DNA of 64,000 bases from Patescibacteria group bacterium (GCA_018814875.1 JAHIYH010000040.1:1-64000); one strand, 5' to 3'; shown: positions 1-64,000, counted from the stretch's first letter. Notes: generated by a model not told the origin, from the sequence alone. A program made the numbers and translations.

Positions 1-57
1 GGCATTCACCACTTGCCCCTCATCCCACCATCAAAAGGGCTAAAGCCCCGTGGTTCA

Positions 58-93
58 TTCGTTAACCCCGCGTTTAAACGCGGGGTTAACGAA
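58..93. repeat. 36-bp perfect palindrome (ttcgttaaccccgcgtttaaacgcggggttaacgaa) nested in longer inverted arms (aagggctaaagccc / gggcttcagccctt)
   Basis: Read directly; the reverse complement is identical and the outer arms at about 35-50 and 104-118 pair with one mismatch. Confidence 0.9.
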
Positions 94-184
94 ACCAGCA
101 ATGGGCTTCAGCCCTTATAAGGTGCCTGCGTCTCGCGCCTCCGCTATCGCTCCGGCGCTTGAACGCAGGGTATGATGTAATGAA

Positions 185-1288
185 CTAGCCAACCAGCGAA
201 CTAGCCAACTGTTGCATTTCCCAAACCCTCGCCCCCTCCAGCTCCTTGGGAACATGTGTAGCTGAGACAATCACCTGATAATCGTCGAAGCAACGCAGTA
301 ACGCACTCTGGTGATTATCATCAAGTTCAGAGAAGACGTCATCTAATAGGACTACCGGCTTCTCCCCTCTCCTTAGTTCCAGAAAGGATACTTTGAGGAA
401 CAAGAGTGCCAACACTGCCGCGCGTTGCTGCCCACGTGAAGCGAATGTGACGAGCGGACGTCCATCAGCATCAATTCTCCAATCATCACGATGTGGACCA
501 ACTGTTGTAGATTGCAGAATCAAATCTCGTTCTTGATAGTGCATCAGAAGTTCTCGCATTTCCTTAGTTAGCTCTACCTCTGTACGTGCTTCTCCTTTGC
601 GCTGATAAACGAGGATAGTTTCCTTCCATGATTCTCCAAGTGACTGAAGTTCTTGCGTGAGTGAACATTGGAATACTTCCATAAGTTCTAAACGCTTGAG
701 TGTGATTACAGCAGCCGCTTGTGAGAGCAGCAAATCCCAATGCTCAAGGTCAGCCCTCTTTGCGACTCCTTCTACAATCTTCTTAAGGAGTGCGTTTCGC
801 TGCTTTAGAATTTTTAGATACTGCGACATGGCTACGGAATATTCTGGAGAAACCTGACAGAGAAGAATATCTAGGAATCGACGACGTTGCGCAGGTGGCC
901 CTGTGAACAGCTCCAAGTCTTGTGGGAGGAATGCAACAGTCGGCAAGTGCCCTACCATCTCCGAAAGAGACTTCTTAACATCATTGATAAAGCACGCCTT
1001 TTGTTTACGCGGCAAAATCTGGCTTGTTACTTCCACTGTGCTCTTTTCGCCATGATCATTTTCTAATTCAGCTTTAACTCTATAAAACTCCTTACCCCAT
1101 TGTACGATGTCTGCTTCTTCAACCGGCAAAAATGACTTAGTGAGCGAAAGTACTGCAATTGATTCCAGAATATTCGTCTTCCCCGCTCCATTAGGACCAA
1201 GAAGTACGTGAACATTTGGCTCGCCAATCTCCAACGCAAGCGTGTCAAAGCTTCTGAATTGCTCGAGTGTAAGAGAGATAACTCGCAT
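185..1288 (-). CDS. recF: DNA replication/repair protein RecF
   Basis: N-terminal SLTLEQFRSFDTL, Walker A GPNGAGKTNILE, C-terminal LLDDVFSELD; full-length ORF. Confidence 0.95.
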   Translation of the reverse strand: MRVISLTLEQFRSFDTLALEIGEPNVHVLLGPNGAGKTNILESIAVLSLTKSFLPVEEADIVQWGKEFYRVKAELENDHGEKSTVEVTSQILPRKQKACFINDVKKSLSEMVGHLPTVAFLPQDLELFTGPPAQRRRFLDILLCQVSPEYSVAMSQYLKILKQRNALLKKIVEGVAKRADLEHWDLLLSQAAAVITLKRLELMEVFQCSLTQELQSLGESWKETILVYQRKGEARTEVELTKEMRELLMHYQERDLILQSTTVGPHRDDWRIDADGRPLVTFASRGQQRAAVLALLFLKVSFLELRRGEKPVVLLDDVFSELDDNHQSALLRCFDDYQVIVSATHVPKELEGARVWEMQQLASSLVG

Positions 1289-1359
1289 AGACGAATCCTA
1301 TCGATAAAAATGATATAGAGGAATCCGAATATTCTATTATTCTATTATTCGAACCGCAC

Positions 1360-1824
1360 CTAATTTGATGCCCTTATCAGTTCAATTCCCTCTTCGACCA
1401 TTGATTCAATAAGCTCACTGTATTCTGGTCGTTTAATGTATTTTTTTACGTCTTCCTTTGTAACCCACACAAATTCGTTTATTTCCGACTGATCTACTTC
1501 CACTTTTGCATCTGGTTCTACCAAGGCAAAGAAGAATTCCAATCGCTGACCACAAACATTGTCTGGCCTAAAACGACGGTAAGCCAATGGAAAATCATAC
1601 TGATAAATCTTCTCACTTTGTCCTGCAGATTCTACTTCCAGCCCAGCCTCTTCTTTTAACTCACGTACTGCAGCTTGCTCATACGTTTCCCACTCCTCTA
1701 CTCCGCCCTGCGGCAACTGCCATGAATCCTTCTTACGTGGCTTATGCAGCAGAAGCACCTCAAATGAATCTCCTGCCTTTCTGAGGACAACTATTGAGGC
1801 ACATTTTCTGTAAATGTCTTTCAT
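1360..1824 (-). CDS. NUDIX hydrolase
   Basis: Nudix box GGVEEWETYEQAAVRELKEEAGLE. Confidence 0.92.
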   Translation of the reverse strand: MKDIYRKCASIVVLRKAGDSFEVLLLHKPRKKDSWQLPQGGVEEWETYEQAAVRELKEEAGLEVESAGQSEKIYQYDFPLAYRRFRPDNVCGQRLEFFFALVEPDAKVEVDQSEINEFVWVTKEDVKKYIKRPEYSELIESMVEEGIELIRASN

Positions 1825-1883
1825 GGTTGAACTATATCAGTAAACGACGGACCATCGGGGAAATTTAAAGTTCCAAACAAATC

Positions 1884-1921
1884 TGAACCACAGATTACAC
1901 AGATGGCACAGATTACACAGA
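1884..1921. repeat. Left arm of inverted repeat (tctgaaccacagattacacagat...)
   Basis: Inverse copy at about 2378-2425 (atctgtgtaatc...ccgtgtaatcagtggttcaga); related pair at 18733-18849. Confidence 0.75.
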
Positions 1922-1922
1922 T

Positions 1923-2312
1923 ATGATAGAGTGCGTCGCTATGTCTGATTACAAATATTCAGATTTAACCAGGCAGATCATTGGATGCGCTATGAAAGCG
2001 CATAATGAGCTAGGAAATGGATTTCAAGAAGTTATTTATCAACGTGCACTGGCTCAAGAAATGAGAACTGCAAATATTGAATTTGCTCGGGAATTACCAA
2101 TGACTATTGTATATAAAGGAAAGGATATCGGTGAACGAAGGGCGGATTTTGTAGTTGAGGGGCTAGTAATGGTTGAATTGAAAGCAATAACAAAAATTGA
2201 AAATGTGCATTTTGCTCAGGCAATCAATTATTTGGAAGCATACAAACTTGAAATAGGACTTCTGATTAACTTCGGTGCAAGAAGTCTCGAATTTAGAAGG
2301 TTTGCTAATTAA
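1923..2312 (+). CDS. GxxExxY family protein
   Basis: MKAHNELGNGFQEVIYQRAL and GLVMVELKAI motifs typical of the family; true start may be MSDYKYSD. Confidence 0.88.
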   Translation: MIECVAMSDYKYSDLTRQIIGCAMKAHNELGNGFQEVIYQRALAQEMRTANIEFARELPMTIVYKGKDIGERRADFVVEGLVMVELKAITKIENVHFAQAINYLEAYKLEIGLLINFGARSLEFRRFAN

Positions 2313-2454
2313 TGTCTGGACTACAGATTACACAGATTTCATTGACTGTTGTTTTAGCAGCAACAAACCTTTATACATGAAATCTGTGTAATCCCCTTAA
2401 TCCGTGTAATCAGTGGTTCAGACAAGTTAACCAAGGTTCAAACAACCACCCTAC

Positions 2455-2649
2455 CTACTTAGAGTGTTTCTCCTCCTTCAGCTTAACAGCCATCTGCTTC
2501 ATGCAACGTGGACAATACTTCTTAAGCCCTTCTGCATGTTCCTTCCATCCTTTGCCTTGTTTGTCCTGTTTATGAAAACGCAACGTCCCTAGTCGGTTTC
2601 CCGACTCGGTACAAAACATTGCGAAGACTGTGCGCTTTCCTCTGGGCAT
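2455..2649 (-). CDS. rpmG: Putative ribosomal protein L33-like protein
   Basis: MPRGKRTVFAMFCTESGNRLG...LKKYCPRCMKQMAVKLKE resembles bL33; the ORF track extends upstream, start placed at MPRGKR. Confidence 0.6.
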   Translation of the reverse strand: MPRGKRTVFAMFCTESGNRLGTLRFHKQDKQGKGWKEHAEGLKKYCPRCMKQMAVKLKEEKHSK

Positions 2650-2870
2650 TGGTGGAATGATACGGATTTTCAGAGCTGGTACAAGGAAAAAACCTGTTAT
2701 TAGGTTTATTAAGTTCATTGGGTTCATTATGTTTATTACGTTATTTAAAGAAAGAAAAGCTATTTTGAGTATAAACGAGGAACCTAATAAACATTATAAA
2801 CTTAACAAACCTACTAAACCTCAATATAGACCTACTAAACCTCAATATAAACCTAATGAACCCTCAGAAT

Positions 2871-3821
2871 CTATCCTTCTGACAAATACCCCTCACTCCC
2901 ACCATCTCCCTGTAAGTAGTTAAAAACACTATTAGCAGCAACAGACCCTTCTCCAGCCGCTGTGGCGAATTGTGCGAAGTAATTACTACCACTAGATACA
3001 TCACCGGCTGCAAAAACACCCTTCACACTCGTCTGCATATCTTCCCCAACCTTTAGGTGCTTGCGATCATCAATCTTGCATCCAAGCATTTCAGCTAAAG
3101 AAGTTGATGGAATCGATCCGATTTCGATGAATACGCCGTCAACATTGATCGTATCTGATCCATTGAATTCTTTATCCAGCTTCACACCCGATACTTTGTC
3201 ATCTCCTAGAATTTCTACGACACGTCGCTCTAACACATACTCAACATTATCTTTCTTCTTAACCTCATCTACCCAGAAAGGTTCTGCGCGGAATTCCTTT
3301 CGACGATGAATCAGATACACCTTGTTTGCGACCTGTGCAGCAATCGCCGCTCCTTCTACAGCACTATCCCCTCCTCCTAGCACTGCCACATCCTTTCCTT
3401 TATAGAAGAATGCATCACATGTCGCACAGTATGTAACTCCTTTGCCTGATAATTTATCCTCCCCCGGCACTCCCAAGTGACGCTTGTCTGATCCTGTGGC
3501 AAAGATAAGAGTTTTTGCCTCATCCGTCTCTCCATTTTGATACGTAATCTGGAAATAAGCTTTATCCCCTTTGCTGACTTTCTCAACGCGCGCTTGTTTG
3601 CGAGTCACATTATCGAAATTTGTTGCATGTTTTTTAAAACTTTCCATTAGATCAGGACCCTTGATATCTATTGCTCCGGGCCAGTTCCCTACTTCTGCAG
3701 CAGTAACACCCATCCCACCCTCATCTTCACCAACAATGAGCGTGGAAAGCTTATAGCGCGCTGTATAAATAGCTGCAGTGTAACCTGCGGCTCCTAGGCC
3801 TATTATTGCAACATCGTACAT
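2871..3821 (-). CDS. trxB: Thioredoxin reductase
   Basis: FAD motif GLGAAGYTAAIYTAR, redox motif CATCDAFFY, C-terminal FAAGDV. Confidence 0.95.
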   Translation of the reverse strand: MYDVAIIGLGAAGYTAAIYTARYKLSTLIVGEDEGGMGVTAAEVGNWPGAIDIKGPDLMESFKKHATNFDNVTRKQARVEKVSKGDKAYFQITYQNGETDEAKTLIFATGSDKRHLGVPGEDKLSGKGVTYCATCDAFFYKGKDVAVLGGGDSAVEGAAIAAQVANKVYLIHRRKEFRAEPFWVDEVKKKDNVEYVLERRVVEILGDDKVSGVKLDKEFNGSDTINVDGVFIEIGSIPSTSLAEMLGCKIDDRKHLKVGEDMQTSVKGVFAAGDVSSGSNYFAQFATAAGEGSVAANSVFNYLQGDGGSEGYLSEG

Positions 3822-3848
3822 AGTTCAAGTGTAACAGAAATTGAGACA

Positions 3849-3934
3849 TAGTTTCTAGTTTCTAGTTTTTAGTTGCTAGTTACATACAGCGATGAAATGT
3901 AAACCAGAAACTAGAAACTAGCAAACCAGCAAAC
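3849..3934. repeat. Inverted low-complexity repeat (gtttctagtttctag... / ...ctagaaactagcaaacc), candidate terminator
   Basis: Arms read directly; lies between the gdh 3' end and trxB. Confidence 0.75.
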
Positions 3935-3935
3935 T

Positions 3936-5261
3936 TCACACCCAACCTCTAGCACGCATCGCATCCAACATCCTCTTAATACCAACAGAAAAAGCCGCCT
4001 CGCGATATGTCATCTCTTCTCTTCGCGCTTCTCGGCGTACCGACTTGTATCCATCAAGGATCACACGCTTTAGTTCTGCGTCGACTTTTTCAGCAGTCCA
4101 TTGCTCTCCACTTCTGCCTTGGCTCCACTCAAAATAGCTAACGGTTACTCCACCGGCATTCGCCAGCACATCAGGAATAATACTAACGCCTCTCCTATCC
4201 AAGATTGCATCTGCCTCTGGTGTGGTAGGACCATTAGCAAGCTCCAAAATATACTTCGCTTTAATCCTAGGTGCATTTTCCGCCGTGATTACATTATCAA
4301 GCGCTGCAGGAATCAGGATGTCACATGGCAGTTCCAGTAATTGCTCATTAGACACATGCTCCACCCCATCAATTTTCATGCGCTGAATATCACAGACTGA
4401 TCCCTCACAATATTCTCCAGTTACAGCACCCGTCTTGCGCTTGTACTTTTCAATTCGAACAGGATCTATTCCATCTGGAGAATAGATTCCTCCTTGTGAA
4501 TCCGAAACCGCAACCACTGTGTAACCGGCATTGTGCAGATAGTGCGCCATACTCATTCCCGCATTCCCGAAGCCCTGTATAACCACTTTGAGCTCATCGG
4601 GATCCAGTGCCGCACGTTCAATCATTTCTTCTAAAATAAAGAATCCGCCACGGGCAGTAGCTGTATCGCGCCCAATAGATCCTCCAAAAGACAGAGGCTT
4701 GCCTGTAATCACAGCAGGAGAGAATGTGTGAGTAATCTTTTCGTACTCGTCACGCATCCACGCCATGATATTTGGATTCGTATTAACATCCGGTGCGGGA
4801 CAATCTATGTCCTCTCCAATATGATCCACGAATGCCTGAACATATGCGCGTGCAACACGCTGTAGCTCTTCCTTAGAAAGTTTTTTAGGATCTACCTGCA
4901 CTCCGCCTTTGGCTCCGCCAAATGGAATGTTCACCACCGCTGTCTTGATAGACATAAGTGCAGCCAATGCTTTTACCTCAGCTTCGTCCGCTTCTGGATG
5001 AAAACGGATTCCTCCTTTATACGGACCACGCGCATTATTAAATTGAACACGAAATGCTGGAAGCATCATAGTAGTCCCGTCATCACGCTGCACTGCTATA
5101 TCCTTTTTATGAATATGCTGCGGTTCCATAAAGAATGTGCGCTCTGCGTCGTTCATTTTAATTTTCGCAGTAACACGATTTAGAGTGTCCTGAAAACGAG
5201 TGTAAGGAGTGGACGCTTTGGTTGCGACCGGAGATGTAATAGTTGCGGATGAAGGTTCCAT
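3936..5261 (-). CDS. Glu/Leu/Phe/Val dehydrogenase (glutamate dehydrogenase type)
   Basis: FRVQFNNARGPYKGGIRFH, PFGGAKGGVQVDP, GFGNAGM; start placed at MEPSSATI. Confidence 0.93.
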   Translation of the reverse strand: MEPSSATITSPVATKASTPYTRFQDTLNRVTAKIKMNDAERTFFMEPQHIHKKDIAVQRDDGTTMMLPAFRVQFNNARGPYKGGIRFHPEADEAEVKALAALMSIKTAVVNIPFGGAKGGVQVDPKKLSKEELQRVARAYVQAFVDHIGEDIDCPAPDVNTNPNIMAWMRDEYEKITHTFSPAVITGKPLSFGGSIGRDTATARGGFFILEEMIERAALDPDELKVVIQGFGNAGMSMAHYLHNAGYTVVAVSDSQGGIYSPDGIDPVRIEKYKRKTGAVTGEYCEGSVCDIQRMKIDGVEHVSNEQLLELPCDILIPAALDNVITAENAPRIKAKYILELANGPTTPEADAILDRRGVSIIPDVLANAGGVTVSYFEWSQGRSGEQWTAEKVDAELKRVILDGYKSVRREARREEMTYREAAFSVGIKRMLDAMRARGWV

Positions 5262-5530
5262 ATATATTGGGTAAGAATTTATGAAATCGAAAACAGTTTG
5301 CCAGAGAATATCGATCATGTCTCTTCCAGAGAGATAATACTGCATCTTTCCTGTGATGCACGTTACAAGAACGTGATAATTCTACTTCTCAACTCCTTTA
5401 AGAAAGGCTTTATAAAGACAATAAGTGCCAAGAGCTGCATTTCCAAGATCTACCTGCTTCGCAGACCCTTGTAAAAGTATTTAAGATCTAGGAAAATGAT
5501 TTACTTTTATATTCGTTACCATATCTACAA

Positions 5531-6679
5531 ATGAGCAATCCTGAAGTACCTGAACACACACCTAAACGTATTGGATTATTTACAGGAGGAGGAACTGCAC
5601 CCGGTTGGAATGCGGTAATTCATGGTTGCGTTAGCAGGTTGCAAGACACAGGAAACGAAGCCTATGGCATTCCAGATGGATGGGCAGGATTATTGGAAAG
5701 CAAAAGTCTTATTGATTTTAGTACATTTACAAGAGAACGACTTGTAGGACTCATGAGAAAAGGAGGAAGCATACTCAGATCTTCCAGAACAAAGATCAAA
5801 CCTGATCAACATCCAATTGTGTGGGAAATGATGGATGAGTATGAACTGGATGGAGTAGTTGCTATCGGTGGTGACGACACCCTTACCCAAGCTGATGAGA
5901 TCTCACGATCGGGCAGCAACGATCGTGGATTCATTGGAGTTCCCAAAACAATAGATGACGATCCGGTTGGAACCGAAAGAACATTTGGATTCCAAACTGC
6001 AGTGCACGATGCAGCACAACAAATCATTAGGGTTCGAACAGATGCCAAGACAAACAATCGCGTTGCAGTTGTAGAAATCATGGGGCGTGACTGTGGACGT
6101 GTCGCTCTCCATGCTGGTTATTACGCAGGTGCAGATATTACTCTTGTTCCAGAGTTTCCTATTGATGAACGCAAACTGGTGGAGCGCATTGAAAAAATTC
6201 ATGAAGAACAAGGATTCGTAATTGTTGCTATCTCCGAAGGATATGCCGCAGCAGAAGGAAGTAAATTAGATGAATTCGGACATGGAAGGATGGAAGGAGC
6301 TGCAGCCAATCTGGCTGAAGTTATAAAAGCACGAACAAAACCCGAACTTAATACTATGAAACAAGTAACCGGATACGACGTTCGCAGTGGTCCGCCAATT
6401 GCACCTGATGGAATCTTTGCATCAGAAATGGGAGCACTAGCAGGGCAACTGGCACATGAAGGTAACTTTGGACGAATGGTTTCACTAAGAGAAGGCAGAC
6501 TTGTTGGCGTGCCATTGAGCGAAGTAGGCAGAGGCAGACACTTAACTGATCTTGAATACAACATCGAAGGTATGTGTAAGTGGGATCTACCACCAAATAT
6601 TATGCATGAACTTCTTGGATGCAGATCCGATCTGAATGATGTTCTATTGGGTAAGACACAACCTGATATGCCTAACTAG
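5531..6679 (+). CDS. 6-phosphofructokinase, likely pyrophosphate-dependent
   Basis: GLFTGGGTAPGWNAVI, IGGDDTLTQA, GVPKTIDDD, MGRDCGRVALHAG. Confidence 0.92.
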   Translation: MSNPEVPEHTPKRIGLFTGGGTAPGWNAVIHGCVSRLQDTGNEAYGIPDGWAGLLESKSLIDFSTFTRERLVGLMRKGGSILRSSRTKIKPDQHPIVWEMMDEYELDGVVAIGGDDTLTQADEISRSGSNDRGFIGVPKTIDDDPVGTERTFGFQTAVHDAAQQIIRVRTDAKTNNRVAVVEIMGRDCGRVALHAGYYAGADITLVPEFPIDERKLVERIEKIHEEQGFVIVAISEGYAAAEGSKLDEFGHGRMEGAAANLAEVIKARTKPELNTMKQVTGYDVRSGPPIAPDGIFASEMGALAGQLAHEGNFGRMVSLREGRLVGVPLSEVGRGRHLTDLEYNIEGMCKWDLPPNIMHELLGCRSDLNDVLLGKTQPDMPN

Positions 6680-6828
6680 AAATGACAATATATTCCTACA
6701 ACTACTTAGTTAAATAGTTGTTGGATTTAAAAAGAGTATTAATTTCTAGTATGTGGAGAATATTAAGAAGTCATAGAACTCCTTCGTTGACTTTCATAGA
6801 AAAGAACAATGGAGTAGGATTTACCCGT

Positions 6829-6913
6829 GCCGGAGTGGCGGAATTGGTAGACGCGCACGACTCAAAATCGTGTACCGCAAGGTGTGAGGGTTCAATTCCC
6901 TCCTCCGGCACCA
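6829..6913 (+). tRNA. tRNA-Leu (anticodon CAA), CCA encoded
   Basis: Acceptor gccggag/ctccggc, anticodon arm cacga-ctcaaaa-tcgtg, long variable arm, T arm gggttcaattccc, then acca. Confidence 0.95.
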
Positions 6914-6929
6914 TTCGTCGCCCCGCTTA
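6897..6929. repeat. 33-bp direct repeat, copy 1 (tRNA-Leu 3' end plus flank)
   Basis: tccctcctccggcaccattcgtcgccccgctta is identical to 7469-7501. Confidence 0.95.
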
Positions 6930-6930
6930 C

Positions 6931-7114
6931 GCGGGGCTCCTCATGGCAAGCCATTAGGTTTTCACTTGTTCTATTACTGTATAAGCGGGGCTCCTCATGG
7001 CAAGCAATTAGGTTTTCACTTGTTCTATTACTGTATAAGCGGGGCTCCTCATGGCAAGCCATTAGGTTTTCACTTGTTCTATTACTGTATAAGCGGGGCT
7101 CCTCATGGCAAGCC
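6931..7114. repeat. 54-bp tandem repeat, about 3.4 copies
   Basis: gcggggctcctcatggcaagc starts at 6931, 6985, 7039 and 7093 (period 54). Confidence 0.95.
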
Positions 7115-7136
7115 ATATCTGCTATTCTTAGCAACT

Positions 7137-7397
7137 ATGGCTTTTTCTGTTTACGTAATCGAACTTATTGATAAATCCTACTATGTAGGATTCACAAACA
7201 ATTTATCAAGAAGGCTAAAACAGCATGAAGAAGGAACTGCATGTGCACACACTAAGAAAATCCCTTTTAAAAAATTATTATGGACCGAACAACAGTATGA
7301 CCGAAGATCTGCCAGAGCTCGAGAAAAAGAAATTAAAGGATGGAGAAGAGAAAAAAAGGAAAACCTATGGAAACATGAGGGTTCAAGCTTGCCCTGA
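7137..7397 (+). CDS. GIY-YIG nuclease-like protein
   Basis: VYVIELIDKSYYVGFTNNLSRRLKQHEEG; start placed at MAFSVYV because upstream ORF residues are encoded by the 54-bp repeat. Confidence 0.85.
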   Translation: MAFSVYVIELIDKSYYVGFTNNLSRRLKQHEEGTACAHTKKIPFKKLLWTEQQYDRRSARAREKEIKGWRREKKENLWKHEGSSLP

Positions 7398-7468
7398 AGC
7401 GTGACCGAAGGGCTTATCCTGAAACGTGACCGAGTGGCTTGCCCTGAGGAGTAGCAGACGACGAAGGG

Positions 7469-7501
7469 TCCCTCCTCCGGCACCATTCGTCGCCCCGCTT
7501 A
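7469..7501. repeat. 33-bp direct repeat, copy 2 (tRNA-Leu 3' fragment)
   Basis: Identical to 6897-6929. Confidence 0.95.
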
Positions 7502-7506
7502 AACTA

Positions 7507-7740
7507 TCAGACATTTTCAGTATCTGGATTCAGTTGTGCTCTTATCTTAATAAGAACATTCAAAACAGCCATATCGACCTGGTTACCCCTACCAAGATTA
7601 TCCGCAACAGCCCTTGTATACTTACACATCATTGCACCTACGCTATCACCACCACCAATGCCTGTTAAATTGATACCAAGAGCTGCAAGAGCTCCCCGAA
7701 CATCATTCTCGAATGATGATGTATTAGGTGCCCTTTCCAT
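7507..7740 (-). CDS. Hypothetical protein
   Basis: 77-aa ORF without low complexity; no family recognised. Confidence 0.5.
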   Translation of the reverse strand: MERAPNTSSFENDVRGALAALGINLTGIGGGDSVGAMMCKYTRAVADNLGRGNQVDMAVLNVLIKIRAQLNPDTENV

Positions 7741-7844
7741 TACAATGCTTTATACCCCACTCATTTTCAGAATCAAGAAATCTTTTCTTTACATCTAAGA
7801 TAAGAGGCTACAAAAAATGATTTTTCCGATAATATAGGCATCCG

Positions 7845-9179
7845 ATGGATCAGTACAAATCTTTCATCTTCGACGCCTTCGATTTTAATCAAAAGGAAGG
7901 CTGCATTGAGCTCAAATACAGCTTGGACGATTCTGTGCGTTTTTTGGAAACTATTGAACTTCCAAGTGGTATGGAATATCAGTCGGTGCCACTTGCCATT
8001 ATCGACCGCGCATTATTTGCTCTACATTTAATCGGTGGAACCAGTTACTTCAAAACGTTCTGCCCACCTCAGATACAAATACAGTCTGGCGAGCTCAACG
8101 CAAATCATGCAGCTTTCTGGAACCGTGTTTATAGCAAAGGACTTGGAGAGTTCTGCTTTCAAAACAAAATTGATCCTGCCACATTGGCATCTTTCCCAAG
8201 TAGTGAAGCTACTCCTCTACTCTCTATCGAACGTCCAAAGAACGCAGGTTCTGTACTTGTTCCTATTGGAGGAGGCAAAGATTCAATTGTCACAATTGAA
8301 CTGCTTAAGAAGGCAGGAAAAAACGTCACATTGCTACGCATGAACGAGCACCCGCTTATAACTGAATTGATTGATTCCACCGGTCTACCATCCATCAACG
8401 TAGAACGTACACTCTCGCAACATCTATTTGATGTTAATAAACAAGGGGCAATGAATGGTCATATTCCTATCACGGCATATGTCTCGTGCTTGAGCGTTGT
8501 TATAGCACTTCTTTACGGATTCGAAACGATCGTCATGAGTAATGAGAGTAGTGCCAGCGAAGGGAATACCGAAAAGGGAGGGCAAAAAGTGAATCATCAA
8601 TGGAGTAAGAGCTGGGAATTTGAAAAGCTCTTCAGTAAATATATTCATTCCTCCATAACAACGGACCTGAAGTATTTCAGTTTATTGCGACATATAAGCG
8701 AACTTGCGATTACTAAATATTTCTCCACCTTGCCTGAGTATTTCACAAAAGTAACCAGCTGTAATCGCAACTGGAAAATTATGAAGGATAATATAACCGA
8801 GCGTTGGTGTTGCGAGTGTCCTAAGTGTGCATTCTCCTTCTGCATGTATGCAGCATTCCTTCCGCACAAAACACTGATAGAAATATTCGGAAAGAACCTG
8901 TACGAAGACACCACACTGCGAATCCTCTATCGCGAACTTTTGGGACTAGAAGGAATGAAGCCATTTGATTGTGTTGGTACAGTTGAAGAAGTGCAGGCAG
9001 CGTTTATTCTCGCACACAATCGCAGAGATCTGGATTCCAATCCAATAATGCAAATGTTCCTTGAGGAAGTTCTTCCCACTATCAAAGATCCTGATAAAGT
9101 AGTGGCCACTGCTTTGGAGCCAAGCTACGAGCACGCGATTCCCGAAGAATTCCTCTCTGCACTTCATGCACCTGACTGA
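7845..9179 (+). CDS. murL: MurL-like protein (UDP-MurNAc-L-Ala-L-Glu epimerase family)
   Basis: PIGGGKDSIVTIELLKKAG ATP-binding motif, MSNESSASEGNT, VNHQWSKSWEFEKLFSKYI, CxxCPKC; overlaps a MurD-type ligase. Confidence 0.78.
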   Translation: MDQYKSFIFDAFDFNQKEGCIELKYSLDDSVRFLETIELPSGMEYQSVPLAIIDRALFALHLIGGTSYFKTFCPPQIQIQSGELNANHAAFWNRVYSKGLGEFCFQNKIDPATLASFPSSEATPLLSIERPKNAGSVLVPIGGGKDSIVTIELLKKAGKNVTLLRMNEHPLITELIDSTGLPSINVERTLSQHLFDVNKQGAMNGHIPITAYVSCLSVVIALLYGFETIVMSNESSASEGNTEKGGQKVNHQWSKSWEFEKLFSKYIHSSITTDLKYFSLLRHISELAITKYFSTLPEYFTKVTSCNRNWKIMKDNITERWCCECPKCAFSFCMYAAFLPHKTLIEIFGKNLYEDTTLRILYRELLGLEGMKPFDCVGTVEEVQAAFILAHNRRDLDSNPIMQMFLEEVLPTIKDPDKVVATALEPSYEHAIPEEFLSALHAPD

Positions 9180-10458
9180 TCTCAACGGAAAGAAAATCTG
9201 TATCCTCGGATATGGAAGAGAAGGAAAGGCAATGCTTAACGCTATTGAGAATCATAACATTGATGCTGATATCACTATCAGTGACAAGAATTCCGAAATA
9301 CGAAATACGAAATACGAAATACGATCAGGTCCAGACTACCTTAAGCATCTCACAGATTTCGATCTAATAATAAAATCGCCAGGAATTCCTCCTAGTGAAC
9401 TTGAAGGAATTGATCCAACAAAGATGACCAATTCGACTCAAATCTTCCTAGATACAATTGCAGACACTGGAGCAAAAGTTATTGGAGTGACCGGATCTAA
9501 AGGGAAAAGTACAACCGCAAGCTTGATCTACAAAATTATAAACAAAGCTCAGAGCAATGTTTTCCTAGTTGGGAACATAGGCGAACCGGCTATCAGCCAT
9601 ATCTCAGATGCAAAAGAAGGAACATGGTTTGTGATGGAAATTAGTAGTTATCAATTAATGGATATAACCGTGAGTCCGCACATCGCAGTTATCACTTCAT
9701 TCTTTCCGGAACACTTGGATTATCACGGCTCTATAGAAAACTATCTGGAAGCCAAAAAACACATCACACGTTTTCAGACAAAGGATGACTTCGTTTTCTT
9801 CAATGCTGACTGCAAAGAAGTTAAAGAAATCGCTGAAGAAACAAACGGAGGAGCGTTTCCTATTAGTAGCGAGGAAGCTCCCCTCTCTTTAAATCAAATC
9901 AATCTTATTGGAACACACAACCTTTTAAATATCACTCTTGCTCATGCAGTCGCAGATCATTTGAATGTTCCTGAGCATATTTCCATCGATACGATCAAAT
10001 CATTCAAAGGACTCCCCCACCGTTTGCAATCACTTGGAGTACATGATGGGATTGAATGGATTGATGATTCCATTTCCACAACACCAGAGACGACTATTGC
10101 CGCACTAGAAGCTCTGGAAAATGTAACAGCGCTGATTTTAGGAGGCCAAGATCGCGGTAATGACTTTGCAAAACTTGGAGAAAGGATTGCTGTCAGTTCT
10201 GTGAAGAATGTCATTCTGATGGGAGAGAGTGCCTCGCGTATTCAAAAGGCGATCGAAGGAGCAAAAGCAGAGGTTACATTTTTTGAAGCCAATAACATGG
10301 AAGAGGCCGTCGAATCTACTAAACAGCAAAATCCGAACCCAACGCCCAACGCCCAACGCCCCATTGCCCTTCTCTCCCCCGCCTCCCCAAGTTACGACAT
10401 GTTTAAAGATTTCGAGGAGCGTGGAGACGAATTCAATAATTGTATCTTTTCTGATTAA
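9166..10458 (+). CDS. murD: MurD-type ligase (UDP-MurNAc-L-alanine--glutamate ligase, possibly the L-Glu-adding MurD2 type)
   Basis: GVTGSKGKSTTASLIYKI, FPEHLDYHGS, ILGGQDRGND; 14-nt overlap with the murL-like gene. Confidence 0.88.
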   Translation: MHLTDLNGKKICILGYGREGKAMLNAIENHNIDADITISDKNSEIRNTKYEIRSGPDYLKHLTDFDLIIKSPGIPPSELEGIDPTKMTNSTQIFLDTIADTGAKVIGVTGSKGKSTTASLIYKIINKAQSNVFLVGNIGEPAISHISDAKEGTWFVMEISSYQLMDITVSPHIAVITSFFPEHLDYHGSIENYLEAKKHITRFQTKDDFVFFNADCKEVKEIAEETNGGAFPISSEEAPLSLNQINLIGTHNLLNITLAHAVADHLNVPEHISIDTIKSFKGLPHRLQSLGVHDGIEWIDDSISTTPETTIAALEALENVTALILGGQDRGNDFAKLGERIAVSSVKNVILMGESASRIQKAIEGAKAEVTFFEANNMEEAVESTKQQNPNPTPNAQRPIALLSPASPSYDMFKDFEERGDEFNNCIFSD

Positions 10459-10463
10459 TCAAC

Positions 10464-10487
10464 CGCAGCGGTTATCGAACCGCTGCT
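10464..10487. terminator. Candidate terminator hairpin after murD
   Basis: gcagcggttatcgaaccgctgc stem-loop between convergent murD and grpE; followed by T-rich sequence. Confidence 0.6.
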
Positions 10488-10562
10488 ACGGTTTTCGGTA
10501 TCATTTTTCATTCTTAATTTTTCATTTTTCATTCTTAATTCTTAACTATTCACTTTTAACTT

Positions 10563-11039
10563 TTAACTATTAACTCCAACCTTCACCTTCGCTGGACGTA
10601 AAATCTTTCCATTAAACACAAACCCATCTTCGAACACTTCTATCACTTTCCCCTCTTCTCCAGAACCCGTTTGGAGCACCTCGTGTTTTTCTGAATCTAC
10701 CTGTTCACCAATGCATTCGATTTTTTCCAGACCCAATGCACCTAGCTTGCCCATCAAATCTTTTTCTATGGCTATCACTCCCTCCACCCACTCATTACCA
10801 TCTAAGTTCTCTGGCAAATGTTCAAAGGCACGCTGAAAATTATCGATAGTTGGAAGTAGCAGAAGCAACGTGTTCTCTAGTGCAAACTTCCTTAACTCCT
10901 CACCTTCCTTCTGCATTCTATCCTTAGCATTTTGCAGATCTGCCTGAGCACGACCGGCGAGGTCTTTCATTTTAGCTAGCTCTGCTGTGAGAGTTTCACA
11001 CTTTGCACATGCCTTTGGTGTTTTCTTAGTTGGATTCAT
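10563..11039 (-). CDS. grpE: Nucleotide exchange factor GrpE
   Basis: ENTLLLLLPTIDNFQRAFEHLPE and C-terminal GFVFNGKILRPAKVKV. Confidence 0.92.
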   Translation of the reverse strand: MNPTKKTPKACAKCETLTAELAKMKDLAGRAQADLQNAKDRMQKEGEELRKFALENTLLLLLPTIDNFQRAFEHLPENLDGNEWVEGVIAIEKDLMGKLGALGLEKIECIGEQVDSEKHEVLQTGSGEEGKVIEVFEDGFVFNGKILRPAKVKVGVNS

Positions 11040-11050
11040 GAAACGAGTAT

Positions 11051-11130
11051 AGCTTCATTAGCTCCATTAGCTCCATTAGCTTCATTAGAAAATTTCCTCT
11101 GATCCTAACGAAGCTAACGAAGCTGAACAA
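11051..11130. repeat. Inverted 9-mer-type repeat (cattagctc)n / (gctaacgaa)n
   Basis: Tandem cattagct arms followed by cctaacgaagctaacgaagctg. Confidence 0.7.
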
Positions 11131-11176
11131 CTAAGGCTTATAATAACGCCGTAATAAGTGCTACACTCCAACAAAC

Positions 11177-12178
11177 ATGCTTCTCGCCAGTCTTTCCATC
11201 ATCCTTGGATTCGTCCTTCTTATCAAAGGAGCTGATTGGCTTGTAGAAGGTGCTTCTTCAATTTCGCGTAGATTGGGAGTTGGAGATCTGGTTATTGGTC
11301 TCACTGTAGTTTCCTTTGGAACATCTGCTCCAGAGTTGATTGTGAATATTGTCGCAAGTTTTCAGGGAAGCGCGGATATTGCAATCGGAAACATCGTTGG
11401 TAGTAACATCTCCAATACACTCCTGATACTTGGAGTAGCAGCTGTTATCGCTCCACTTGCGGTTCAGCGCTCTACCATTCTGAAAGAAATTCCACTTAAT
11501 CTCCTCGCAGGAGTAATTTTACTAATCGCAGCAAACGATACGATAATAAATGGCTATGCTAATTCCGAACTCAGCCGCAGTGATGGCCTTGTTTTCCTTG
11601 GCTTCTTTATAATATTTATCTATTACACATTTGGCATCCGACATAATGGTACCGACAAAGAAGATGATCACACCAAAGCCACCAAACCAGTGTGGGCTGC
11701 ATTAACGCTGGTCTCCGTAGGTTGTGTAGGTCTAGCTGCTGGAGGAAAACTGGCCGTAGATGGCGCGATTGCGATTGCAAATATCTTCAATGTTAGCGAG
11801 GCACTGATTGGATTAACGATTGTAGCCGTTGGCACATCACTTCCCGAACTCGCTGCATCAGGAATGGCTGCGTACAAAGGACGAGCAGACATCGCAGTTG
11901 GAAACATCGTCGGAAGTAACATCTTCAACATTTTCTGGATTCTTGGAATTTCTTCATTCATCAAACCTCTACCATTCCAGCCAGCATCTAACTTAGACCT
12001 CTCTGTTGTTCTCCTATCCACCTTGCTCCTTTTCTTCCTTATGCATAATGGCCAGCCGCATCGCAGGCTGTTTATGTGGTGGAAACAATCAAAGGATTAC
12101 ATCATTCGCAGATGGGAAGGAGGAATCCTTATTTTGTGTTACGTGGTTTATATCGGATATATTGTTTGGAGAGGCTAA
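11177..12178 (+). CDS. Calcium/sodium antiporter (CaCA family)
   Basis: Duplicated SFGTSAPEL / AVGTSLPEL and GNIVGSNI motifs. Confidence 0.93.
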   Translation: MLLASLSIILGFVLLIKGADWLVEGASSISRRLGVGDLVIGLTVVSFGTSAPELIVNIVASFQGSADIAIGNIVGSNISNTLLILGVAAVIAPLAVQRSTILKEIPLNLLAGVILLIAANDTIINGYANSELSRSDGLVFLGFFIIFIYYTFGIRHNGTDKEDDHTKATKPVWAALTLVSVGCVGLAAGGKLAVDGAIAIANIFNVSEALIGLTIVAVGTSLPELAASGMAAYKGRADIAVGNIVGSNIFNIFWILGISSFIKPLPFQPASNLDLSVVLLSTLLLFFLMHNGQPHRRLFMWWKQSKDYIIRRWEGGILILCYVVYIGYIVWRG

Positions 12179-12340
12179 ATAAAAAAATCCCAAGCATCAA
12201 GAATTAAATCGCAACAGCCTTCGCCCAGCCGTCGCTAAAGCTATGGCCGGCAAGCAAGGCTACGGCCGTCAAGAAAACCAAAAACCAAATCCCAACGTGT
12301 GTTTTTTGGGACTTGGAACTTGGAACTTGGAACTTAATTT

Positions 12341-12703
12341 CTATTCTACAACTGGTTCTTCATCTGCTGGTTCTTCTTCAGATGGTTCTTCTTCAGATGG
12401 TTCTTCTTCTGCAGGCTCCTCTTCAGCTGGTTCCTCGGCTGTTGGTTCCTCTGCTGCTGGATCTTCTTCTGCAGGCTCCTCTTCAGATGGTTCTTCATCT
12501 GCTGGTTCTTCTTCTGCAGGCTCCTCTTCAGCTGGTTCTTCATCTGCAGGCTCCTCTTCAGATGGTTCTTCATCTGCTGGTTCCTCGGCTGTTGGTTCCT
12601 CTGCTGCTGGCTCTTTGCCATCTTTATCAAGATCAACAGAAACTGTGCAAGCACTAAGCAATACCAAACCGGCAATTGCTGCTATATATTTGAATGATTT
12701 CAT
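12341..12703 (-). CDS. Putative lipoprotein with acidic EEPxx repeats
   Basis: Signal peptide and lipobox (GLVLLSAC) followed by low-complexity AEEPSEEEPADEEP; start placed at MKSFKY. Confidence 0.7.
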   Translation of the reverse strand: MKSFKYIAAIAGLVLLSACTVSVDLDKDGKEPAAEEPTAEEPADEEPSEEEPADEEPAEEEPAEEEPADEEPSEEEPAEEDPAAEEPTAEEPAEEEPAEEEPSEEEPSEEEPADEEPVVE

Positions 12704-12916
12704 AAAAAGTAAGTGGAAAGAGATATCACAGTAATAGTACGTCATGGTCAAAACATGATGCAATGGAAAAAATCCACAGTTCTGCCCTATGCCATTTTTC
12801 AGCTATTTGCTACTCTAAAGCTATCGCCACGGTCCCACACCAATCGCTTTGCTCCTGTGCGGGACGAGTAACTCATGCACTACATATTCTCGCTCCTTTT
12901 TCTCCATTATATTCAT

Positions 12917-12993
12917 GCCACGGTAGCTCAGTTGGTTAGAGCACGGGACTCATAAGCCCGGGGTCGCTGGTTCAAATCCAGCCCGTGGCACCA
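12917..12993 (+). tRNA. tRNA-Met-type (anticodon CAU), elongator-like, CCA encoded
   Basis: gccacgg/ccgtggc acceptor with paired G1-C72, loop ctcataa, T arm ctggttcaaatccag. Confidence 0.93.
12976..12993. repeat. 18-bp direct repeat, copy 1 (tRNA-Met 3' end)
   Basis: atccagcccgtggcacca is identical to 16943-16960. Confidence 0.93.
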
Positions 12994-13008
12994 TACGTGT
13001 TCAAAACA

Positions 13009-13338
13009 TCATAGTTCGGGTTTGGCGTCTCGTGATCCTATGATCGTCGGCGGTTTTCCCGTACATTCCCGAATTTCCATTCCGTCATGCGGACAGTTAA
13101 TGATGCGAAAATTCTCGAAATGACAACGTATAAAATCAACATGATCGAGAGCTATATTTTCAAAATCTGTCTCAAAGAAGGAGCAGCCCTCAAAGGTCGA
13201 GCCCGTAAGACTTCCTCCTCTCACGTGCGCATTGCGAAATTCCTTATTCTTCCAAGGAAAATCCAGTACTGAATTATCTGGTATCTCAAAATCTCCAGTA
13301 ATTTGAGCAGAATCGAGTGCGGAATCGAGGTATTGCAT
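13009..13338 (-). CDS. Pentapeptide-repeat-like small protein
   Basis: RGGSLTGSTFEGCSFFETDFENIALDHVDFIRCHFENFRI pattern; start placed at MQYLDSA. Confidence 0.65.
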   Translation of the reverse strand: MQYLDSALDSAQITGDFEIPDNSVLDFPWKNKEFRNAHVRGGSLTGSTFEGCSFFETDFENIALDHVDFIRCHFENFRIINCPHDGMEIRECTGKPPTIIGSRDAKPEL

Positions 13339-13340
13339 AC

Positions 13341-13370
13341 TTGACAAGTATAGAGAGAGAGACGTAGGAT
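13341..13370 (+). promoter_or_regulatory. Putative promoter TTGACA-N18-TAGGAT with (GA) tract in spacer
   Basis: ttgaca at 13341-13346, taggat at 13365-13370, spacer contains gagagagaga. Confidence 0.5.
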
Positions 13371-13446
13371 AGCAAGCTAAATCGCAAGATTTGGGATGAG
13401 AGCAGTTCTTTGAAATGTAATCCGAGGGGAAAGGAGGTGAGAACCT

Positions 13447-13650
13447 ATGGCAGACCCTCAACGTCTTTCGGATGGTACGTACATGTACCCGATCCCTGGC
13501 AAGCCCAACATCCACACCGACCACTACCATGTGGCGGCGGATGGGACCATCCTCTCCGTAAAGGAGAATGGTCAGCACAGCTACAGCCGTGCTGAAGTGC
13601 GCCGCAAGATCAACGATGTGACGGGGATGGCTTTTCCTCCTCGTTACTAA
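13447..13650 (+). CDS. Small hypothetical protein (67 aa)
   Basis: Strong Shine-Dalgarno (aaaggaggtgag) upstream of ATG; followed by a rho-independent-type terminator. Confidence 0.75.
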   Translation: MADPQRLSDGTYMYPIPGKPNIHTDHYHVAADGTILSVKENGQHSYSRAEVRRKINDVTGMAFPPRY

Positions 13651-13685
13651 GCTGAGGTGAGCAGTGCAACTCACCACTGGATTGC

Positions 13686-13720
13686 TCTCTCGACCCACCC
13701 CCTCGGTGTGGGTCGTTTTT
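13686..13720 (+). terminator. Rho-independent terminator
   Basis: cgacccaccccctcggtgtgggtcg followed by ttttt. Confidence 0.85.
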
Positions 13721-13831
13721 ACGATTTGGCAAAACATACTGCAATCGTTCCACTTGCTTCATTTCCCTCACAGCAGCCATGTTCACCTCCATGATAACCA
13801 AGTATGATGTTTTCGACCCTGTGTGACCAAC

Positions 13832-13874
13832 CTCCGCAGGAGGTTGCCCGCCGTAGCCTTGGCGTAGGCGGGCT
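13832..13874. repeat. Dispersed palindromic element (aacctccgcaggaggtt + gcccgccgtagccttggcgtaggcgggc)
   Basis: Near-identical copy at 15762-15807; partial copy in rpsA at 61029-61056. Confidence 0.9.
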
Positions 13875-13948
13875 TTTGTCATATTTAAACACACGACCTC
13901 CTGCTACGGCTGGCAAGCCACGGGGCATTTTGATAGAATCGAGCACTT

Positions 13949-14188
13949 ATGTGGCATTACGTTTACATTCTCGCAAATGAGTACGGCAAACATTACGTCG
14001 GTCTTACCGACGATGTGAATCGTCGGTTAGCAGAGCATAATCGAGGATGTATTCCATCGACAGCAAAGTATCAACCATGGAAACTATGTCATTTTGCTGG
14101 ATTTCAGCATCGCACGAAAGCTGCTGAATACGAACAATATTTGAAATCTGGTTCAGGTAGAGTCTTCCACAACAGGCATCTACAATAA
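13949..14188 (+). CDS. GIY-YIG nuclease-like protein
   Basis: MWHYVYILANEYGKHYVGLTDDVNRRLAEHNRG. Confidence 0.92.
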   Translation: MWHYVYILANEYGKHYVGLTDDVNRRLAEHNRGCIPSTAKYQPWKLCHFAGFQHRTKAAEYEQYLKSGSGRVFHNRHLQ

Positions 14189-14192
14189 CCCC

Positions 14193-14639
14193 ATGATCGA
14201 GTATTTCACTATTACAAAACCAGAAGATATTGATGTACTGCGCGGAAAAACTGCTCAGTTTCGTAGTCTGAACATTCAGTATGACGATGAGACTCTACAG
14301 TACCTTAAAGACCATCTTCTTGATGAAGGCAATTTGTATCTTATTGCGAAAGAAAAGTACGCCTTTGCAGGCTTTTGCTCCATTGATTCTGACTGGTGGG
14401 GAAAAGGATTTCTCTTTTTGAGAGAAATCTACGTTGAACCGAGGCTGCATAAACAAGGTATCGGAAGTGAGTTGATGCGACGTTGCATAGTTCATGCACA
14501 AAATTGTGGTGTGGAAGGCATTGTTACCGAAACTGCCGTTGAAAATGTACCCATGCAGAAGCTCTGCAAAAAATTTGGATTTGAAGAATGGGAAAATACT
14601 GAATGGAAAGAAGGTATTACCTACAAACTCGTGTTTTGA
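14193..14639 (+). CDS. GNAT family N-acetyltransferase
   Basis: LREIYVEPRLHKQGIGSELMRRCI acetyl-CoA-binding motif and TAVENVPMQKLCKKFGF. Confidence 0.88.
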   Translation: MIEYFTITKPEDIDVLRGKTAQFRSLNIQYDDETLQYLKDHLLDEGNLYLIAKEKYAFAGFCSIDSDWWGKGFLFLREIYVEPRLHKQGIGSELMRRCIVHAQNCGVEGIVTETAVENVPMQKLCKKFGFEEWENTEWKEGITYKLVF

Positions 14640-14777
14640 ATCGCTCTGCAAACTTCATTCGTCTCACCACCCCAACTTTAACTTTCACTCCCACAATGTA
14701 GTAAGGATAATCCCCCGTACTACCATATCTGTCACCAGAGTGCATAACACTCTCGGTGACTTTGTTATGCTTGTGGA

Positions 14778-15185
14778 TCACAAAGCATTGCCCCATGAAT
14801 GCACTTCTTCCTTTGAAGGAAAGTGTTCAAGAAACTGACGCAGTAGTTGTAGTAGCTCATTCTTTGTCTTTTCATCGGGTTCAACATCCTTTGCAGGTAC
14901 ATCATCAGTGAGAGATTCGATCTTTGCACAATCTTCCATGAAGATTAAACAGGATGTTGGAACGTTCATTTGACGAAATATAAGACCTTCTGTGGTGATA
15001 GTTCCAGCATGAAAAGGGGAAAATATAGTAGAAAAAGAGCTGCGTCCTTCTTCGAGTAAATCAAGGATTGGGGTTTTTTGCTCAAGTGCGGATATCACTT
15101 GTTGAATTTCTTTTAACGCAATCCCATCGCCAAAGATGTGATCATAGCTATTAATTAATTTCTTCATATTTTCATGTGTACTCAT
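14778..15185 (-). CDS. Hypothetical protein
   Basis: 135-aa ORF of normal complexity; no family recognised. Confidence 0.6.
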   Translation of the reverse strand: MSTHENMKKLINSYDHIFGDGIALKEIQQVISALEQKTPILDLLEEGRSSFSTIFSPFHAGTITTEGLIFRQMNVPTSCLIFMEDCAKIESLTDDVPAKDVEPDEKTKNELLQLLRQFLEHFPSKEEVHSWGNAL

Positions 15186-15260
15186 AGTTGGAGTGTACGA
15201 CTAAAATGAGGACGGACGCAATGCGACCGCCCTCGGATTCCTTTCCGCCGTGACGTACTA

Positions 15261-15452
15261 CTAGTCGCGGTGAGACTTGATGAGGTTCCCATCTCCATCA
15301 AAGATGAAGTGGACTCCGTCGATCTTCTGATTCGACACGATCTGGTTCGTATCGCGATCATGTGTGAAGAAGCTCTCATCGACATTGTCACGACCAACGA
15401 TCTCGCGCACTTTCTTGCGGATCTTGGTCATTGCCTGGGACAGCTGAGACAT
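15261..15452 (-). CDS. Small hypothetical protein (63 aa)
   Basis: Start MSQLSQAM preceded on the minus strand by GGAGGTTTTGCG-ATG (strong SD). Confidence 0.7.
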   Translation of the reverse strand: MSQLSQAMTKIRKKVREIVGRDNVDESFFTHDRDTNQIVSNQKIDGVHFIFDGDGNLIKSHRD

Positions 15453-15507
15453 CGCAAAACCTCCAGTGAAAGGAACGATCCTCATATACGACATGTACAT
15501 GAGGTTG

Positions 15508-15545
15508 ATGATAGTGACAGAGAGAGAGAGAGAGAGAGATGTCAA
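15508..15545 (-). promoter_or_regulatory. Putative promoter TTGACA-N26-TATCAT with (TC)~10 tract in spacer
   Basis: Minus strand: ttgaca = 15545-15540, tatcat = 15513-15508, dinucleotide tract 15519-15539. Confidence 0.45.
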
Positions 15546-15761
15546 CAGGATTCATGCTCCAATCCACCTGCTTAGGTGCTTATTTTGCTTTTAGCTGAAA
15601 CATATTGTCATTCAGGCTTGAAGCAGACCAAGTCAGTCTACATCACCGTGGTTGGAGTGCGGTTTCATCAAAGCTATGCGTTCTTCCTTCGTCATTTCCC
15701 TGACATACGCCATTTTCCAGTTCACCAAGATCACGTAATATCGTTTACACCCCGTGCTACC

Positions 15762-15807
15762 AACCTCCGCAGGAGGTTGCCCGCCGTAGCCTTGGCGGAG
15801 GCGGGCT
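15762..15807. repeat. Dispersed palindromic element, second copy
   Basis: aacctccgcaggaggttgcccgccgtagccttggcggaggcgggc. Confidence 0.9.
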
Positions 15808-15824
15808 TTCTTAACTTCTCATCG

Positions 15825-16796
15825 ATGAAAAAACCCGAGCCCAAATTGCATCATTTCCTTCCGCAAAATTGTTACTTCAATGCGTTTGCTGCACCGGAAT
15901 TGTTAAATAACAAGTTAGCAATATGGGTACATACAGCCAATCAACAACCCCTGTGCCAGCAGATAGAAAAGACGGGAGCAATAAAAGAGATATATTCGAT
16001 TCGTGATGTGCATGTAAGATTCAACCGGGAATTGGAAAATATACTTGAGCGCATAGAAAGCAAATTGGCACCAATCATAAAAAAACTTATTAAGCAGAAA
16101 TCCGATGATGACTTTTCCTACTTAGAGAAAGAGGCCATTGCAACGTTTGTAGCCATGATGAAAGTACGAACTCCTTGGCATAAGGGATTGCTGACTGATG
16201 TTTTTAGTAAACTGAGGCAAGTTATTGCACTACGAAAGACTAACGAGAATCCAACTGGCATTTTAGAGAAAATTGTCGACAAGGATCATGCTTCTAAATT
16301 ACGGTGCGACACCGAGAGCATATCGGATGAAAAGCTGAGCAATTTCGAAGATTTTCTATCTATCAATAATCCCTTTTCACACAGCCTCTTGAGCCAGCTA
16401 AAAATCAACGCAAAAATTATTTATGAGCAAATGCAATGGGGATTTACCCTGTCACATCCTGAAATCCCTTTTATTACATGCGACAATCCGGTCGCCTGTT
16501 GTAGAGAAGATCATACACAGGTAGGAGTCGGATTGGCATTTCCGGATGTCACGATTTACTTTGCAGTTAGCCCAAAAATTGCATTCTACGGATACAAGGA
16601 TCCTACTATTGGAGTTCATCGATCAATCCCAACTCCTGTTACACAATTGAACAAGGAAGAAACGCAACTATTCAATTCAAGAACTGCAATCAGCGCATCG
16701 AAGTATCTGTATTCTGCTGACAGAGATATTGATTCAAAGTTGCAGACCATCTTGGATAAGAAATCTGCACTCGGGTTATTTAGTTGGCAGCGTTAA
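15825..16796 (+). CDS. DUF4238-like protein
   Basis: MKKPEPKLHHFLPQNCYFNAFA and ITCDNPVACC resemble DUF4238; start placed downstream of the palindromic element. Confidence 0.72.
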   Translation: MKKPEPKLHHFLPQNCYFNAFAAPELLNNKLAIWVHTANQQPLCQQIEKTGAIKEIYSIRDVHVRFNRELENILERIESKLAPIIKKLIKQKSDDDFSYLEKEAIATFVAMMKVRTPWHKGLLTDVFSKLRQVIALRKTNENPTGILEKIVDKDHASKLRCDTESISDEKLSNFEDFLSINNPFSHSLLSQLKINAKIIYEQMQWGFTLSHPEIPFITCDNPVACCREDHTQVGVGLAFPDVTIYFAVSPKIAFYGYKDPTIGVHRSIPTPVTQLNKEETQLFNSRTAISASKYLYSADRDIDSKLQTILDKKSALGLFSWQR

Positions 16797-16942
16797 TTTT
16801 CTAGTCGGTGGTAGTCGCTTTTCGACAACAAGAAGATATGATCTCTGGTGACCCTTCCCACCAGAATAAGATGACTTCCAAAAACACTTTTAGAATGTGT
16901 TATCTGCGAACTGGCACAGATGCGACGAAGCTCGCGAAGCCG

Positions 16943-16960
16943 ATCCAGCCCGTGGCACCA
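16943..16960. repeat. 18-bp direct repeat, copy 2 (tRNA-Met 3' fragment)
   Basis: Identical to 12976-12993. Confidence 0.93.
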
Positions 16961-17019
16961 ATCACAGTGTCCAATTCCTAGCATTTTGTTTGGCCATGAT
17001 GCAGATGTAGTATCTATAC

Positions 17020-17400
17020 ATGAACTACGAAGGAGTCATCATTGAGGAAAGCCTGAAAGATACTTCCGTTCTCAAAGACACGACGATCGTTTCAACGAAG
17101 GTCGAACCTGTTATCGAGGAACACAAGACGCCCTGGCTCAAACAGTGGACTCTGCACACCGTTGAAATCCCTGAAGCCGATGCCGAGGTTGTTGCGGGAA
17201 AAATCAGTCATGCACTTGAAACAAGAGATAGCTGGTATGCAGACTTCAAGAACGATCGTACTCATTTCATCATTTTTCGAGATAGGGTTTTCAAAGTCGA
17301 TAGAGCAAAAAAAGAGGAATACGACGCGGCGACAAAATATGGAATCGCACAGGGTATTCCAGCATACCAAGTAGATTTTTCACCTCACATACAAGAATGA
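17020..17400 (+). CDS. Hypothetical protein
   Basis: 126-aa ORF of normal complexity (WYADFKNDRTHFIIFRDRVFKVDR). Confidence 0.75.
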   Translation: MNYEGVIIEESLKDTSVLKDTTIVSTKVEPVIEEHKTPWLKQWTLHTVEIPEADAEVVAGKISHALETRDSWYADFKNDRTHFIIFRDRVFKVDRAKKEEYDAATKYGIAQGIPAYQVDFSPHIQE

Positions 17401-17526
17401 GTTCGTTGAGCGGAAAAGAGCAAGTTCTTTGTTTGTCATAGCTCTCACTGAACCCATACTCACCTCCATCACAACCAAATATGATTTTTTAGTCCCTGTT
17501 TGACCAAAGCACAACACATCAACCTA

Positions 17527-17790
17527 CTAAACCCTTCCAATCCAGCTAGGCCAATCAACATTTTTCAACGTTGGAACGTACATCTGGCGAGAAGGAACTA
17601 AAACCCTCTTTCCATCCAAGCCACCAATCCACGATGGCCACATTTCCTTTCCTAATAATATTGGCATTAACTTCTGAGGAACCCTATATCCACTCGTAAC
17701 ATCTTCGATAAAGTATGCCGAAGCTATAGGAGTTGCACTCAGTAGTGTTGCAATAGATGCACCAGCAACAAGAAATCTTTTGAGAATCAT
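17527..17790 (-). CDS. Small secreted hypothetical protein
   Basis: Signal peptide MILKRFLVAGASIATLLSATPIASAY; two PSWIG motifs. Confidence 0.6.
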   Translation of the reverse strand: MILKRFLVAGASIATLLSATPIASAYFIEDVTSGYRVPQKLMPILLGKEMWPSWIGGLDGKRVLVPSRQMYVPTLKNVDWPSWIGRV

Positions 17791-18022
17791 AAATTTGGGG
17801 GAAGAACGCCAAAATGATACTTATTCTTGTCATACATTGTCCATGCTTTTGTGCGTTATTGTCCCCTGTTAAAGCAAAATATTCCCAAGTAAAGAGGCTT
17901 TAAGTGTATTGAGGCTGATATACTCGTCTTATGCAGACTCTTCTTTGCTTACATGGGCTTGCCCCGCACTTCTCGCCGCAGCAAGATAGTGCGCACTGTT
18001 TGTTTTTCTTTATTTCTGAATA

Positions 18023-18748
18023 ATGAAAATTGTTCTACTTTGCCTTCATGGGTGGGGCGGCTCCAAAGAATCGTTCACAGAGCTTCGCCAAGCCCTCCAA
18101 GGTAGTGATATCGAAATTCTTACACCAGACCTTCCTGGTTTTGGGGCAGAACCTGAGCCTGATCGTCCGTGGACCGTGGATGATTATGCAAAGTGGATTG
18201 AGAATTGGCTAGAAGCTAGAAGCTATAAGCTAGAAGCTATATCAATTATTGCCCATTCTCATGGCGGTCGAATCGCCATCAAACTAGCCCAGAGAGGAAA
18301 TTTGAACATTGATCATCTCTATCTCTGTGCAGCCGCCGGAATCAAAAGGAAGAAACATCTAAAAAGATCTATAGGACTAACATTCGCCAAAGTCGGGAAT
18401 ACAATCCTCTCCATTCCCGGATTACATCTACTCAAACCTGTCGGGAAAAAAGTTCTATACAAAATTCTACGTGTTCATGACTACGAACGTGCTTCTCAAC
18501 TTATGCAAAAGACACTACAAAATGTTACAAATGAAGATCTACGACCTTTACTCTCTAACATTACTATTCCCACTGATATTTTCTGGGGAGAAGATGATAC
18601 TATGACCCCTATTGAAGACGCACACATCATGCATGAAGCAATTAAAGGAAGCTCTTTGCATACTTACCCCGGAGTGCGCCATGGAGTACACAGGGATAAA
18701 GCTAGAGAGATTGCAGAAGTTATTATAAAAAGTCTGAACCACGGATAA
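18023..18748 (+). CDS. Alpha/beta hydrolase
   Basis: LHGWGGSKESF, IAHSHGGRIA, YPGVRHGVHRDK. Confidence 0.9.
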   Translation: MKIVLLCLHGWGGSKESFTELRQALQGSDIEILTPDLPGFGAEPEPDRPWTVDDYAKWIENWLEARSYKLEAISIIAHSHGGRIAIKLAQRGNLNIDHLYLCAAAGIKRKKHLKRSIGLTFAKVGNTILSIPGLHLLKPVGKKVLYKILRVHDYERASQLMQKTLQNVTNEDLRPLLSNITIPTDIFWGEDDTMTPIEDAHIMHEAIKGSSLHTYPGVRHGVHRDKAREIAEVIIKSLNHG

Positions 18749-18849
18749 CACGGATTGCACAGATTACACGGATTACTTTCACCTATATACAATATTATTT
18801 AAACATTTATATGCGAAATCCGTGTAATATGCGTAATCTGTGGTTCAGA
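18733..18849. repeat. Inverted repeat pair (tctgaaccacggat...cacggatt / aatccgtgtaat...ctgtggttcaga)
   Basis: Arms read directly; related to the pair around the GxxExxY gene. Confidence 0.85.
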
Positions 18850-18875
18850 CATTATAAGCTACAATTAAGACATCC

Positions 18876-20483
18876 ATGAATCCCTTATTTCTCGCCTTCC
18901 TCACTACTGCGGCCTCGCTTTCGCCACTCATAACGTTTGCTTCTCTCTGGCAAATCAAAGAATGGCGTATCGATAGGCTTCGTGAGCATTTAAGAAGCGA
19001 AGGAATATTAAGACAACTTTTTGGAGTAACAAGACCCGCATTCCTTGGTTTCTTTGGATTCCTTGGTTTCTTTGGATTCCTTTCCAGAGACTTGTGGCCC
19101 ATCACAACACTTGCTGTATACATTGCAATCAGCGCACTCCAAATCATTCTACATCGCCATCCAAAACCAGTCTGGACAAAAAAGGCTCTGACTCTTATTG
19201 GCACAGCAATTCTACTCACGTTTGTTACAAGCTTTTACAACTGTCAACTGCCTGTCCTGCTTGCACTGAGCAGCATCGAAGTGAGCGTAATCGAAGGGTC
19301 AACTGTCAACTGTCAACTGTCAACTGTCATCATTCCTCTCTTGCAACCGTTCTTCTTATTCATGGCCTGGATCCTCTGGTCACCATTAGATAAATATCTC
19401 AAAGCTCGCATTATGTATCGCGCACAACAACTACGTGCAAGCCGTTCAAATCTAACTGTGATTGGCATCACAGGAAGCGTAGGTAAGAGTACAACTAAAG
19501 AACTGCTCACGCATGTACTAGCAGATAAGCAGCCGCTCACAACTCCAGATCATGTAAATACAGAAATGGGCGTATCAAAATGGATTATCTCTACACTACC
19601 AAAAAATCCAGATTCTCAGATCATGATAGTAGAAATGGGAGCATATCAGGCAGGTGAGATTGCAATTTTGTGCAGCATCACTCAGCCAACAATAGGGGTG
19701 GTTACATTCATTGGAACACAGCACATAGCACTATTCGGTTCTCAGGAAGCTCTTTGCCAGGCAAAGGGGGAGCTGGTTGCGTCACTGCCTGATGATGGTA
19801 ATGCATTTCTTAACATGGACAGCTCACTCTGTAGCGGATTGAAGGAGATGTGCGAATGTCATATCACTACTGTCGGAACAGGAGGGGTATCAGACATTGA
19901 AGCATTTGATATAGAGGAAACTTCACACGGAATCACATTCCGCATAAGTGATACAACATTCTCTGTCCCACTTCATGGAACACACAATGTAACTAATGTG
20001 CTACTAGCAATTGCAGTAGCAGAGAAGCTTGGAATGAATCGGTCAGAAATTTCAGAAAAACTTAAAAGTTATCGCCCAGCACAACACACATTTTCCGTTC
20101 GTGAAGAAAATGAAGTCACAATCCTCGATGATACTCACAATTCAAGCCAAGCCAGCTTTAAAGCAGCAATCACTTGGGCCAAATCGCAACCTGCTAAGCA
20201 CAAGATTCTACTCACAAGTGGTTTGATAGAGCTGGGTGAAGTTCAGGACAGAACGCACACGGAACTTGGCACACTTTCTGCCGGCATATTTGACCGCGTT
20301 GTATTTACTCACAAGAAAAGTGCACGTAGTTTTGCACGAGGATATGGACAAGACGTAGAAATTTTTACAAAACATGTTGAAAAAATTGAATCAGACTCAC
20401 TATTGGTTTGTGTAGGAAGAATGTCGCAAACTACGATCAAATTATTACTTCCACAAACAAAAACCAGCCAACCATCAAACTAG
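18876..20483 (+). CDS. Mur ligase (MurF-like) with N-terminal membrane region
   Basis: GITGSVGKSTTKELLTHVL, ILDDTHNSSQASFKAAI; hydrophobic N-terminal ~170 aa. Confidence 0.85.
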   Translation: MNPLFLAFLTTAASLSPLITFASLWQIKEWRIDRLREHLRSEGILRQLFGVTRPAFLGFFGFLGFFGFLSRDLWPITTLAVYIAISALQIILHRHPKPVWTKKALTLIGTAILLTFVTSFYNCQLPVLLALSSIEVSVIEGSTVNCQLSTVIIPLLQPFFLFMAWILWSPLDKYLKARIMYRAQQLRASRSNLTVIGITGSVGKSTTKELLTHVLADKQPLTTPDHVNTEMGVSKWIISTLPKNPDSQIMIVEMGAYQAGEIAILCSITQPTIGVVTFIGTQHIALFGSQEALCQAKGELVASLPDDGNAFLNMDSSLCSGLKEMCECHITTVGTGGVSDIEAFDIEETSHGITFRISDTTFSVPLHGTHNVTNVLLAIAVAEKLGMNRSEISEKLKSYRPAQHTFSVREENEVTILDDTHNSSQASFKAAITWAKSQPAKHKILLTSGLIELGEVQDRTHTELGTLSAGIFDRVVFTHKKSARSFARGYGQDVEIFTKHVEKIESDSLLVCVGRMSQTTIKLLLPQTKTSQPSN

Positions 20484-20505
20484 TAAGATATTTCTTCTGG
20501 TAGTT

Positions 20506-21762
20506 TTGGCTTTACAAATAACTCGAATGCTCATCTCCCCCATCCATCACACATTTGCCCCACACGTTAACATTCATTACATAATGAGAGCGTTTTTGAT
20601 ACTGCTCGCACCGTGGAAGTGGCGCTCAGGTAACAGTTTAAAACTCCTATCACAAGAGCTTGAACAGAGACTAAACGCAGATGCTTACCTCTTTGCCTCT
20701 GGGCGTGAGGCGCTCTGTGCTCTTCTACGCACTCTTGAGCTACGCAATGGTGAAGAAGTGATAGTTCAAGGCTACACATGCGTTGCAGTCTCCAATGCCA
20801 TCCACACCGCAGGTGGTGTGCCAATCTACGCAGACATAGATCGCGAAACTCTGAACATGACTGTTGAATCGGTCGATGAAATGATTACTCAGAGAACCAA
20901 AGCAATCATCTGCCAACACACCTTTGGTATTCCATCACCTACAAAAGAGCTCAAAGAATTATGCACAAAAAAGAATCTCCTTTTGATCGAAGATTGTGCA
21001 CACATTATTCCGGATAAAGACGGACCTGAACAGATTGGTAAACATGGTGACTTCATCTTCTACAGCTTTGGACGTGACAAAGCAGTATCCGGCATCACAG
21101 GAGGAGCACTCTTCTCCAGAAAGAGTGATGTTTCACTCAAACTGAACGAAGAATACAAACACACGACCACATTAAGTTACTTCATCATTCTCCGTTATCT
21201 TACTTATCCATTTGTGTACGCCATCGCAAAACCATTTTATGGGCTCTTCATAGGAAAAGCTTTCCTCTATCTTCTCAAGAAAATCAAATGGATGGTTCCG
21301 GTTCTAACAAAACAAGAAAAAGAAGGACATCAGTCCCCTATTGCACATCAACTTCCAAACGCTTTAGCATTTTTGATAATCGGACAGTTCAAACGTTTAA
21401 ATATAATTAATGATCACCGCCGAAAACTGACTAAGTTCTATTTGGAAGAAGGCAAGAAGCATAATTGGCCAGTTCCTGATGGAATTAAATCTGACATGCC
21501 ACTCCAAAAGTTCCCGCTCTTTGTCCGAAACGCAGGAGACATTCGAGCTCAACTCAAGAAGAAGAATATTCACTTAGATGACGGATGGACCGGCTGTGTG
21601 GTCTGCCCTTCTACTATTTATCTGGATCCTACGAATTATGTCCCCGGAAGCGATCCTGAGGCAGAATCCGCTTGTGAGCAGATTTTGTCTTTGCCTACTC
21701 ATCCAACGATGTCGATGAAACAAGCTAAGGAAATGTCTAGACAACTTAACAGGCTATTGTAG
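20506..21762 (+). CDS. DegT/DnrJ/EryC1/StrS aminotransferase
   Basis: VIVQGYTCVAVSNAIHTAGGVPIYADID, LLIEDCAHIIP, YSFGRDKAVSGITGGAL; start may be at 20584. Confidence 0.9.
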   Translation: MALQITRMLISPIHHTFAPHVNIHYIMRAFLILLAPWKWRSGNSLKLLSQELEQRLNADAYLFASGREALCALLRTLELRNGEEVIVQGYTCVAVSNAIHTAGGVPIYADIDRETLNMTVESVDEMITQRTKAIICQHTFGIPSPTKELKELCTKKNLLLIEDCAHIIPDKDGPEQIGKHGDFIFYSFGRDKAVSGITGGALFSRKSDVSLKLNEEYKHTTTLSYFIILRYLTYPFVYAIAKPFYGLFIGKAFLYLLKKIKWMVPVLTKQEKEGHQSPIAHQLPNALAFLIIGQFKRLNIINDHRRKLTKFYLEEGKKHNWPVPDGIKSDMPLQKFPLFVRNAGDIRAQLKKKNIHLDDGWTGCVVCPSTIYLDPTNYVPGSDPEAESACEQILSLPTHPTMSMKQAKEMSRQLNRLL

Positions 21763-21777
21763 AATTCATACTCACAA

Positions 21778-22023
21778 ATGTTTTCCAAAGAACTACCCCC
21801 ATTGGGCATCGAAAGTTCTACAATAGAAACTGTAGTTGAAGACCTATTAGATGGAATTGCTTTTGTCCAAGAAGATCAACGACAACAAACAATAAATCTA
21901 TTAAGAAATTGCTTATTACCCATGTTCAATAGAAGTAACGGTGCATTAGCAGAGGAACTATCTTTGCTTTTGAGTAGAGTTGAGGCAAAAGGTTCACAGA
22001 CTATTCAGCCTTTAGTAAGGTAA
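21778..22023 (+). CDS. Hypothetical protein
   Basis: 81-aa ORF in a co-directional gene run. Confidence 0.5.
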   Translation: MFSKELPPLGIESSTIETVVEDLLDGIAFVQEDQRQQTINLLRNCLLPMFNRSNGALAEELSLLLSRVEAKGSQTIQPLVR

Positions 22024-22033
22024 ACTACTTTCA

Positions 22034-23122
22034 ATGAAAATCTACCAAGCCACAGACAGCCAAGAATGGGATGAGTTCCTTGCATCTCAACCCTATTCCC
22101 CCTTCCTCCAAAGCTGGACAATGGGAGAGGTGTACCGTGACATTGGCGAAGAGTCGGTGCGATTGGAAATGAGAGACGGAAATGAGATAAAAGGAATCTG
22201 CCAAGCGATTGTGGTGAATGCGAAACGAGGGAAGCATTTGGCTGTTCCTTATGGACCTGTTTTGACAATCAACAATCAACAATCAACAATCAACTGTCTC
22301 CTTGAAGAACTAAAAAAAACAGCAAAAGATCACGATTGTTCATTCATTCGTTTAAGTCCTTTTTGGTCTAGAACTACGCCAAGAATCGAAGGAACTAAGC
22401 CTTCCCCGCTTCACCTACTTGCAGAACATATCTGGTATCTACCATTAGCCACCACAGATGCCTGCCAATCAAAACAGAGCTCCCCTCTCCCTGTGGGAGA
22501 GGGGTCGGGGGAGAGGGCAAACAAAACAACATACAAAACAGAAGATGAACTAATGAAGAACATGCGCCAAAATCACAGAAATCTAATTCGACGTGCAACA
22601 AAAGAAGGTGTGGAAGTTGTTGCGTCCCAGAATCCCACTGAAGACATCAAAGAATTCTTCCGCTTATACGACGAAACCAGAAAGCGTCATCACTTTGTCC
22701 CCTATCCAAATAACTTCATCACTTCGCAGCTCAAACACTTCTCTACTCGCAATGAAGCAACTCTCTACCTAGCAAAATATCAAAATGAAGTGATAGCAGC
22801 ATCCGTCCACATGCACTTTGGAGGCGAGACTAGCTATCACCACGGAGCAAGCACTCACAAGTATCCTAAAATCCCTGCAAGTTACCTGTTGCAATGGACT
22901 GCAATTAAGGATGCCATGAAGCGTGGCGACCATATGTACAACTTCTGGGGTATTGCCCCCGAAGGTGCTAAAAAACACCCCTTCCACGGTGTAACACTCT
23001 TTAAAACAGGATTTGGAGGAGAGGTGATGGAACTCCAACACTGCTCCGATCTACCGCTCAGGCCTGCTTACTACGCAACACGTGCGTTTGAGACTTGGAG
23101 AAAGTGGAGACGGGGATTCTGA
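22034..23122 (+). CDS. FemAB/FemX-type peptidoglycan bridge aminoacyltransferase
   Basis: NFWGIAPEGAKKHPFHGVTLFKTGFGGEV, SYHHGAST, KNMRQNHRNLIRRA. Confidence 0.92.
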   Translation: MKIYQATDSQEWDEFLASQPYSPFLQSWTMGEVYRDIGEESVRLEMRDGNEIKGICQAIVVNAKRGKHLAVPYGPVLTINNQQSTINCLLEELKKTAKDHDCSFIRLSPFWSRTTPRIEGTKPSPLHLLAEHIWYLPLATTDACQSKQSSPLPVGEGSGERANKTTYKTEDELMKNMRQNHRNLIRRATKEGVEVVASQNPTEDIKEFFRLYDETRKRHHFVPYPNNFITSQLKHFSTRNEATLYLAKYQNEVIAASVHMHFGGETSYHHGASTHKYPKIPASYLLQWTAIKDAMKRGDHMYNFWGIAPEGAKKHPFHGVTLFKTGFGGEVMELQHCSDLPLRPAYYATRAFETWRKWRRGF

Positions 23123-23234
23123 GTAAACCTAAGAATCCTAAGAAACCAAGGAATTCAGTTTTCTTTCGACCTTTGGATTCTTTGGATTCTTCGGTTTACT
23201 TGGTTTATTCAGATTCTTACAATACACTACCGAC

Positions 23235-23525
23235 ATGTATAAAGAAGTCCCACCAAAGACAATCGAAGAAAAACTCGACGTAATCATAGATCATCTCGAA
23301 GCAATGGATCACCGCGACAGGCTCCGCACTATAGGAGGAACTATAAAAGGAATGATTTCCATGATCCCTATCATCATCTTGGTTGGGAGCATGTGGTACT
23401 TTTACAAGTATGGAGACCAACTACTAGAAAAAATTGCACAGCAAGCAGCCAAGCAGGCAGCAATTGTTACAGAACAAAAAGGGAGCGCTGTTATTCAGAA
23501 ATTTGAGGATTTGATGGGTAGATAG
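23235..23525 (+). CDS. Small membrane hypothetical protein
   Basis: Single TM segment (MIPIIILVGSMWYF). Confidence 0.6.
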   Translation: MYKEVPPKTIEEKLDVIIDHLEAMDHRDRLRTIGGTIKGMISMIPIIILVGSMWYFYKYGDQLLEKIAQQAAKQAAIVTEQKGSAVIQKFEDLMGR

Positions 23526-23532
23526 ACACGAA

Positions 23533-23718
23533 ATGTCCAGTTACTAGTTTTTAGTTTCTGGTTACTAGTTCATTTGATCAAAGCTATTGCAAAACAATCA
23601 GCTACAAGCACGCAGCAACTCTGCCGCAGAGCTACTTCGTTCCATTAGCAACTCATAACCAAAAACTAGCCAACCAGTAACCAGTAACCATCCAACCAGC
23701 CAACCAAAAACCAATAAA
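23533..23718. repeat. Inverted low-complexity repeat (ctagtttttagtttctgg / ccaaaaactagccaaccag...)
   Basis: Arms read directly, between convergent genes. Confidence 0.75.
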
Positions 23719-23719
23719 C

Positions 23720-25144
23720 CTATTCCCCCCTCACCAACCCCACCACCTCATCAGCAGATGCAGATGCAGAGATCACGAAGCTTGGAATTCTGAGCAATTG
23801 ATCACGCATAAACGTACGCTCTTGCCCTGTACCAACTCCCAACAAATATCCTGCTTCTGACACTTTACTTTCAATACGTGAATTAACACCACCCATCGAG
23901 TATGCAAGTGCAAAGACTTCTCTACCCGTATATTCCTCCAAAAGCTTTCGGCTTTGCTTTAGCTCCAGTTCCACCTGCGCATTGGTCAATGATCGCAGAT
24001 CATCTCCCGTATGTGCTGCGGATTGAACGTCATGACCATTCGCAATGAGAGTTAATACTTTCTTCTGCGTAATACCATCCAACCCCAAGTGCTTTGTTTC
24101 GATGAAGATAGTTGCTCTTACATTGCTCGCGCGCAGAACATCCGAAACATCATCTATATTCTCTGGTGTGACGTCCGATACAACCAGTGTAATGGTATTT
24201 GGTTCCAATCGAATATCACGCTCCTCTTGCTCAAGAAGCAGATCCTTGAATTGTCGCAGTGGAATGAACGTGAAGCCCTCTTCTTTTAGGCGACTAATAT
24301 GGCTCGGCATTGCTTTGAGCACTTCACCTTGTGTTAAACGATAATGCACCACAGGTAGTGTAAATTCCACCTGACGAACAAGAAAATTAGGCAAGAATGG
24401 TGAAAGGTATTCACCTGCCACATATCCCTCTTTTCCTTCGAATGGAATACGTGCCCACACATCGTCTTTGCTCAAAACTTTAACAAAGGACTGACCCGGA
24501 AGCTCACCAAGCTTTTCACTATTCGTATCAGCTGATTTACGCACATTCAGGAATCCAAAATCTACAAAGTAGAGATCCTTATATTTCTCTTTCTCTTCAG
24601 TAAGTTTTGCCTCCGAAGTAAGCTTGGAAATATAACGTTGCGCTACAAATCCTTCACGACCTCCCGGAAGCTCCACCTTCGCCCAAGCAGCATTAACAAA
24701 TTCAATCACGGTAACTGTGTCTCCATGATCCAACCGATCGAGAGATCCAGCTGTTACACGTGGTGCATCGCGTACATTCAAAAATTCATTCGTCACTGCA
24801 AACAGATTTTCACCTGTAGCTGCCGGACCGGACCGAATTGCATCGAATGTATTGACCATAGATAAATCAACCACCGGTACTTCGCCCATATTTTGCCCCT
24901 CCAAATATAGAGGAGGACCTCCTTCTGCATCTAACGCAACCATACCATCTTCCGCCTGCTGCGAGAGCTCTTTAAACCGCGCAACATCGTCTTCAGTAAA
25001 CGTAAAATCTTCTGTGGTAGGACTTTCTTCTTTAGGAGAACATCCTGCAAAGAGGATGCCAAAGGAAGCAATAAGCAAAAAGGCTACAAGTGGACGTGTG
25101 GAGTTTACGGATGAACGGCGGCGGCGGCGTAGTGCGGTGGACAT
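23720..25144 (-). CDS. Lipoprotein with two SH3-like domains and polysaccharide deacetylase domain
   Basis: Lipobox FAGC; FLNVRDAPRV / FLNVRKSADT SH3b repeats; TLVVSDVTPENIDDV...GHDVQSAAHTGDDL. Confidence 0.85.
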   Translation of the reverse strand: MSTALRRRRRSSVNSTRPLVAFLLIASFGILFAGCSPKEESPTTEDFTFTEDDVARFKELSQQAEDGMVALDAEGGPPLYLEGQNMGEVPVVDLSMVNTFDAIRSGPAATGENLFAVTNEFLNVRDAPRVTAGSLDRLDHGDTVTVIEFVNAAWAKVELPGGREGFVAQRYISKLTSEAKLTEEKEKYKDLYFVDFGFLNVRKSADTNSEKLGELPGQSFVKVLSKDDVWARIPFEGKEGYVAGEYLSPFLPNFLVRQVEFTLPVVHYRLTQGEVLKAMPSHISRLKEEGFTFIPLRQFKDLLLEQEERDIRLEPNTITLVVSDVTPENIDDVSDVLRASNVRATIFIETKHLGLDGITQKKVLTLIANGHDVQSAAHTGDDLRSLTNAQVELELKQSRKLLEEYTGREVFALAYSMGGVNSRIESKVSEAGYLLGVGTGQERTFMRDQLLRIPSFVISASASADEVVGLVRGE

Positions 25145-25160
25145 AGGAAAGGGAGGAAAA

Positions 25161-26858
25161 CTACATGCGATCAGGCACGCGTATAGTTAGAATTTCTGCT
25201 CCCGTCTTGAGGACAGAAGCAGTAAGTGATGTTAAACAAAGACGCAGAGTACGCGCTGGCTCCTCTGCTTTTAGAATGGGTTCTGAGTTGTAGAATGCGT
25301 TGTATTCCTGACACAACGCGAATAGATAATTCGTGAGAATGTGTGGCATACGCGTATCACGTGCCTGCAAAAGTACCTTTTCAAATTGAAGTAGCACATT
25401 TACCAAGCTGCGCTCTTTGTCTGTGAGATTTTCTACTTCTTCAGGAACATCTACTTCCTCTCTGTCCGCTTTGCGAAGAACCGACCGAGCACGTGCGTGC
25501 GTATACTGAAGATATGGTGCAGAGTTTCCATCAAAACTCAAATATTTATCCCAGTCGAAAACAATATCCATCTTGCGATTTTGGCTCAGAATTCCATAGA
25601 CCAACGATCCAACACCCATCATCTGCCCTAATTCTTCTGAGTCATCGGTTTGGATACTATCGCCATGTTCAGCAATAACTTTATCCGCACGACGAACGGC
25701 TTCATCAAGAACTTCCTCCAGCTTAAGTGCTGTCCCCTTCCGCGTACTCATCTGTTGATCTTTAAATTTCATTCGTCCAAAAATCACATGTTCCAATTGC
25801 GGAAGCTTCCATTCAATTTGCTCACACGTTGCAAAGAGCTGCTCGAAGTGCAATTTTTGTGCAACATCAACAACGTACAAGATAGATTCTGGCTTGAACT
25901 CATCAATGCGATAACGCACCTGTGCCATATCGCGTGTTGAATAAAGTGTCGAACCATCGCTCTTGCGCATCATATAAGGAGACAAATTGGACTCCTCCGG
26001 AAATTCCACAATCAGAGCTCCTTCTTCACCTTCTGTGAAAACTTTCTTCTCCACCCCCTCCTTAATAATTGCTTCCATCTTATCTTCGTAAAAACTCTCT
26101 CCTATTTCCTTATCGAAAGTAACATGAAGTCGCTCATATAGTTTATCCAAATCTTGTTTGCTGACTTCAACTATATTTTTCCAAAACGCACGCAGTTCCT
26201 TGTCACCACCTTCCAACTTTTTGAATGTTGCTCGCGCATCGTCTTCCAAAGAAGGATCGCTCTCTACTTCAGCATGAAAACGTACATATAGAGCTAAAAG
26301 TTCATCAATATCCATTTCTGATACAGGATTTCCTTCGCCCCATTTCTCATACGCAACTGCCAATTTGCCAAACTGTGTCCCCCAATCTCCAAGATAATTC
26401 CATCCAATGGCATCTATACCAGTATGTACAAAAAGATTCTTGAGCGATTGCCCGATAACCGTGCTGAGAATGTGATGAATACCAAGCGGTTTTGCAATAT
26501 TTGGAGCAGAATAATCAATAATAACGGGCGGCCCTTTGCGCTTAACTTTTGCAGTACATGCTGTACGTGTTTCGTTTAGCTGCTTTAGAAGCACCGAAGC
26601 ACTCAGCCAGATATTCACATATCCAGCACCAGCCATTTCCGCATTCTCAATACCCTCTTCCTTCTTCAGTTCTTCTACTAGAATATCTGCAATCTCTTTA
26701 GGATTCTTCTTTAGCTCCTTGGCACATTGCAAAGCAACAGATGTTGACAAATCTCCGTGTCCTTCCTCTTTAGAATACTCCCACTTCACGTCAACCGATG
26801 ATGCATCAAAATGTTTCTTGAGAATTCGCTGTGCCATTGTTATAAGTGAATCATGCAT
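25161..26858 (-). CDS. argS: Arginyl-tRNA synthetase
   Basis: DYSAPNIAKPLGIHHILSTVIGQ, GDWGTQFGKL, YLQYTHARARSVLR, FGRMKFKDQQMSTRKG. Confidence 0.97.
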   Translation of the reverse strand: MHDSLITMAQRILKKHFDASSVDVKWEYSKEEGHGDLSTSVALQCAKELKKNPKEIADILVEELKKEEGIENAEMAGAGYVNIWLSASVLLKQLNETRTACTAKVKRKGPPVIIDYSAPNIAKPLGIHHILSTVIGQSLKNLFVHTGIDAIGWNYLGDWGTQFGKLAVAYEKWGEGNPVSEMDIDELLALYVRFHAEVESDPSLEDDARATFKKLEGGDKELRAFWKNIVEVSKQDLDKLYERLHVTFDKEIGESFYEDKMEAIIKEGVEKKVFTEGEEGALIVEFPEESNLSPYMMRKSDGSTLYSTRDMAQVRYRIDEFKPESILYVVDVAQKLHFEQLFATCEQIEWKLPQLEHVIFGRMKFKDQQMSTRKGTALKLEEVLDEAVRRADKVIAEHGDSIQTDDSEELGQMMGVGSLVYGILSQNRKMDIVFDWDKYLSFDGNSAPYLQYTHARARSVLRKADREEVDVPEEVENLTDKERSLVNVLLQFEKVLLQARDTRMPHILTNYLFALCQEYNAFYNSEPILKAEEPARTLRLCLTSLTASVLKTGAEILTIRVPDRM

Positions 26859-27080
26859 TGAACAAATATACTACTCAGAGATTATAGGAAATGTACCACG
26901 AAAAAACGACCTTTCCACATGAAAACAATATTTGATCTTGCTCAAATTTTATCCTCATGTTTTGAACACAAATTGTGTGCATAGATTCCATTGGGATAAT
27001 AGGGTCAAAATAGTTGATCAGGAAAGTCACGAAGTGTGCTCTGTATTGCGAAAAAACGCAATAAAATGTACAATAGTAGG

Positions 27081-27875
27081 ATGAAATTTAAATTCATTTT
27101 AGTATGTGCTTTGTTTTCTCTCAGCCTTCCACTCGTTAGCTGCAATAAAAGTAGTGACGAAGATGTAGCTGGATCGGTTTTGAGTGTGAGTGGTGCAAAG
27201 AGTTCCGTTTTCTCGGCTATATTAATTTCCAGTGGAAAATCTGACATGCCAGTGCGACCCGGCTCCCCTCTTGGAATGTATGTGAGTCTTTATCTTGCAC
27301 AACAAAATACGTTAGGTGTTATCAGTGCACTTGAAGGTATCGATTCGCAGATTCGACTTGCCCGTGCAGACTCCATTACAGAAGATGAAACATTCTCCCT
27401 GCTTCAGGAATATGGAACAATACTACAGGTAAATATTATCGATACATTGAATCGATCGATACATCGAGAAGATGCATTGAATAAGTATACACTTGCTCTT
27501 AAACAAATGAATATGCGTATGCAACAGAAGCGGACCGAACTGGATCAGAAACTTAAAGATACAGGAGAAAAGAGAAGCGGCGAACGTAAAGAAGTGCGAG
27601 ATATGGAGCGCTCTGTCAAAAGTGCTCTACGGGAGAAGGATTATGCTACTGCTGGACCTAAGCAACAGGAACTTGCGCTACTCGAAGTCGCATTAGCCGA
27701 AACCGAATCAAAAGAAAAGCAAACCAAGAAGGTACTCGATATTGTAAAAGACCTACTGGAAGTGGGCGAAGAGCGTCTGGAAGCCATTACAAAGAATCGT
27801 GAAATCCTGATTGCTGGGCTACAGATTGTCAATGTGCCTGGTATTGAGGAGCTGGGGATCGTGATTGAAGAGTAA
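27081..27875 (+). CDS. Putative coiled-coil lipoprotein
   Basis: Signal/lipobox LSLPLVSC; charged helical region; start placed at MKFKFIL. Confidence 0.75.
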   Translation: MKFKFILVCALFSLSLPLVSCNKSSDEDVAGSVLSVSGAKSSVFSAILISSGKSDMPVRPGSPLGMYVSLYLAQQNTLGVISALEGIDSQIRLARADSITEDETFSLLQEYGTILQVNIIDTLNRSIHREDALNKYTLALKQMNMRMQQKRTELDQKLKDTGEKRSGERKEVRDMERSVKSALREKDYATAGPKQQELALLEVALAETESKEKQTKKVLDIVKDLLEVGEERLEAITKNREILIAGLQIVNVPGIEELGIVIEE

Positions 27876-27896
27876 ATGGCTGTATGAAGAACAAGA

Positions 27897-28045
27897 TCGA
27901 ACTGATTGTTCCATTGTTTTATAATTCCATTGTTTCACGGTTCCATTGTTCCATTGTTCCATTGTTCCATTGTTCGCAAGCGATTATCAGATCTTCTGCC
28001 ACTTTAGAACAATGAGACAATGGAGCAATGGAACAATAATTAAGA
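27897..28045. repeat. Inverted repeat of (ttccattg)n / (caatggaa)n units
   Basis: gttccattgttccattgttccattg... and ...caatgagacaatggagcaatggaacaa. Confidence 0.85.
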
Positions 28046-28112
28046 TTATGCAAGTACTCCCACATTCTCAAAACAGAGGTTTTCCGCTATAATAAAAGGA
28101 TTTACTCGACTT

Positions 28113-30293
28113 ATGGCTCCAAAAAACACCAATTCTCTACCAGAACAAAATACCAAGCTCAGCCGCATCTTGGTATCTGCAATCGATGAGCTACTTGGCC
28201 TTCAGCGCAAAGCTGAAAAAACTCTGAAGTCTGCAAAGCTCTCTAATAAATCGAAGCTCTCTTCGAGAGAACAAGAAACGCTAAAACAATATGAGGAAGG
28301 TCTACAAAAAACTCTCGATATAATCGCTCCATCAGGCATGGAGATTAAGCCAGACGAATTCATTCTAAATGATTTACATGGTCGTGTGCTATATGCACTT
28401 AACTGGCCGCATTACATATATCCAAACTGGCTATCGGAGGAGATCAACTTTGATGCGCATATGAACATCTGCCAGTTTATCTATCCTGCAGATAACAAAA
28501 CGATCATGCGCATGCTTAGAAAGAAAGTAACTCAGATGCGATCGTCAATTCATATGCTGGAACAGAGAGGTATCGTCCGTGATCCTGCGCTAGAAGCAGC
28601 ACTGCAAGACGCAGAAGAGCTTAGAGACCTTCTCACTCGTGGACGCGAGAAGCTATTCCAGGTAGGACTGTATGTAACAATCTACTCTGAAGATTTGGAA
28701 AAGCTTAAAAAACTTCAGACAGACATTGAATCTATGCTTGGTGGGAAACTGGTGATTACCAAACCCGCCTATATGCAGATGGAACACGGCTGGATCTCCA
28801 CACTTCCATTCGGCATTGATGAACTGGAAATTAACCGTAACATGAACACATCACCCGCAGCTGCATGTTTCCCATTCTCCAGCTCGGATCTCACAGACGA
28901 CCACGGAATTCTATACGGAATTAACCGACACAACGATAGCTTGGTTGTCTTCGATCGCTTTGATTTACCAAATGCAAATGCAACCGTCTTCGCTACATCT
29001 GGAGCAGGTAAATCTTTCGCGGTAAAACTCGAAATTCTACGATCCCTAATGTTCGACACCGAAATGTATGTTATTGATCCGGAGAATGAATATCGCGAAC
29101 TATGCGAAGCAGTGGATGGAACCTACATTCCTATCTCTCTAGAAAGTTCCAACCGTGTTAACCCGTTTGACCTTCCAAAGGCGGTACGCGGAGAGGAGGC
29201 GTCTGTTGGAGAAACATTGCGTTCATCAGTAATCAACCTGCATGGTCTATTCATGCTTATGCTTGGTACGCTCACTCCTGCAGAAGATGGAATTCTAGAC
29301 AAAGCAATCTTAGACACATACGCACTTAAGAACATCACCCTAACCTCAGAAAATCATGCAGACAAAGAGGTCCCAACGTTATCGGACTTGGTTGACGTAC
29401 TTCTTACAACAGATGGTGGAGAGAACATGGCGAAGACGCTTTCTAAATACACGGAAGGAAGTTACGCAGGACTCTTTGATCAGCCTACAAACGTAAAACT
29501 GGACAACCAAATGGTCGTCTTCCAAATTCGTGACCTTGAGGAGCAATTACGTCCAATTGCAATGTACGTCGTGATTAACCTCATTTGGAACCGTATCCGT
29601 GCAGACCTTAAGAAGCGTATGCTCGTGATTGATGAGGCATGGAGCTTGATTCAGCACGAAGACTCCGCACGATTCCTTTACGGACTTATTAAGCGTGCAC
29701 GTAAATATTACCTAGGTGTCACCACCATCACACAAGACGTTGAGGACTTCGTAAACTCTCCATACGGTAAACCGATCATCACAAATGCGTCACTGCAAAT
29801 ATTGCTAAAACAATCCCCAAGTGCAATAGACAACCTACAGAAGATTTTCTACCTCACAGAGGGAGAAAAATATCTACTACTTGGATCGGAAGTTGGGCAA
29901 GGACTCTTCTTTGCTGGTAACCGCCACGTTGCTATTCAGATTATTGCCAGTCCTCAAGAAACTCAGATTATTACCACCAATCCCGAAGACATTCTGGCAA
30001 AGAAGGAATCCAAACGTCTTGCTGCACTAATAGAGGAAGGAGACAAATACTCCTCTCCTAAAAAAGAGCCGCCCAAAACGAAAACAAAATCGGACAAGAA
30101 GCCTGTAGAGAAAACAAAGCCACTAAAAGAACCTTCGCAAGAAGCCTACAAAGACCATAAACAAGAATCTGAAACTAAAATCAAGAAACAAGCACCACGT
30201 GCACTCAACAAAAATATTACACTTAAACAGGCAACGGCTCCTGCTCAAGATAAAACAAAGAAAGAGGAAGAAGAAAGTGAAAACGAGGAATAG
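28113..30293 (+). CDS. VirB4/TraC-like type IV secretion ATPase (DUF87 type)
   Basis: FATSGAGKSFAVKLEILRSLMFDTEMYVIDPENEY, KRMLVIDEAWSLIQHEDSARFLY, QDVEDF. Confidence 0.9.
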   Translation: MAPKNTNSLPEQNTKLSRILVSAIDELLGLQRKAEKTLKSAKLSNKSKLSSREQETLKQYEEGLQKTLDIIAPSGMEIKPDEFILNDLHGRVLYALNWPHYIYPNWLSEEINFDAHMNICQFIYPADNKTIMRMLRKKVTQMRSSIHMLEQRGIVRDPALEAALQDAEELRDLLTRGREKLFQVGLYVTIYSEDLEKLKKLQTDIESMLGGKLVITKPAYMQMEHGWISTLPFGIDELEINRNMNTSPAAACFPFSSSDLTDDHGILYGINRHNDSLVVFDRFDLPNANATVFATSGAGKSFAVKLEILRSLMFDTEMYVIDPENEYRELCEAVDGTYIPISLESSNRVNPFDLPKAVRGEEASVGETLRSSVINLHGLFMLMLGTLTPAEDGILDKAILDTYALKNITLTSENHADKEVPTLSDLVDVLLTTDGGENMAKTLSKYTEGSYAGLFDQPTNVKLDNQMVVFQIRDLEEQLRPIAMYVVINLIWNRIRADLKKRMLVIDEAWSLIQHEDSARFLYGLIKRARKYYLGVTTITQDVEDFVNSPYGKPIITNASLQILLKQSPSAIDNLQKIFYLTEGEKYLLLGSEVGQGLFFAGNRHVAIQIIASPQETQIITTNPEDILAKKESKRLAALIEEGDKYSSPKKEPPKTKTKSDKKPVEKTKPLKEPSQEAYKDHKQESETKIKKQAPRALNKNITLKQATAPAQDKTKKEEEESENEE

Positions 30294-30366
30294 AAATTAA
30301 AAATGAAAAATGAAAAATTGATATATTCCAGCATTTTTCATTTTTAACTTTTCATTTTTCATTTGC
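30294..30366. repeat. Inverted low-complexity repeat (aaaaatgaaaaatgaaaaa / tttttaacttttcatttttcattt)
   Basis: Between convergent ORFs; the right arm overlaps the 3' end of the DHH gene. Confidence 0.75.
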
Positions 30367-31374
30367 CAAAGGTTCTTCAACAACCACCCTTTCCGAATCT
30401 TCATTAGCAGACTCCACCACCTTCCATCGCACTTCTGGTTTAAGCGATCCAGAAAGCGAGAACCCAGCTGCTTTTTTGTGTCCTCCTCCACTGAATTTCC
30501 CTGCCATCTCTGCCACATCCACATCATCACGTAGTGTGCGCAGTGACCCTTTTACCATGCCGCCTCTCTCGGAGAGTATTAAAGAGAAGCGCATACCAGG
30601 TACCGCATTAACGTAATCAATCGCACCGGTAAGTTGTGAATGGTGCGCACCAGATGCTTTAAAGTCTCCCTCTGTTATTGCAGAAATTGCACCTCCCTCA
30701 TCAGTAAGTGAAATGTTTTCTAGAACACGTCCCCATAATCTTAAAGTACTCAAAGATGCAGTACGAAACACTGCTTTTACGATTTCCTGCTGGCGTGCTC
30801 CGCTGCGCAAGAGGCGTGCTACGGTTCGATAGACACCTGCAGTTGTATTGCTGTGAAGCAACCCTCCGGTATCTGTATAAACCCCTGTAAGCAGGCATGT
30901 CGCAATATCACTTGTCATCTCCCATCCAAGTAAATCAGCAAGTACAACAACAATTTCGCAACTGGAAGCTGCTTCAGGAACCACTAGATTAATCGTCGCA
31001 TATCTGGAATTAGTTGGATGATGATCAATATTTATTGAGGAGAAAGCTTCTGTAAAAATCTCCGGATGCTCTCGATCCAGGCCTGTTAGCTTAGGCTCTG
31101 CAGCATCAAGGAAAATCAGTACATCCCCTTTCTGGAATGCGCAGGAATCCTGCACTAGCTGCACATTAGGAAGAAATTTGAATGTATCTGGAATTGGATC
31201 AAGACAATGCAGAACTACTTCAATATCCTGTAACACACTCTCCAGTAATAAACCCATTCCCAGAAGTGCACCAATCGCATCACCATCGGGATTGCGATGG
31301 CATACACAGACTACACGCTTTGCTTGTTTTATATGCGCGAAAGCCAGGTCAGATTCTTGCTTTGAAATAGACAT
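30352..31374 (-). CDS. DHH-family phosphoesterase (NrnA-like)
   Basis: VCHRNPDGDAIGALLGM, NIDHHPTN, GGGHKKAAGFSL; start placed at MSISKQE. Confidence 0.92.
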   Translation of the reverse strand: MSISKQESDLAFAHIKQAKRVVCVCHRNPDGDAIGALLGMGLLLESVLQDIEVVLHCLDPIPDTFKFLPNVQLVQDSCAFQKGDVLIFLDAAEPKLTGLDREHPEIFTEAFSSINIDHHPTNSRYATINLVVPEAASSCEIVVVLADLLGWEMTSDIATCLLTGVYTDTGGLLHSNTTAGVYRTVARLLRSGARQQEIVKAVFRTASLSTLRLWGRVLENISLTDEGGAISAITEGDFKASGAHHSQLTGAIDYVNAVPGMRFSLILSERGGMVKGSLRTLRDDVDVAEMAGKFSGGGHKKAAGFSLSGSLKPEVRWKVVESANEDSERVVVEEPLANEK

Positions 31375-31648
31375 AGTGCACAGTGATCTCGGAGTAAAAG
31401 GAATGAATTCTACGTGAATTCTCATTCCACCATCAACTCCAAATGGATTGCACTAACAAGGGAGGTATCTTCTGATATGGAATAGAATATTCTCTATAAC
31501 ATTGTGCAGTATCATCACAGCACTAAACAATCAGTAGTTATTGGAGAGGAATGTTTCTGGATAATAGAAATATTCTGTGATAAACCCTACGTGAAGTTTA
31601 ACTTGCACATTTTCTAATAGTATAGGATCAGGAAACAATTCAGATGTA

Positions 31649-31785
31649 AGGAAGGTAAAGAAGGTAAGGAAAGTAATATAGGTAAGGTAGGTAAGGTAAG
31701 TAAGGTAAGTAAGGTAGGTAAGGTAGGTAAGGTAGGTAAGGAAGGTAAAGAAGGTAAGGAAGGTAAGGAAGGTAAGGAAGGTACA
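31649..31785. repeat. (ggtaagg/ggtaagt)n short tandem array
   Basis: Read directly; about 135 bp of 4-9-mer purine-rich units upstream of fmt. Confidence 0.9.
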
Positions 31786-31841
31786 AATTTGATCTTTCAA
31801 AAAAGAACATAACACTAAACAGACGGTGTACAATACCTTCA

Positions 31842-32711
31842 ATGTCAGTGACTAAGACTATCATTTTTTGTGGCACGCCGGAATTTGCAGTCCCATCTCT
31901 TGCGGCACTGACTGAAGATCCTTTTTTTGATGTAGTACTTGTTGTAACACAACCGGATAAGCCAGTCGGTCGCAAGCAGGAACTTAAACCACCTCCGATA
32001 AAAGTTTTTGCTCAGACACATAACATTCCCGTATTACAACCTGCGAATCTCAACTCCAATTTTTCCGCTTTAGAAAGCCAAAAACCTGACTTCCTCGTAA
32101 CCGTCGCATACGGGCAAATTTTAAAGCAATCCATTCTCGATCTTCCAACAATCGCAGCAGTAAACATCCACCCTTCTCTCTTGCCACACTGTCGCGGTTC
32201 ATCTCCAATTCAAAATGTAATTCTCGCTGGTGAACAAGAAACAGGTGTAACACTGCAAGTGATGACCGAAGAACTAGATGCCGGTCCAGTACTCGCACAA
32301 GTGACCACTCCGATTGATGAACGAGAAACTACCAAAACACTTCACGATCGCTTGAGCACACTTAGTGCACAACTTCTCACAGAGACTCTCAAACAGACAC
32401 TCGATCCAAAACCTCAAGATGAATCGCAAGTAACGTTTTGCAAAAAACTCACACGCGAGAATGGAAACGTGGACCCATCAACAATGACTGCAGAAGAAAT
32501 TGATCGCTCTGTCCGCGCACTTGTTCCATGGCCCGGAGTATTGTGCTCTATTGATGGGAATGAACTCAAACTCATCGAAACATCACTGGAAGAAACAGAT
32601 GATTCAACTCCACTTACATGTACAAACAATTCCACGCTACACATTGTTAAGCTACAACCACCTGGAAAGAATCCGATGACAGGAAAAGATTGGGAACGCG
32701 GTAAACACTAG
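31842..32711 (+). CDS. fmt: Methionyl-tRNA formyltransferase
   Basis: IIFCGTPEFAVPSLAAL, NIHPSLLPHCRGSSPIQ. Confidence 0.95.
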   Translation: MSVTKTIIFCGTPEFAVPSLAALTEDPFFDVVLVVTQPDKPVGRKQELKPPPIKVFAQTHNIPVLQPANLNSNFSALESQKPDFLVTVAYGQILKQSILDLPTIAAVNIHPSLLPHCRGSSPIQNVILAGEQETGVTLQVMTEELDAGPVLAQVTTPIDERETTKTLHDRLSTLSAQLLTETLKQTLDPKPQDESQVTFCKKLTRENGNVDPSTMTAEEIDRSVRALVPWPGVLCSIDGNELKLIETSLEETDDSTPLTCTNNSTLHIVKLQPPGKNPMTGKDWERGKH

Positions 32712-32825
32712 AAACGAAGAAAAAGAGTTAAATGAGAAAAAGGAGATAAAAGACTGAATCCTTTAACTCCTTTTTCTCTTTTTTCTCCTTTTGATTCTTT
32801 TTACTCTTTTTTCTCCTTTTTCCTA
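32707..32825. repeat. Inverted low-complexity repeat (gaaaaagag... / ctcctttttctc...)
   Basis: Between convergent fmt and PUR-alpha-like gene. Confidence 0.75.
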
Positions 32826-33158
32826 AACATGACTCTTCATTTCCTGAAATGCCTCGATAAATCTATCGAGATCCTCGGCATCAAACATGATGGTCGTCTT
32901 TTGCCCACCACGAGACTTCTCGGAGATCTTGAAGAACTTGCCGTTAGCAGACTTCTTTAGGTCGATGTAAAATGTGCGCTGCGCTGCGTGAATAGTTACG
33001 GAGTGTAACTCATCGGCAAACTTGCGATCACCTCCTCTATAGCCACCAGAAGACGCTGCAGGTGCTGGTGTGCCTTCGTCTTCTTGCACACCACTATCCC
33101 CTGCTAAATCTGACATAGGATCAAACATACTAATAGTTGGTAAAAAATAAGAATCCAA
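32823..33158 (-). CDS. PUR-alpha-like DNA/RNA-binding protein (DUF3276 type)
   Basis: RTFYIDLKKSANGKFFKISEKSRGGQKTTIMFDAEDLDRFIEAF; start may be at an internal Met. Confidence 0.75.
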   Translation of the reverse strand: MDSYFLPTISMFDPMSDLAGDSGVQEDEGTPAPAASSGGYRGGDRKFADELHSVTIHAAQRTFYIDLKKSANGKFFKISEKSRGGQKTTIMFDAEDLDRFIEAFQEMKSHV

Positions 33159-33469
33159 GCTCCCTTCACCGCAATCCTCAGCATTCCGCTGAATTATTTG
33201 ATTTGTGAGAGCTCGATGAGTGTAGCAAGGGTTTCAGCGTTTTCAAGGAAAAGCATCATGAAACTGTTCGATTAATTGTACTAAAAAAATCGAAGTATCC
33301 GAGCATAGAATATTTAAACATTTGTTAAAATATATACTTAATTCTATTCAAAATAATGCAACCAAACATTCAATAATTGGTGCTACTTTTTTCCATATAG
33401 AGGTTTTTATCGATAAAACCTTCGGTACCTTTCGTGCGAAAGGTTCTCTAACATTATGTACTTAACCAA

Positions 33470-34981
33470 CTATTCCAAAGGCTCAAACAAAATCTCAGGC
33501 TCCCCAACCTTCTTCCAATCTTTCTCACTCCCCCACTCTGTTTTACCTTCAAGAGTTTGCGGAACTTTTAGACCCAACTGCACGAGCATCCTCTCAGACG
33601 TTTTAGGAACAAAAGGAAGAAGCATAAGCGCAATATGACGCAAAGCTTCTGCAAGCTCCGATAACACTGCAACTTTTTCATCCCCTTCAAGTCCCCACGG
33701 CTTCTTTTCATCAATATATTGATTACACTTACTCGTAATATTCATAGCAAGTCCCAATCCATTATCTAATTGAAAATTATTCAAACTGTCTTCGTATGCC
33801 TTCCATCCATCACACATAAGATCCGAACTCTTACCAACATCTCCAAGCTTTCCACCTTCTTTATCAATAAGAACTAGAACTCTATTTAGCAAATTACCCA
33901 GATCATTCCTCAGTTTAGAATCGTAAATCTTAACAATACGATCCCACGAGAAATCACCATCTCTATCAACCGGAATTTCGTGACTCAAATAGAACCTGAG
34001 TGGATCGGGATTACCTTTGAACTTCTCCAAGACCTCATCGGGAATAACTACATTCCCAATACTCTTACTCATTTTCTCCCCTTCGCTCGTAAGAAATCCA
34101 TGAATGAGCAATTTGTCCGGTATTCGAACTCCTGAGTGCCTTAGCATTGCCGGCCAGATCAGTGCGTGGAAACGCGCAATATCTTTACCAATAATATGCG
34201 TTACCTTAGTGGGTTTGTCCCACCACGAACGATCCTCCTTATCTGTGAAGAATCCTAATCCAGAGATGTAATTAGTTAATGCATCACACCACACGTACAT
34301 CGTATGATCATCGTCTCCGGGAACCCCAATCCCCCACTCCAAGCTAGATTTAGGACGAGAGAAGGAAACATCTTCCAATCCCTGATCAACCAGAGACAAA
34401 ATCTCATTCTCACGAAATTGCGGAACCATGCGATACTCTTCTCCATCCCAATCCTTGGTAAGAAGATTCTTTAAGTTCTCCCCATCTGCACTCAAATCAA
34501 AGAAGTAGTTTTCTTCTGTTACTTCTTCGGGCTCCTTCTTGTGATTTACACACTTTCCCTCTTCCAGATCCTTCTTGGTCATAAACCTTTCACACCCGCT
34601 GCAATACAGACCTGTGTAATTTCGCTTATTAAGCTTCCCAGCTTTATCCAATTTTTTCCAAAGCTCAATTACTGTAGGCCAGTGCTCCTTTTGATCAGAT
34701 GTGCGAATGAATTTGTCATAAGAGATATTCAGACGCTTATAAAGATCTTGATATAGCGGAACATTACGATCAACCAATTCTTTTGGAGTGAGACCTTCTG
34801 CTTCCGCTGTTCGCTGTATCTTCACACCATGCTCATCAGTTCCAATCTGGAAGCGCACCTCGTCTCCGCGTAATCTGAACCAGCGTGCTACTGTGTCCGC
34901 GAGCACCTTCTCCAAAACATGCCCCATGTGTGGAGCGGCATTTGGATAATCAATCGCAGTAGTAATGTATTGCCTAGACAT
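33470..34981 (-). CDS. metG: Methionyl-tRNA synthetase
   Basis: YPNAAPHMGHVLEKVLADT, IHGFLTSEGEKMSKSIGNV. Confidence 0.97.
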   Translation of the reverse strand: MSRQYITTAIDYPNAAPHMGHVLEKVLADTVARWFRLRGDEVRFQIGTDEHGVKIQRTAEAEGLTPKELVDRNVPLYQDLYKRLNISYDKFIRTSDQKEHWPTVIELWKKLDKAGKLNKRNYTGLYCSGCERFMTKKDLEEGKCVNHKKEPEEVTEENYFFDLSADGENLKNLLTKDWDGEEYRMVPQFRENEILSLVDQGLEDVSFSRPKSSLEWGIGVPGDDDHTMYVWCDALTNYISGLGFFTDKEDRSWWDKPTKVTHIIGKDIARFHALIWPAMLRHSGVRIPDKLLIHGFLTSEGEKMSKSIGNVVIPDEVLEKFKGNPDPLRFYLSHEIPVDRDGDFSWDRIVKIYDSKLRNDLGNLLNRVLVLIDKEGGKLGDVGKSSDLMCDGWKAYEDSLNNFQLDNGLGLAMNITSKCNQYIDEKKPWGLEGDEKVAVLSELAEALRHIALMLLPFVPKTSERMLVQLGLKVPQTLEGKTEWGSEKDWKKVGEPEILFEPLE

Positions 34982-35042
34982 AGCAATAGCGTAAGGACAG
35001 ACGAACGAATTGTCACCTATTTAAATAGAGAAGCTGATATGT

Positions 35043-35387
35043 CTAGATCGTACTTACGAAATTTACAACGAACAAAATAATTGCTTCTGCGGCAATAGCC
35101 AAAATAAGCCCGATTACAGCTGCCGTAATAATCTTCTTGGCATCCTCCTTACCTTGGTCGTTACCTCCGGAGATAATAAGCTTGATTGCCCCATAAATAA
35201 TGGCAATCACTGCGCCCCCTGCAATAAAAATGGCAAAGAAGTTTCCAACTTGCGCTGCAAAAAGTACCACAGCTGCACTGCCTGCATCGCAATCACTTGG
35301 ATGAAGAATTCCACAGTAGCCAGAAAAGCCACTGGCAGCGTGAGCCTTTTCTACAAGAAAGCCGACAATTGTGAAAAGTAAATTCAT
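35043..35387 (-). CDS. VirB2/TrbC-like membrane protein
   Basis: Two TM segments around AIKLIISGGNDQGKEDAKKII. Confidence 0.7.
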   Translation of the reverse strand: MNLLFTIVGFLVEKAHAASGFSGYCGILHPSDCDAGSAAVVLFAAQVGNFFAIFIAGGAVIAIIYGAIKLIISGGNDQGKEDAKKIITAAVIGLILAIAAEAIILFVVNFVSTI

Positions 35388-35980
35388 TAGAGAGAAAGGC
35401 TCATAACAGCTGACACCAATGAGTATGCGACATTGACTACAATAGCACCTGCCACTGCCCAGATGAGCATACCTCTGGCTTTGGTAAATTCATCACTGCT
35501 ACCACGCGCAAAGGCCATACGAAAACCTGCCCCTACCATCATGAGTACAAAGACTGCGTTGAAAATTGTAACCATCGCCCCCACTGCAAGCCCCATAAAT
35601 ACAAAAACCGGATCGCTAGTTCCCATAAGACCACCAAACTGCATAGCAATGAATTTTGTAAAACTTTGAGAAACAAGCGCGATTCCCAAACCTACCAATG
35701 CATAAACAATAGACATCTTTCCTTTTTGCACTTGCCCCTCATCTCCTGCACTAATAAGCATAAGTGCACCACCAACCACAACAAATAATACAGATAGGCC
35801 TGCAGCAACTGCCACAAGTGTGTTTCCAATAAGGGGAACTGCCATAGCCAGCGCATTTGTATTAGTACATCCAATCCCAACATATCTACATGCAAGAGCA
35901 ACGTCTGTAGGACCCGCCGCAAAAGCAATCGATGGCACTAAGCTAACGGCAAAGCCGATACTGAATGAAGTTAACTTCAT
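35387..35980 (-). CDS. Multi-TM membrane protein, VirB2-like duplication
   Basis: Signal peptide; GALMLISAGDEGQVQKGKMSIVYALVGLGIALVSQSF. Confidence 0.65.
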   Translation of the reverse strand: MKLTSFSIGFAVSLVPSIAFAAGPTDVALACRYVGIGCTNTNALAMAVPLIGNTLVAVAAGLSVLFVVVGGALMLISAGDEGQVQKGKMSIVYALVGLGIALVSQSFTKFIAMQFGGLMGTSDPVFVFMGLAVGAMVTIFNAVFVLMMVGAGFRMAFARGSSDEFTKARGMLIWAVAGAIVVNVAYSLVSAVMSLSL

Positions 35981-36474
35981 GATACAAAGAAACTGGCATT
36001 TAAGAATTTAAGAATTGTCCCAACCAAGGCAAGACATACAAGACCGATAATTGCCCATTTAATATGCTCAATCCATGTACCACGTGCACTTTGATCTCCT
36101 CCAACAATAATAATCATACCTCCACTAACAAGTACCCAGAGTGTAACGATTCCAATCGCAACAGTAATGATCCATGGCATCCTATCACCTCCTAAAATAA
36201 GGAACGGCAAAGTGCCTCCTGGTTCAACAGGAATAGAATTTTTGTCTCCAATCGGTTCGATGAGTGGTATAGGGTCCCAATTTTGTTCGACTTTGTGAGG
36301 AACAGCATCCGCTGCTATGAGCACAGAAGAATATGAATGATCCATAGCAAGAACGCCAGTGGAATAGGTGAAGCTCACAAGTATCCCCATTAGAACGCCT
36401 GTGGCGATAAGACGCGAAGACATCAAAGTATTATACCATAAACTAGGGGCTAGAAATACCCAATCTATGGTCAA
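35977..36474 (-). CDS. VirB2-like membrane protein
   Basis: GIVTLWVLVSGGMIIIVGGDQSARGTWIEHIKWAIIGLVCLALVG. Confidence 0.6.
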   Translation of the reverse strand: MTIDWVFLAPSLWYNTLMSSRLIATGVLMGILVSFTYSTGVLAMDHSYSSVLIAADAVPHKVEQNWDPIPLIEPIGDKNSIPVEPGGTLPFLILGGDRMPWIITVAIGIVTLWVLVSGGMIIIVGGDQSARGTWIEHIKWAIIGLVCLALVGTILKFLNASFFVS

Positions 36475-36485
36475 TATTAATGTTG

Positions 36486-36728
36486 CTAGATCGATATTCT
36501 TTCCAGCTTCTCTTGGTGTCTACCAAGCATTGCAATAGATGCTTCTAGGTCTTCCTGAAGTGATTGACGATGTTTAATTGCTTCTCCAAACCCCTGATTC
36601 ATTCTTTCATCCATGTTATCTACCCTTTTATCCACATTATCTATCTTAACTTCCAACTTTGATATCTGCTGCTTCTGCCAACAAACCTTCGCCAAGGCTA
36701 CGGTCCGCAGGCCGAAGTAGCAGGGCAT
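36486..36728 (-). CDS. Small coiled-coil hypothetical protein
   Basis: SKLEVKIDNVDKRVDNMDERMNQGF; the N-terminal 15 codons lie in a palindromic element, so the start is uncertain. Confidence 0.5.
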   Translation of the reverse strand: MPCYFGLRTVALAKVCWQKQQISKLEVKIDNVDKRVDNMDERMNQGFGEAIKHRQSLQEDLEASIAMLGRHQEKLERISI

Positions 36729-36869
36729 TTTAGAAAAGCCAACCTACGCTCGCCTGCGGGAGAGCTTAAACTGAAAGTGGCCTGCCAACCGAAGCGAAGC
36801 GGATCTGTTGAATGAAAAGCCATCCTACGCACTTCGTGCTTCGGATGGCAACCTACGCTTCGCGTAGGT

Positions 36870-36943
36870 TGGAGCGGGATACGGGAATCGAACCCGCGTT
36901 ACAAGCTTGGGAAGCTCGCGTACTACCACTGTACTAATCCCGC
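36870..36943 (-). tRNA. tRNA-Gly (anticodon CCC), CCA encoded
   Basis: Minus-strand gcgggat...cgagc-ttcccaa-gcttg...atcccgctcca. Confidence 0.93.
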
Positions 36944-37120
36944 AGATCAACATTTAACAATTGACTCTGAATAAGAACGGAACAATTCCTATTTGTTAAT
37001 TGTTAAAGGTCAACTGTTAACTGTCTTTATGGCCTGCCAACCGTAGCGAAGTGAGCTTGTTTCGAGCTTGTCCCCCTACGCGCTATGCGCTTTGGGCGAC
37101 AACCTACGCTTCGCGTAGGT

Positions 37121-37197
37121 TGGAGCGGATGACGGGGGTCGAACCCGCGACCTTCGCCATGGCAAGGCGACGCTCTAGCCAACTGAGCTACATCCGC
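37121..37197 (-). tRNA. tRNA-Gly (anticodon GCC), CCA encoded
   Basis: Minus-strand gcggatg...tcgcc-ttgccat-ggcga...catccgctcca. Confidence 0.94.
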
Positions 37198-37342
37198 ATG
37201 GATCAAAGAATATAGAACTACATCCAGGCTGTGAAGATAACTTGCCCACCGAAGCCTTGGCGAAGGTGGGAGCTACATCCGCATAATAAGGCTAAGGAAT
37301 CCTACGAAGGAACGGAGAAGAATGCAAGAATCTTTGTGAAAT

Positions 37343-37417
37343 TGGTACCCCCGACAGGAATCGAACCTGTATCTCCAGCTCCGGAAGCTGGCAGTCTATC
37401 CGTTAGCCTACGGGGGC
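37343..37417 (-). tRNA. tRNA-Arg (anticodon CCG), CCA encoded
   Basis: Minus-strand gcccccg...ccagc-ttccgga-gctgg...cgggggtacca. Confidence 0.93.
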
Positions 37418-37428
37418 ACAGGTTTATC

Positions 37429-38190
37429 TTACGAAGGTAACCCATAAAACTCCACCGTATTCTTGGTTGTCATCTTATCCACTTCTTCCAAAGAAACATT
37501 TTTGAGACGCGCGATGAGCTTAGCTACTTCTACTACAAATGCAGGCTCATTCCTTTTTCCTCGATGAGGATCTGGTGCAAGGTACGGAGCATCGGTTTCG
37601 ATCATTATTTGCTCAAGAGGACAGTTCCCGATCACCTCACGAATCTCCTGCGACTTTGGATACGTTGCGATGCCTGTGAACCCAATCATCGCTCCTTTCT
37701 CGACCAACCACTCAACGTCCTCCCACTTCTCTGTGCAGCAATGGAGCACGATCTTTTTGTGATCTACTTCTTCGATAATACTTTTAAGATCTGCGATAGC
37801 GCTGCGACAGTGAACTACAACTGGAACATCTAATTCTTTTGCAAGTTCTAATTGAATCTTGAATACATCTCTCTGAACATCGCGCGGAGAATTGTCGTAG
37901 TGATAATCCAAACCTATCTCTCCAAGAGCTACAACTTTATCTTTCTTGAGCATCAAGATGAGATTGTCCCTATCCCCTACGCCCCACGCCCTACTCCCAT
38001 GTGGATGAACTCCAACAGTTGCGAATACTTCTGGATACTTCTCAGCAATCTCTATGCATTGTTTACTCTCCTTGAGAGTATCTGCAATTGTCACACACTT
38101 CTCGACTCCAGCCTCTTTAGCACGAAGAAGAATCTGATCAAGATCACGCGTGAATTTGCGGTCAGCTAGATGGCAGTGGGAGTCGATCAT
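37429..38190 (-). CDS. TatD family DNase
   Basis: MIDSHCHLADRKF, VGVHPHGS, ALGEIGLDYHYD, ETDAPYLAPDPHRGKRNEP. Confidence 0.94.
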   Translation of the reverse strand: MIDSHCHLADRKFTRDLDQILLRAKEAGVEKCVTIADTLKESKQCIEIAEKYPEVFATVGVHPHGSRAWGVGDRDNLILMLKKDKVVALGEIGLDYHYDNSPRDVQRDVFKIQLELAKELDVPVVVHCRSAIADLKSIIEEVDHKKIVLHCCTEKWEDVEWLVEKGAMIGFTGIATYPKSQEIREVIGNCPLEQIMIETDAPYLAPDPHRGKRNEPAFVVEVAKLIARLKNVSLEEVDKMTTKNTVEFYGLPS

Positions 38191-38419
38191 AGGAAAATTA
38201 ATAATGAATAATTAATAATGAAAAATGACCCTCTTATATTACACACTATTAACTATTAACTTTTGACTATTGTCACGTACAATGCCCATGTTAAAGGGTC
38301 AGTAGCTCCAGCCTTCGCTAAAGCTTCGGCTGGCAGGCAGTGCCCAGCCCCCGCGAAGCGGGGCGTAATAAACAAGCTGCTCGATCCATTCTGTTCTTTT
38401 TTCTCCAGATTCATTCTTT

Positions 38420-38494
38420 GGGTCAGTAGCTCAGTGGTAGAGCAGTAGGCTTTTAACCTATTGGCCGTGGGTTCGATCCCCGCCTGACCCACCA
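38420..38494 (+). tRNA. tRNA-Lys (anticodon TTT), CCA encoded
   Basis: gggtcag...gtagg-cttttaa-cctat...ctgacccacca. Confidence 0.95.
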
Positions 38495-38653
38495 TCCTTC
38501 GCGACTTGTCGGCCGTAGCCAAGAGGCGAAGGCTGAAGCGAAGGATGCCAACAGTAGCCTTTTGCGAGTTCCTGAAAAATTCAACAACAGAGATGCTGCG
38601 GCTACGGATGGCAGGTCAGCAAAAGCGAAGGTTGGCTATAAAATGGCAGACAA

Positions 38654-39007
38654 TTATTCAACAATCACTTCGAAAATTCCTTCTTCTGGCAATTTTATAT
38701 GTTCAATTGCACTTCCTTGGCATGCTAATTCCGCATTAGGGTTGTTGTGCCCACTACTCAATGCAGCAGCATGACAACTTGCGTGATAACCCGCTGCTGC
38801 TTCTGTCACAACAATCTCTACAATTGGAACATCAGCAATCTCGTTATGAGACACGATTGCTTCCGCACCATCTGGAGAATCCTTAAGCATAATCCAGTTA
38901 TACCAACACAAAGCACTCCATACAATAGTAAATATAAGAATTCCTAGCCCTAGCCCTATCCCTAACCCCAGCCCTAGCCCTATCATACAAACAATGAAAG
39001 TAGCCAT
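38654..39007 (-). CDS. Hypothetical membrane protein with repeat-encoded GLGLGIGLGLG segment
   Basis: ORF start MATFIVCMIGLGLG; overlaps the glycosyltransferase 5' end by 14 nt. Confidence 0.5.
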   Translation of the reverse strand: MATFIVCMIGLGLGLGIGLGLGILIFTIVWSALCWYNWIMLKDSPDGAEAIVSHNEIADVPIVEIVVTEAAAGYHASCHAAALSSGHNNPNAELACQGSAIEHIKLPEEGIFEVIVE

Positions 39008-40133
39008 AGTCCATGAGCTCCTAACCATGAGAGGAGGCGCCGAGCGCGTTCTGAGGATACTTGGGGACATGTTCCCAGATGCTCCTATCTACACACTCTT
39101 GTATGACGAGAAGAAATTAGGTGATTGGTTTCCGAAAGAAAGAGTGAAAACTAGTTATCTTCAAAACAAGATCTTTCCTACGCCCTACGCCCTACTCCCA
39201 ACACCATTACGATTCAATCACCACCTCTACCTCCCCTTCTTCCCCAAAGCAGTCGAGAGCTGGGACTTTAATGACTTTAATCTGGTCATCTCCACCTCCT
39301 CGGCTTTTACTCACGGAATAATCACTAATGGTAAGCCGAAACATCTAAGCTACATACACTCCCCTGCTCGTTATCTGTGGGATCGCACACATGATGTATT
39401 GGACCGCGCAGACAAAGGAATACTCGGACCAATCAAAAGACGATACTTAGAAAGAACATTCCACAAATTACGCATCTGGGATAGCGAAGCTGCAGCTCGA
39501 CCAGACAAGTTGCTCGCAGCATCCAAAGAAGTTCAAAGGAGAATCGAACTGTATTGGAGACGGGATAGTGAAGTGGTGTATCCGCCGATTGATGACTTTT
39601 GGCTCACAATCAAAACCCAAAACCCAAAACCCAAAACCCAATCGTATTTTTTAATAGCTTCAACATTGGTGCCATATAAACAAATCGACATCGCAATAGA
39701 TGCCTGTAATAATGGAAAAAGAGTATTGAAGATAGTCGGCGAAGGACCGGATAAGAAGAGACTCCAGAATCTCGCCGGACCCACGGTTGAATTCCTTGGA
39801 TATGTATCACATGAGGATCTTAAGAATCTCTATGCAAACGCAAAAGCTACAATCTTCCCCGGACTTGAGGACTTCGGCCTTGTACCGCCCGAATCCATGG
39901 CTTGTGGAACACCTGTTGTAGCTTTTGGAAAAGGAGGAGCACTAGAAACTGTCACAGAAGAAACAGGAGTGTTCTTTGAGGAGCAAACATCCGATTCACT
40001 TTTGGAAGCCATAGAAAAAGTTGAACAGAAGAAATTCGACCCAAGCACATTGCATTCTCAAGCACAGAAGTTTTCGAGGGAAAGGTTTGAGGAAGACATT
40101 AGAAAATCTATTGGTGAAATGAATTGCAGATGA
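38994..40133 (+). CDS. Glycosyltransferase family 4
   Basis: VHELLTMRGGAERVL, ANAKATIFPGLEDFGLVPPESMACGTPVVAFGKGG. Confidence 0.92.
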   Translation: MKVAIVHELLTMRGGAERVLRILGDMFPDAPIYTLLYDEKKLGDWFPKERVKTSYLQNKIFPTPYALLPTPLRFNHHLYLPFFPKAVESWDFNDFNLVISTSSAFTHGIITNGKPKHLSYIHSPARYLWDRTHDVLDRADKGILGPIKRRYLERTFHKLRIWDSEAAARPDKLLAASKEVQRRIELYWRRDSEVVYPPIDDFWLTIKTQNPKPKTQSYFLIASTLVPYKQIDIAIDACNNGKRVLKIVGEGPDKKRLQNLAGPTVEFLGYVSHEDLKNLYANAKATIFPGLEDFGLVPPESMACGTPVVAFGKGGALETVTEETGVFFEEQTSDSLLEAIEKVEQKKFDPSTLHSQAQKFSRERFEEDIRKSIGEMNCR

Positions 40134-40136
40134 GTT

Positions 40137-40225
40137 AAAAGTGAATAGTGAATAGTGAAAAGTGATGACGATAAGATAGCTTCTAGCCTAGGTAACTATT
40201 AACTATTAACTTTTAACTATTAACC
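40137..40225. repeat. Inverted low-complexity repeat (gtgaatagtgaatagtg / actattaactattaac)
   Basis: Between convergent GT4 and ruvB. Confidence 0.65.
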
Positions 40226-40346
40226 AAAATTATCACCGCGCACACGAAGGGGCGCTCTGGTTTATTAAAATATTTCAAAAACCAGAGCAGGCGCCTGTCC
40301 TGAGCAAAGCCGAAGGGTTCCCGCCTGCGGTGATTATCATTCTTCA

Positions 40347-41393
40347 CTAACCAAACAACTGACTTTGTGCATTATCCGGAATCGCCATCCCCAACAATTC
40401 ATATGCAAGTCTTGTGGCAATTCTTCCTTTTGGCGTTCGCTGCAAGAATCCTTCTTGGAGTAGGTACGGTTCGTACATATCTTCCAATGTCTGTTCTTCT
40501 TCCGAAGTAGCAGCCGCTAAAGTAGAAAGTCCAACTGGTCCCCCATCGAATTTCTGGATGATAGCCTTAAGAATCTCACGATCTGTTCTATCTAGCCCCC
40601 TATCATCTACCCCAAGCGAATCTAGTGTCGTGCATACACGTTTAATGTTTACACACTTCTCATCATTCACTTGAGCAAAATCACGCACAGCTCGTACCAA
40701 ACGATTCCCAATACGCGGTGTGGCTCTGCAACTTTGCGCAATACGCTCAGCTGCATCATCATCTATATTAATCTCCAAAATCCCTGCAGTTCGCTCCACT
40801 ATCTGCTGCATCTCTGGATGAGAATAGAACTGAAGTTTAAATGTCTGCACAAATCGATCACGTAGTGGTGCACTTATTGAACCAGCCTTTGTGGTAGCAC
40901 CAACAAGAGTGAACGGCTTTAGTTCTAACCGCATAGAACGTGCCGTTGGTCCTTTGCCTATTACTAAATCCAAAACGTAATCCTCCATTGCGCTGTAGAG
41001 CACTTCTTCTATAACAGGACGTAAACGATGGATCTCATCTATAAATAGGACGTCCCCCGCTCCTAGATTAGTTAATAAAGAAGCAAGATCGCCCGGCTTC
41101 TCGATCGCCGGCCCTGTAGTTACACGCACCTGCGACTCCATCTCGTACGCAATGATATGTGCGAGTGTTGTCTTGCCAAGTCCTGGAGGTCCATGCAAAA
41201 GCGTGTGACCAAGTGGCTCGTTACGTTTCTTTGCTGCTTCGATGTGGACAAGAAGGTGTCCTTTAATTTCACCCTGACCAACATATTCACTTAATCGTTT
41301 TGGACGAAGAGTCTGTTCGAACACATCATTATCACGCAACGTCTTTGTTGGTTGGATAGTATGTTCTTGCCTTGATGTACGTTGTACTGCCAT
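40347..41393 (-). CDS. ruvB: Holliday junction helicase RuvB
   Basis: LRPKRLSEYVGQ, HGPPGLGKTTLAHIIA, LFIDEIHRL, C-terminal DMYEPYLLQEGFLQRTPKGR. Confidence 0.97.
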   Translation of the reverse strand: MAVQRTSRQEHTIQPTKTLRDNDVFEQTLRPKRLSEYVGQGEIKGHLLVHIEAAKKRNEPLGHTLLHGPPGLGKTTLAHIIAYEMESQVRVTTGPAIEKPGDLASLLTNLGAGDVLFIDEIHRLRPVIEEVLYSAMEDYVLDLVIGKGPTARSMRLELKPFTLVGATTKAGSISAPLRDRFVQTFKLQFYSHPEMQQIVERTAGILEINIDDDAAERIAQSCRATPRIGNRLVRAVRDFAQVNDEKCVNIKRVCTTLDSLGVDDRGLDRTDREILKAIIQKFDGGPVGLSTLAAATSEEEQTLEDMYEPYLLQEGFLQRTPKGRIATRLAYELLGMAIPDNAQSQLFG

Positions 41394-41514
41394 GGGGATG
41401 CGAGTATAGCAGATATTGATGAGCTGCTAGCTTTTAGCTTCTAGCTTCTAGAAGTCTGTTTTAGATAGAATCTACAAGCTACCAGCTATGATCTAATTAA
41501 GGTACAATCCCACC

Positions 41515-42093
41515 GTGAACAAGACAGTCATAACTCTCGGCTTAGTTGTAGTCCTTGTAGGACTGGGTACTGCAGATATATTACTGACAGATGCTCGACT
41601 CCCAGAACCGGACGTTTCGGCACAGAATAATCCTACACTTAGACCACCCACCGAAAGACCAACCGAGCAAACATATGGACCCAATATCTTGGAAACGATA
41701 GTCGCACAGCGACTTACTTTCGAGAAGACCGGAGAATCAAGCTTGATTGAGCGCATTATCACTGATGGAACTACAGTCGAGTCACGTACCCTTATTAAGG
41801 ACGGAGACCGTATCGGGCTCGCTGCTTGGGCCGAGTCTCCACGTGTTAAAGTTTATTTCCTAGCACTCAAAGAGGCTCTGCACACATCCTTCTCTCCTAA
41901 TGTTCAAGATCTTATTGATGAAACACAACGGGAACCAGGAAGACCTATTCAAAATTTGCTCACATTTTTCGATCCAGCGATTAGCGAAGATCGACTTGTT
42001 TTTGTACGAGTCCGCGAGCGTCTCTTTGAATTTCACATAGCTAAGGGCAAAGACGACATGCTATTTGAACTGATAGAAAATCTCACCCTCTAG
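41515..42093 (+). CDS. Hypothetical protein with N-terminal TM segment
   Basis: 192-aa ORF of normal complexity. Confidence 0.65.
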   Translation: MNKTVITLGLVVVLVGLGTADILLTDARLPEPDVSAQNNPTLRPPTERPTEQTYGPNILETIVAQRLTFEKTGESSLIERIITDGTTVESRTLIKDGDRIGLAAWAESPRVKVYFLALKEALHTSFSPNVQDLIDETQREPGRPIQNLLTFFDPAISEDRLVFVRVRERLFEFHIAKGKDDMLFELIENLTL

Positions 42094-42186
42094 CTGCATT
42101 AGCTTCGTTAGCTTTGTTAGCTTTGTTAGGAGTGTTCTTGAATATCTTCATTCCTAATGAAGCTAATGCAGCTAATGCAGCTAAAA
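42094..42186. repeat. Inverted repeat of 9-mer units (ttagcttcg)n / (gctaatgca)n
   Basis: Same unit family as 11051-11130 and 47667-48299. Confidence 0.8.
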
Positions 42187-42240
42187 ATCGTGCACCTTTA
42201 GTTTGACGACACATCTCCCATTCCTTAAAGTACCGCAGCA

Positions 42241-42663
42241 ATGGCAAAACCAGTCTCTAAAGTTATCAAGGCTCAGGCACGTGGCGGGCAAGCAAATCCC
42301 GCTCCTCCGTTGGGACCTGTCCTCGGGCAGGCTGGTGTAGATATCAATTCATTTTGCACACAGTTTAACGAAAAGACTAAGGACCGCATGGGACAAGTGA
42401 TTCCAGTGGTTATCAAAGTCTACGACGATCGCAGCTTCAGCTTTGAACTTAAGCAACCTCCAGCTGCCAACTTAATTATGGAAAAAGCGAATATTAAAAA
42501 AGGAAGTGGCGAGGCAAATAAGACAAAAGTTGGAAAGCTTTCTAAATCTCAACTTAAAGAAATCGCTGAGATTAAGATGCCCGACCTCAATACTACTAAC
42601 GTAGAACAGGCAATGAAAATCATAGAAGGAACCGCACGAAACATGGGCGTGACAATTGAATAA
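42241..42663 (+). CDS. rplK: 50S ribosomal protein L11
   Basis: [27 protein letters not shown]. Confidence 0.97.
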
Positions 42664-42785
42664 TAGGTAAAGCGAAAAAGGACTTGCACGTAATTTGAGT
42701 TACATAAATAAAGTGTAAAGGGAAAAGTGAAATGGGAAAACGATTTTCACAAAATCTAGATATCTAGGTTGCAATTAGATACAAG

Positions 42786-42915
42786 CTTTCCCCTTTCCCC
42801 TTTCCCCTTTCCCCTTTCCCTTTTCCCTTTTCCCCTTTCCCCTTTCCCTTTTCCCCTTTCCCCTTTCCCTTTTCCCCTTTCCCTTTTCCCCTTTCCCCTT
42901 TCCCCTTTCCCTTTC
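42786..42915. repeat. 130-nt uninterrupted polypyrimidine tract (ctttcccctttcccc...)
   Basis: Only C/T from 42786 to 42915; a short purine counterpart lies at 42713-42742. Confidence 0.95.
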
Positions 42916-43036
42916 ATCCCTTTTCTGGATTCCGAGTTCCGACCATAAGTTTGGAAGAATGCAATGAGTTTCGCGTGCGGTAGCTTTTAAGTACTCGTAA
43001 ACTACCTCGGATCCTTCACTTCCCCTTATCATCATC

Positions 43037-43711
43037 ATGATAGATAACCCTCTCTCCACTGTCTTCGGTACGGTTGGCATTGTCTACGGACTAATTATGC
43101 CAGTCGTTCTTATTTTATTATTCGCATTATTTCTAATTGCCAGTTCCATGAGCCCTGGTGCTAAAGCGCGTAACACTGCACAGGCAATGTATTGCACTAT
43201 CATGATGTCGATAGGTGTACTCCTGATGACAATCTCAGCAATACCAACAGTCACCAGTGTGCTAGCAGGTGAATCATACGCAAGCGAGACATACTTGGGT
43301 CTCCTGATTGTCTTCGCCGCTGGAGGAAGCATATTCCTCTGGCATGATCATTGGATACGCACGCTAGATCCTGCTTCGCGTCTGGTCCCCTCTTTGATTT
43401 TTCTATTCACAGTAAAAACTATTGGAACGCTGATAACACTTCTTGCAGGCCTATCTGTTATTCTAACTTTGACTCTTGGTGGTGCTGAGTATGGATGGTG
43501 GATTATGCCACTAACTCTCTTCTTGTATGGCGCGGTACTCTTCATCAGTACTGGATCAGTACGCTCTCCTACCTCAAAGAAATTCAGTTTTACACCGCTC
43601 TGCAAGACCTGCTTTAAGCCAAAAATGCCTAAGGTTATTACAGCCGCTCCAACTAGGAAAACAATTACTAAGAAGAAAGCTACGAAAAGGACTAGCAATA
43701 AGAAAAAATAA
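43037..43711 (+). CDS. Hypothetical membrane protein with basic tail
   Basis: Multiple TM segments; Lys/Arg-rich C terminus. Confidence 0.65.
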   Translation: MIDNPLSTVFGTVGIVYGLIMPVVLILLFALFLIASSMSPGAKARNTAQAMYCTIMMSIGVLLMTISAIPTVTSVLAGESYASETYLGLLIVFAAGGSIFLWHDHWIRTLDPASRLVPSLIFLFTVKTIGTLITLLAGLSVILTLTLGGAEYGWWIMPLTLFLYGAVLFISTGSVRSPTSKKFSFTPLCKTCFKPKMPKVITAAPTRKTITKKKATKRTSNKKK

Positions 43712-43872
43712 GTAGGTATTTTATTGCAAACGCTTCCATCATCCGACAGAATCAACCCTCCTTTTGTGGGAGCCTTAAAAACGTTATCTCGTTAATTTCG
43801 ATCCTATCTAGTAACGAAGTAACGAAATAACGTTCTCTTTGGCACTCGTACCACATTCCCCCCTCAAGTATC

Positions 43873-44574
43873 ATGTCCACAAAGAAAATTCCAGTCGTTC
43901 GTAAACGCGGAAAGAAGTACTCCCAAAAGAATGCATTAATCGAAAAGAATAAGTATCCCATTGATGAAGCAGTTGCATTGCTGACAAAGCTTTCAACTAC
44001 CTCTTTTGATGCTACTGCAGAACTCCACATCCGCATTAATGCAGATACCACACAGGCAGATCAGCTTGTTCGAACAACTGTTACACTCCCCCATGGAACC
44101 GGAAAGAAAGTACGTATTGCTGCGTTCGTTCCTGATGATTTGATTGATAAAGCAAAGAAGGCTGGTGCAGTAAAGGCAGGTAACGAAGATTTGATTAAAG
44201 AAGTTGTTGCCGAGAAGATCGACTTCGATATCGCCGTAGCGCATCCCGATGTGATGAAAAATCTTGGTAAAGTTGCTAAGATACTCGGACAAAGAGGCCT
44301 AATGCCGAATCCAAAAGCAGGCACCGTGACTCCTAATATCGAGAAAATAATCGGAGAACTAAACAAAGGACGTATCGAATGTAAAATGGACAAACAAGGC
44401 ATCATCCATACCATCTTTGGCAAAATCTCTTTTGGAGAAGACAAGCTAAAAGAAAACCTTGAAGCAATTATCAAAGCAATTAAGGATGCCAAGCCTGCCG
44501 GAATTAAGAGCACTTATATCGTATCTGCAACTATTGCACCAAGTATGGGACCGGGAGTTAAGATTGAGGTTTGA
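43873..44574 (+). CDS. rplA: 50S ribosomal protein L1
   Basis: RGLMPNPKAGTVTPNIEKIIGELNKGRIECKMDK. Confidence 0.96.
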   Translation: MSTKKIPVVRKRGKKYSQKNALIEKNKYPIDEAVALLTKLSTTSFDATAELHIRINADTTQADQLVRTTVTLPHGTGKKVRIAAFVPDDLIDKAKKAGAVKAGNEDLIKEVVAEKIDFDIAVAHPDVMKNLGKVAKILGQRGLMPNPKAGTVTPNIEKIIGELNKGRIECKMDKQGIIHTIFGKISFGEDKLKENLEAIIKAIKDAKPAGIKSTYIVSATIAPSMGPGVKIEV

Positions 44575-44611
44575 TGAATCTTCAGATGCTACTTATTTTG
44601 TTCTAATTTAG

Positions 44612-44702
44612 TTAACTAGTTTCTAGTTTTTGGTTTCTAGTTTTAGAACAACATGCCTTATTGGAATTAAACTAAAAACTAGTAAACCAGAAACTAATTA
44701 AC
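44612..44702. repeat. Inverted low-complexity repeat (actagtttctagttttt / aaaaactagtaaaccagaaact)
   Basis: Between convergent rplA and dus. Confidence 0.8.
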
Positions 44703-44705
44703 TTA

Positions 44706-45686
44706 TTAATAGTGTCCCAAAATAGATTTAACATCTTCAACGGACTCTACTAGAACAAGCCTCGCCCTCAACTCCTTCGCCCCATCAATACCTTTTACGT
44801 AGCTTGCAAGATGTTTTCGCATCTCAAACATGCCACGCCTCTCCCCTTTCAATCTAACTGAAAGTTCACAATGTTCGAGAATGATAGGAATCTTATCTTC
44901 AAAGCTGAGTTTTTCAATTGTTGGTATAAGTTTATTGGAACTTGGAACTTTTAACTTGGAACTTTTTAAAGCCTCACATACATCCTTCATAATCCACGGA
45001 TTCCCAAAAGTCCCACGTCCAATCATTACGCCATCTAGATTCCCAAGTTTATCTACAGCGATTTGTGCAGAAGTAATATCACCATTTCCAATCACAGGAA
45101 CAGAAATTACTTTCTTAAGTTCGTAAATCGGATCCCAGTTTGCTGCACCATTATATTTTTGAGTATACGTCCTTCCATGAATTGCCAGAGCATCTGCGCC
45201 GGCTTCCACGAGTTTTGAACAGAATGAAATTAGCTGATCTGGTGACTCCCATCCTAAACGTGTCTTCACACTTACTGGAATCTTCACTGCTTCTTTTGTT
45301 GCTTGCACCAACTCGGCAGCCAGCTCCGGATCACGCATCAGAGCAGACCCATGACATGACGATGTGACTCGTGCTGCAGGACATCCCATATTAATATCGA
45401 TTCCATCTGCACCCATTTCTTCCACTATTTTTGCAGCTGAAAGGAAGTTCTCCGGTTTCTTCCCAAAGACCTGAACAATAAAGGGGCGCTCCAATTCCGG
45501 ATCGAAGTTCATCATGCCCATCGTCTTCTTAGCCCCGTAATGAATGGCATCTGTACTCAAAAACTCTGAATAGACGACTACTTCCGGCGCGAGCTTTTTG
45601 ATGAGCTGACGATAAGCTGCATCTGTTACACCCGCCATGGGGGCAAGTGCGACAATTGGCCGATCAGTTGTACTCCAGGAAAACAT
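44706..45686 (-). CDS. dus: tRNA-dihydrouridine synthase
   Basis: APMAGVTDAAYRQLI, DGIDINMGCPAARVT, GVMIGRGTFGNPWI. Confidence 0.94.
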   Translation of the reverse strand: MFSWSTTDRPIVALAPMAGVTDAAYRQLIKKLAPEVVVYSEFLSTDAIHYGAKKTMGMMNFDPELERPFIVQVFGKKPENFLSAAKIVEEMGADGIDINMGCPAARVTSSCHGSALMRDPELAAELVQATKEAVKIPVSVKTRLGWESPDQLISFCSKLVEAGADALAIHGRTYTQKYNGAANWDPIYELKKVISVPVIGNGDITSAQIAVDKLGNLDGVMIGRGTFGNPWIMKDVCEALKSSKLKVPSSNKLIPTIEKLSFEDKIPIILEHCELSVRLKGERRGMFEMRKHLASYVKGIDGAKELRARLVLVESVEDVKSILGHY

Positions 45687-45740
45687 ATATGTGAACTATC
45701 AACAATCGACACTCAACAATCAACTATTCTATGTTGAAAG

Positions 45741-45965
45741 TTGAAAGCGGAGCGTGTTGATAGTTGATTGTTGAAAGCGGAGCGTGTTGATAGTTGATTG
45801 TTGAAAGCGGAGCGTGTTGATAGTTGATTGTTGAAAGCGGAGCGTGTTGATAGTTGATTGTTGAAAGCGGATCGTGTTGATAGTTGATTGTTGAAAACGG
45901 AGTGTGTTGATAGTTGATAATTGAAAGTTGAAAACGGAGTGTGTTGATAGTTGATAGTTGACAAC
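45741..45965. repeat. 30-bp tandem repeat (ttgaaagcggagcgtgttgatagttgattg), about 6 copies plus degenerate units
   Basis: Unit starts at 45741, 45771, 45801, 45831, 45861, 45891. Confidence 0.95.
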
Positions 45966-46040
45966 GACACAACATTTTAGCTTCATGACGAGCGAAATCT
46001 TTAACAAGAACCAGCACTTTGCAGCACAATATAAAACAAT

Positions 46041-46427
46041 ATGCTCTGTCGCTATTTATATCTCAGCTTCATACGAGTCACCACGCTCCTATATCTTCTT
46101 ACGCAACCACTATTTGGGAAGGTATATGCTCAAACGCTTGTTCCTGATAGCTACGAATCCTGCAATTTTAAAGACGGCATTATTCATGCCAATTGTATTC
46201 CTGAATATATCGAATACTTGATAAAGATTATTTTCTCTCTCATTGGAGCTTTCTTCTTTGTAATGATCATTATAGCCGGATACCAAATTGCAATTGGAAC
46301 TGTAGTTGGCGAAAAAGAAAAGGGGAAAGAAAAGCTTAAATGGGCTATATTTGGTTTCGTCATCAGTGCTCTTTCGTTCTTTATTGTTCAATTCTTTATT
46401 TCTGCAGTCCTTACCGGTGTATCGTAA
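46041..46427 (+). CDS. VirB2/TrbC-like membrane protein
   Basis: IIAGYQIAIGTVVGEKEKGKEKLKWAIFGFVISALSFFIVQFF. Confidence 0.65.
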   Translation: MLCRYLYLSFIRVTTLLYLLTQPLFGKVYAQTLVPDSYESCNFKDGIIHANCIPEYIEYLIKIIFSLIGAFFFVMIIIAGYQIAIGTVVGEKEKGKEKLKWAIFGFVISALSFFIVQFFISAVLTGVS

Positions 46428-47668
46428 TGACCTCTAAAAAATCCAAAACGGCTTTTACTTCCCTGCGCATCGTGGGCGAAAAAGCACAGAAAATTATCGA
46501 ACGTGCCCGTAAAAACTCAAATGTAAAGAAAGGAAAGTCCGTTCTACCGCCCAGCTCAACCGAACATGATGCAATTATGGTGCATATTTCTGTACAAAGT
46601 GCTGTGAAGGCTGCGTTCTCTATACTGTTGATCGCCATTGGCGTGTTCGCTGTGTATCACATACGCGATAAGTTGATCCTGCTCTTTTTGGGTGTGTTTA
46701 TTGCCGCAGTTATAGACCCAGGCGTGGAAAAATTGCAAAGCATGGGAATGCCGAGAGGTATCGCAGTTCTTATTCACTATGTAGTAGCGCTGTTTGTTGT
46801 TTTCTTCCTTCTATTCTCGCTTATTCCAATAATTGCCAAACAATTGCAGGATATTGCGGCATTCATCAGCACTGAAGTAGATATTTTTCTCTCTAATCCA
46901 CAGATTTCTGTCCCACTTGTTTCAGATGACCTAAATCATCGCCTCACGTTGCTCACACAAACAATGCTGCAAAGCTTATCTATAAACGAATTTAGTGATG
47001 CACTCCAGCAAATGGGACAGACACTCTCCACTGCTGCGCAAGGCTCACTTCTGTTTGCGGCAAAAATTGCCGGATCTGTTGCAAAGTTTTTGATCAACTT
47101 AATTGTGGTTCTTGTTCTTGGATTCTTTATACAACTCGAGAAAGAAAGCATCCTCAAATGGATAGTGAGTTTTATGCCTGCCAAATATCGCATGTACTTG
47201 CATTCAAAATCCGAAGCAATGCACACCAAAATTGGCCAATGGGCCAGAGGTGAACTGCTTCTGATGTTATCTGTCGCAACACTCACATTTATAGCACTGG
47301 TCATTCTGGGCATGCCTTACGCACTAACACTGGCGGTCCTAGCTGGTTTCTGTGAATTTATTCCAGCAGTTGGACCGCTTATTGCTGCAGTCCCAGCAGT
47401 GATCATTGCACTATCCGAACGCGGTATGATCTGGGCACTGATTGTCACTGGTGTGTACTACATCATTCAGTGGTGCGAGAACAATCTCCTTGTGCCGCTA
47501 ATCATGCGCCGAGCTGTTGGTCTCTCCCCTGTTGCAATCCTATTTGCCATGATGGTTGGAATCAGCTTCCCCAATACCATTCATCCTGTAGTGGGGATCA
47601 TGCTGGCAATTCCGATTACGACGATTATTGCGTTGTTCCTTGAGGATTGGCAGAAAATTCATAGATAG
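46427..47668 (+). CDS. AI-2E family transporter (PerM-like)
   Basis: C-terminal GLSPVAILFAMMVGISFPNTIHPVVGIMLAIPITTII; start at MTSKKSK, overlapping the upstream stop. Confidence 0.9.
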   Translation: MTSKKSKTAFTSLRIVGEKAQKIIERARKNSNVKKGKSVLPPSSTEHDAIMVHISVQSAVKAAFSILLIAIGVFAVYHIRDKLILLFLGVFIAAVIDPGVEKLQSMGMPRGIAVLIHYVVALFVVFFLLFSLIPIIAKQLQDIAAFISTEVDIFLSNPQISVPLVSDDLNHRLTLLTQTMLQSLSINEFSDALQQMGQTLSTAAQGSLLFAAKIAGSVAKFLINLIVVLVLGFFIQLEKESILKWIVSFMPAKYRMYLHSKSEAMHTKIGQWARGELLLMLSVATLTFIALVILGMPYALTLAVLAGFCEFIPAVGPLIAAVPAVIIALSERGMIWALIVTGVYYIIQWCENNLLVPLIMRRAVGLSPVAILFAMMVGISFPNTIHPVVGIMLAIPITTIIALFLEDWQKIHR

Positions 47669-47706
47669 CTTCGTTAGCTGCATTAGCTTCGTTAGCTTCA
47701 TTAGGA
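47667..47706. repeat. 9-mer tandem units (agcttcgtt/agctgcatt)n, left copy
   Basis: Inverse-orientation copy at 48231-48299. Confidence 0.85.
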
Positions 47707-48081
47707 CCTATACTTGAGATTCATCTTTCGAATCATTACATTAAGCATCTTCATTACTTCACTAAGAAGTCCATCTACCTTTTTAAAACTTAATTGTTTC
47801 GTCTTAGAAAGTCGCTTTGATATCTCAATCTGTGTTTCAATTTCAGAACCAGAACCATACGCGATTCTCAAATAATGCAGGAATTCCTTTTTAGTTCCTT
47901 TACGTCTCCCTTCTGCAATATTTGAAGGCACTGAAACTGCAGCCCGTCTGAGCTGGCTTGTGAGTCCATAGAGCTCTTCTTTTGGAAATTGATTTGTAAG
48001 CTGGTAGAGCTCTGTTACTAATTCCATAGATCTCTGCCAAACAATCAGATCTTTATAAGAATGAATGGTGGTTGTGGTCAT
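47701..48081 (-). CDS. Four-helix bundle protein (23S rRNA-IVS type)
   Basis: YKDLIVWQRSMELVTELYQLTNQFPKEELYGLTSQLRRAAVSVPSNIAEG. Confidence 0.93.
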   Translation of the reverse strand: MTTTTIHSYKDLIVWQRSMELVTELYQLTNQFPKEELYGLTSQLRRAAVSVPSNIAEGRRKGTKKEFLHYLRIAYGSGSEIETQIEISKRLSKTKQLSFKKVDGLLSEVMKMLNVMIRKMNLKYRS

Positions 48082-48230
48082 GAGAAAATTTGGGAATGAA
48101 ACAAAGGTTAACATCATAATGACAACATATTAAAAAGAGAGTGCTCATCTTAAATTTAAATAGAGCAGTTGCAAGTTTTGCGCTTCTATAAGACAAAATA
48201 ACCGTTCTATGTACACTAAGAACGCCCCTC

Positions 48231-48299
48231 GCTAACGCAGCTAATGCAGCTAACGCAGCTAACGCAGCTAATGAAGCTAATGAAGCTAATGAAGCTGAA
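48231..48299. repeat. 9-mer tandem units (gctaacgca/gctaatgaa)n, right copy
   Basis: Inverse of 47667-47706. Confidence 0.9.
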
Positions 48300-48405
48300 T
48301 TGAGTAACTAAAGTATACATCCTACAACAAGACCACCTTTCGCAACTTCCTGTCACTCGTATACCCCATCAAAAACAGGTAGAATATCTAGATGACTTCT
48401 GCAAA

Positions 48406-48432
48406 TTAGCACTCTATATGTTAAACTGCTAA
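48406..48432. promoter_or_regulatory. CIRCE-like operator (HrcA site) upstream of clpC
   Basis: TTAGCACTC-N9-AACTGCTAA versus consensus TTAGCACTC-N9-GAGTGCTAA (16/18 positions). Confidence 0.75.
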
Positions 48433-48476
48433 TTGCATTCTAACCTCCTAGCCCCTAGTCCCTAACCCCTAGAAAA

Positions 48477-51080
48477 ATGCACCCCTTCGATAGATTCACT
48501 CCCAACGCAAAACTCGCTCTGCAAATCGCAGAACAAGAAGCAAAGAATATGAAGAGTAGTTATATCGGAACAGAACATCTTCTTCTGGGGCTTCTTAGTA
48601 TCCCTAAATCTTTGGGGTTTTCCCTCTTTACTGGTGCGGGAGTAACACAAGAGAATGTTAGGATTCTCCTCAAAGCATTAAAAGCGAAAGATGTTGAAGG
48701 GAAACAAGTGAAGCATGGACTTTCAACTTATCTTCACAGTGTCATCGAACAAAGCGTGATCACCGCACACAAATTCCGTCATGCGAATGTAGGAACAGAA
48801 CACTTGCTCCACTCGCTAGTCTCTACAGGAAAGAATGCTGCAACTGCGATTTTGGAAGAGATGCAGGTGGATCCAGAAGATTTAAAAACACACGTAGAAG
48901 AAATGTTCGGACAAATTAGTCAGTTCAAACAACAGAACCGAAACATGGAACAATCACTGGAAGCATTCTTCCAAGGACTGCAAGGCGCCATCGTGGGAAT
49001 GCAGGGCGACGCAGGAATGCCCCTGATGGGCCCAGAAGGAAGTGTGAAGCGCCAAAAAGGCGACGGCAAAAGTAAGACTCCTGTACTCGATTACTTCACA
49101 GATGACCTTATTGCACGCGTTAAAGAAGGCAAGATTGATCCAATTATTGGCCGTGAAGAAGAAATAGAACGCATGATTCACATTCTAAATCGTAAGACTA
49201 AAAATAATCCTGTACTCATCGGTGAACCCGGAGTTGGAAAGACCGCTGTAGTAGAAGGATTGGCGCAACGCATTGCAGCAGGGCAGGTTCCTGCGTCACT
49301 TAAGAACAAACGCGTACTAGTTCTTAACATGGGTTCGCTTATCGCTGGTACCAAATATCGCGGTGAGTTTGAACAACGCTTCGATGACCTTATTAAGGAA
49401 GCTCTGCAAAGCAATAATGAAATTCTCCTGTTTATCGACGAGATTCACACAGTAGTTGGAGCTGGCTCAGCAGAAGGATCACTGGATGCTGCTAATATTC
49501 TTAAGCCCGCACTAAGCAGAGGTTCTATTCAAATTATCGGTGCCACTACCACTGATGAATTTAGAACAGTTGAAAAGGACCGCGCGCTTGAACGTCGTTT
49601 GCAATCTGTAATGATCGAAGAACCAAGTATCGAAGATGCAATCACTATCCTGCAAGGGCTGCGAGAAAGTTACGAAGAATTTCACAACCTATCCATCACG
49701 GATGAGGCTATTGAAGCGGCAGTGCGCCTAAGTAAGCGCTACCTCGCAGAGCGTTTCCTGCCAGATAAAGCAATTGATGTTTTGGATGAGGCAGCAGCAA
49801 AAAAGAATCTCCAGCGGGTAGATGTATCACCGGAACTTAAGAAGATAGAAGATAAATTGGAAAAGCTAATCTCCAAACAGCAAGATGCAGTACGTGAACA
49901 AAAGTATCACATCGCACTTAAACTCAAGCAGGAGCAGCAAGCATTGCAAGATCAGTGTGATCAACTCAAGAGCGAAGAGGACGGAGATCGTCGTACACCG
50001 ATTCAAATCACTGATGACGACATCACAGAAGTTATTGGCCGAATGACAGGTGTCCCTGTGACAAAATTGCTGGGCTCCGAAAAGAAGCGCCTTCAAAATT
50101 TAGAAGTCGTAATGCGCAAGCATGTTGTCGGTCAAGATAAAGCAATCAAGAAGGTAGCACGCGCCATTCGTCGCAGTCGTGTTGGGATTTCCGATCGTCG
50201 CCGTCCAATTGGATCCTTCTTATTCTTAGGACCAACAGGAGTAGGAAAAACCGAGCTCGTGCGCACCATCGCATCAGAAGTATTCGGCAAAGAAGATGCG
50301 CTCATCAAAATGGATATGTCTGAGTTTATGGAGCGACACAACGTCTCACGTCTTATTGGAACCACCGCTGGCTACGTAGGATACGAAGAAGGAGGTCAGC
50401 TGACAGAAGCAGTCCGTCGCAAGCCATATTCAGTCGTTCTATTCGATGAGATCGAAAAGGCACATCCTGAGTTCTTCAATATTCTCCTGCAAATCATGGA
50501 GGACGGAATACTCACAGACGGACAAGGAAAGAAGGTAGACTTCACTAATACAATTATTGTAATGACCAGTAATATCGGAGCAGAAAAATTAACAAAACAA
50601 GCAGCAAAGATCGGATTCCATCTGGAAAGTGAAGCAGAAAAAGAAGAGAAAGATTACGAAGAAAAGTGCGCGGAAGTTATTACAGAACTAAAAGAAAAGC
50701 TGAGACCTGAATTCTTAAACCGTGTTGATAACACGATCGTCTTCAATGCACTCGTGCAGGAAGATATTCGTAAAATCGTGCACATTCATATGGGATTACT
50801 GCAAGATCGCCTAAAGGATCAAGATCTGAAGATTGAATTGGATGCAAAGGCCATCAATCTGCTCGCCGAGAAAGGCTTCGATCCGGAATATGGCGCACGC
50901 CCTGTACGCCGCGTGATTCAGGAATTGGTAGAAGACGAAATTGCCGAGCACATCTTGAATGGCATTTTTGTCCCCGGAGACGTTATTCACATCACCAAGA
51001 AAGGGAAAGACCAACTTGAGTTTATGCGAGGTGAAAAGAAGGTTGCCCCCAAGAAAAAGGTAGAAGCTGTAGCTAAATAA
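48477..51080 (+). CDS. clpC: ATP-dependent Clp protease ATP-binding subunit (ClpC type)
   Basis: GEPGVGKTAVVEGLAQ, FLGPTGVGKTELVRTIA, N-terminal FTPNAKLALQIAEQEA. Confidence 0.95.
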   Translation: MHPFDRFTPNAKLALQIAEQEAKNMKSSYIGTEHLLLGLLSIPKSLGFSLFTGAGVTQENVRILLKALKAKDVEGKQVKHGLSTYLHSVIEQSVITAHKFRHANVGTEHLLHSLVSTGKNAATAILEEMQVDPEDLKTHVEEMFGQISQFKQQNRNMEQSLEAFFQGLQGAIVGMQGDAGMPLMGPEGSVKRQKGDGKSKTPVLDYFTDDLIARVKEGKIDPIIGREEEIERMIHILNRKTKNNPVLIGEPGVGKTAVVEGLAQRIAAGQVPASLKNKRVLVLNMGSLIAGTKYRGEFEQRFDDLIKEALQSNNEILLFIDEIHTVVGAGSAEGSLDAANILKPALSRGSIQIIGATTTDEFRTVEKDRALERRLQSVMIEEPSIEDAITILQGLRESYEEFHNLSITDEAIEAAVRLSKRYLAERFLPDKAIDVLDEAAAKKNLQRVDVSPELKKIEDKLEKLISKQQDAVREQKYHIALKLKQEQQALQDQCDQLKSEEDGDRRTPIQITDDDITEVIGRMTGVPVTKLLGSEKKRLQNLEVVMRKHVVGQDKAIKKVARAIRRSRVGISDRRRPIGSFLFLGPTGVGKTELVRTIASEVFGKEDALIKMDMSEFMERHNVSRLIGTTAGYVGYEEGGQLTEAVRRKPYSVVLFDEIEKAHPEFFNILLQIMEDGILTDGQGKKVDFTNTIIVMTSNIGAEKLTKQAAKIGFHLESEAEKEEKDYEEKCAEVITELKEKLRPEFLNRVDNTIVFNALVQEDIRKIVHIHMGLLQDRLKDQDLKIELDAKAINLLAEKGFDPEYGARPVRRVIQELVEDEIAEHILNGIFVPGDVIHITKKGKDQLEFMRGEKKVAPKKKVEAVAK

Positions 51081-51188
51081 CAGTTAACATTTAACAGTTA
51101 ACTTCCGACCTTTAGACTTTTCGACCTTCCGACTTTTCGACTTTTCGACCTTTAGACCTTTTGACTTTTCGACCTTCCGACCTTTAGA
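51080..51188. repeat. Short tandem array (gaccttccgacttttc)n with partial inverted start
   Basis: Between convergent clpC and polysaccharide deacetylase. Confidence 0.8.
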
Positions 51189-51963
51189 TTAAATTTTCTA
51201 CAGTGGTGAAAGCAGAGCTCCCGAACACTTGTATAAATTTTTCTATATCCTTAGCAAAAGGCATACCTGTGCGATATGTGTAATAGAATGGAACGTTCTT
51301 ACTTTTTACTCCAACAAGCTCCCAAGAGTGAAAATATATAACCGGAGTAATCCCCTTCTCTATTAACTTTTTACAGCAGCGTATTGTCCTATCAATTCCA
51401 AATAACCTCATAAACATCCAACCGATAGGCAGACGCATAGGGCTAACTGCAACCGGTATTTCCAAAATGTTCGAATCAATCAATGGTTTAAAAATACTAA
51501 TTGGCTGCGAAATATTATTATAAGCACCAGGGATGCAGGTTGGATGAAGCGAGCTGTCATATATAAAGCCTTCTTCGTTTAATACTTCGATTAATTCACT
51601 GGAATATTGCAACTGAGGTGCTCTAAACCCACTTATCTTCTTATTTATTATATTTCCGATTACATCTTTAGACTTACTCACCTCTTCTTTTATGCTTAGA
51701 TTCTTGTTGCCTCTCCAATAATGATGATAGCCATGACATGCAATCTCATGCCCATTGTTATTTAATAACTTCACTTGCTGCGACTCTTTTTCGCCAAAAA
51801 ATCCTGTGACAAAGAATGTCGATTTTATATCGTATTTTTTAAAAAGTTCCAGCAATACCTCATTCCCATCTCTACTATAAGAGATATTTTTGTTTTCCTC
51901 GCTATCCTTACCCTCCAAAAGAGGGCAATTCCACTGCTCTGCATCTATTGTTAAAGCGATCAT
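51184..51963 (-). CDS. Polysaccharide deacetylase family protein
   Basis: MIALTIDAEQW, STFFVTGFFGEKE, GHEIACHGYHHY, SGFRAPQLQYS. Confidence 0.9.
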   Translation of the reverse strand: MIALTIDAEQWNCPLLEGKDSEENKNISYSRDGNEVLLELFKKYDIKSTFFVTGFFGEKESQQVKLLNNNGHEIACHGYHHYWRGNKNLSIKEEVSKSKDVIGNIINKKISGFRAPQLQYSSELIEVLNEEGFIYDSSLHPTCIPGAYNNISQPISIFKPLIDSNILEIPVAVSPMRLPIGWMFMRLFGIDRTIRCCKKLIEKGITPVIYFHSWELVGVKSKNVPFYYTYRTGMPFAKDIEKFIQVFGSSAFTTVENLI

Positions 51964-52030
51964 CGGTGTTAGTTTATACCATTTCGTACCATTTATTGCA
52001 GAAATACAAAACGTGAATAGGATATTATTT

Positions 52031-52807
52031 TCACGGTTGATGATGTATTTTTAATTTCTCTGGTAACTTTTCATAAATCCAGATAATGAACCTAAAAGGA
52101 GAATAATAAAGCCTTAACCTAATTACAGAGATTAACATGATTATCGGAGCTCTATTACTTAGTCTGGATCCTGCTTTATCTTCCCAAACAGTTGAAGTCT
52201 CAACAATGTTAAAACCGTTATTCTTCAATTTTATCAACATATCTATATCAAATGCCCACTGAGCAATCCCAAGTAATGGTGTAACTTTTTCTATAGCCTC
52301 TCTCTTAAAAACCTTTGCACCACACTGGGTGTCAGAATAATCCAGGAATAATAACCATCTCACCAATAAATTAAAAATATTACTATATAGCTTCCTGACT
52401 ATTGAATTCTTATTCTTAATAATTGAGTCTTTTCTCCATCTGGCAGCAATCACTCCATCAATATTATTATTACTTTCTAACATTTTAACTAGCTTAAAAA
52501 AATCTTCAGGCCTTGTTGCCATGTCAGCGTCCACAAATCCAATTGATTCAGACTCTGTATTTAGTGCTAATTTAAAGCCCTCTGTTAAAGCATAACCTTT
52601 GCCCCCTCTCTCTAAATTAATAAATGCTATCTCATCATACTTATCACTGAATTCTTGAGCTATTTTTGGAGTATCATCAGTAGTTTTATTGATAACAACC
52701 AATATCTTCACTTTTACTTTCTGTATCCTGAAAAAATCTATATACGATTGGAGGGTCTCTCTGATACGTTTTTCCTCGTTATAAGCCGGAATTATTATGC
52801 TTAGCAT
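52031..52807 (-). CDS. Glycosyltransferase family 2
   Basis: LSIIIPAYNEEKRIRETL, NLERGGKGYALTEGF, GFVDADMA. Confidence 0.92.
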   Translation of the reverse strand: MLSIIIPAYNEEKRIRETLQSYIDFFRIQKVKVKILVVINKTTDDTPKIAQEFSDKYDEIAFINLERGGKGYALTEGFKLALNTESESIGFVDADMATRPEDFFKLVKMLESNNNIDGVIAARWRKDSIIKNKNSIVRKLYSNIFNLLVRWLLFLDYSDTQCGAKVFKREAIEKVTPLLGIAQWAFDIDMLIKLKNNGFNIVETSTVWEDKAGSRLSNRAPIIMLISVIRLRLYYSPFRFIIWIYEKLPEKLKIHHQP

Positions 52808-52893
52808 CTATTTAATATAATTGCATATTTAATAAAATTTTCATGACTCACATCAGCCAGTATATTAACAAAATAAGTAATTGCTATCTGTAA

Positions 52894-53271
52894 TTAATCC
52901 TTACTCAGCATTGATATCCAAATTGCACCAATATTATTTTTATCCTCTAAAAGTCTATATCCATTTGGTATTGCACCCCCATTTTTCATCGAAATAAGAC
53001 AGAAACTAGATAAATTGTTACTTCTTTTGCTAATACTAAATTCTGATAATTTTCCAAAGTCAGTGGCATAGTTCCTCAGCCATTCAGGTTCAAATACTAA
53101 AGTACTGGATTTGCATATTTCAACACCCGAGAGATATTTATCGATCTTATTCCATGTATCTACATCGGGCCTCCTGAGATATGGCGTATATAATAAAAGA
53201 AACAATGGAATAAAAAACAAAACATATAAAACAGCCACTAATAATACCTTTGAATTTAATTTTGTTTTCAT
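52894..53271 (-). CDS. Hypothetical membrane-anchored protein
   Basis: N-terminal TM; 4-nt overlap with the adjacent gene. Confidence 0.6.
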   Translation of the reverse strand: MKTKLNSKVLLVAVLYVLFFIPLFLLLYTPYLRRPDVDTWNKIDKYLSGVEICKSSTLVFEPEWLRNYATDFGKLSEFSISKRSNNLSSFCLISMKNGGAIPNGYRLLEDKNNIGAIWISMLSKD

Positions 53272-54461
53272 ACCAAAGTTGTAATAAGCAAAATATTAAG
53301 AATTATTGTATAGCCAACCAAAAATAATGTAGAAAATACCCTTCCAATATTATTTTTAATATTCAGAGCTAAGTAATACAAAATGGTAAACCACATGACA
53401 GATGGTAAATACAGATATCGTTCTAATGTGTATATATCCCTGAAATTTGAGTAAGTAAATATTGCGATCAATATAAATAACGATAAGACCAAGAACATCA
53501 ATATTTTGTCTTTACGCGATAAATATAACAATATTGGAGGTATTAGAAGTACAAAAACCGAAGTTGCAATTTTAGTACCAATCGATAGTGGAACTGGAAC
53601 AATTAGATATGTAAATAAATCTATAAATCTATAAACCATGTTGATTCCAAAATTAAAACCACCCCAGATATTAACCAGAGCAGAATTCTGAATTCTAAGT
53701 AATGTTATTAAAATAAGAGGCAGAGGTATTAATGCGTATGGTAGAAGAATCAAATCCCTCTTAAGAAAAGCAAACGATCTTTTCCTATGGAAAATAATGT
53801 AGTAAAAGAAAATCAAAAGTGCTGCAAAAACTACATATTCTTTAGTAAATATCCCTATTGCAAACAATATAAGTGCTGAAATGTAAAAAAACTTATTGTT
53901 GGTTTGAAAGTAGCGAGCTTGCATCAGTAAAGTTGACAAGATAAAGAAAGCGGAAAGACCTGTTGTCATGGCTGCTGCAATCCACCCCACTGTATGGTAA
54001 TTTGGGTAAAACAGAAAAAAGCTAAATGCTACAGCAAAAGAAAAATATCTGTTTTTTATAAACAATTTAACGAATGCTATAACGAGAAATGTGTTTATTA
54101 TGTGCAGTAATATACAAAAAATCTTATAAGGAAATGAAAAATTGTCGAAATGACTGATCATGCTGTTCCATATCAAAAATTGTACAGGGTTATAATAAGT
54201 ACTGTGATAATACTTATTTTTTGTTGAAACAAAGTTAATGTCTAAGAAATTTGTAATATTGCCTCTCTCCAAAGTTCCTTCGTACCACTCTAGATTGTCA
54301 TACCCTCTCAATTTATCATCAGTATATGGTTCACTATAAAAAACCAGAGCAGAAATAAGAATAATTAATGGTATAAGCAATGCTTTTAATGCAGATGATC
54401 GCAAACTAGCTAGTGGCAACATGCTTTTACTTGTTAATTGGTAATAACCTTCAAATAGCAT
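53268..54461 (-). CDS. Multi-TM membrane protein, glycosyltransferase GT39-like
   Basis: Many TM segments; organisation resembles PMT-type glycosyltransferases. Confidence 0.55.
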   Translation of the reverse strand: MLFEGYYQLTSKSMLPLASLRSSALKALLIPLIILISALVFYSEPYTDDKLRGYDNLEWYEGTLERGNITNFLDINFVSTKNKYYHSTYYNPVQFLIWNSMISHFDNFSFPYKIFCILLHIINTFLVIAFVKLFIKNRYFSFAVAFSFFLFYPNYHTVGWIAAAMTTGLSAFFILSTLLMQARYFQTNNKFFYISALILFAIGIFTKEYVVFAALLIFFYYIIFHRKRSFAFLKRDLILLPYALIPLPLILITLLRIQNSALVNIWGGFNFGINMVYRFIDLFTYLIVPVPLSIGTKIATSVFVLLIPPILLYLSRKDKILMFLVLSLFILIAIFTYSNFRDIYTLERYLYLPSVMWFTILYYLALNIKNNIGRVFSTLFLVGYTIILNILLITTLV

Positions 54462-54540
54462 TCTATCAATTTACAGAAAGCAAGCTACCATTCTCTTATT
54501 TTGCTGCGTAACAAATTCCCTCTACAATACAAAACAGTAT

Positions 54541-57000
54541 ATGAATGCAAAGCAAATGCCTCCACAGATACCGAGAACTTTTTTAAATAAATTCAATTCT
54601 GATTATGGAATTTTGCTTATTTTTGTACTGTTTCTGCTTTCGACATTTGGCTTCTTTTTAGATACATCATTTGATAATCAAAGTGTGAACTATTTATACA
54701 TTTCTAGTTGGAGTATTTACGATATCGTTTTTAAAAACTATGGCGATCAGCTTCCTGCTTGGTTTTTTCTTGCCAAGATATACACCTCAATTTTTGGAAC
54801 ATCAGAAGTTGTGCTCAAATTATTCCCTGCTATTACGCTTCTTATATCTGCTTACTTTTTGTTTAAGCTTTCTAAAATTTATAAGGTGAATGGATATTTG
54901 GTGACTATCTTATTTTTATTTAACCCACTAATACTAAAAGATACGGCGTATATATTTAAACACTGGTCTTTTTTGATTCTATTAAGCCTGTCTGCTCTAT
55001 ACTTTTTTGAAAAGCTCAAGGACACCGGTAACAAAAAATATATATTGCTTCTTAGTCTCGTAATAATTTCTGGGATCTATACAAATTTAGTCTTTCTTAT
55101 ATTTCTATCCGCTCTAATTGGCTATTTGGTAATCAGTGTTATGTTAAAACAGATACGACTAAAACACTTCAGTATTATCACTGCTGTAACTGCATTATCT
55201 TCCATTCCACTGTACTTCTATTACGAAAAGGCCAAATCTCAGCTAATGGTTACACAGGGATCTCATATGGAATTTGGTGTTTCTCAAAGAGGAATAGACT
55301 TTCTAAAATTATCTTTCGGAGAAATCACAGGAATCAACTATTTACACAACTATACTGTCCTGTCGGTAATTTTGATTGCATCTATTTTGTTACTAATTGT
55401 TTTTAAAATTATTTCTTGTAAGAGAAATATCAAAGATAATATTCGGACAATATGGCTCATTTTTACTGTCATATTTATTTTATTAGTTTTGATGTTAATG
55501 GCATCTCATACGCCAGTTCGACTCAGATATATAAATGTCGCTGTCCCACTGTTCTATCTTGCTATTTTACCAAAATCAAAAAAGATCCTAATTACAATCA
55601 TTGGCACTATATTAATATCTATAACTTTATTTTCTTCGGTTCAGATGGCAAAAGATCATAATCCTGACGACTGGAAAGGAGTGTCATCTATTATTGCACC
55701 AACATTAAAAAAGGATACTCAAGTGTTGTTGTTATATGGCTCCTATGTAAATCCTCACATGATGGAATATTACCTTGGCGCCCCAACAAAATTAATGGTG
55801 AAACCCAGTGGTTCCAAACTATTATCTGCATTGTATGGTGATGACATATGGATAATTGCACGACGCACCGAGCATGATGCGGTTTATTCGCTGACTGATA
55901 CTTACACAATTGAAGAATTTGACCAATTTAATGGTATAAAACTAATACATCTCGTCAAAAAAATGGATTCTGATAAAAAACCTTTAATTTTTGATATTTC
56001 ACGAGTTGAAGTACAAACGGATAACAAAACTGAGACTTTCGAATTTTTAAATGGATCCATGTTTGCAAACTGCTGCAAAGAAAACTGGCAGATAGTTAGA
56101 ATAGACAAAATAGAATCTGGAGGAGAAAGTAAAACATGCCTGTTCACCCATCCAAGAAATAATGCGAATATTAATGTAATTTATGAAGATGTTGATCTGA
56201 AAAAACAGATTACATTCAACACGGGTATTGATGACAAAGGAGTTCAAGGCGATTTAAGCCCTGTTTATATGGATATATTTATCAACGATCAATTTACTAA
56301 AAGGATAATTCAACCGGACAAGAGAGGCTGGATTACAACAGAAGTTGATACTGAAGATTATGATGGAGAGACTGCAGAAATTAAACTTAAAGTATCTGCG
56401 GAACACTCTGAAAAAAGACATTTCTGTTTTGATGCTGAAATTGTAGATAAGAAAGTTAGCAATGATTACTTCTATAGAAATATTCAAGATGCCATTGCGA
56501 CCACAGGAAATAACAGGTGTGACATTTTCCAAACTGAACCAATTTGGCCTCATAATGAAAAAGAGCCACCATATCTAGATTCGAAGATATTCGAAAGATG
56601 GGATTGCGAAGAAGATCTTATTGAAAAGGGTAAAATATGGCATACGGTTGGAAGGTCATTCGCAATAAGTGACGGAGAATACAAGGAAGCTATTTGGATG
56701 CATCCTGTAGCCGGAAAACTTAAATCCTTACGATATGACGATATTAATTTATATATCGATACGATTACGGGGTACTATGGAATGTCAGACCATGCTGTAG
56801 ACAAGAATATAAACGCGACTCTGACTTTCAGAGTCAAAATCAATGGTGAAGATTCCTTCGAAGATACATTTGAACTAAATAAGGGGTGGAAATATTTTGA
56901 AATACCTGTAAAAGGGATAGTTGATGGTGTTACATTTGAAATCACAACTACTAATGATAGATGGAACCACTTCTTCTTTAACTCCTATCTGAAAAACTAA
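54541..57000 (+). CDS. Multi-TM glycosyltransferase-like protein (GT39/ArnT type) with long C-terminal domain
   Basis: DQLPAWFFLAKIYTSIFGTSEVVLKLFPAI plus multiple TM segments. Confidence 0.65.
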   Translation: MNAKQMPPQIPRTFLNKFNSDYGILLIFVLFLLSTFGFFLDTSFDNQSVNYLYISSWSIYDIVFKNYGDQLPAWFFLAKIYTSIFGTSEVVLKLFPAITLLISAYFLFKLSKIYKVNGYLVTILFLFNPLILKDTAYIFKHWSFLILLSLSALYFFEKLKDTGNKKYILLLSLVIISGIYTNLVFLIFLSALIGYLVISVMLKQIRLKHFSIITAVTALSSIPLYFYYEKAKSQLMVTQGSHMEFGVSQRGIDFLKLSFGEITGINYLHNYTVLSVILIASILLLIVFKIISCKRNIKDNIRTIWLIFTVIFILLVLMLMASHTPVRLRYINVAVPLFYLAILPKSKKILITIIGTILISITLFSSVQMAKDHNPDDWKGVSSIIAPTLKKDTQVLLLYGSYVNPHMMEYYLGAPTKLMVKPSGSKLLSALYGDDIWIIARRTEHDAVYSLTDTYTIEEFDQFNGIKLIHLVKKMDSDKKPLIFDISRVEVQTDNKTETFEFLNGSMFANCCKENWQIVRIDKIESGGESKTCLFTHPRNNANINVIYEDVDLKKQITFNTGIDDKGVQGDLSPVYMDIFINDQFTKRIIQPDKRGWITTEVDTEDYDGETAEIKLKVSAEHSEKRHFCFDAEIVDKKVSNDYFYRNIQDAIATTGNNRCDIFQTEPIWPHNEKEPPYLDSKIFERWDCEEDLIEKGKIWHTVGRSFAISDGEYKEAIWMHPVAGKLKSLRYDDINLYIDTITGYYGMSDHAVDKNINATLTFRVKINGEDSFEDTFELNKGWKYFEIPVKGIVDGVTFEITTTNDRWNHFFFNSYLKN

Positions 57001-57003
57001 CCT

Positions 57004-57696
57004 ATGAGCATTTCCATAGTTGTTCCTTTCTTTAACGAGAAAGAATGTATCGAAGAATGTATTAATGAGATCCACAAGTCTTTCCGGAGTGAGGATTACG
57101 AAGTTATTTGTGTTAATGATGGCAGCACAGATGGCTCTGGAGAAATAGCTTCTTCAATGGCAAAAGTAGACGATAGAATGAAATACATCTATTACGAGAC
57201 TAATAAAGGATATTCTCATGCTATAAGATTGGGCTTTAAGGAATGTAGCAAAGAGTATGTATCTTTTATCGACGCAGATCTCCAATATCATCCACAAGAG
57301 TTGCTTAAGCTACTCGGACATGCGAAAGAAAATGATCTAGATTTTGTTATGGGAGTTCCAAATAATAAATACCCAAATCCAGCAAGAAGATTAATGTCTT
57401 ACTGCTATAACAAATATGTTTCATTACTTTTTGGAATTAATCTTAAAGATGCGAACTCATTAAAACTTATGAGGCGCAAATACTTAGAAAGCATCAATTT
57501 TCGATTTGAATATGGAATGATAGAAATAGAACTCTTGATGGGATTTAAAATGCAGAATATCCGCATCAATACCTTCACTATTCAAATTCAAGATAGAATA
57601 GCAGGAACATCAAAATGTAGCTTCAAAATTATTTGGCACACTATCGTAGATTGCTTGAGACTTCGTTTTTCTCGGAATGCTTTAATCAAAAAATAA
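57004..57696 (+). CDS. Glycosyltransferase family 2
   Basis: MSISIVVPFFNEKECIEECINEI, VNDGSTDGSG, FIDADLQYHPQE. Confidence 0.93.
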   Translation: MSISIVVPFFNEKECIEECINEIHKSFRSEDYEVICVNDGSTDGSGEIASSMAKVDDRMKYIYYETNKGYSHAIRLGFKECSKEYVSFIDADLQYHPQELLKLLGHAKENDLDFVMGVPNNKYPNPARRLMSYCYNKYVSLLFGINLKDANSLKLMRRKYLESINFRFEYGMIEIELLMGFKMQNIRINTFTIQIQDRIAGTSKCSFKIIWHTIVDCLRLRFSRNALIKK

Positions 57697-58181
57697 GCGG
57701 AGACAAAAAAGGATTCACGGCGAACCATACAAGGCATATTGTGCGATCAGCCAAAAACATCTAATCAACAGTAGTATACTTCTCGATAGGAACATTTCTC
57801 AATCCCATCATACGCCGTCGTGGTTTATTTCTGGCAGCTTCTACTCTTGCTACGATTACAGCTTGTGACGGCGGTTGTGGAGGATATATCTCAGAAATAT
57901 CCCTTCGATCTGTCCGCGATTCTTCTTCTATTTTTTCCATGTACATATGGTTACATTTTTTTATATGTCTCACAACTCGCTCTTTGCAGATTTATCCTGA
58001 CCACCCCCCTCGAAAACCCTGTTTTACGCACTTGTATTCTCGATCCAAAGCATTATACGAGAAGTATAACGAGAGAATAATTCACAGAATCCACAATCCC
58101 CCACTCGGGTACAAATCCGACTTTTCTGCTATAATAATAGGATTTCCTTGTAGTGAGTTTTATTCGAACCATTGTAATCCT

Positions 58182-58823
58182 ATGCCAATCGAAGCCGTCA
58201 AAGTTCCACAGAATGTCCAAGTAGAAGATCGACTTATCGGGCCGATTACAATCCGGCAAGTAATGATCTGTCTCGCAGGAGGCAGCATAAGCTTTGTAGG
58301 ATGGAACATGATGAAGTCAGTTGGAATGGTTACTCCTGTTCACTTCATTTTCGCATGGATTCCCCTGATGATTGCGGCAGCATTTGCATTCGTTAGATAC
58401 AAAAATTTATCGCTATTACGCATAATTCTGCTCATGATAGAAAAAGGGCAGAAGCCATCGAAGCGTTTCTTTGGACCACGCACAGGTATAGCTATCAACA
58501 TACGCACTTACTTCCACACAGAACAGAAAAAGGAAAAGTACTCCATCGATCAAACGAGAGTTGCTCCGGATAAATTTGAACACTTGAGTTCTGTACTGGA
58601 TAAAGGATCCATAGAAGCTAAAAGTGAACAGACAACCGAAGAGGAATCTAATATCAAACAGGACGATGAAATACAGGATAAAAAGAGAAATATGCCAGTG
58701 GATCCGAATCGTGTCTCTGTAGATCCTGTCCAATCTACAAAGCCTTCTGTAGATGGCATGGGAAACTCTTCAGAACAATCTCCGTATCCTATCATTAAAG
58801 ATAAAACTCCCCACTCCTTTTAA
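58182..58823 (+). CDS. PrgI family protein
   Basis: VPQNVQVEDRLIGPITIRQVMICLAGG with two TM segments; adjacent to a TraC-like domain gene; start placed at MPIEAVK. Confidence 0.8.
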   Translation: MPIEAVKVPQNVQVEDRLIGPITIRQVMICLAGGSISFVGWNMMKSVGMVTPVHFIFAWIPLMIAAAFAFVRYKNLSLLRIILLMIEKGQKPSKRFFGPRTGIAINIRTYFHTEQKKEKYSIDQTRVAPDKFEHLSSVLDKGSIEAKSEQTTEEESNIKQDDEIQDKKRNMPVDPNRVSVDPVQSTKPSVDGMGNSSEQSPYPIIKDKTPHSF

Positions 58824-58824
58824 G

Positions 58825-59646
58825 ATGTACAAAGATCCTTTGACACCGGCCACCAAAGAAAATACTGAAACACATGAAGAAATTCATGAAGAGCTAGACA
58901 ATGAACTCGAACATAAAAAAGAAGCTACTAAAAAGAAGTCACTTCTGGGATCAATACGCGACTCCGTACGTCAACGGAAACGCAATTCCAAGTCAACCAC
59001 ACAACGATATTTGCCCATCGCAGAAATCCGTAATGACACAGTGGTACTTAAGAATGGAGGACTAAGGGCTCTTCTGTCCGTTGAACCACTCAACTTCAAC
59101 CTTAAGAGTGAAACCGAACAGGAAGGGATAATCGCTCGATATCAGAACTTCCTAAATACAATAACCTTTCCTATTCAAATAGTAATAACTTCCACACGAG
59201 TGAATATTGATCCCTATATCAACAATATCCGCATGCGCGCAGGATCACAGAAAAACGATCTTCTACGTGAGCAGTCACAAATGTATGCCTCGTTTGTGGA
59301 AAAACTGGTGGAAGTGGCAGATATCATGCAAAAAAGGTTTTATGTGGTTGTGCCACAAGATGACCAACAGCCAAAAAGTAATTCCTTAGCTCAATTTATG
59401 ACATGGTTCAAAACAGACGATACCGCTTCAAAAATAAGCCAGCGCAATCAGCGCTTCCATCAACGCAGCGTTCTTCTGCGCGACCGTGTTAACCTCGTCC
59501 AATCCAGTCTGCATAATGTTGGTATCCAGTCTCGTCGTTTGAATACACAAGAACTGATAGAGACCTACTACAAGCTCTACAATCCCATAACAAGCCAAGA
59601 GCAGAATTTGCCTAGCAATCTTAATACGGAGAAATTGATTCTCTGA
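58825..59646 (+). CDS. VirB4/TraC-like N-terminal domain protein
   Basis: YLPIAEIRNDTVVLKNGGLRALLSVEPLNFNLKSETEQEGIIARYQNFLNT; lacks an ATPase domain. Confidence 0.8.
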   Translation: MYKDPLTPATKENTETHEEIHEELDNELEHKKEATKKKSLLGSIRDSVRQRKRNSKSTTQRYLPIAEIRNDTVVLKNGGLRALLSVEPLNFNLKSETEQEGIIARYQNFLNTITFPIQIVITSTRVNIDPYINNIRMRAGSQKNDLLREQSQMYASFVEKLVEVADIMQKRFYVVVPQDDQQPKSNSLAQFMTWFKTDDTASKISQRNQRFHQRSVLLRDRVNLVQSSLHNVGIQSRRLNTQELIETYYKLYNPITSQEQNLPSNLNTEKLIL

Positions 59647-59662
59647 TACCTTTTTCACGTAG

Positions 59663-59686
59663 CAGCGACTCCGCGTCGCTGCTGCG
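59663..59686. terminator. Candidate terminator hairpin
   Basis: gcagcgactccgcgtcgctgc stem-loop downstream of the TraC-like gene. Confidence 0.5.
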
Positions 59687-59827
59687 GCCTAGAAGCTAAT
59701 ATAAGAGAGAATCCTTGACAATCTTTGCTGATCCTGCGAATCTGCACTCACAGGACAGTTGTTGCTCGTGCAAGGACACTATCCTCCATCCAAATTTATT
59801 TTCTCCCACTTGCACCCTTTCTTTCGT

Positions 59828-61309
59828 ATGGTCACTACTGCAACAACTAACCAAATAATGGAAGACTTACTAAAGTCTTCCCCACCTATTATACGTGTCC
59901 GCCCAGGAGAACTATTGGAAGGATCGGTCGTTTATCGTGGAAAGAACAAACTACTATTGGATATAGAAGGTGGATCCACAGGAATTGTATCCGGGCGCGA
60001 GCTGCGAGACTCTTTTAACACATTCAGAAATCTCCAGATGGGAGATGCAGTGAGTGCAATGGTGCTCGAAGAGGAAAACATTGAAGGTATGGTGGTGCTT
60101 AGCCTCAGGATGGCAAGCCAGCAAAAAGCGTGGGATCGCTTCCATGATATGGTGGAGGATGAGAGAACAATGGAGTTTGTACCACAGGAAGCAAACAAGG
60201 GAGGCTTATTGGCAAATATTGATGGTATACGCACGTTCTTGCCAGTAAGTCAGCTCGCTCCTGTGCATTATCCGCGCGTGAATAATGCTGACGCCTCAGA
60301 AATTATTAATCGTCTCTTGAAGTACGTAGGATACAAGTTCACCGTCAAGATCATCACAATGGATGAGGAGTCAGGCAAGATTGTTGTATCAGAACGCGAA
60401 GCAATGTCCGAGGAACGCGCGAAGTCTCTCGAGAAATTGAAGATAGGCGAAGCAAAGGATGGAATCGTCACAGGGATTGTTAAATTTGGTCTCTTCGTTG
60501 CTTTCGAAGGTCTAGAAGGACTCGTACATATCTCAGAAATTGCATGGGGCCATGTTAAGAATCCTGCAGAGTTTGCCGAAGTGGGAGACAAGGTACAGGT
60601 TAAGATAATTGGTGTTGATAGCGACAAGCTTTCTCTGTCGATCAAGCAACTTACCAAAGACCCATGGGAAGAAATTGCTCAGAACTACCCAGTCGGCAAG
60701 AAAGTATCTGGCACGGTCGTACGTTTTGCCGATTATGGTGCCTTTATTAAACTTGAGAGAGAGATAAACGGACTTGTACATCTCACAGAACTCGCGCACC
60801 ACAAGGTCACAGATCCAGCAGAAGTCCTAATCATAGGACAAAAGGTAGACGCGCAGGTAATCAACATTGATATTGATGAACGTCGTATTGGTCTCTCTAT
60901 CAAGGCCCTAAAGCCGATTGATAAAGAAACACTAGAACGCATCAAGAGGGAACGTAAAGAGGAAGAAGCAAAGAAGGCTGAGGAAGCTGCTTCTAAGACG
61001 AAGGAGGTAAAGGATAAAAAAGAGGTATCCGCCTCCGACAAGGCTACGGCGGGCAAGAAGGAGGTGAAGAAGAAAAAAGAATCATCCACCTCCGCCTCAG
61101 CCGCCGCTAAAGATATAGCCGACAAGAAGGAGGAAAAAGAGAAATCCTCCAAAGAAAAAATTCCATCAGGAAAAGAATCCTTTGTAGCTTCCAAGACCGG
61201 AAAGAAGTACTACGCTTCTGATTCCGCACAAGGAAAAAAGATTAAGGAGGAGAATAAAGTGTATTTTAAGGATGAAAAGGAGGCTGAAGCTGCTGGATAT
61301 AAGGGCTAG
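59828..61309 (+). CDS. rpsA: Ribosomal protein S1-like, multiple S1 domains with Lys-rich C-terminal tail
   Basis: GIVKFGLFVAFEGLEGLVHISEIAWGHVKNPAEF, VVRFADYGAFIKLEREINGLVHLTEL; start placed at MVTTATT. Confidence 0.9.
   Translation: MVTTATTNQIMEDLLKSSPPIIRVRPGELLEGSVVYRGKNKLLLDIEGGSTGIVSGRELRDSFNTFRNLQMGDAVSAMVLEEENIEGMVVLSLRMASQQKAWDRFHDMVEDERTMEFVPQEANKGGLLANIDGIRTFLPVSQLAPVHYPRVNNADASEIINRLLKYVGYKFTVKIITMDEESGKIVVSEREAMSEERAKSLEKLKIGEAKDGIVTGIVKFGLFVAFEGLEGLVHISEIAWGHVKNPAEFAEVGDKVQVKIIGVDSDKLSLSIKQLTKDPWEEIAQNYPVGKKVSGTVVRFADYGAFIKLEREINGLVHLTELAHHKVTDPAEVLIIGQKVDAQVINIDIDERRIGLSIKALKPIDKETLERIKRERKEEEAKKAEEAASKTKEVKDKKEVSASDKATAGKKEVKKKKESSTSASAAAKDIADKKEEKEKSSKEKIPSGKESFVASKTGKKYYASDSAQGKKIKEENKVYFKDEKEAEAAGYKG
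61029..61056. repeat. Palindromic-element fragment inside rpsA
   Basis: ccgcctccgacaaggctacggcgggcaa matches the reverse complement of 15777-15804 at 27/28. Confidence 0.9.
61098..61126. repeat. Second palindromic-element fragment inside rpsA
   Basis: cagccgccgctaaagatatagccgacaag versus 12226-12254 cagccgtcgctaaagctatggccggcaag, 25/29. Confidence 0.75.
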
Positions 61310-61410
61310 GGCTTGGGTTAGGGATAGGCATAATATATACAACCACGATAGAATTTAATTGCCCTTTTGGAGTACTAAAAACATTCCTAGACCAAGCCCT
61401 AACCCAAACC
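61305..61410. repeat. Inverted telomere-like repeat (ctagggcttgggttaggg / ccaagccctaacccaaaccc)
   Basis: Between convergent rpsA and HIT gene. Confidence 0.85.
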
Positions 61411-61743
61411 CAAGCTTTGTTGACTAAGAAGATGCAAGTGCAAAAAGAACACTTCCTGCCCTCCACCTTTCCCAACGTGGAACTTGAGCTGGTATCCATC
61501 AATCCTCTTCTCTTTTGCAAGTTTTTGTGCTTTTCGAATTAGCATCAAAGAAACATGTGCAGTCTCATCTGTTAAATCAGCAATCGAAGATACAAAGTCC
61601 TCAGGCTTCTTAGCGATGAGAAGTACATGAGTTGGTGCTTTAGGATTTATGTCTTTAAAGACCAACACATCGTCATCCTCATAAACAATGTCTGATGGAA
61701 TTTCCTTTCTAATGATTTTGTGGAAGATAGTGTCTTCGAGCAT
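61399..61743 (-). CDS. HIT family protein
   Basis: CIFHKII-like start (DTIFHKIIRKEIPSDIVYEDDDVLVFKDINPKAPTHVLLIAKK); the expected His-rich C-terminal motif is partly degenerate or overlaps the repeat. Confidence 0.85.
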   Translation of the reverse strand: MLEDTIFHKIIRKEIPSDIVYEDDDVLVFKDINPKAPTHVLLIAKKPEDFVSSIADLTDETAHVSLMLIRKAQKLAKEKRIDGYQLKFHVGKGGGQEVFFLHLHLLSQQSLGLG

Positions 61744-61971
61744 GGTGACTTGATTATAGCATCAGGTGCTTATGAAGTAAGAGTCATCTCCATACCAACA
61801 TTCAACACGGGCGCTTCGCGCCCTTTCAACACGCTTCGCTTTCAACAGTCAACTGTTGATTGTTGAGAGCGAATCCACCTTTGGCGGATGAGCGTGTTGA
61901 AAGACACAAATGGCCGTGTTGTCAGTTGAATTGATTGACTTTTTGGCTAAAAAGAGAGAAAATAGTACCAG

Positions 61972-62469
61972 ATGGGAACAAATCCCTCCCCAGAAAAAGG
62001 CACATTACATTCCGAGTCCTCACAACAGCAAAGCACTCTTGTTGTAGAGCAACCACATAAATTAGAAGGGCTATTGGATACTATTATGCTGCTCGACAAA
62101 ATAAGTGATCGCATGGGCGAAGATCGCTCTGGAGATTTGGGTGGAGCTGGTGCAGGCCCAGCTGGAACAGGGGCAACTGCACAAGCAGGACAATCTGCAC
62201 GTGACCAAGCAATTGCTGCTATTCCTGCTGAACGATTAATCCGCAAGCAAATTGCTAAGCACATAGAAAAGGAAGTGAAGACACTAAGAAAAGAGGTTCG
62301 CAGAGCTACTCACCGTGCATCCAGACCAGGTACCGCACATCACTTAAACGATCTTTACGCACGTATTCGCAGACTGAATTCATTACTCGCAACAATGCTG
62401 GGGGCATCTTACGATGTAGCTAAGAGGCTCTTTATTCGCGTGTTTATTGATAAGCAACCGATTCTCTAG
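61972..62469 (+). CDS. Hypothetical protein
   Basis: 165-aa ORF, Gly/Ala-rich linker plus helical region. Confidence 0.65.
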   Translation: MGTNPSPEKGTLHSESSQQQSTLVVEQPHKLEGLLDTIMLLDKISDRMGEDRSGDLGGAGAGPAGTGATAQAGQSARDQAIAAIPAERLIRKQIAKHIEKEVKTLRKEVRRATHRASRPGTAHHLNDLYARIRRLNSLLATMLGASYDVAKRLFIRVFIDKQPIL

Positions 62470-62551
62470 GGACTAGTTTAGGGGTTAGGAACTAGGCGGC
62501 TAAGGGCTAGATTAAACAAGCCTGTAGTTCGCTGTTGCTAATCCCTAAAAC

Positions 62552-62657
62552 CTAGGGAACCTCTGATTAATACATAAAACGTAGCGCGGATTCGGCTATC
62601 CGCGCAGATCGTGCAGGTAACCGAACCTGCACTACGTGTTTTTCAGAGGTTCCCTAG
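62552..62657. repeat. 106-bp MITE-like element with 15-bp terminal inverted repeats and two internal hairpins
   Basis: ctagggaacctctga / tcagaggttccctag; internal gcgcggat...atccgcgc and gtgcaggt...acctgcac. Confidence 0.9.
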
Positions 62658-62660
62658 TGC

Positions 62661-62933
62661 CTAGTAAAGAGCTGCCCCTTCCATTCTTTGAAGAATATCT
62701 GATACAAAATCTCCGATAAGCGGGACCCACTCAATCCATTGGAAGAACCAGACAAGAACCGGAATGACAATTGCGATGGCGAACAGAATTCCCAAGCCAT
62801 ACATCACTCCTCTAAGAAAGAAGATTCCTAGATTCCTCCCAGAACGCACCATAACTGATCTCTCTGAAAAATCTTTAAAGGTTTCTGTTAGTCCTTCTAG
62901 GGATTCGATGAGTTTATCATCTTTTGAAGACAT
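62661..62933 (-). CDS. DUF5665-like small membrane protein
   Basis: NLGIFFLRGVMYGLGILFAIAIVIPVLVWF. Confidence 0.7.
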   Translation of the reverse strand: MSSKDDKLIESLEGLTETFKDFSERSVMVRSGRNLGIFFLRGVMYGLGILFAIAIVIPVLVWFFQWIEWVPLIGDFVSDILQRMEGAALY

Positions 62934-62954
62934 AGTATAAAACAGAATAGATAA

Positions 62955-63206
62955 TTACTTTTTCTTAGATTTCTTCTTCTTGGAATCCTTCTTGTCATTT
63001 TCGATATAATCCATCACATACTGCAGAATATGATCTGCCATCGAAATTGGCTTCATAACAGTATCTTCCACTTGTCGGGTTACATCATTAACTCTACGCA
63101 TAGTTTTCCTTAAATCTACTGCAATAAATAAGCCGTGATATAGAATGATAATCAGAAAAATAACTGCAGCAATCTGCAGAACTGTGAGGACTTGATCCAT
63201 GGTCAT
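62955..63206 (-). CDS. Small membrane hypothetical protein, Lys-rich tail
   Basis: TM segment IAAVIFLIIILYHGLFIAVDL; start placed at MTMDQVL to avoid overlapping yidD. Confidence 0.65.
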   Translation of the reverse strand: MTMDQVLTVLQIAAVIFLIIILYHGLFIAVDLRKTMRRVNDVTRQVEDTVMKPISMADHILQYVMDYIENDKKDSKKKKSKKK

Positions 63207-63253
63207 AATGCAAACAAGGAAGTGTAGAATATAGCGTACCGATTTCTTATAAA

Positions 63254-63529
63254 ATGCGCAAACTCGCGAACTCCATCTGGCATCTCCCACGCAAGAGCAT
63301 TGTGTTTCTGATCGTATGTTATCAGTACACACTCTCTCCTGATCATGGGCCTCTGAAAGATCTTTATACCTATGGTTACTGCCGACATGAACCAACGTGT
63401 AGCGAGTATGGGAAGATAGTGATTACAAAACGTGGCGTGATAGTAGGAAGTTTTCTGATGATAAAAAGGCTTTTGACGTGTCATCCATGGAGGAAGATTT
63501 CAGAAGAAAAAATTCTCAAGGTAAGCTGA
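63254..63529 (+). CDS. yidD: Membrane protein insertion efficiency factor YidD
   Basis: CYQYTLSPDHG...YCRHEPTCSEYGKIVITKRGVIVGSFLMIKRLLTCHPW. Confidence 0.92.
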   Translation: MRKLANSIWHLPRKSIVFLIVCYQYTLSPDHGPLKDLYTYGYCRHEPTCSEYGKIVITKRGVIVGSFLMIKRLLTCHPWRKISEEKILKVS

Positions 63530-63558
63530 ATTCTAAATCTGCTTACAAAGATTTATGC

Positions 63559-63819
63559 TCACCTGATTTTTTTGTAAATCCCCTGCCTGTGACCAATGGC
63601 AACTACAGTAATTGTGACTATCTTTTTATTAACGGTATATATAATTCGATATGGCCATACACGCAGTGTATATAAACCAGATAATTCACCTTCTAGTTTT
63701 TTTCCTATGAATGGCGAAGCTGCCAGTTCATCAATTGTATTTGCAATCTTCTTTTGATCGTTTTTCGGCAATTTGAGCAGTTGCTTGTAAGCCTGCGACT
63801 TCAAAACTATTCGATACAT
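63559..63819 (-). CDS. RelE/ParE-type toxin
   Basis: YRIVLKSQAYKQLLKLPKNDQKKI...LYTLRVWPYRIIYTVN. Confidence 0.88.
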   Translation of the reverse strand: MYRIVLKSQAYKQLLKLPKNDQKKIANTIDELAASPFIGKKLEGELSGLYTLRVWPYRIIYTVNKKIVTITVVAIGHRQGIYKKIR

Positions 63820-63822
63820 CTA

Positions 63823-64000
63823 TTATTTATTGAGATTATCTTTTACATTTTCCCATGATACTTCATTTTTATCTTTCATTCCTTCTTGAATATCTTTCAT
63901 TAGTTGAGGATCAGACATAACTTCCAGCGTCTCCTGCCATCCCTCAAATTCATCGATTGACATAAGTATTACGTCAGGCAAATCTCTGTGCTTAATGTTT
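63823..64000 (-). CDS. Partial antitoxin (Phd/YefM-like), truncated at window edge
   Basis: Minus-strand reading ...LMSIDEFEGWQETLEVMSDPQLMKDIQEGMKDKNEVSWENVKDNLNK* directly upstream of the RelE-like gene. Confidence 0.7.
   Translation of the reverse strand, partial: NIKHRDLPDVILMSIDEFEGWQETLEVMSDPQLMKDIQEGMKDKNEVSWENVKDNLNK

Follow-up and report, generated by a model that had tools for sequence, protein, structure and literature searches.

The 3.97-kb block that follows the tRNA-Met gene in the DNA analyzed here (a stretch of 64,000 nucleotides from a Patescibacteria group bacterium, GCA_018814875.1, JAHIYH010000040.1:1-64000, hereafter the window) is, judging from comparisons with related genomes, a composite of several layered insertions rather than one island. 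It holds no recombinase gene. Our preferred reading, to which we assign a probability of roughly 0.6, is that elements of the serine-recombinase type most likely made part of the block and that GIY-YIG elements added its GIY-YIG/GNAT part. The tRNA-Met site is an insertion hot spot used by two kinds of tRNA-seeking mobile DNA in this bacterial group.

The last 18 nt of tRNA-Met recur at the far end of the block

The insertion target is an intact tRNA-Met(CAU) gene (12917–12993, plus strand; ARAGORN and Rfam). Its final 18 nt, ATCCAGCCCGTGGCACCA, which run from the T-loop to CCA (12976–12993, +), have an exact second copy at 16943–16960 (+), so that the block is flanked by direct repeats of the tRNA 3′ end, as in tRNA-integrated islands. 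This is the repeat on which the original prediction of an island was built, and both copies were found where it had placed them. No third site was detected when the window was scanned with up to three mismatches (0 in 100 shuffles), and only the two exact copies exist across the window's genome (G000) and 58 relatives; the shuffles and this uniqueness rule out a chance origin of the repeat. Shortly upstream of tRNA-Met, the window also has a small ORF of secreted type that contains an acidic EEPAEEEPADEEP repeat (12341–12763).

The sequence downstream of 16960, ATCACAGTGTCCAATTCCTA, adjoins tRNA-Met directly in G014, a family member from another genus. There the intact tRNA-Met gene is followed by AATACAGTGTCCAATTCCTATCATTTT, and in the window the right repeat copy is followed by ATCACAGTGTCCAATTCCTAGCATTTT; the flank beginning ATCACAGTGTCCAATTCC (16961–16990, +) thus lies directly 3′ of an intact tRNA-Met in G014, with 88% identity over 43 bp. 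The 17-mer ACAGTGTCCAATTCCTA, searched with one mismatch permitted, has only two sites in 74 family genomes, one just 3′ of the repeat copy in the window and the other just 3′ of tRNA-Met in G014. An empty site joining tRNA-Met to the sequence after 16960, which the original prediction had named as a check, is therefore represented by G014, in another genus and over about 40 bp. None of the genomes compared was a closely related strain with an empty site; G001, from the same genus, was considered and rejected because a different small insert and flank occupy that position. These comparisons indicate that the right 18-bp copy is the insertion boundary and carries the original downstream flank, and we consider it very probable that the block entered at the 3′ end of tRNA-Met and that the displaced tRNA end lies on its far side.

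An exporter gene and an abhydrolase gene flank tRNA-Met in many family members, in either orientation and with variable content. In 11 of 74 family genomes, CCCGTGRCACCA recurs on the same strand within 14 kb, at 112 bp to 13.7 kb from its first copy; in one of them, G012, small MNT and HEPN genes are enclosed by an exact duplication of the tRNA-Met 3′ end. When tRNA tails were compared with the sequence within 20 kb, all 25 near-exact copies (one tRNA-Cys being counted twice) lay downstream on the same strand. A looser scan of 173 tRNAs scored no inverted copy; 23 downstream copies ended at the last base of the tRNA, and upstream copies mostly started at its first. The fragments often break at or near the T-loop TTCRA (within 4 nt in 9 of 23), which is also the starting point of the window repeat.

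Other tRNA-like copies were encountered as well. Second tRNA-Met-like copies at L080, L075, L076 and L050 have the D-arm region replaced by a hairpin, an A-rich linker and a hairpin, and those at L080 form 130-bp tandem units; such copies could be structured RNA or decay. At L208 (1650–2180), a GIY-YIG ORF lies among tandem tRNA-like units that are upstream of tRNA-Met and have TCCCGATTAAAATCGGGA in place of the anticodon arm.

Modules of the block recur separately in relatives

The gene list of the original prediction holds with small corrections. Assignments are firm for a small GIY-YIG nuclease ORF (13949–14188, +; Pfam 6e-16), a GNAT acetyltransferase (14193–14639, +; Pfam 4e-17) and a DUF4238 protein gene (15825–16796, +; Pfam 8e-31). 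The pentapeptide-repeat match (13009–13341, minus strand, within an ORF at 13009–13737) is weak: of three Pfam pentapeptide models, PF00805 alone exceeded the curated cut-off (22.0 against 20.2 bits), and the gene itself probably extends only over about 13009–13341. ORFs of 67 aa (13447–13650, +), 135 aa (14778–15185, −) and 94 aa (15261–15545, −) matched no Pfam family; a GA microsatellite lies at 15519–15540, at the start of the last. In agreement with the absence of a recognizable integrase noted at the outset, no recombinase was found among the block ORFs tested against Pfam, and whole-genome searches placed the tyrosine and large serine recombinases of G000 on other contigs.

Internal junctions of the block fall at ACCA sites, at 13829, 14725, 15762 and 16863. 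The first module end (13776–13829), finishing CCCTGTGTGACCA, is 85% identical to one at the tRNA-Met locus of G064; a leader sequence ending in GACCA and homologous to the G064 copy is present both here and at 17441–17506. Right after this ACCA begins a hairpin block (13830–13920, +), which in G002 sits between the CCA of tRNA-Gly(tcc) and a GIY-YIG ORF and which is present in G004 too. The GIY-YIG/GNAT part stops at 14725 with the module end CCCCCGTACTACCA (14712–14725, +). Copies of its GNAT portion lie directly 3′ of tRNA-Met in G004 and G091 (78–81% DNA identity), and G001 has a GIY-GNAT pair behind tRNA-Arg (GNAT 53% identical in amino acids). The third junction closes the remnant of a SET-gene module end (15676–15762), finishing CCCGTGCTACCA and 83% identical to G035. 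A second CCCGTGGCACCA in G035 was considered as a plain tRNA copy and rejected, being part of the conserved module end that corresponds to this remnant. A 1.63-kb segment shared by G009 and G035 (86% identity) is directly 3′ of tRNA-Met in G009 but separated from it in G035 by an intervening 856-bp part, and in other genera the GIY-GNAT part and the DUF4238 part recur apart behind tRNA-Met.

Across tRNA-Met loci, matches were restricted to accessory sequence by removing conserved neighbor genes. Match ends then lay within 2 bp of ACCA in 21 of 214 cases on the right and 25 of 218 on the left, compared with 1.8% of random positions (binomial p below 1e-9, though the ends are non-independent); there was little or no signal across all tRNA-Met loci when conserved neighbor genes were kept. 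Of the single integrated island with att-like ends proposed originally, the insertion at the tRNA-Met 3′ end and the displaced end on the far side are retained, and several layered insertions take the place of one. Relatives carrying the same genes without the second 18-bp copy had been named as evidence against an island; G004 and G091 do have the GIY-GNAT part at tRNA-Met without that copy, yet they have it without the rest of the block.

Arms of the DUF4238 part are shared with a recombinase-bearing element

A 2.1-kb part of the block that carries DUF4238 (14726–16863) is bounded by inverted arms, GTCACCAGAG on the left, 5 bp past ACCA (14731–14740, +), and CTCTGGTGAC on the right (16843–16852, +), the latter followed by CCTTCCCACCA up to 16863. 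Both G067 and G070 have the left arm at +6 relative to tRNA-Met. In G070, both arms flank a 1.07-kb insert with DUF4238 alone, and the DUF4238 sequence starts 32 bp from tRNA-Met; the gene is 69% identical to that of the window in DNA and 67% in amino acids. In G067, the same arms bound a serine-recombinase element at tRNA-Met, the right arm lying about 10 kb from the tRNA. The inner part (14731/16843) therefore has the arms of a recombinase-bearing relative, as would a large serine recombinase element. The arms were searched for at the outer ends of the block (from 12994 and at 16942) and were not found there.

A further relative, G086, has a 13.7-kb island at tRNA-Met whose 19-bp repeat matches that of the window in extent. 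Unlike the window block, this island and the G067 element have recombinase genes: those of the G086 island encode a large serine recombinase and a tyrosine recombinase, and the tyrosine enzyme shares 46% identity with one at G000:C29. Between G086 and G067, the serine recombinases are 33% identical, and both end in YGVTGRD inside tRNA-Met, encoded on the antisense strand. Among the loci scored, taken from a family search plus extra loci, serine-recombinase ORFs ended within a convergent tRNA in 13 of 24 rows; as three loci are listed twice, this corresponds to 10 of 21 distinct loci. The tRNA genes that contain such gene ends are of many isotypes. Examples in G000 are recombinase frames that enter tRNA-Arg(cct) and tRNA-Arg(tct), and also tRNA-Gln and tRNA-Tyr, the last two frames being cut at the end of the segment analyzed.

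Small GIY-YIG ORFs adjoin tRNA 3′ ends

The GIY-YIG ORF of the block has the GIY-YIG domain with its signature residues conserved, as do free-standing GIY-YIG homing endonucleases. G000 has eight small GIY-YIG ORFs, five of which lie within 1 kb 3′ of a same-strand tRNA (p about 1e-7 under a uniform model). A second such ORF in the window (7137–7397, +) starts 224 bp 3′ of tRNA-Leu(caa) (6829–6913); a displaced 3′ fragment of this tRNA (7376–7485, +; TGAGGGTTCAA, hairpins, TCCCTCCTCCGGCACCA) is split by hairpin repeats in its T-loop.

Small GIY-YIG ORFs 3′ of tRNAs were on the same strand in 44 of 45 cases, and 12 of these 45 tRNAs had a downstream tRNA copy, in several cases directly after the ORF. 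In a sample of 20 relatives, 26 of 74 GIY-YIG ORFs were preceded within 400 bp by a tRNA on the same strand, and a further 11 were at contig edges. In a phylum sample, made up of best-scoring matches and hence non-random, with a few from the window's own class, 14 of 31 had a tRNA upstream and six more had one just downstream, all on the same strand. A literature search for a link between small GIY-YIG ORFs and tRNAs in bacterial chromosomes returned no description. SegB, a GIY-YIG enzyme of phages, has tRNA genes as its targets and cuts them at the motif RAWTSGAAC, which is the T-arm sequence in reverse complement (PMC13096335). In CPR bacteria, GIY-YIG ORFs are known from inserts in rRNA genes and were judged rare and not spread by homing, and tRNA genes are unmentioned in that study (PMC11270868).

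We also noted GIY-YIG ORFs in other settings. At L224 (around 1532–1813), one is inserted in a 5S rRNA gene, together with a direct duplication of about 50 bp, and at L200 (around 1501–1758), one lies within an insert of a 23S rRNA gene. The GIY-YIG frame at L232:1295-1867 reads across a tRNA-Lys fragment and has its own start repeated.

The original prediction had raised a role for the GIY-YIG enzyme in mobilization. This idea is now better founded, because small GIY-YIG ORFs adjoin tRNA 3′ ends phylum-wide. The ORF of the block, however, lies 956 bp from tRNA-Met, behind another module, and is therefore no obvious source of the outer 18-bp repeat.

Discussion

We favor recombinase-type integration for the outer and arm-bounded parts of the block and GIY-YIG settlement for the GIY-GNAT part. 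The outer boundary would be an att-like repeat formed by the last 18 nt of the tRNA, from T-loop to CCA. The block, or at least some of it and in particular the 2.1-kb DUF4238 part between the arms, was most likely built by elements of the large-serine-recombinase type, whose recombinase may have been lost or may act from another locus. Small GIY-YIG elements, which appear to settle after tRNA CCA ends phylum-wide, would have added the GIY-YIG/GNAT part. As the block holds no recombinase, its movement in trans is plausible; the serine recombinase as the joining enzyme, its action in trans and the order of events are what we infer from the shared arms and from the recombinase-bearing elements at the same tRNA in relatives.

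It is unlikely, in our view, that a GIY-YIG nuclease made the insertion itself, by a SegB-like cut in the T-loop and repair with a GIY-YIG-bearing donor that left an intact tRNA and a displaced 3′ fragment. The same-strand placement beside tRNAs, the tRNA copies downstream of the ORFs, the breaks near TTCRA and the position of the SegB target in the T-arm would all fit such an event. Nevertheless, no GIY-YIG ORF lies between the duplicated tRNA-Met ends in G012, G034, G069, G076 and G095, many GIY-YIG loci have no displaced copy, and the ORFs, at about 80–100 aa, are of catalytic-domain size and lack the DNA-binding domains that known homing enzymes have; the distance of the window ORF from tRNA-Met speaks against it as well.

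Serine integrases normally need just a 2-bp shared core. The 18–19-bp repeat is thus more typical of tyrosine integrases, and the G086 island has both enzymes. Classical tRNA integration by a tyrosine recombinase, such as that of the G086 island, and its later loss would be in line with the related enzymes in that island and in G000, and with the habit of tyrosine integrases of rebuilding tRNA 3′ ends and leaving cores of 25–76 bp (PMC8092301). Yet no tyrosine recombinase adjoins a tRNA-Met boundary in the loci examined, and what the inner junctions share, little more than ACCA, varies too much and is too short to be a core of this kind, which makes this origin quite improbable. A tandem duplication of tRNA-Met, with decay of the second copy and unrelated genes drifting in between, finds parallels in the short-range decayed second copies of G034, G069, G076 and G095, but is very improbable given the strong polarity of the fragments and the better fit of module exchange and the G014 junction to insertion.

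The composite insertion that we prefer resembles several known systems in part. Like islands and prophages integrated by a tyrosine integrase, for example in Mycobacterium abscessus (PMC8092301), it sits at a tRNA 3′ end, leaves the tRNA intact and has a displaced 3′ fragment at its far end; it differs in having no integrase and layered modules, and the recombinase beside this tRNA in relatives is a large serine recombinase. With large serine recombinase elements it shares the arms, the short junctions and a recombinase at the same tRNA in relatives, but the recombinase genes here end inside tRNA genes, and the window part consists of arms and cargo only. SegB, a free-standing GIY-YIG homing endonuclease of T-even phages (PMC13096335, PMC2988022), likewise adjoins tRNA genes and has its motif in the T-arm, whereas the GIY-YIG ORFs described here, known from sequence, are chromosomal and single-domain, in small-genome bacteria, and are accompanied by displaced tRNA fragments. 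The CPR rRNA-gene inserts (PMC11270868) also carry small GIY-YIG ORFs in RNA genes and match neither group I nor group II introns; the window case is at tRNA genes. Finally, successive cargo modules behind a fixed anchor, with variable module ends, recall integron cassette arrays, but no integron integrase or attC sites were recognized in the block, and the Pfam search of its ORFs gave no IntI-type integrase at the array head.

A wider scheme is possible, and we offer it tentatively: GIY-YIG elements across the phylum might cut tRNA genes, restore the tRNA, displace a fragment and carry cargo, and the tRNA-Met block might be one that has grown to 4 kb at a site shared with serine-recombinase elements whose C-terminus is encoded by the tRNA antisense strand. 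The association of small GIY-YIG ORFs with tRNAs across the phylum, new for bacterial chromosomes as far as the literature searched goes, is directly testable. Collectively, our results point to tRNA 3′ ends as a common landing site for two different kinds of enzyme. If true, this would explain how bacteria with reduced genomes gain small cargo genes, such as toxin-antitoxin-like, acetyltransferase and DUF4238 genes, without an integrase at the site.
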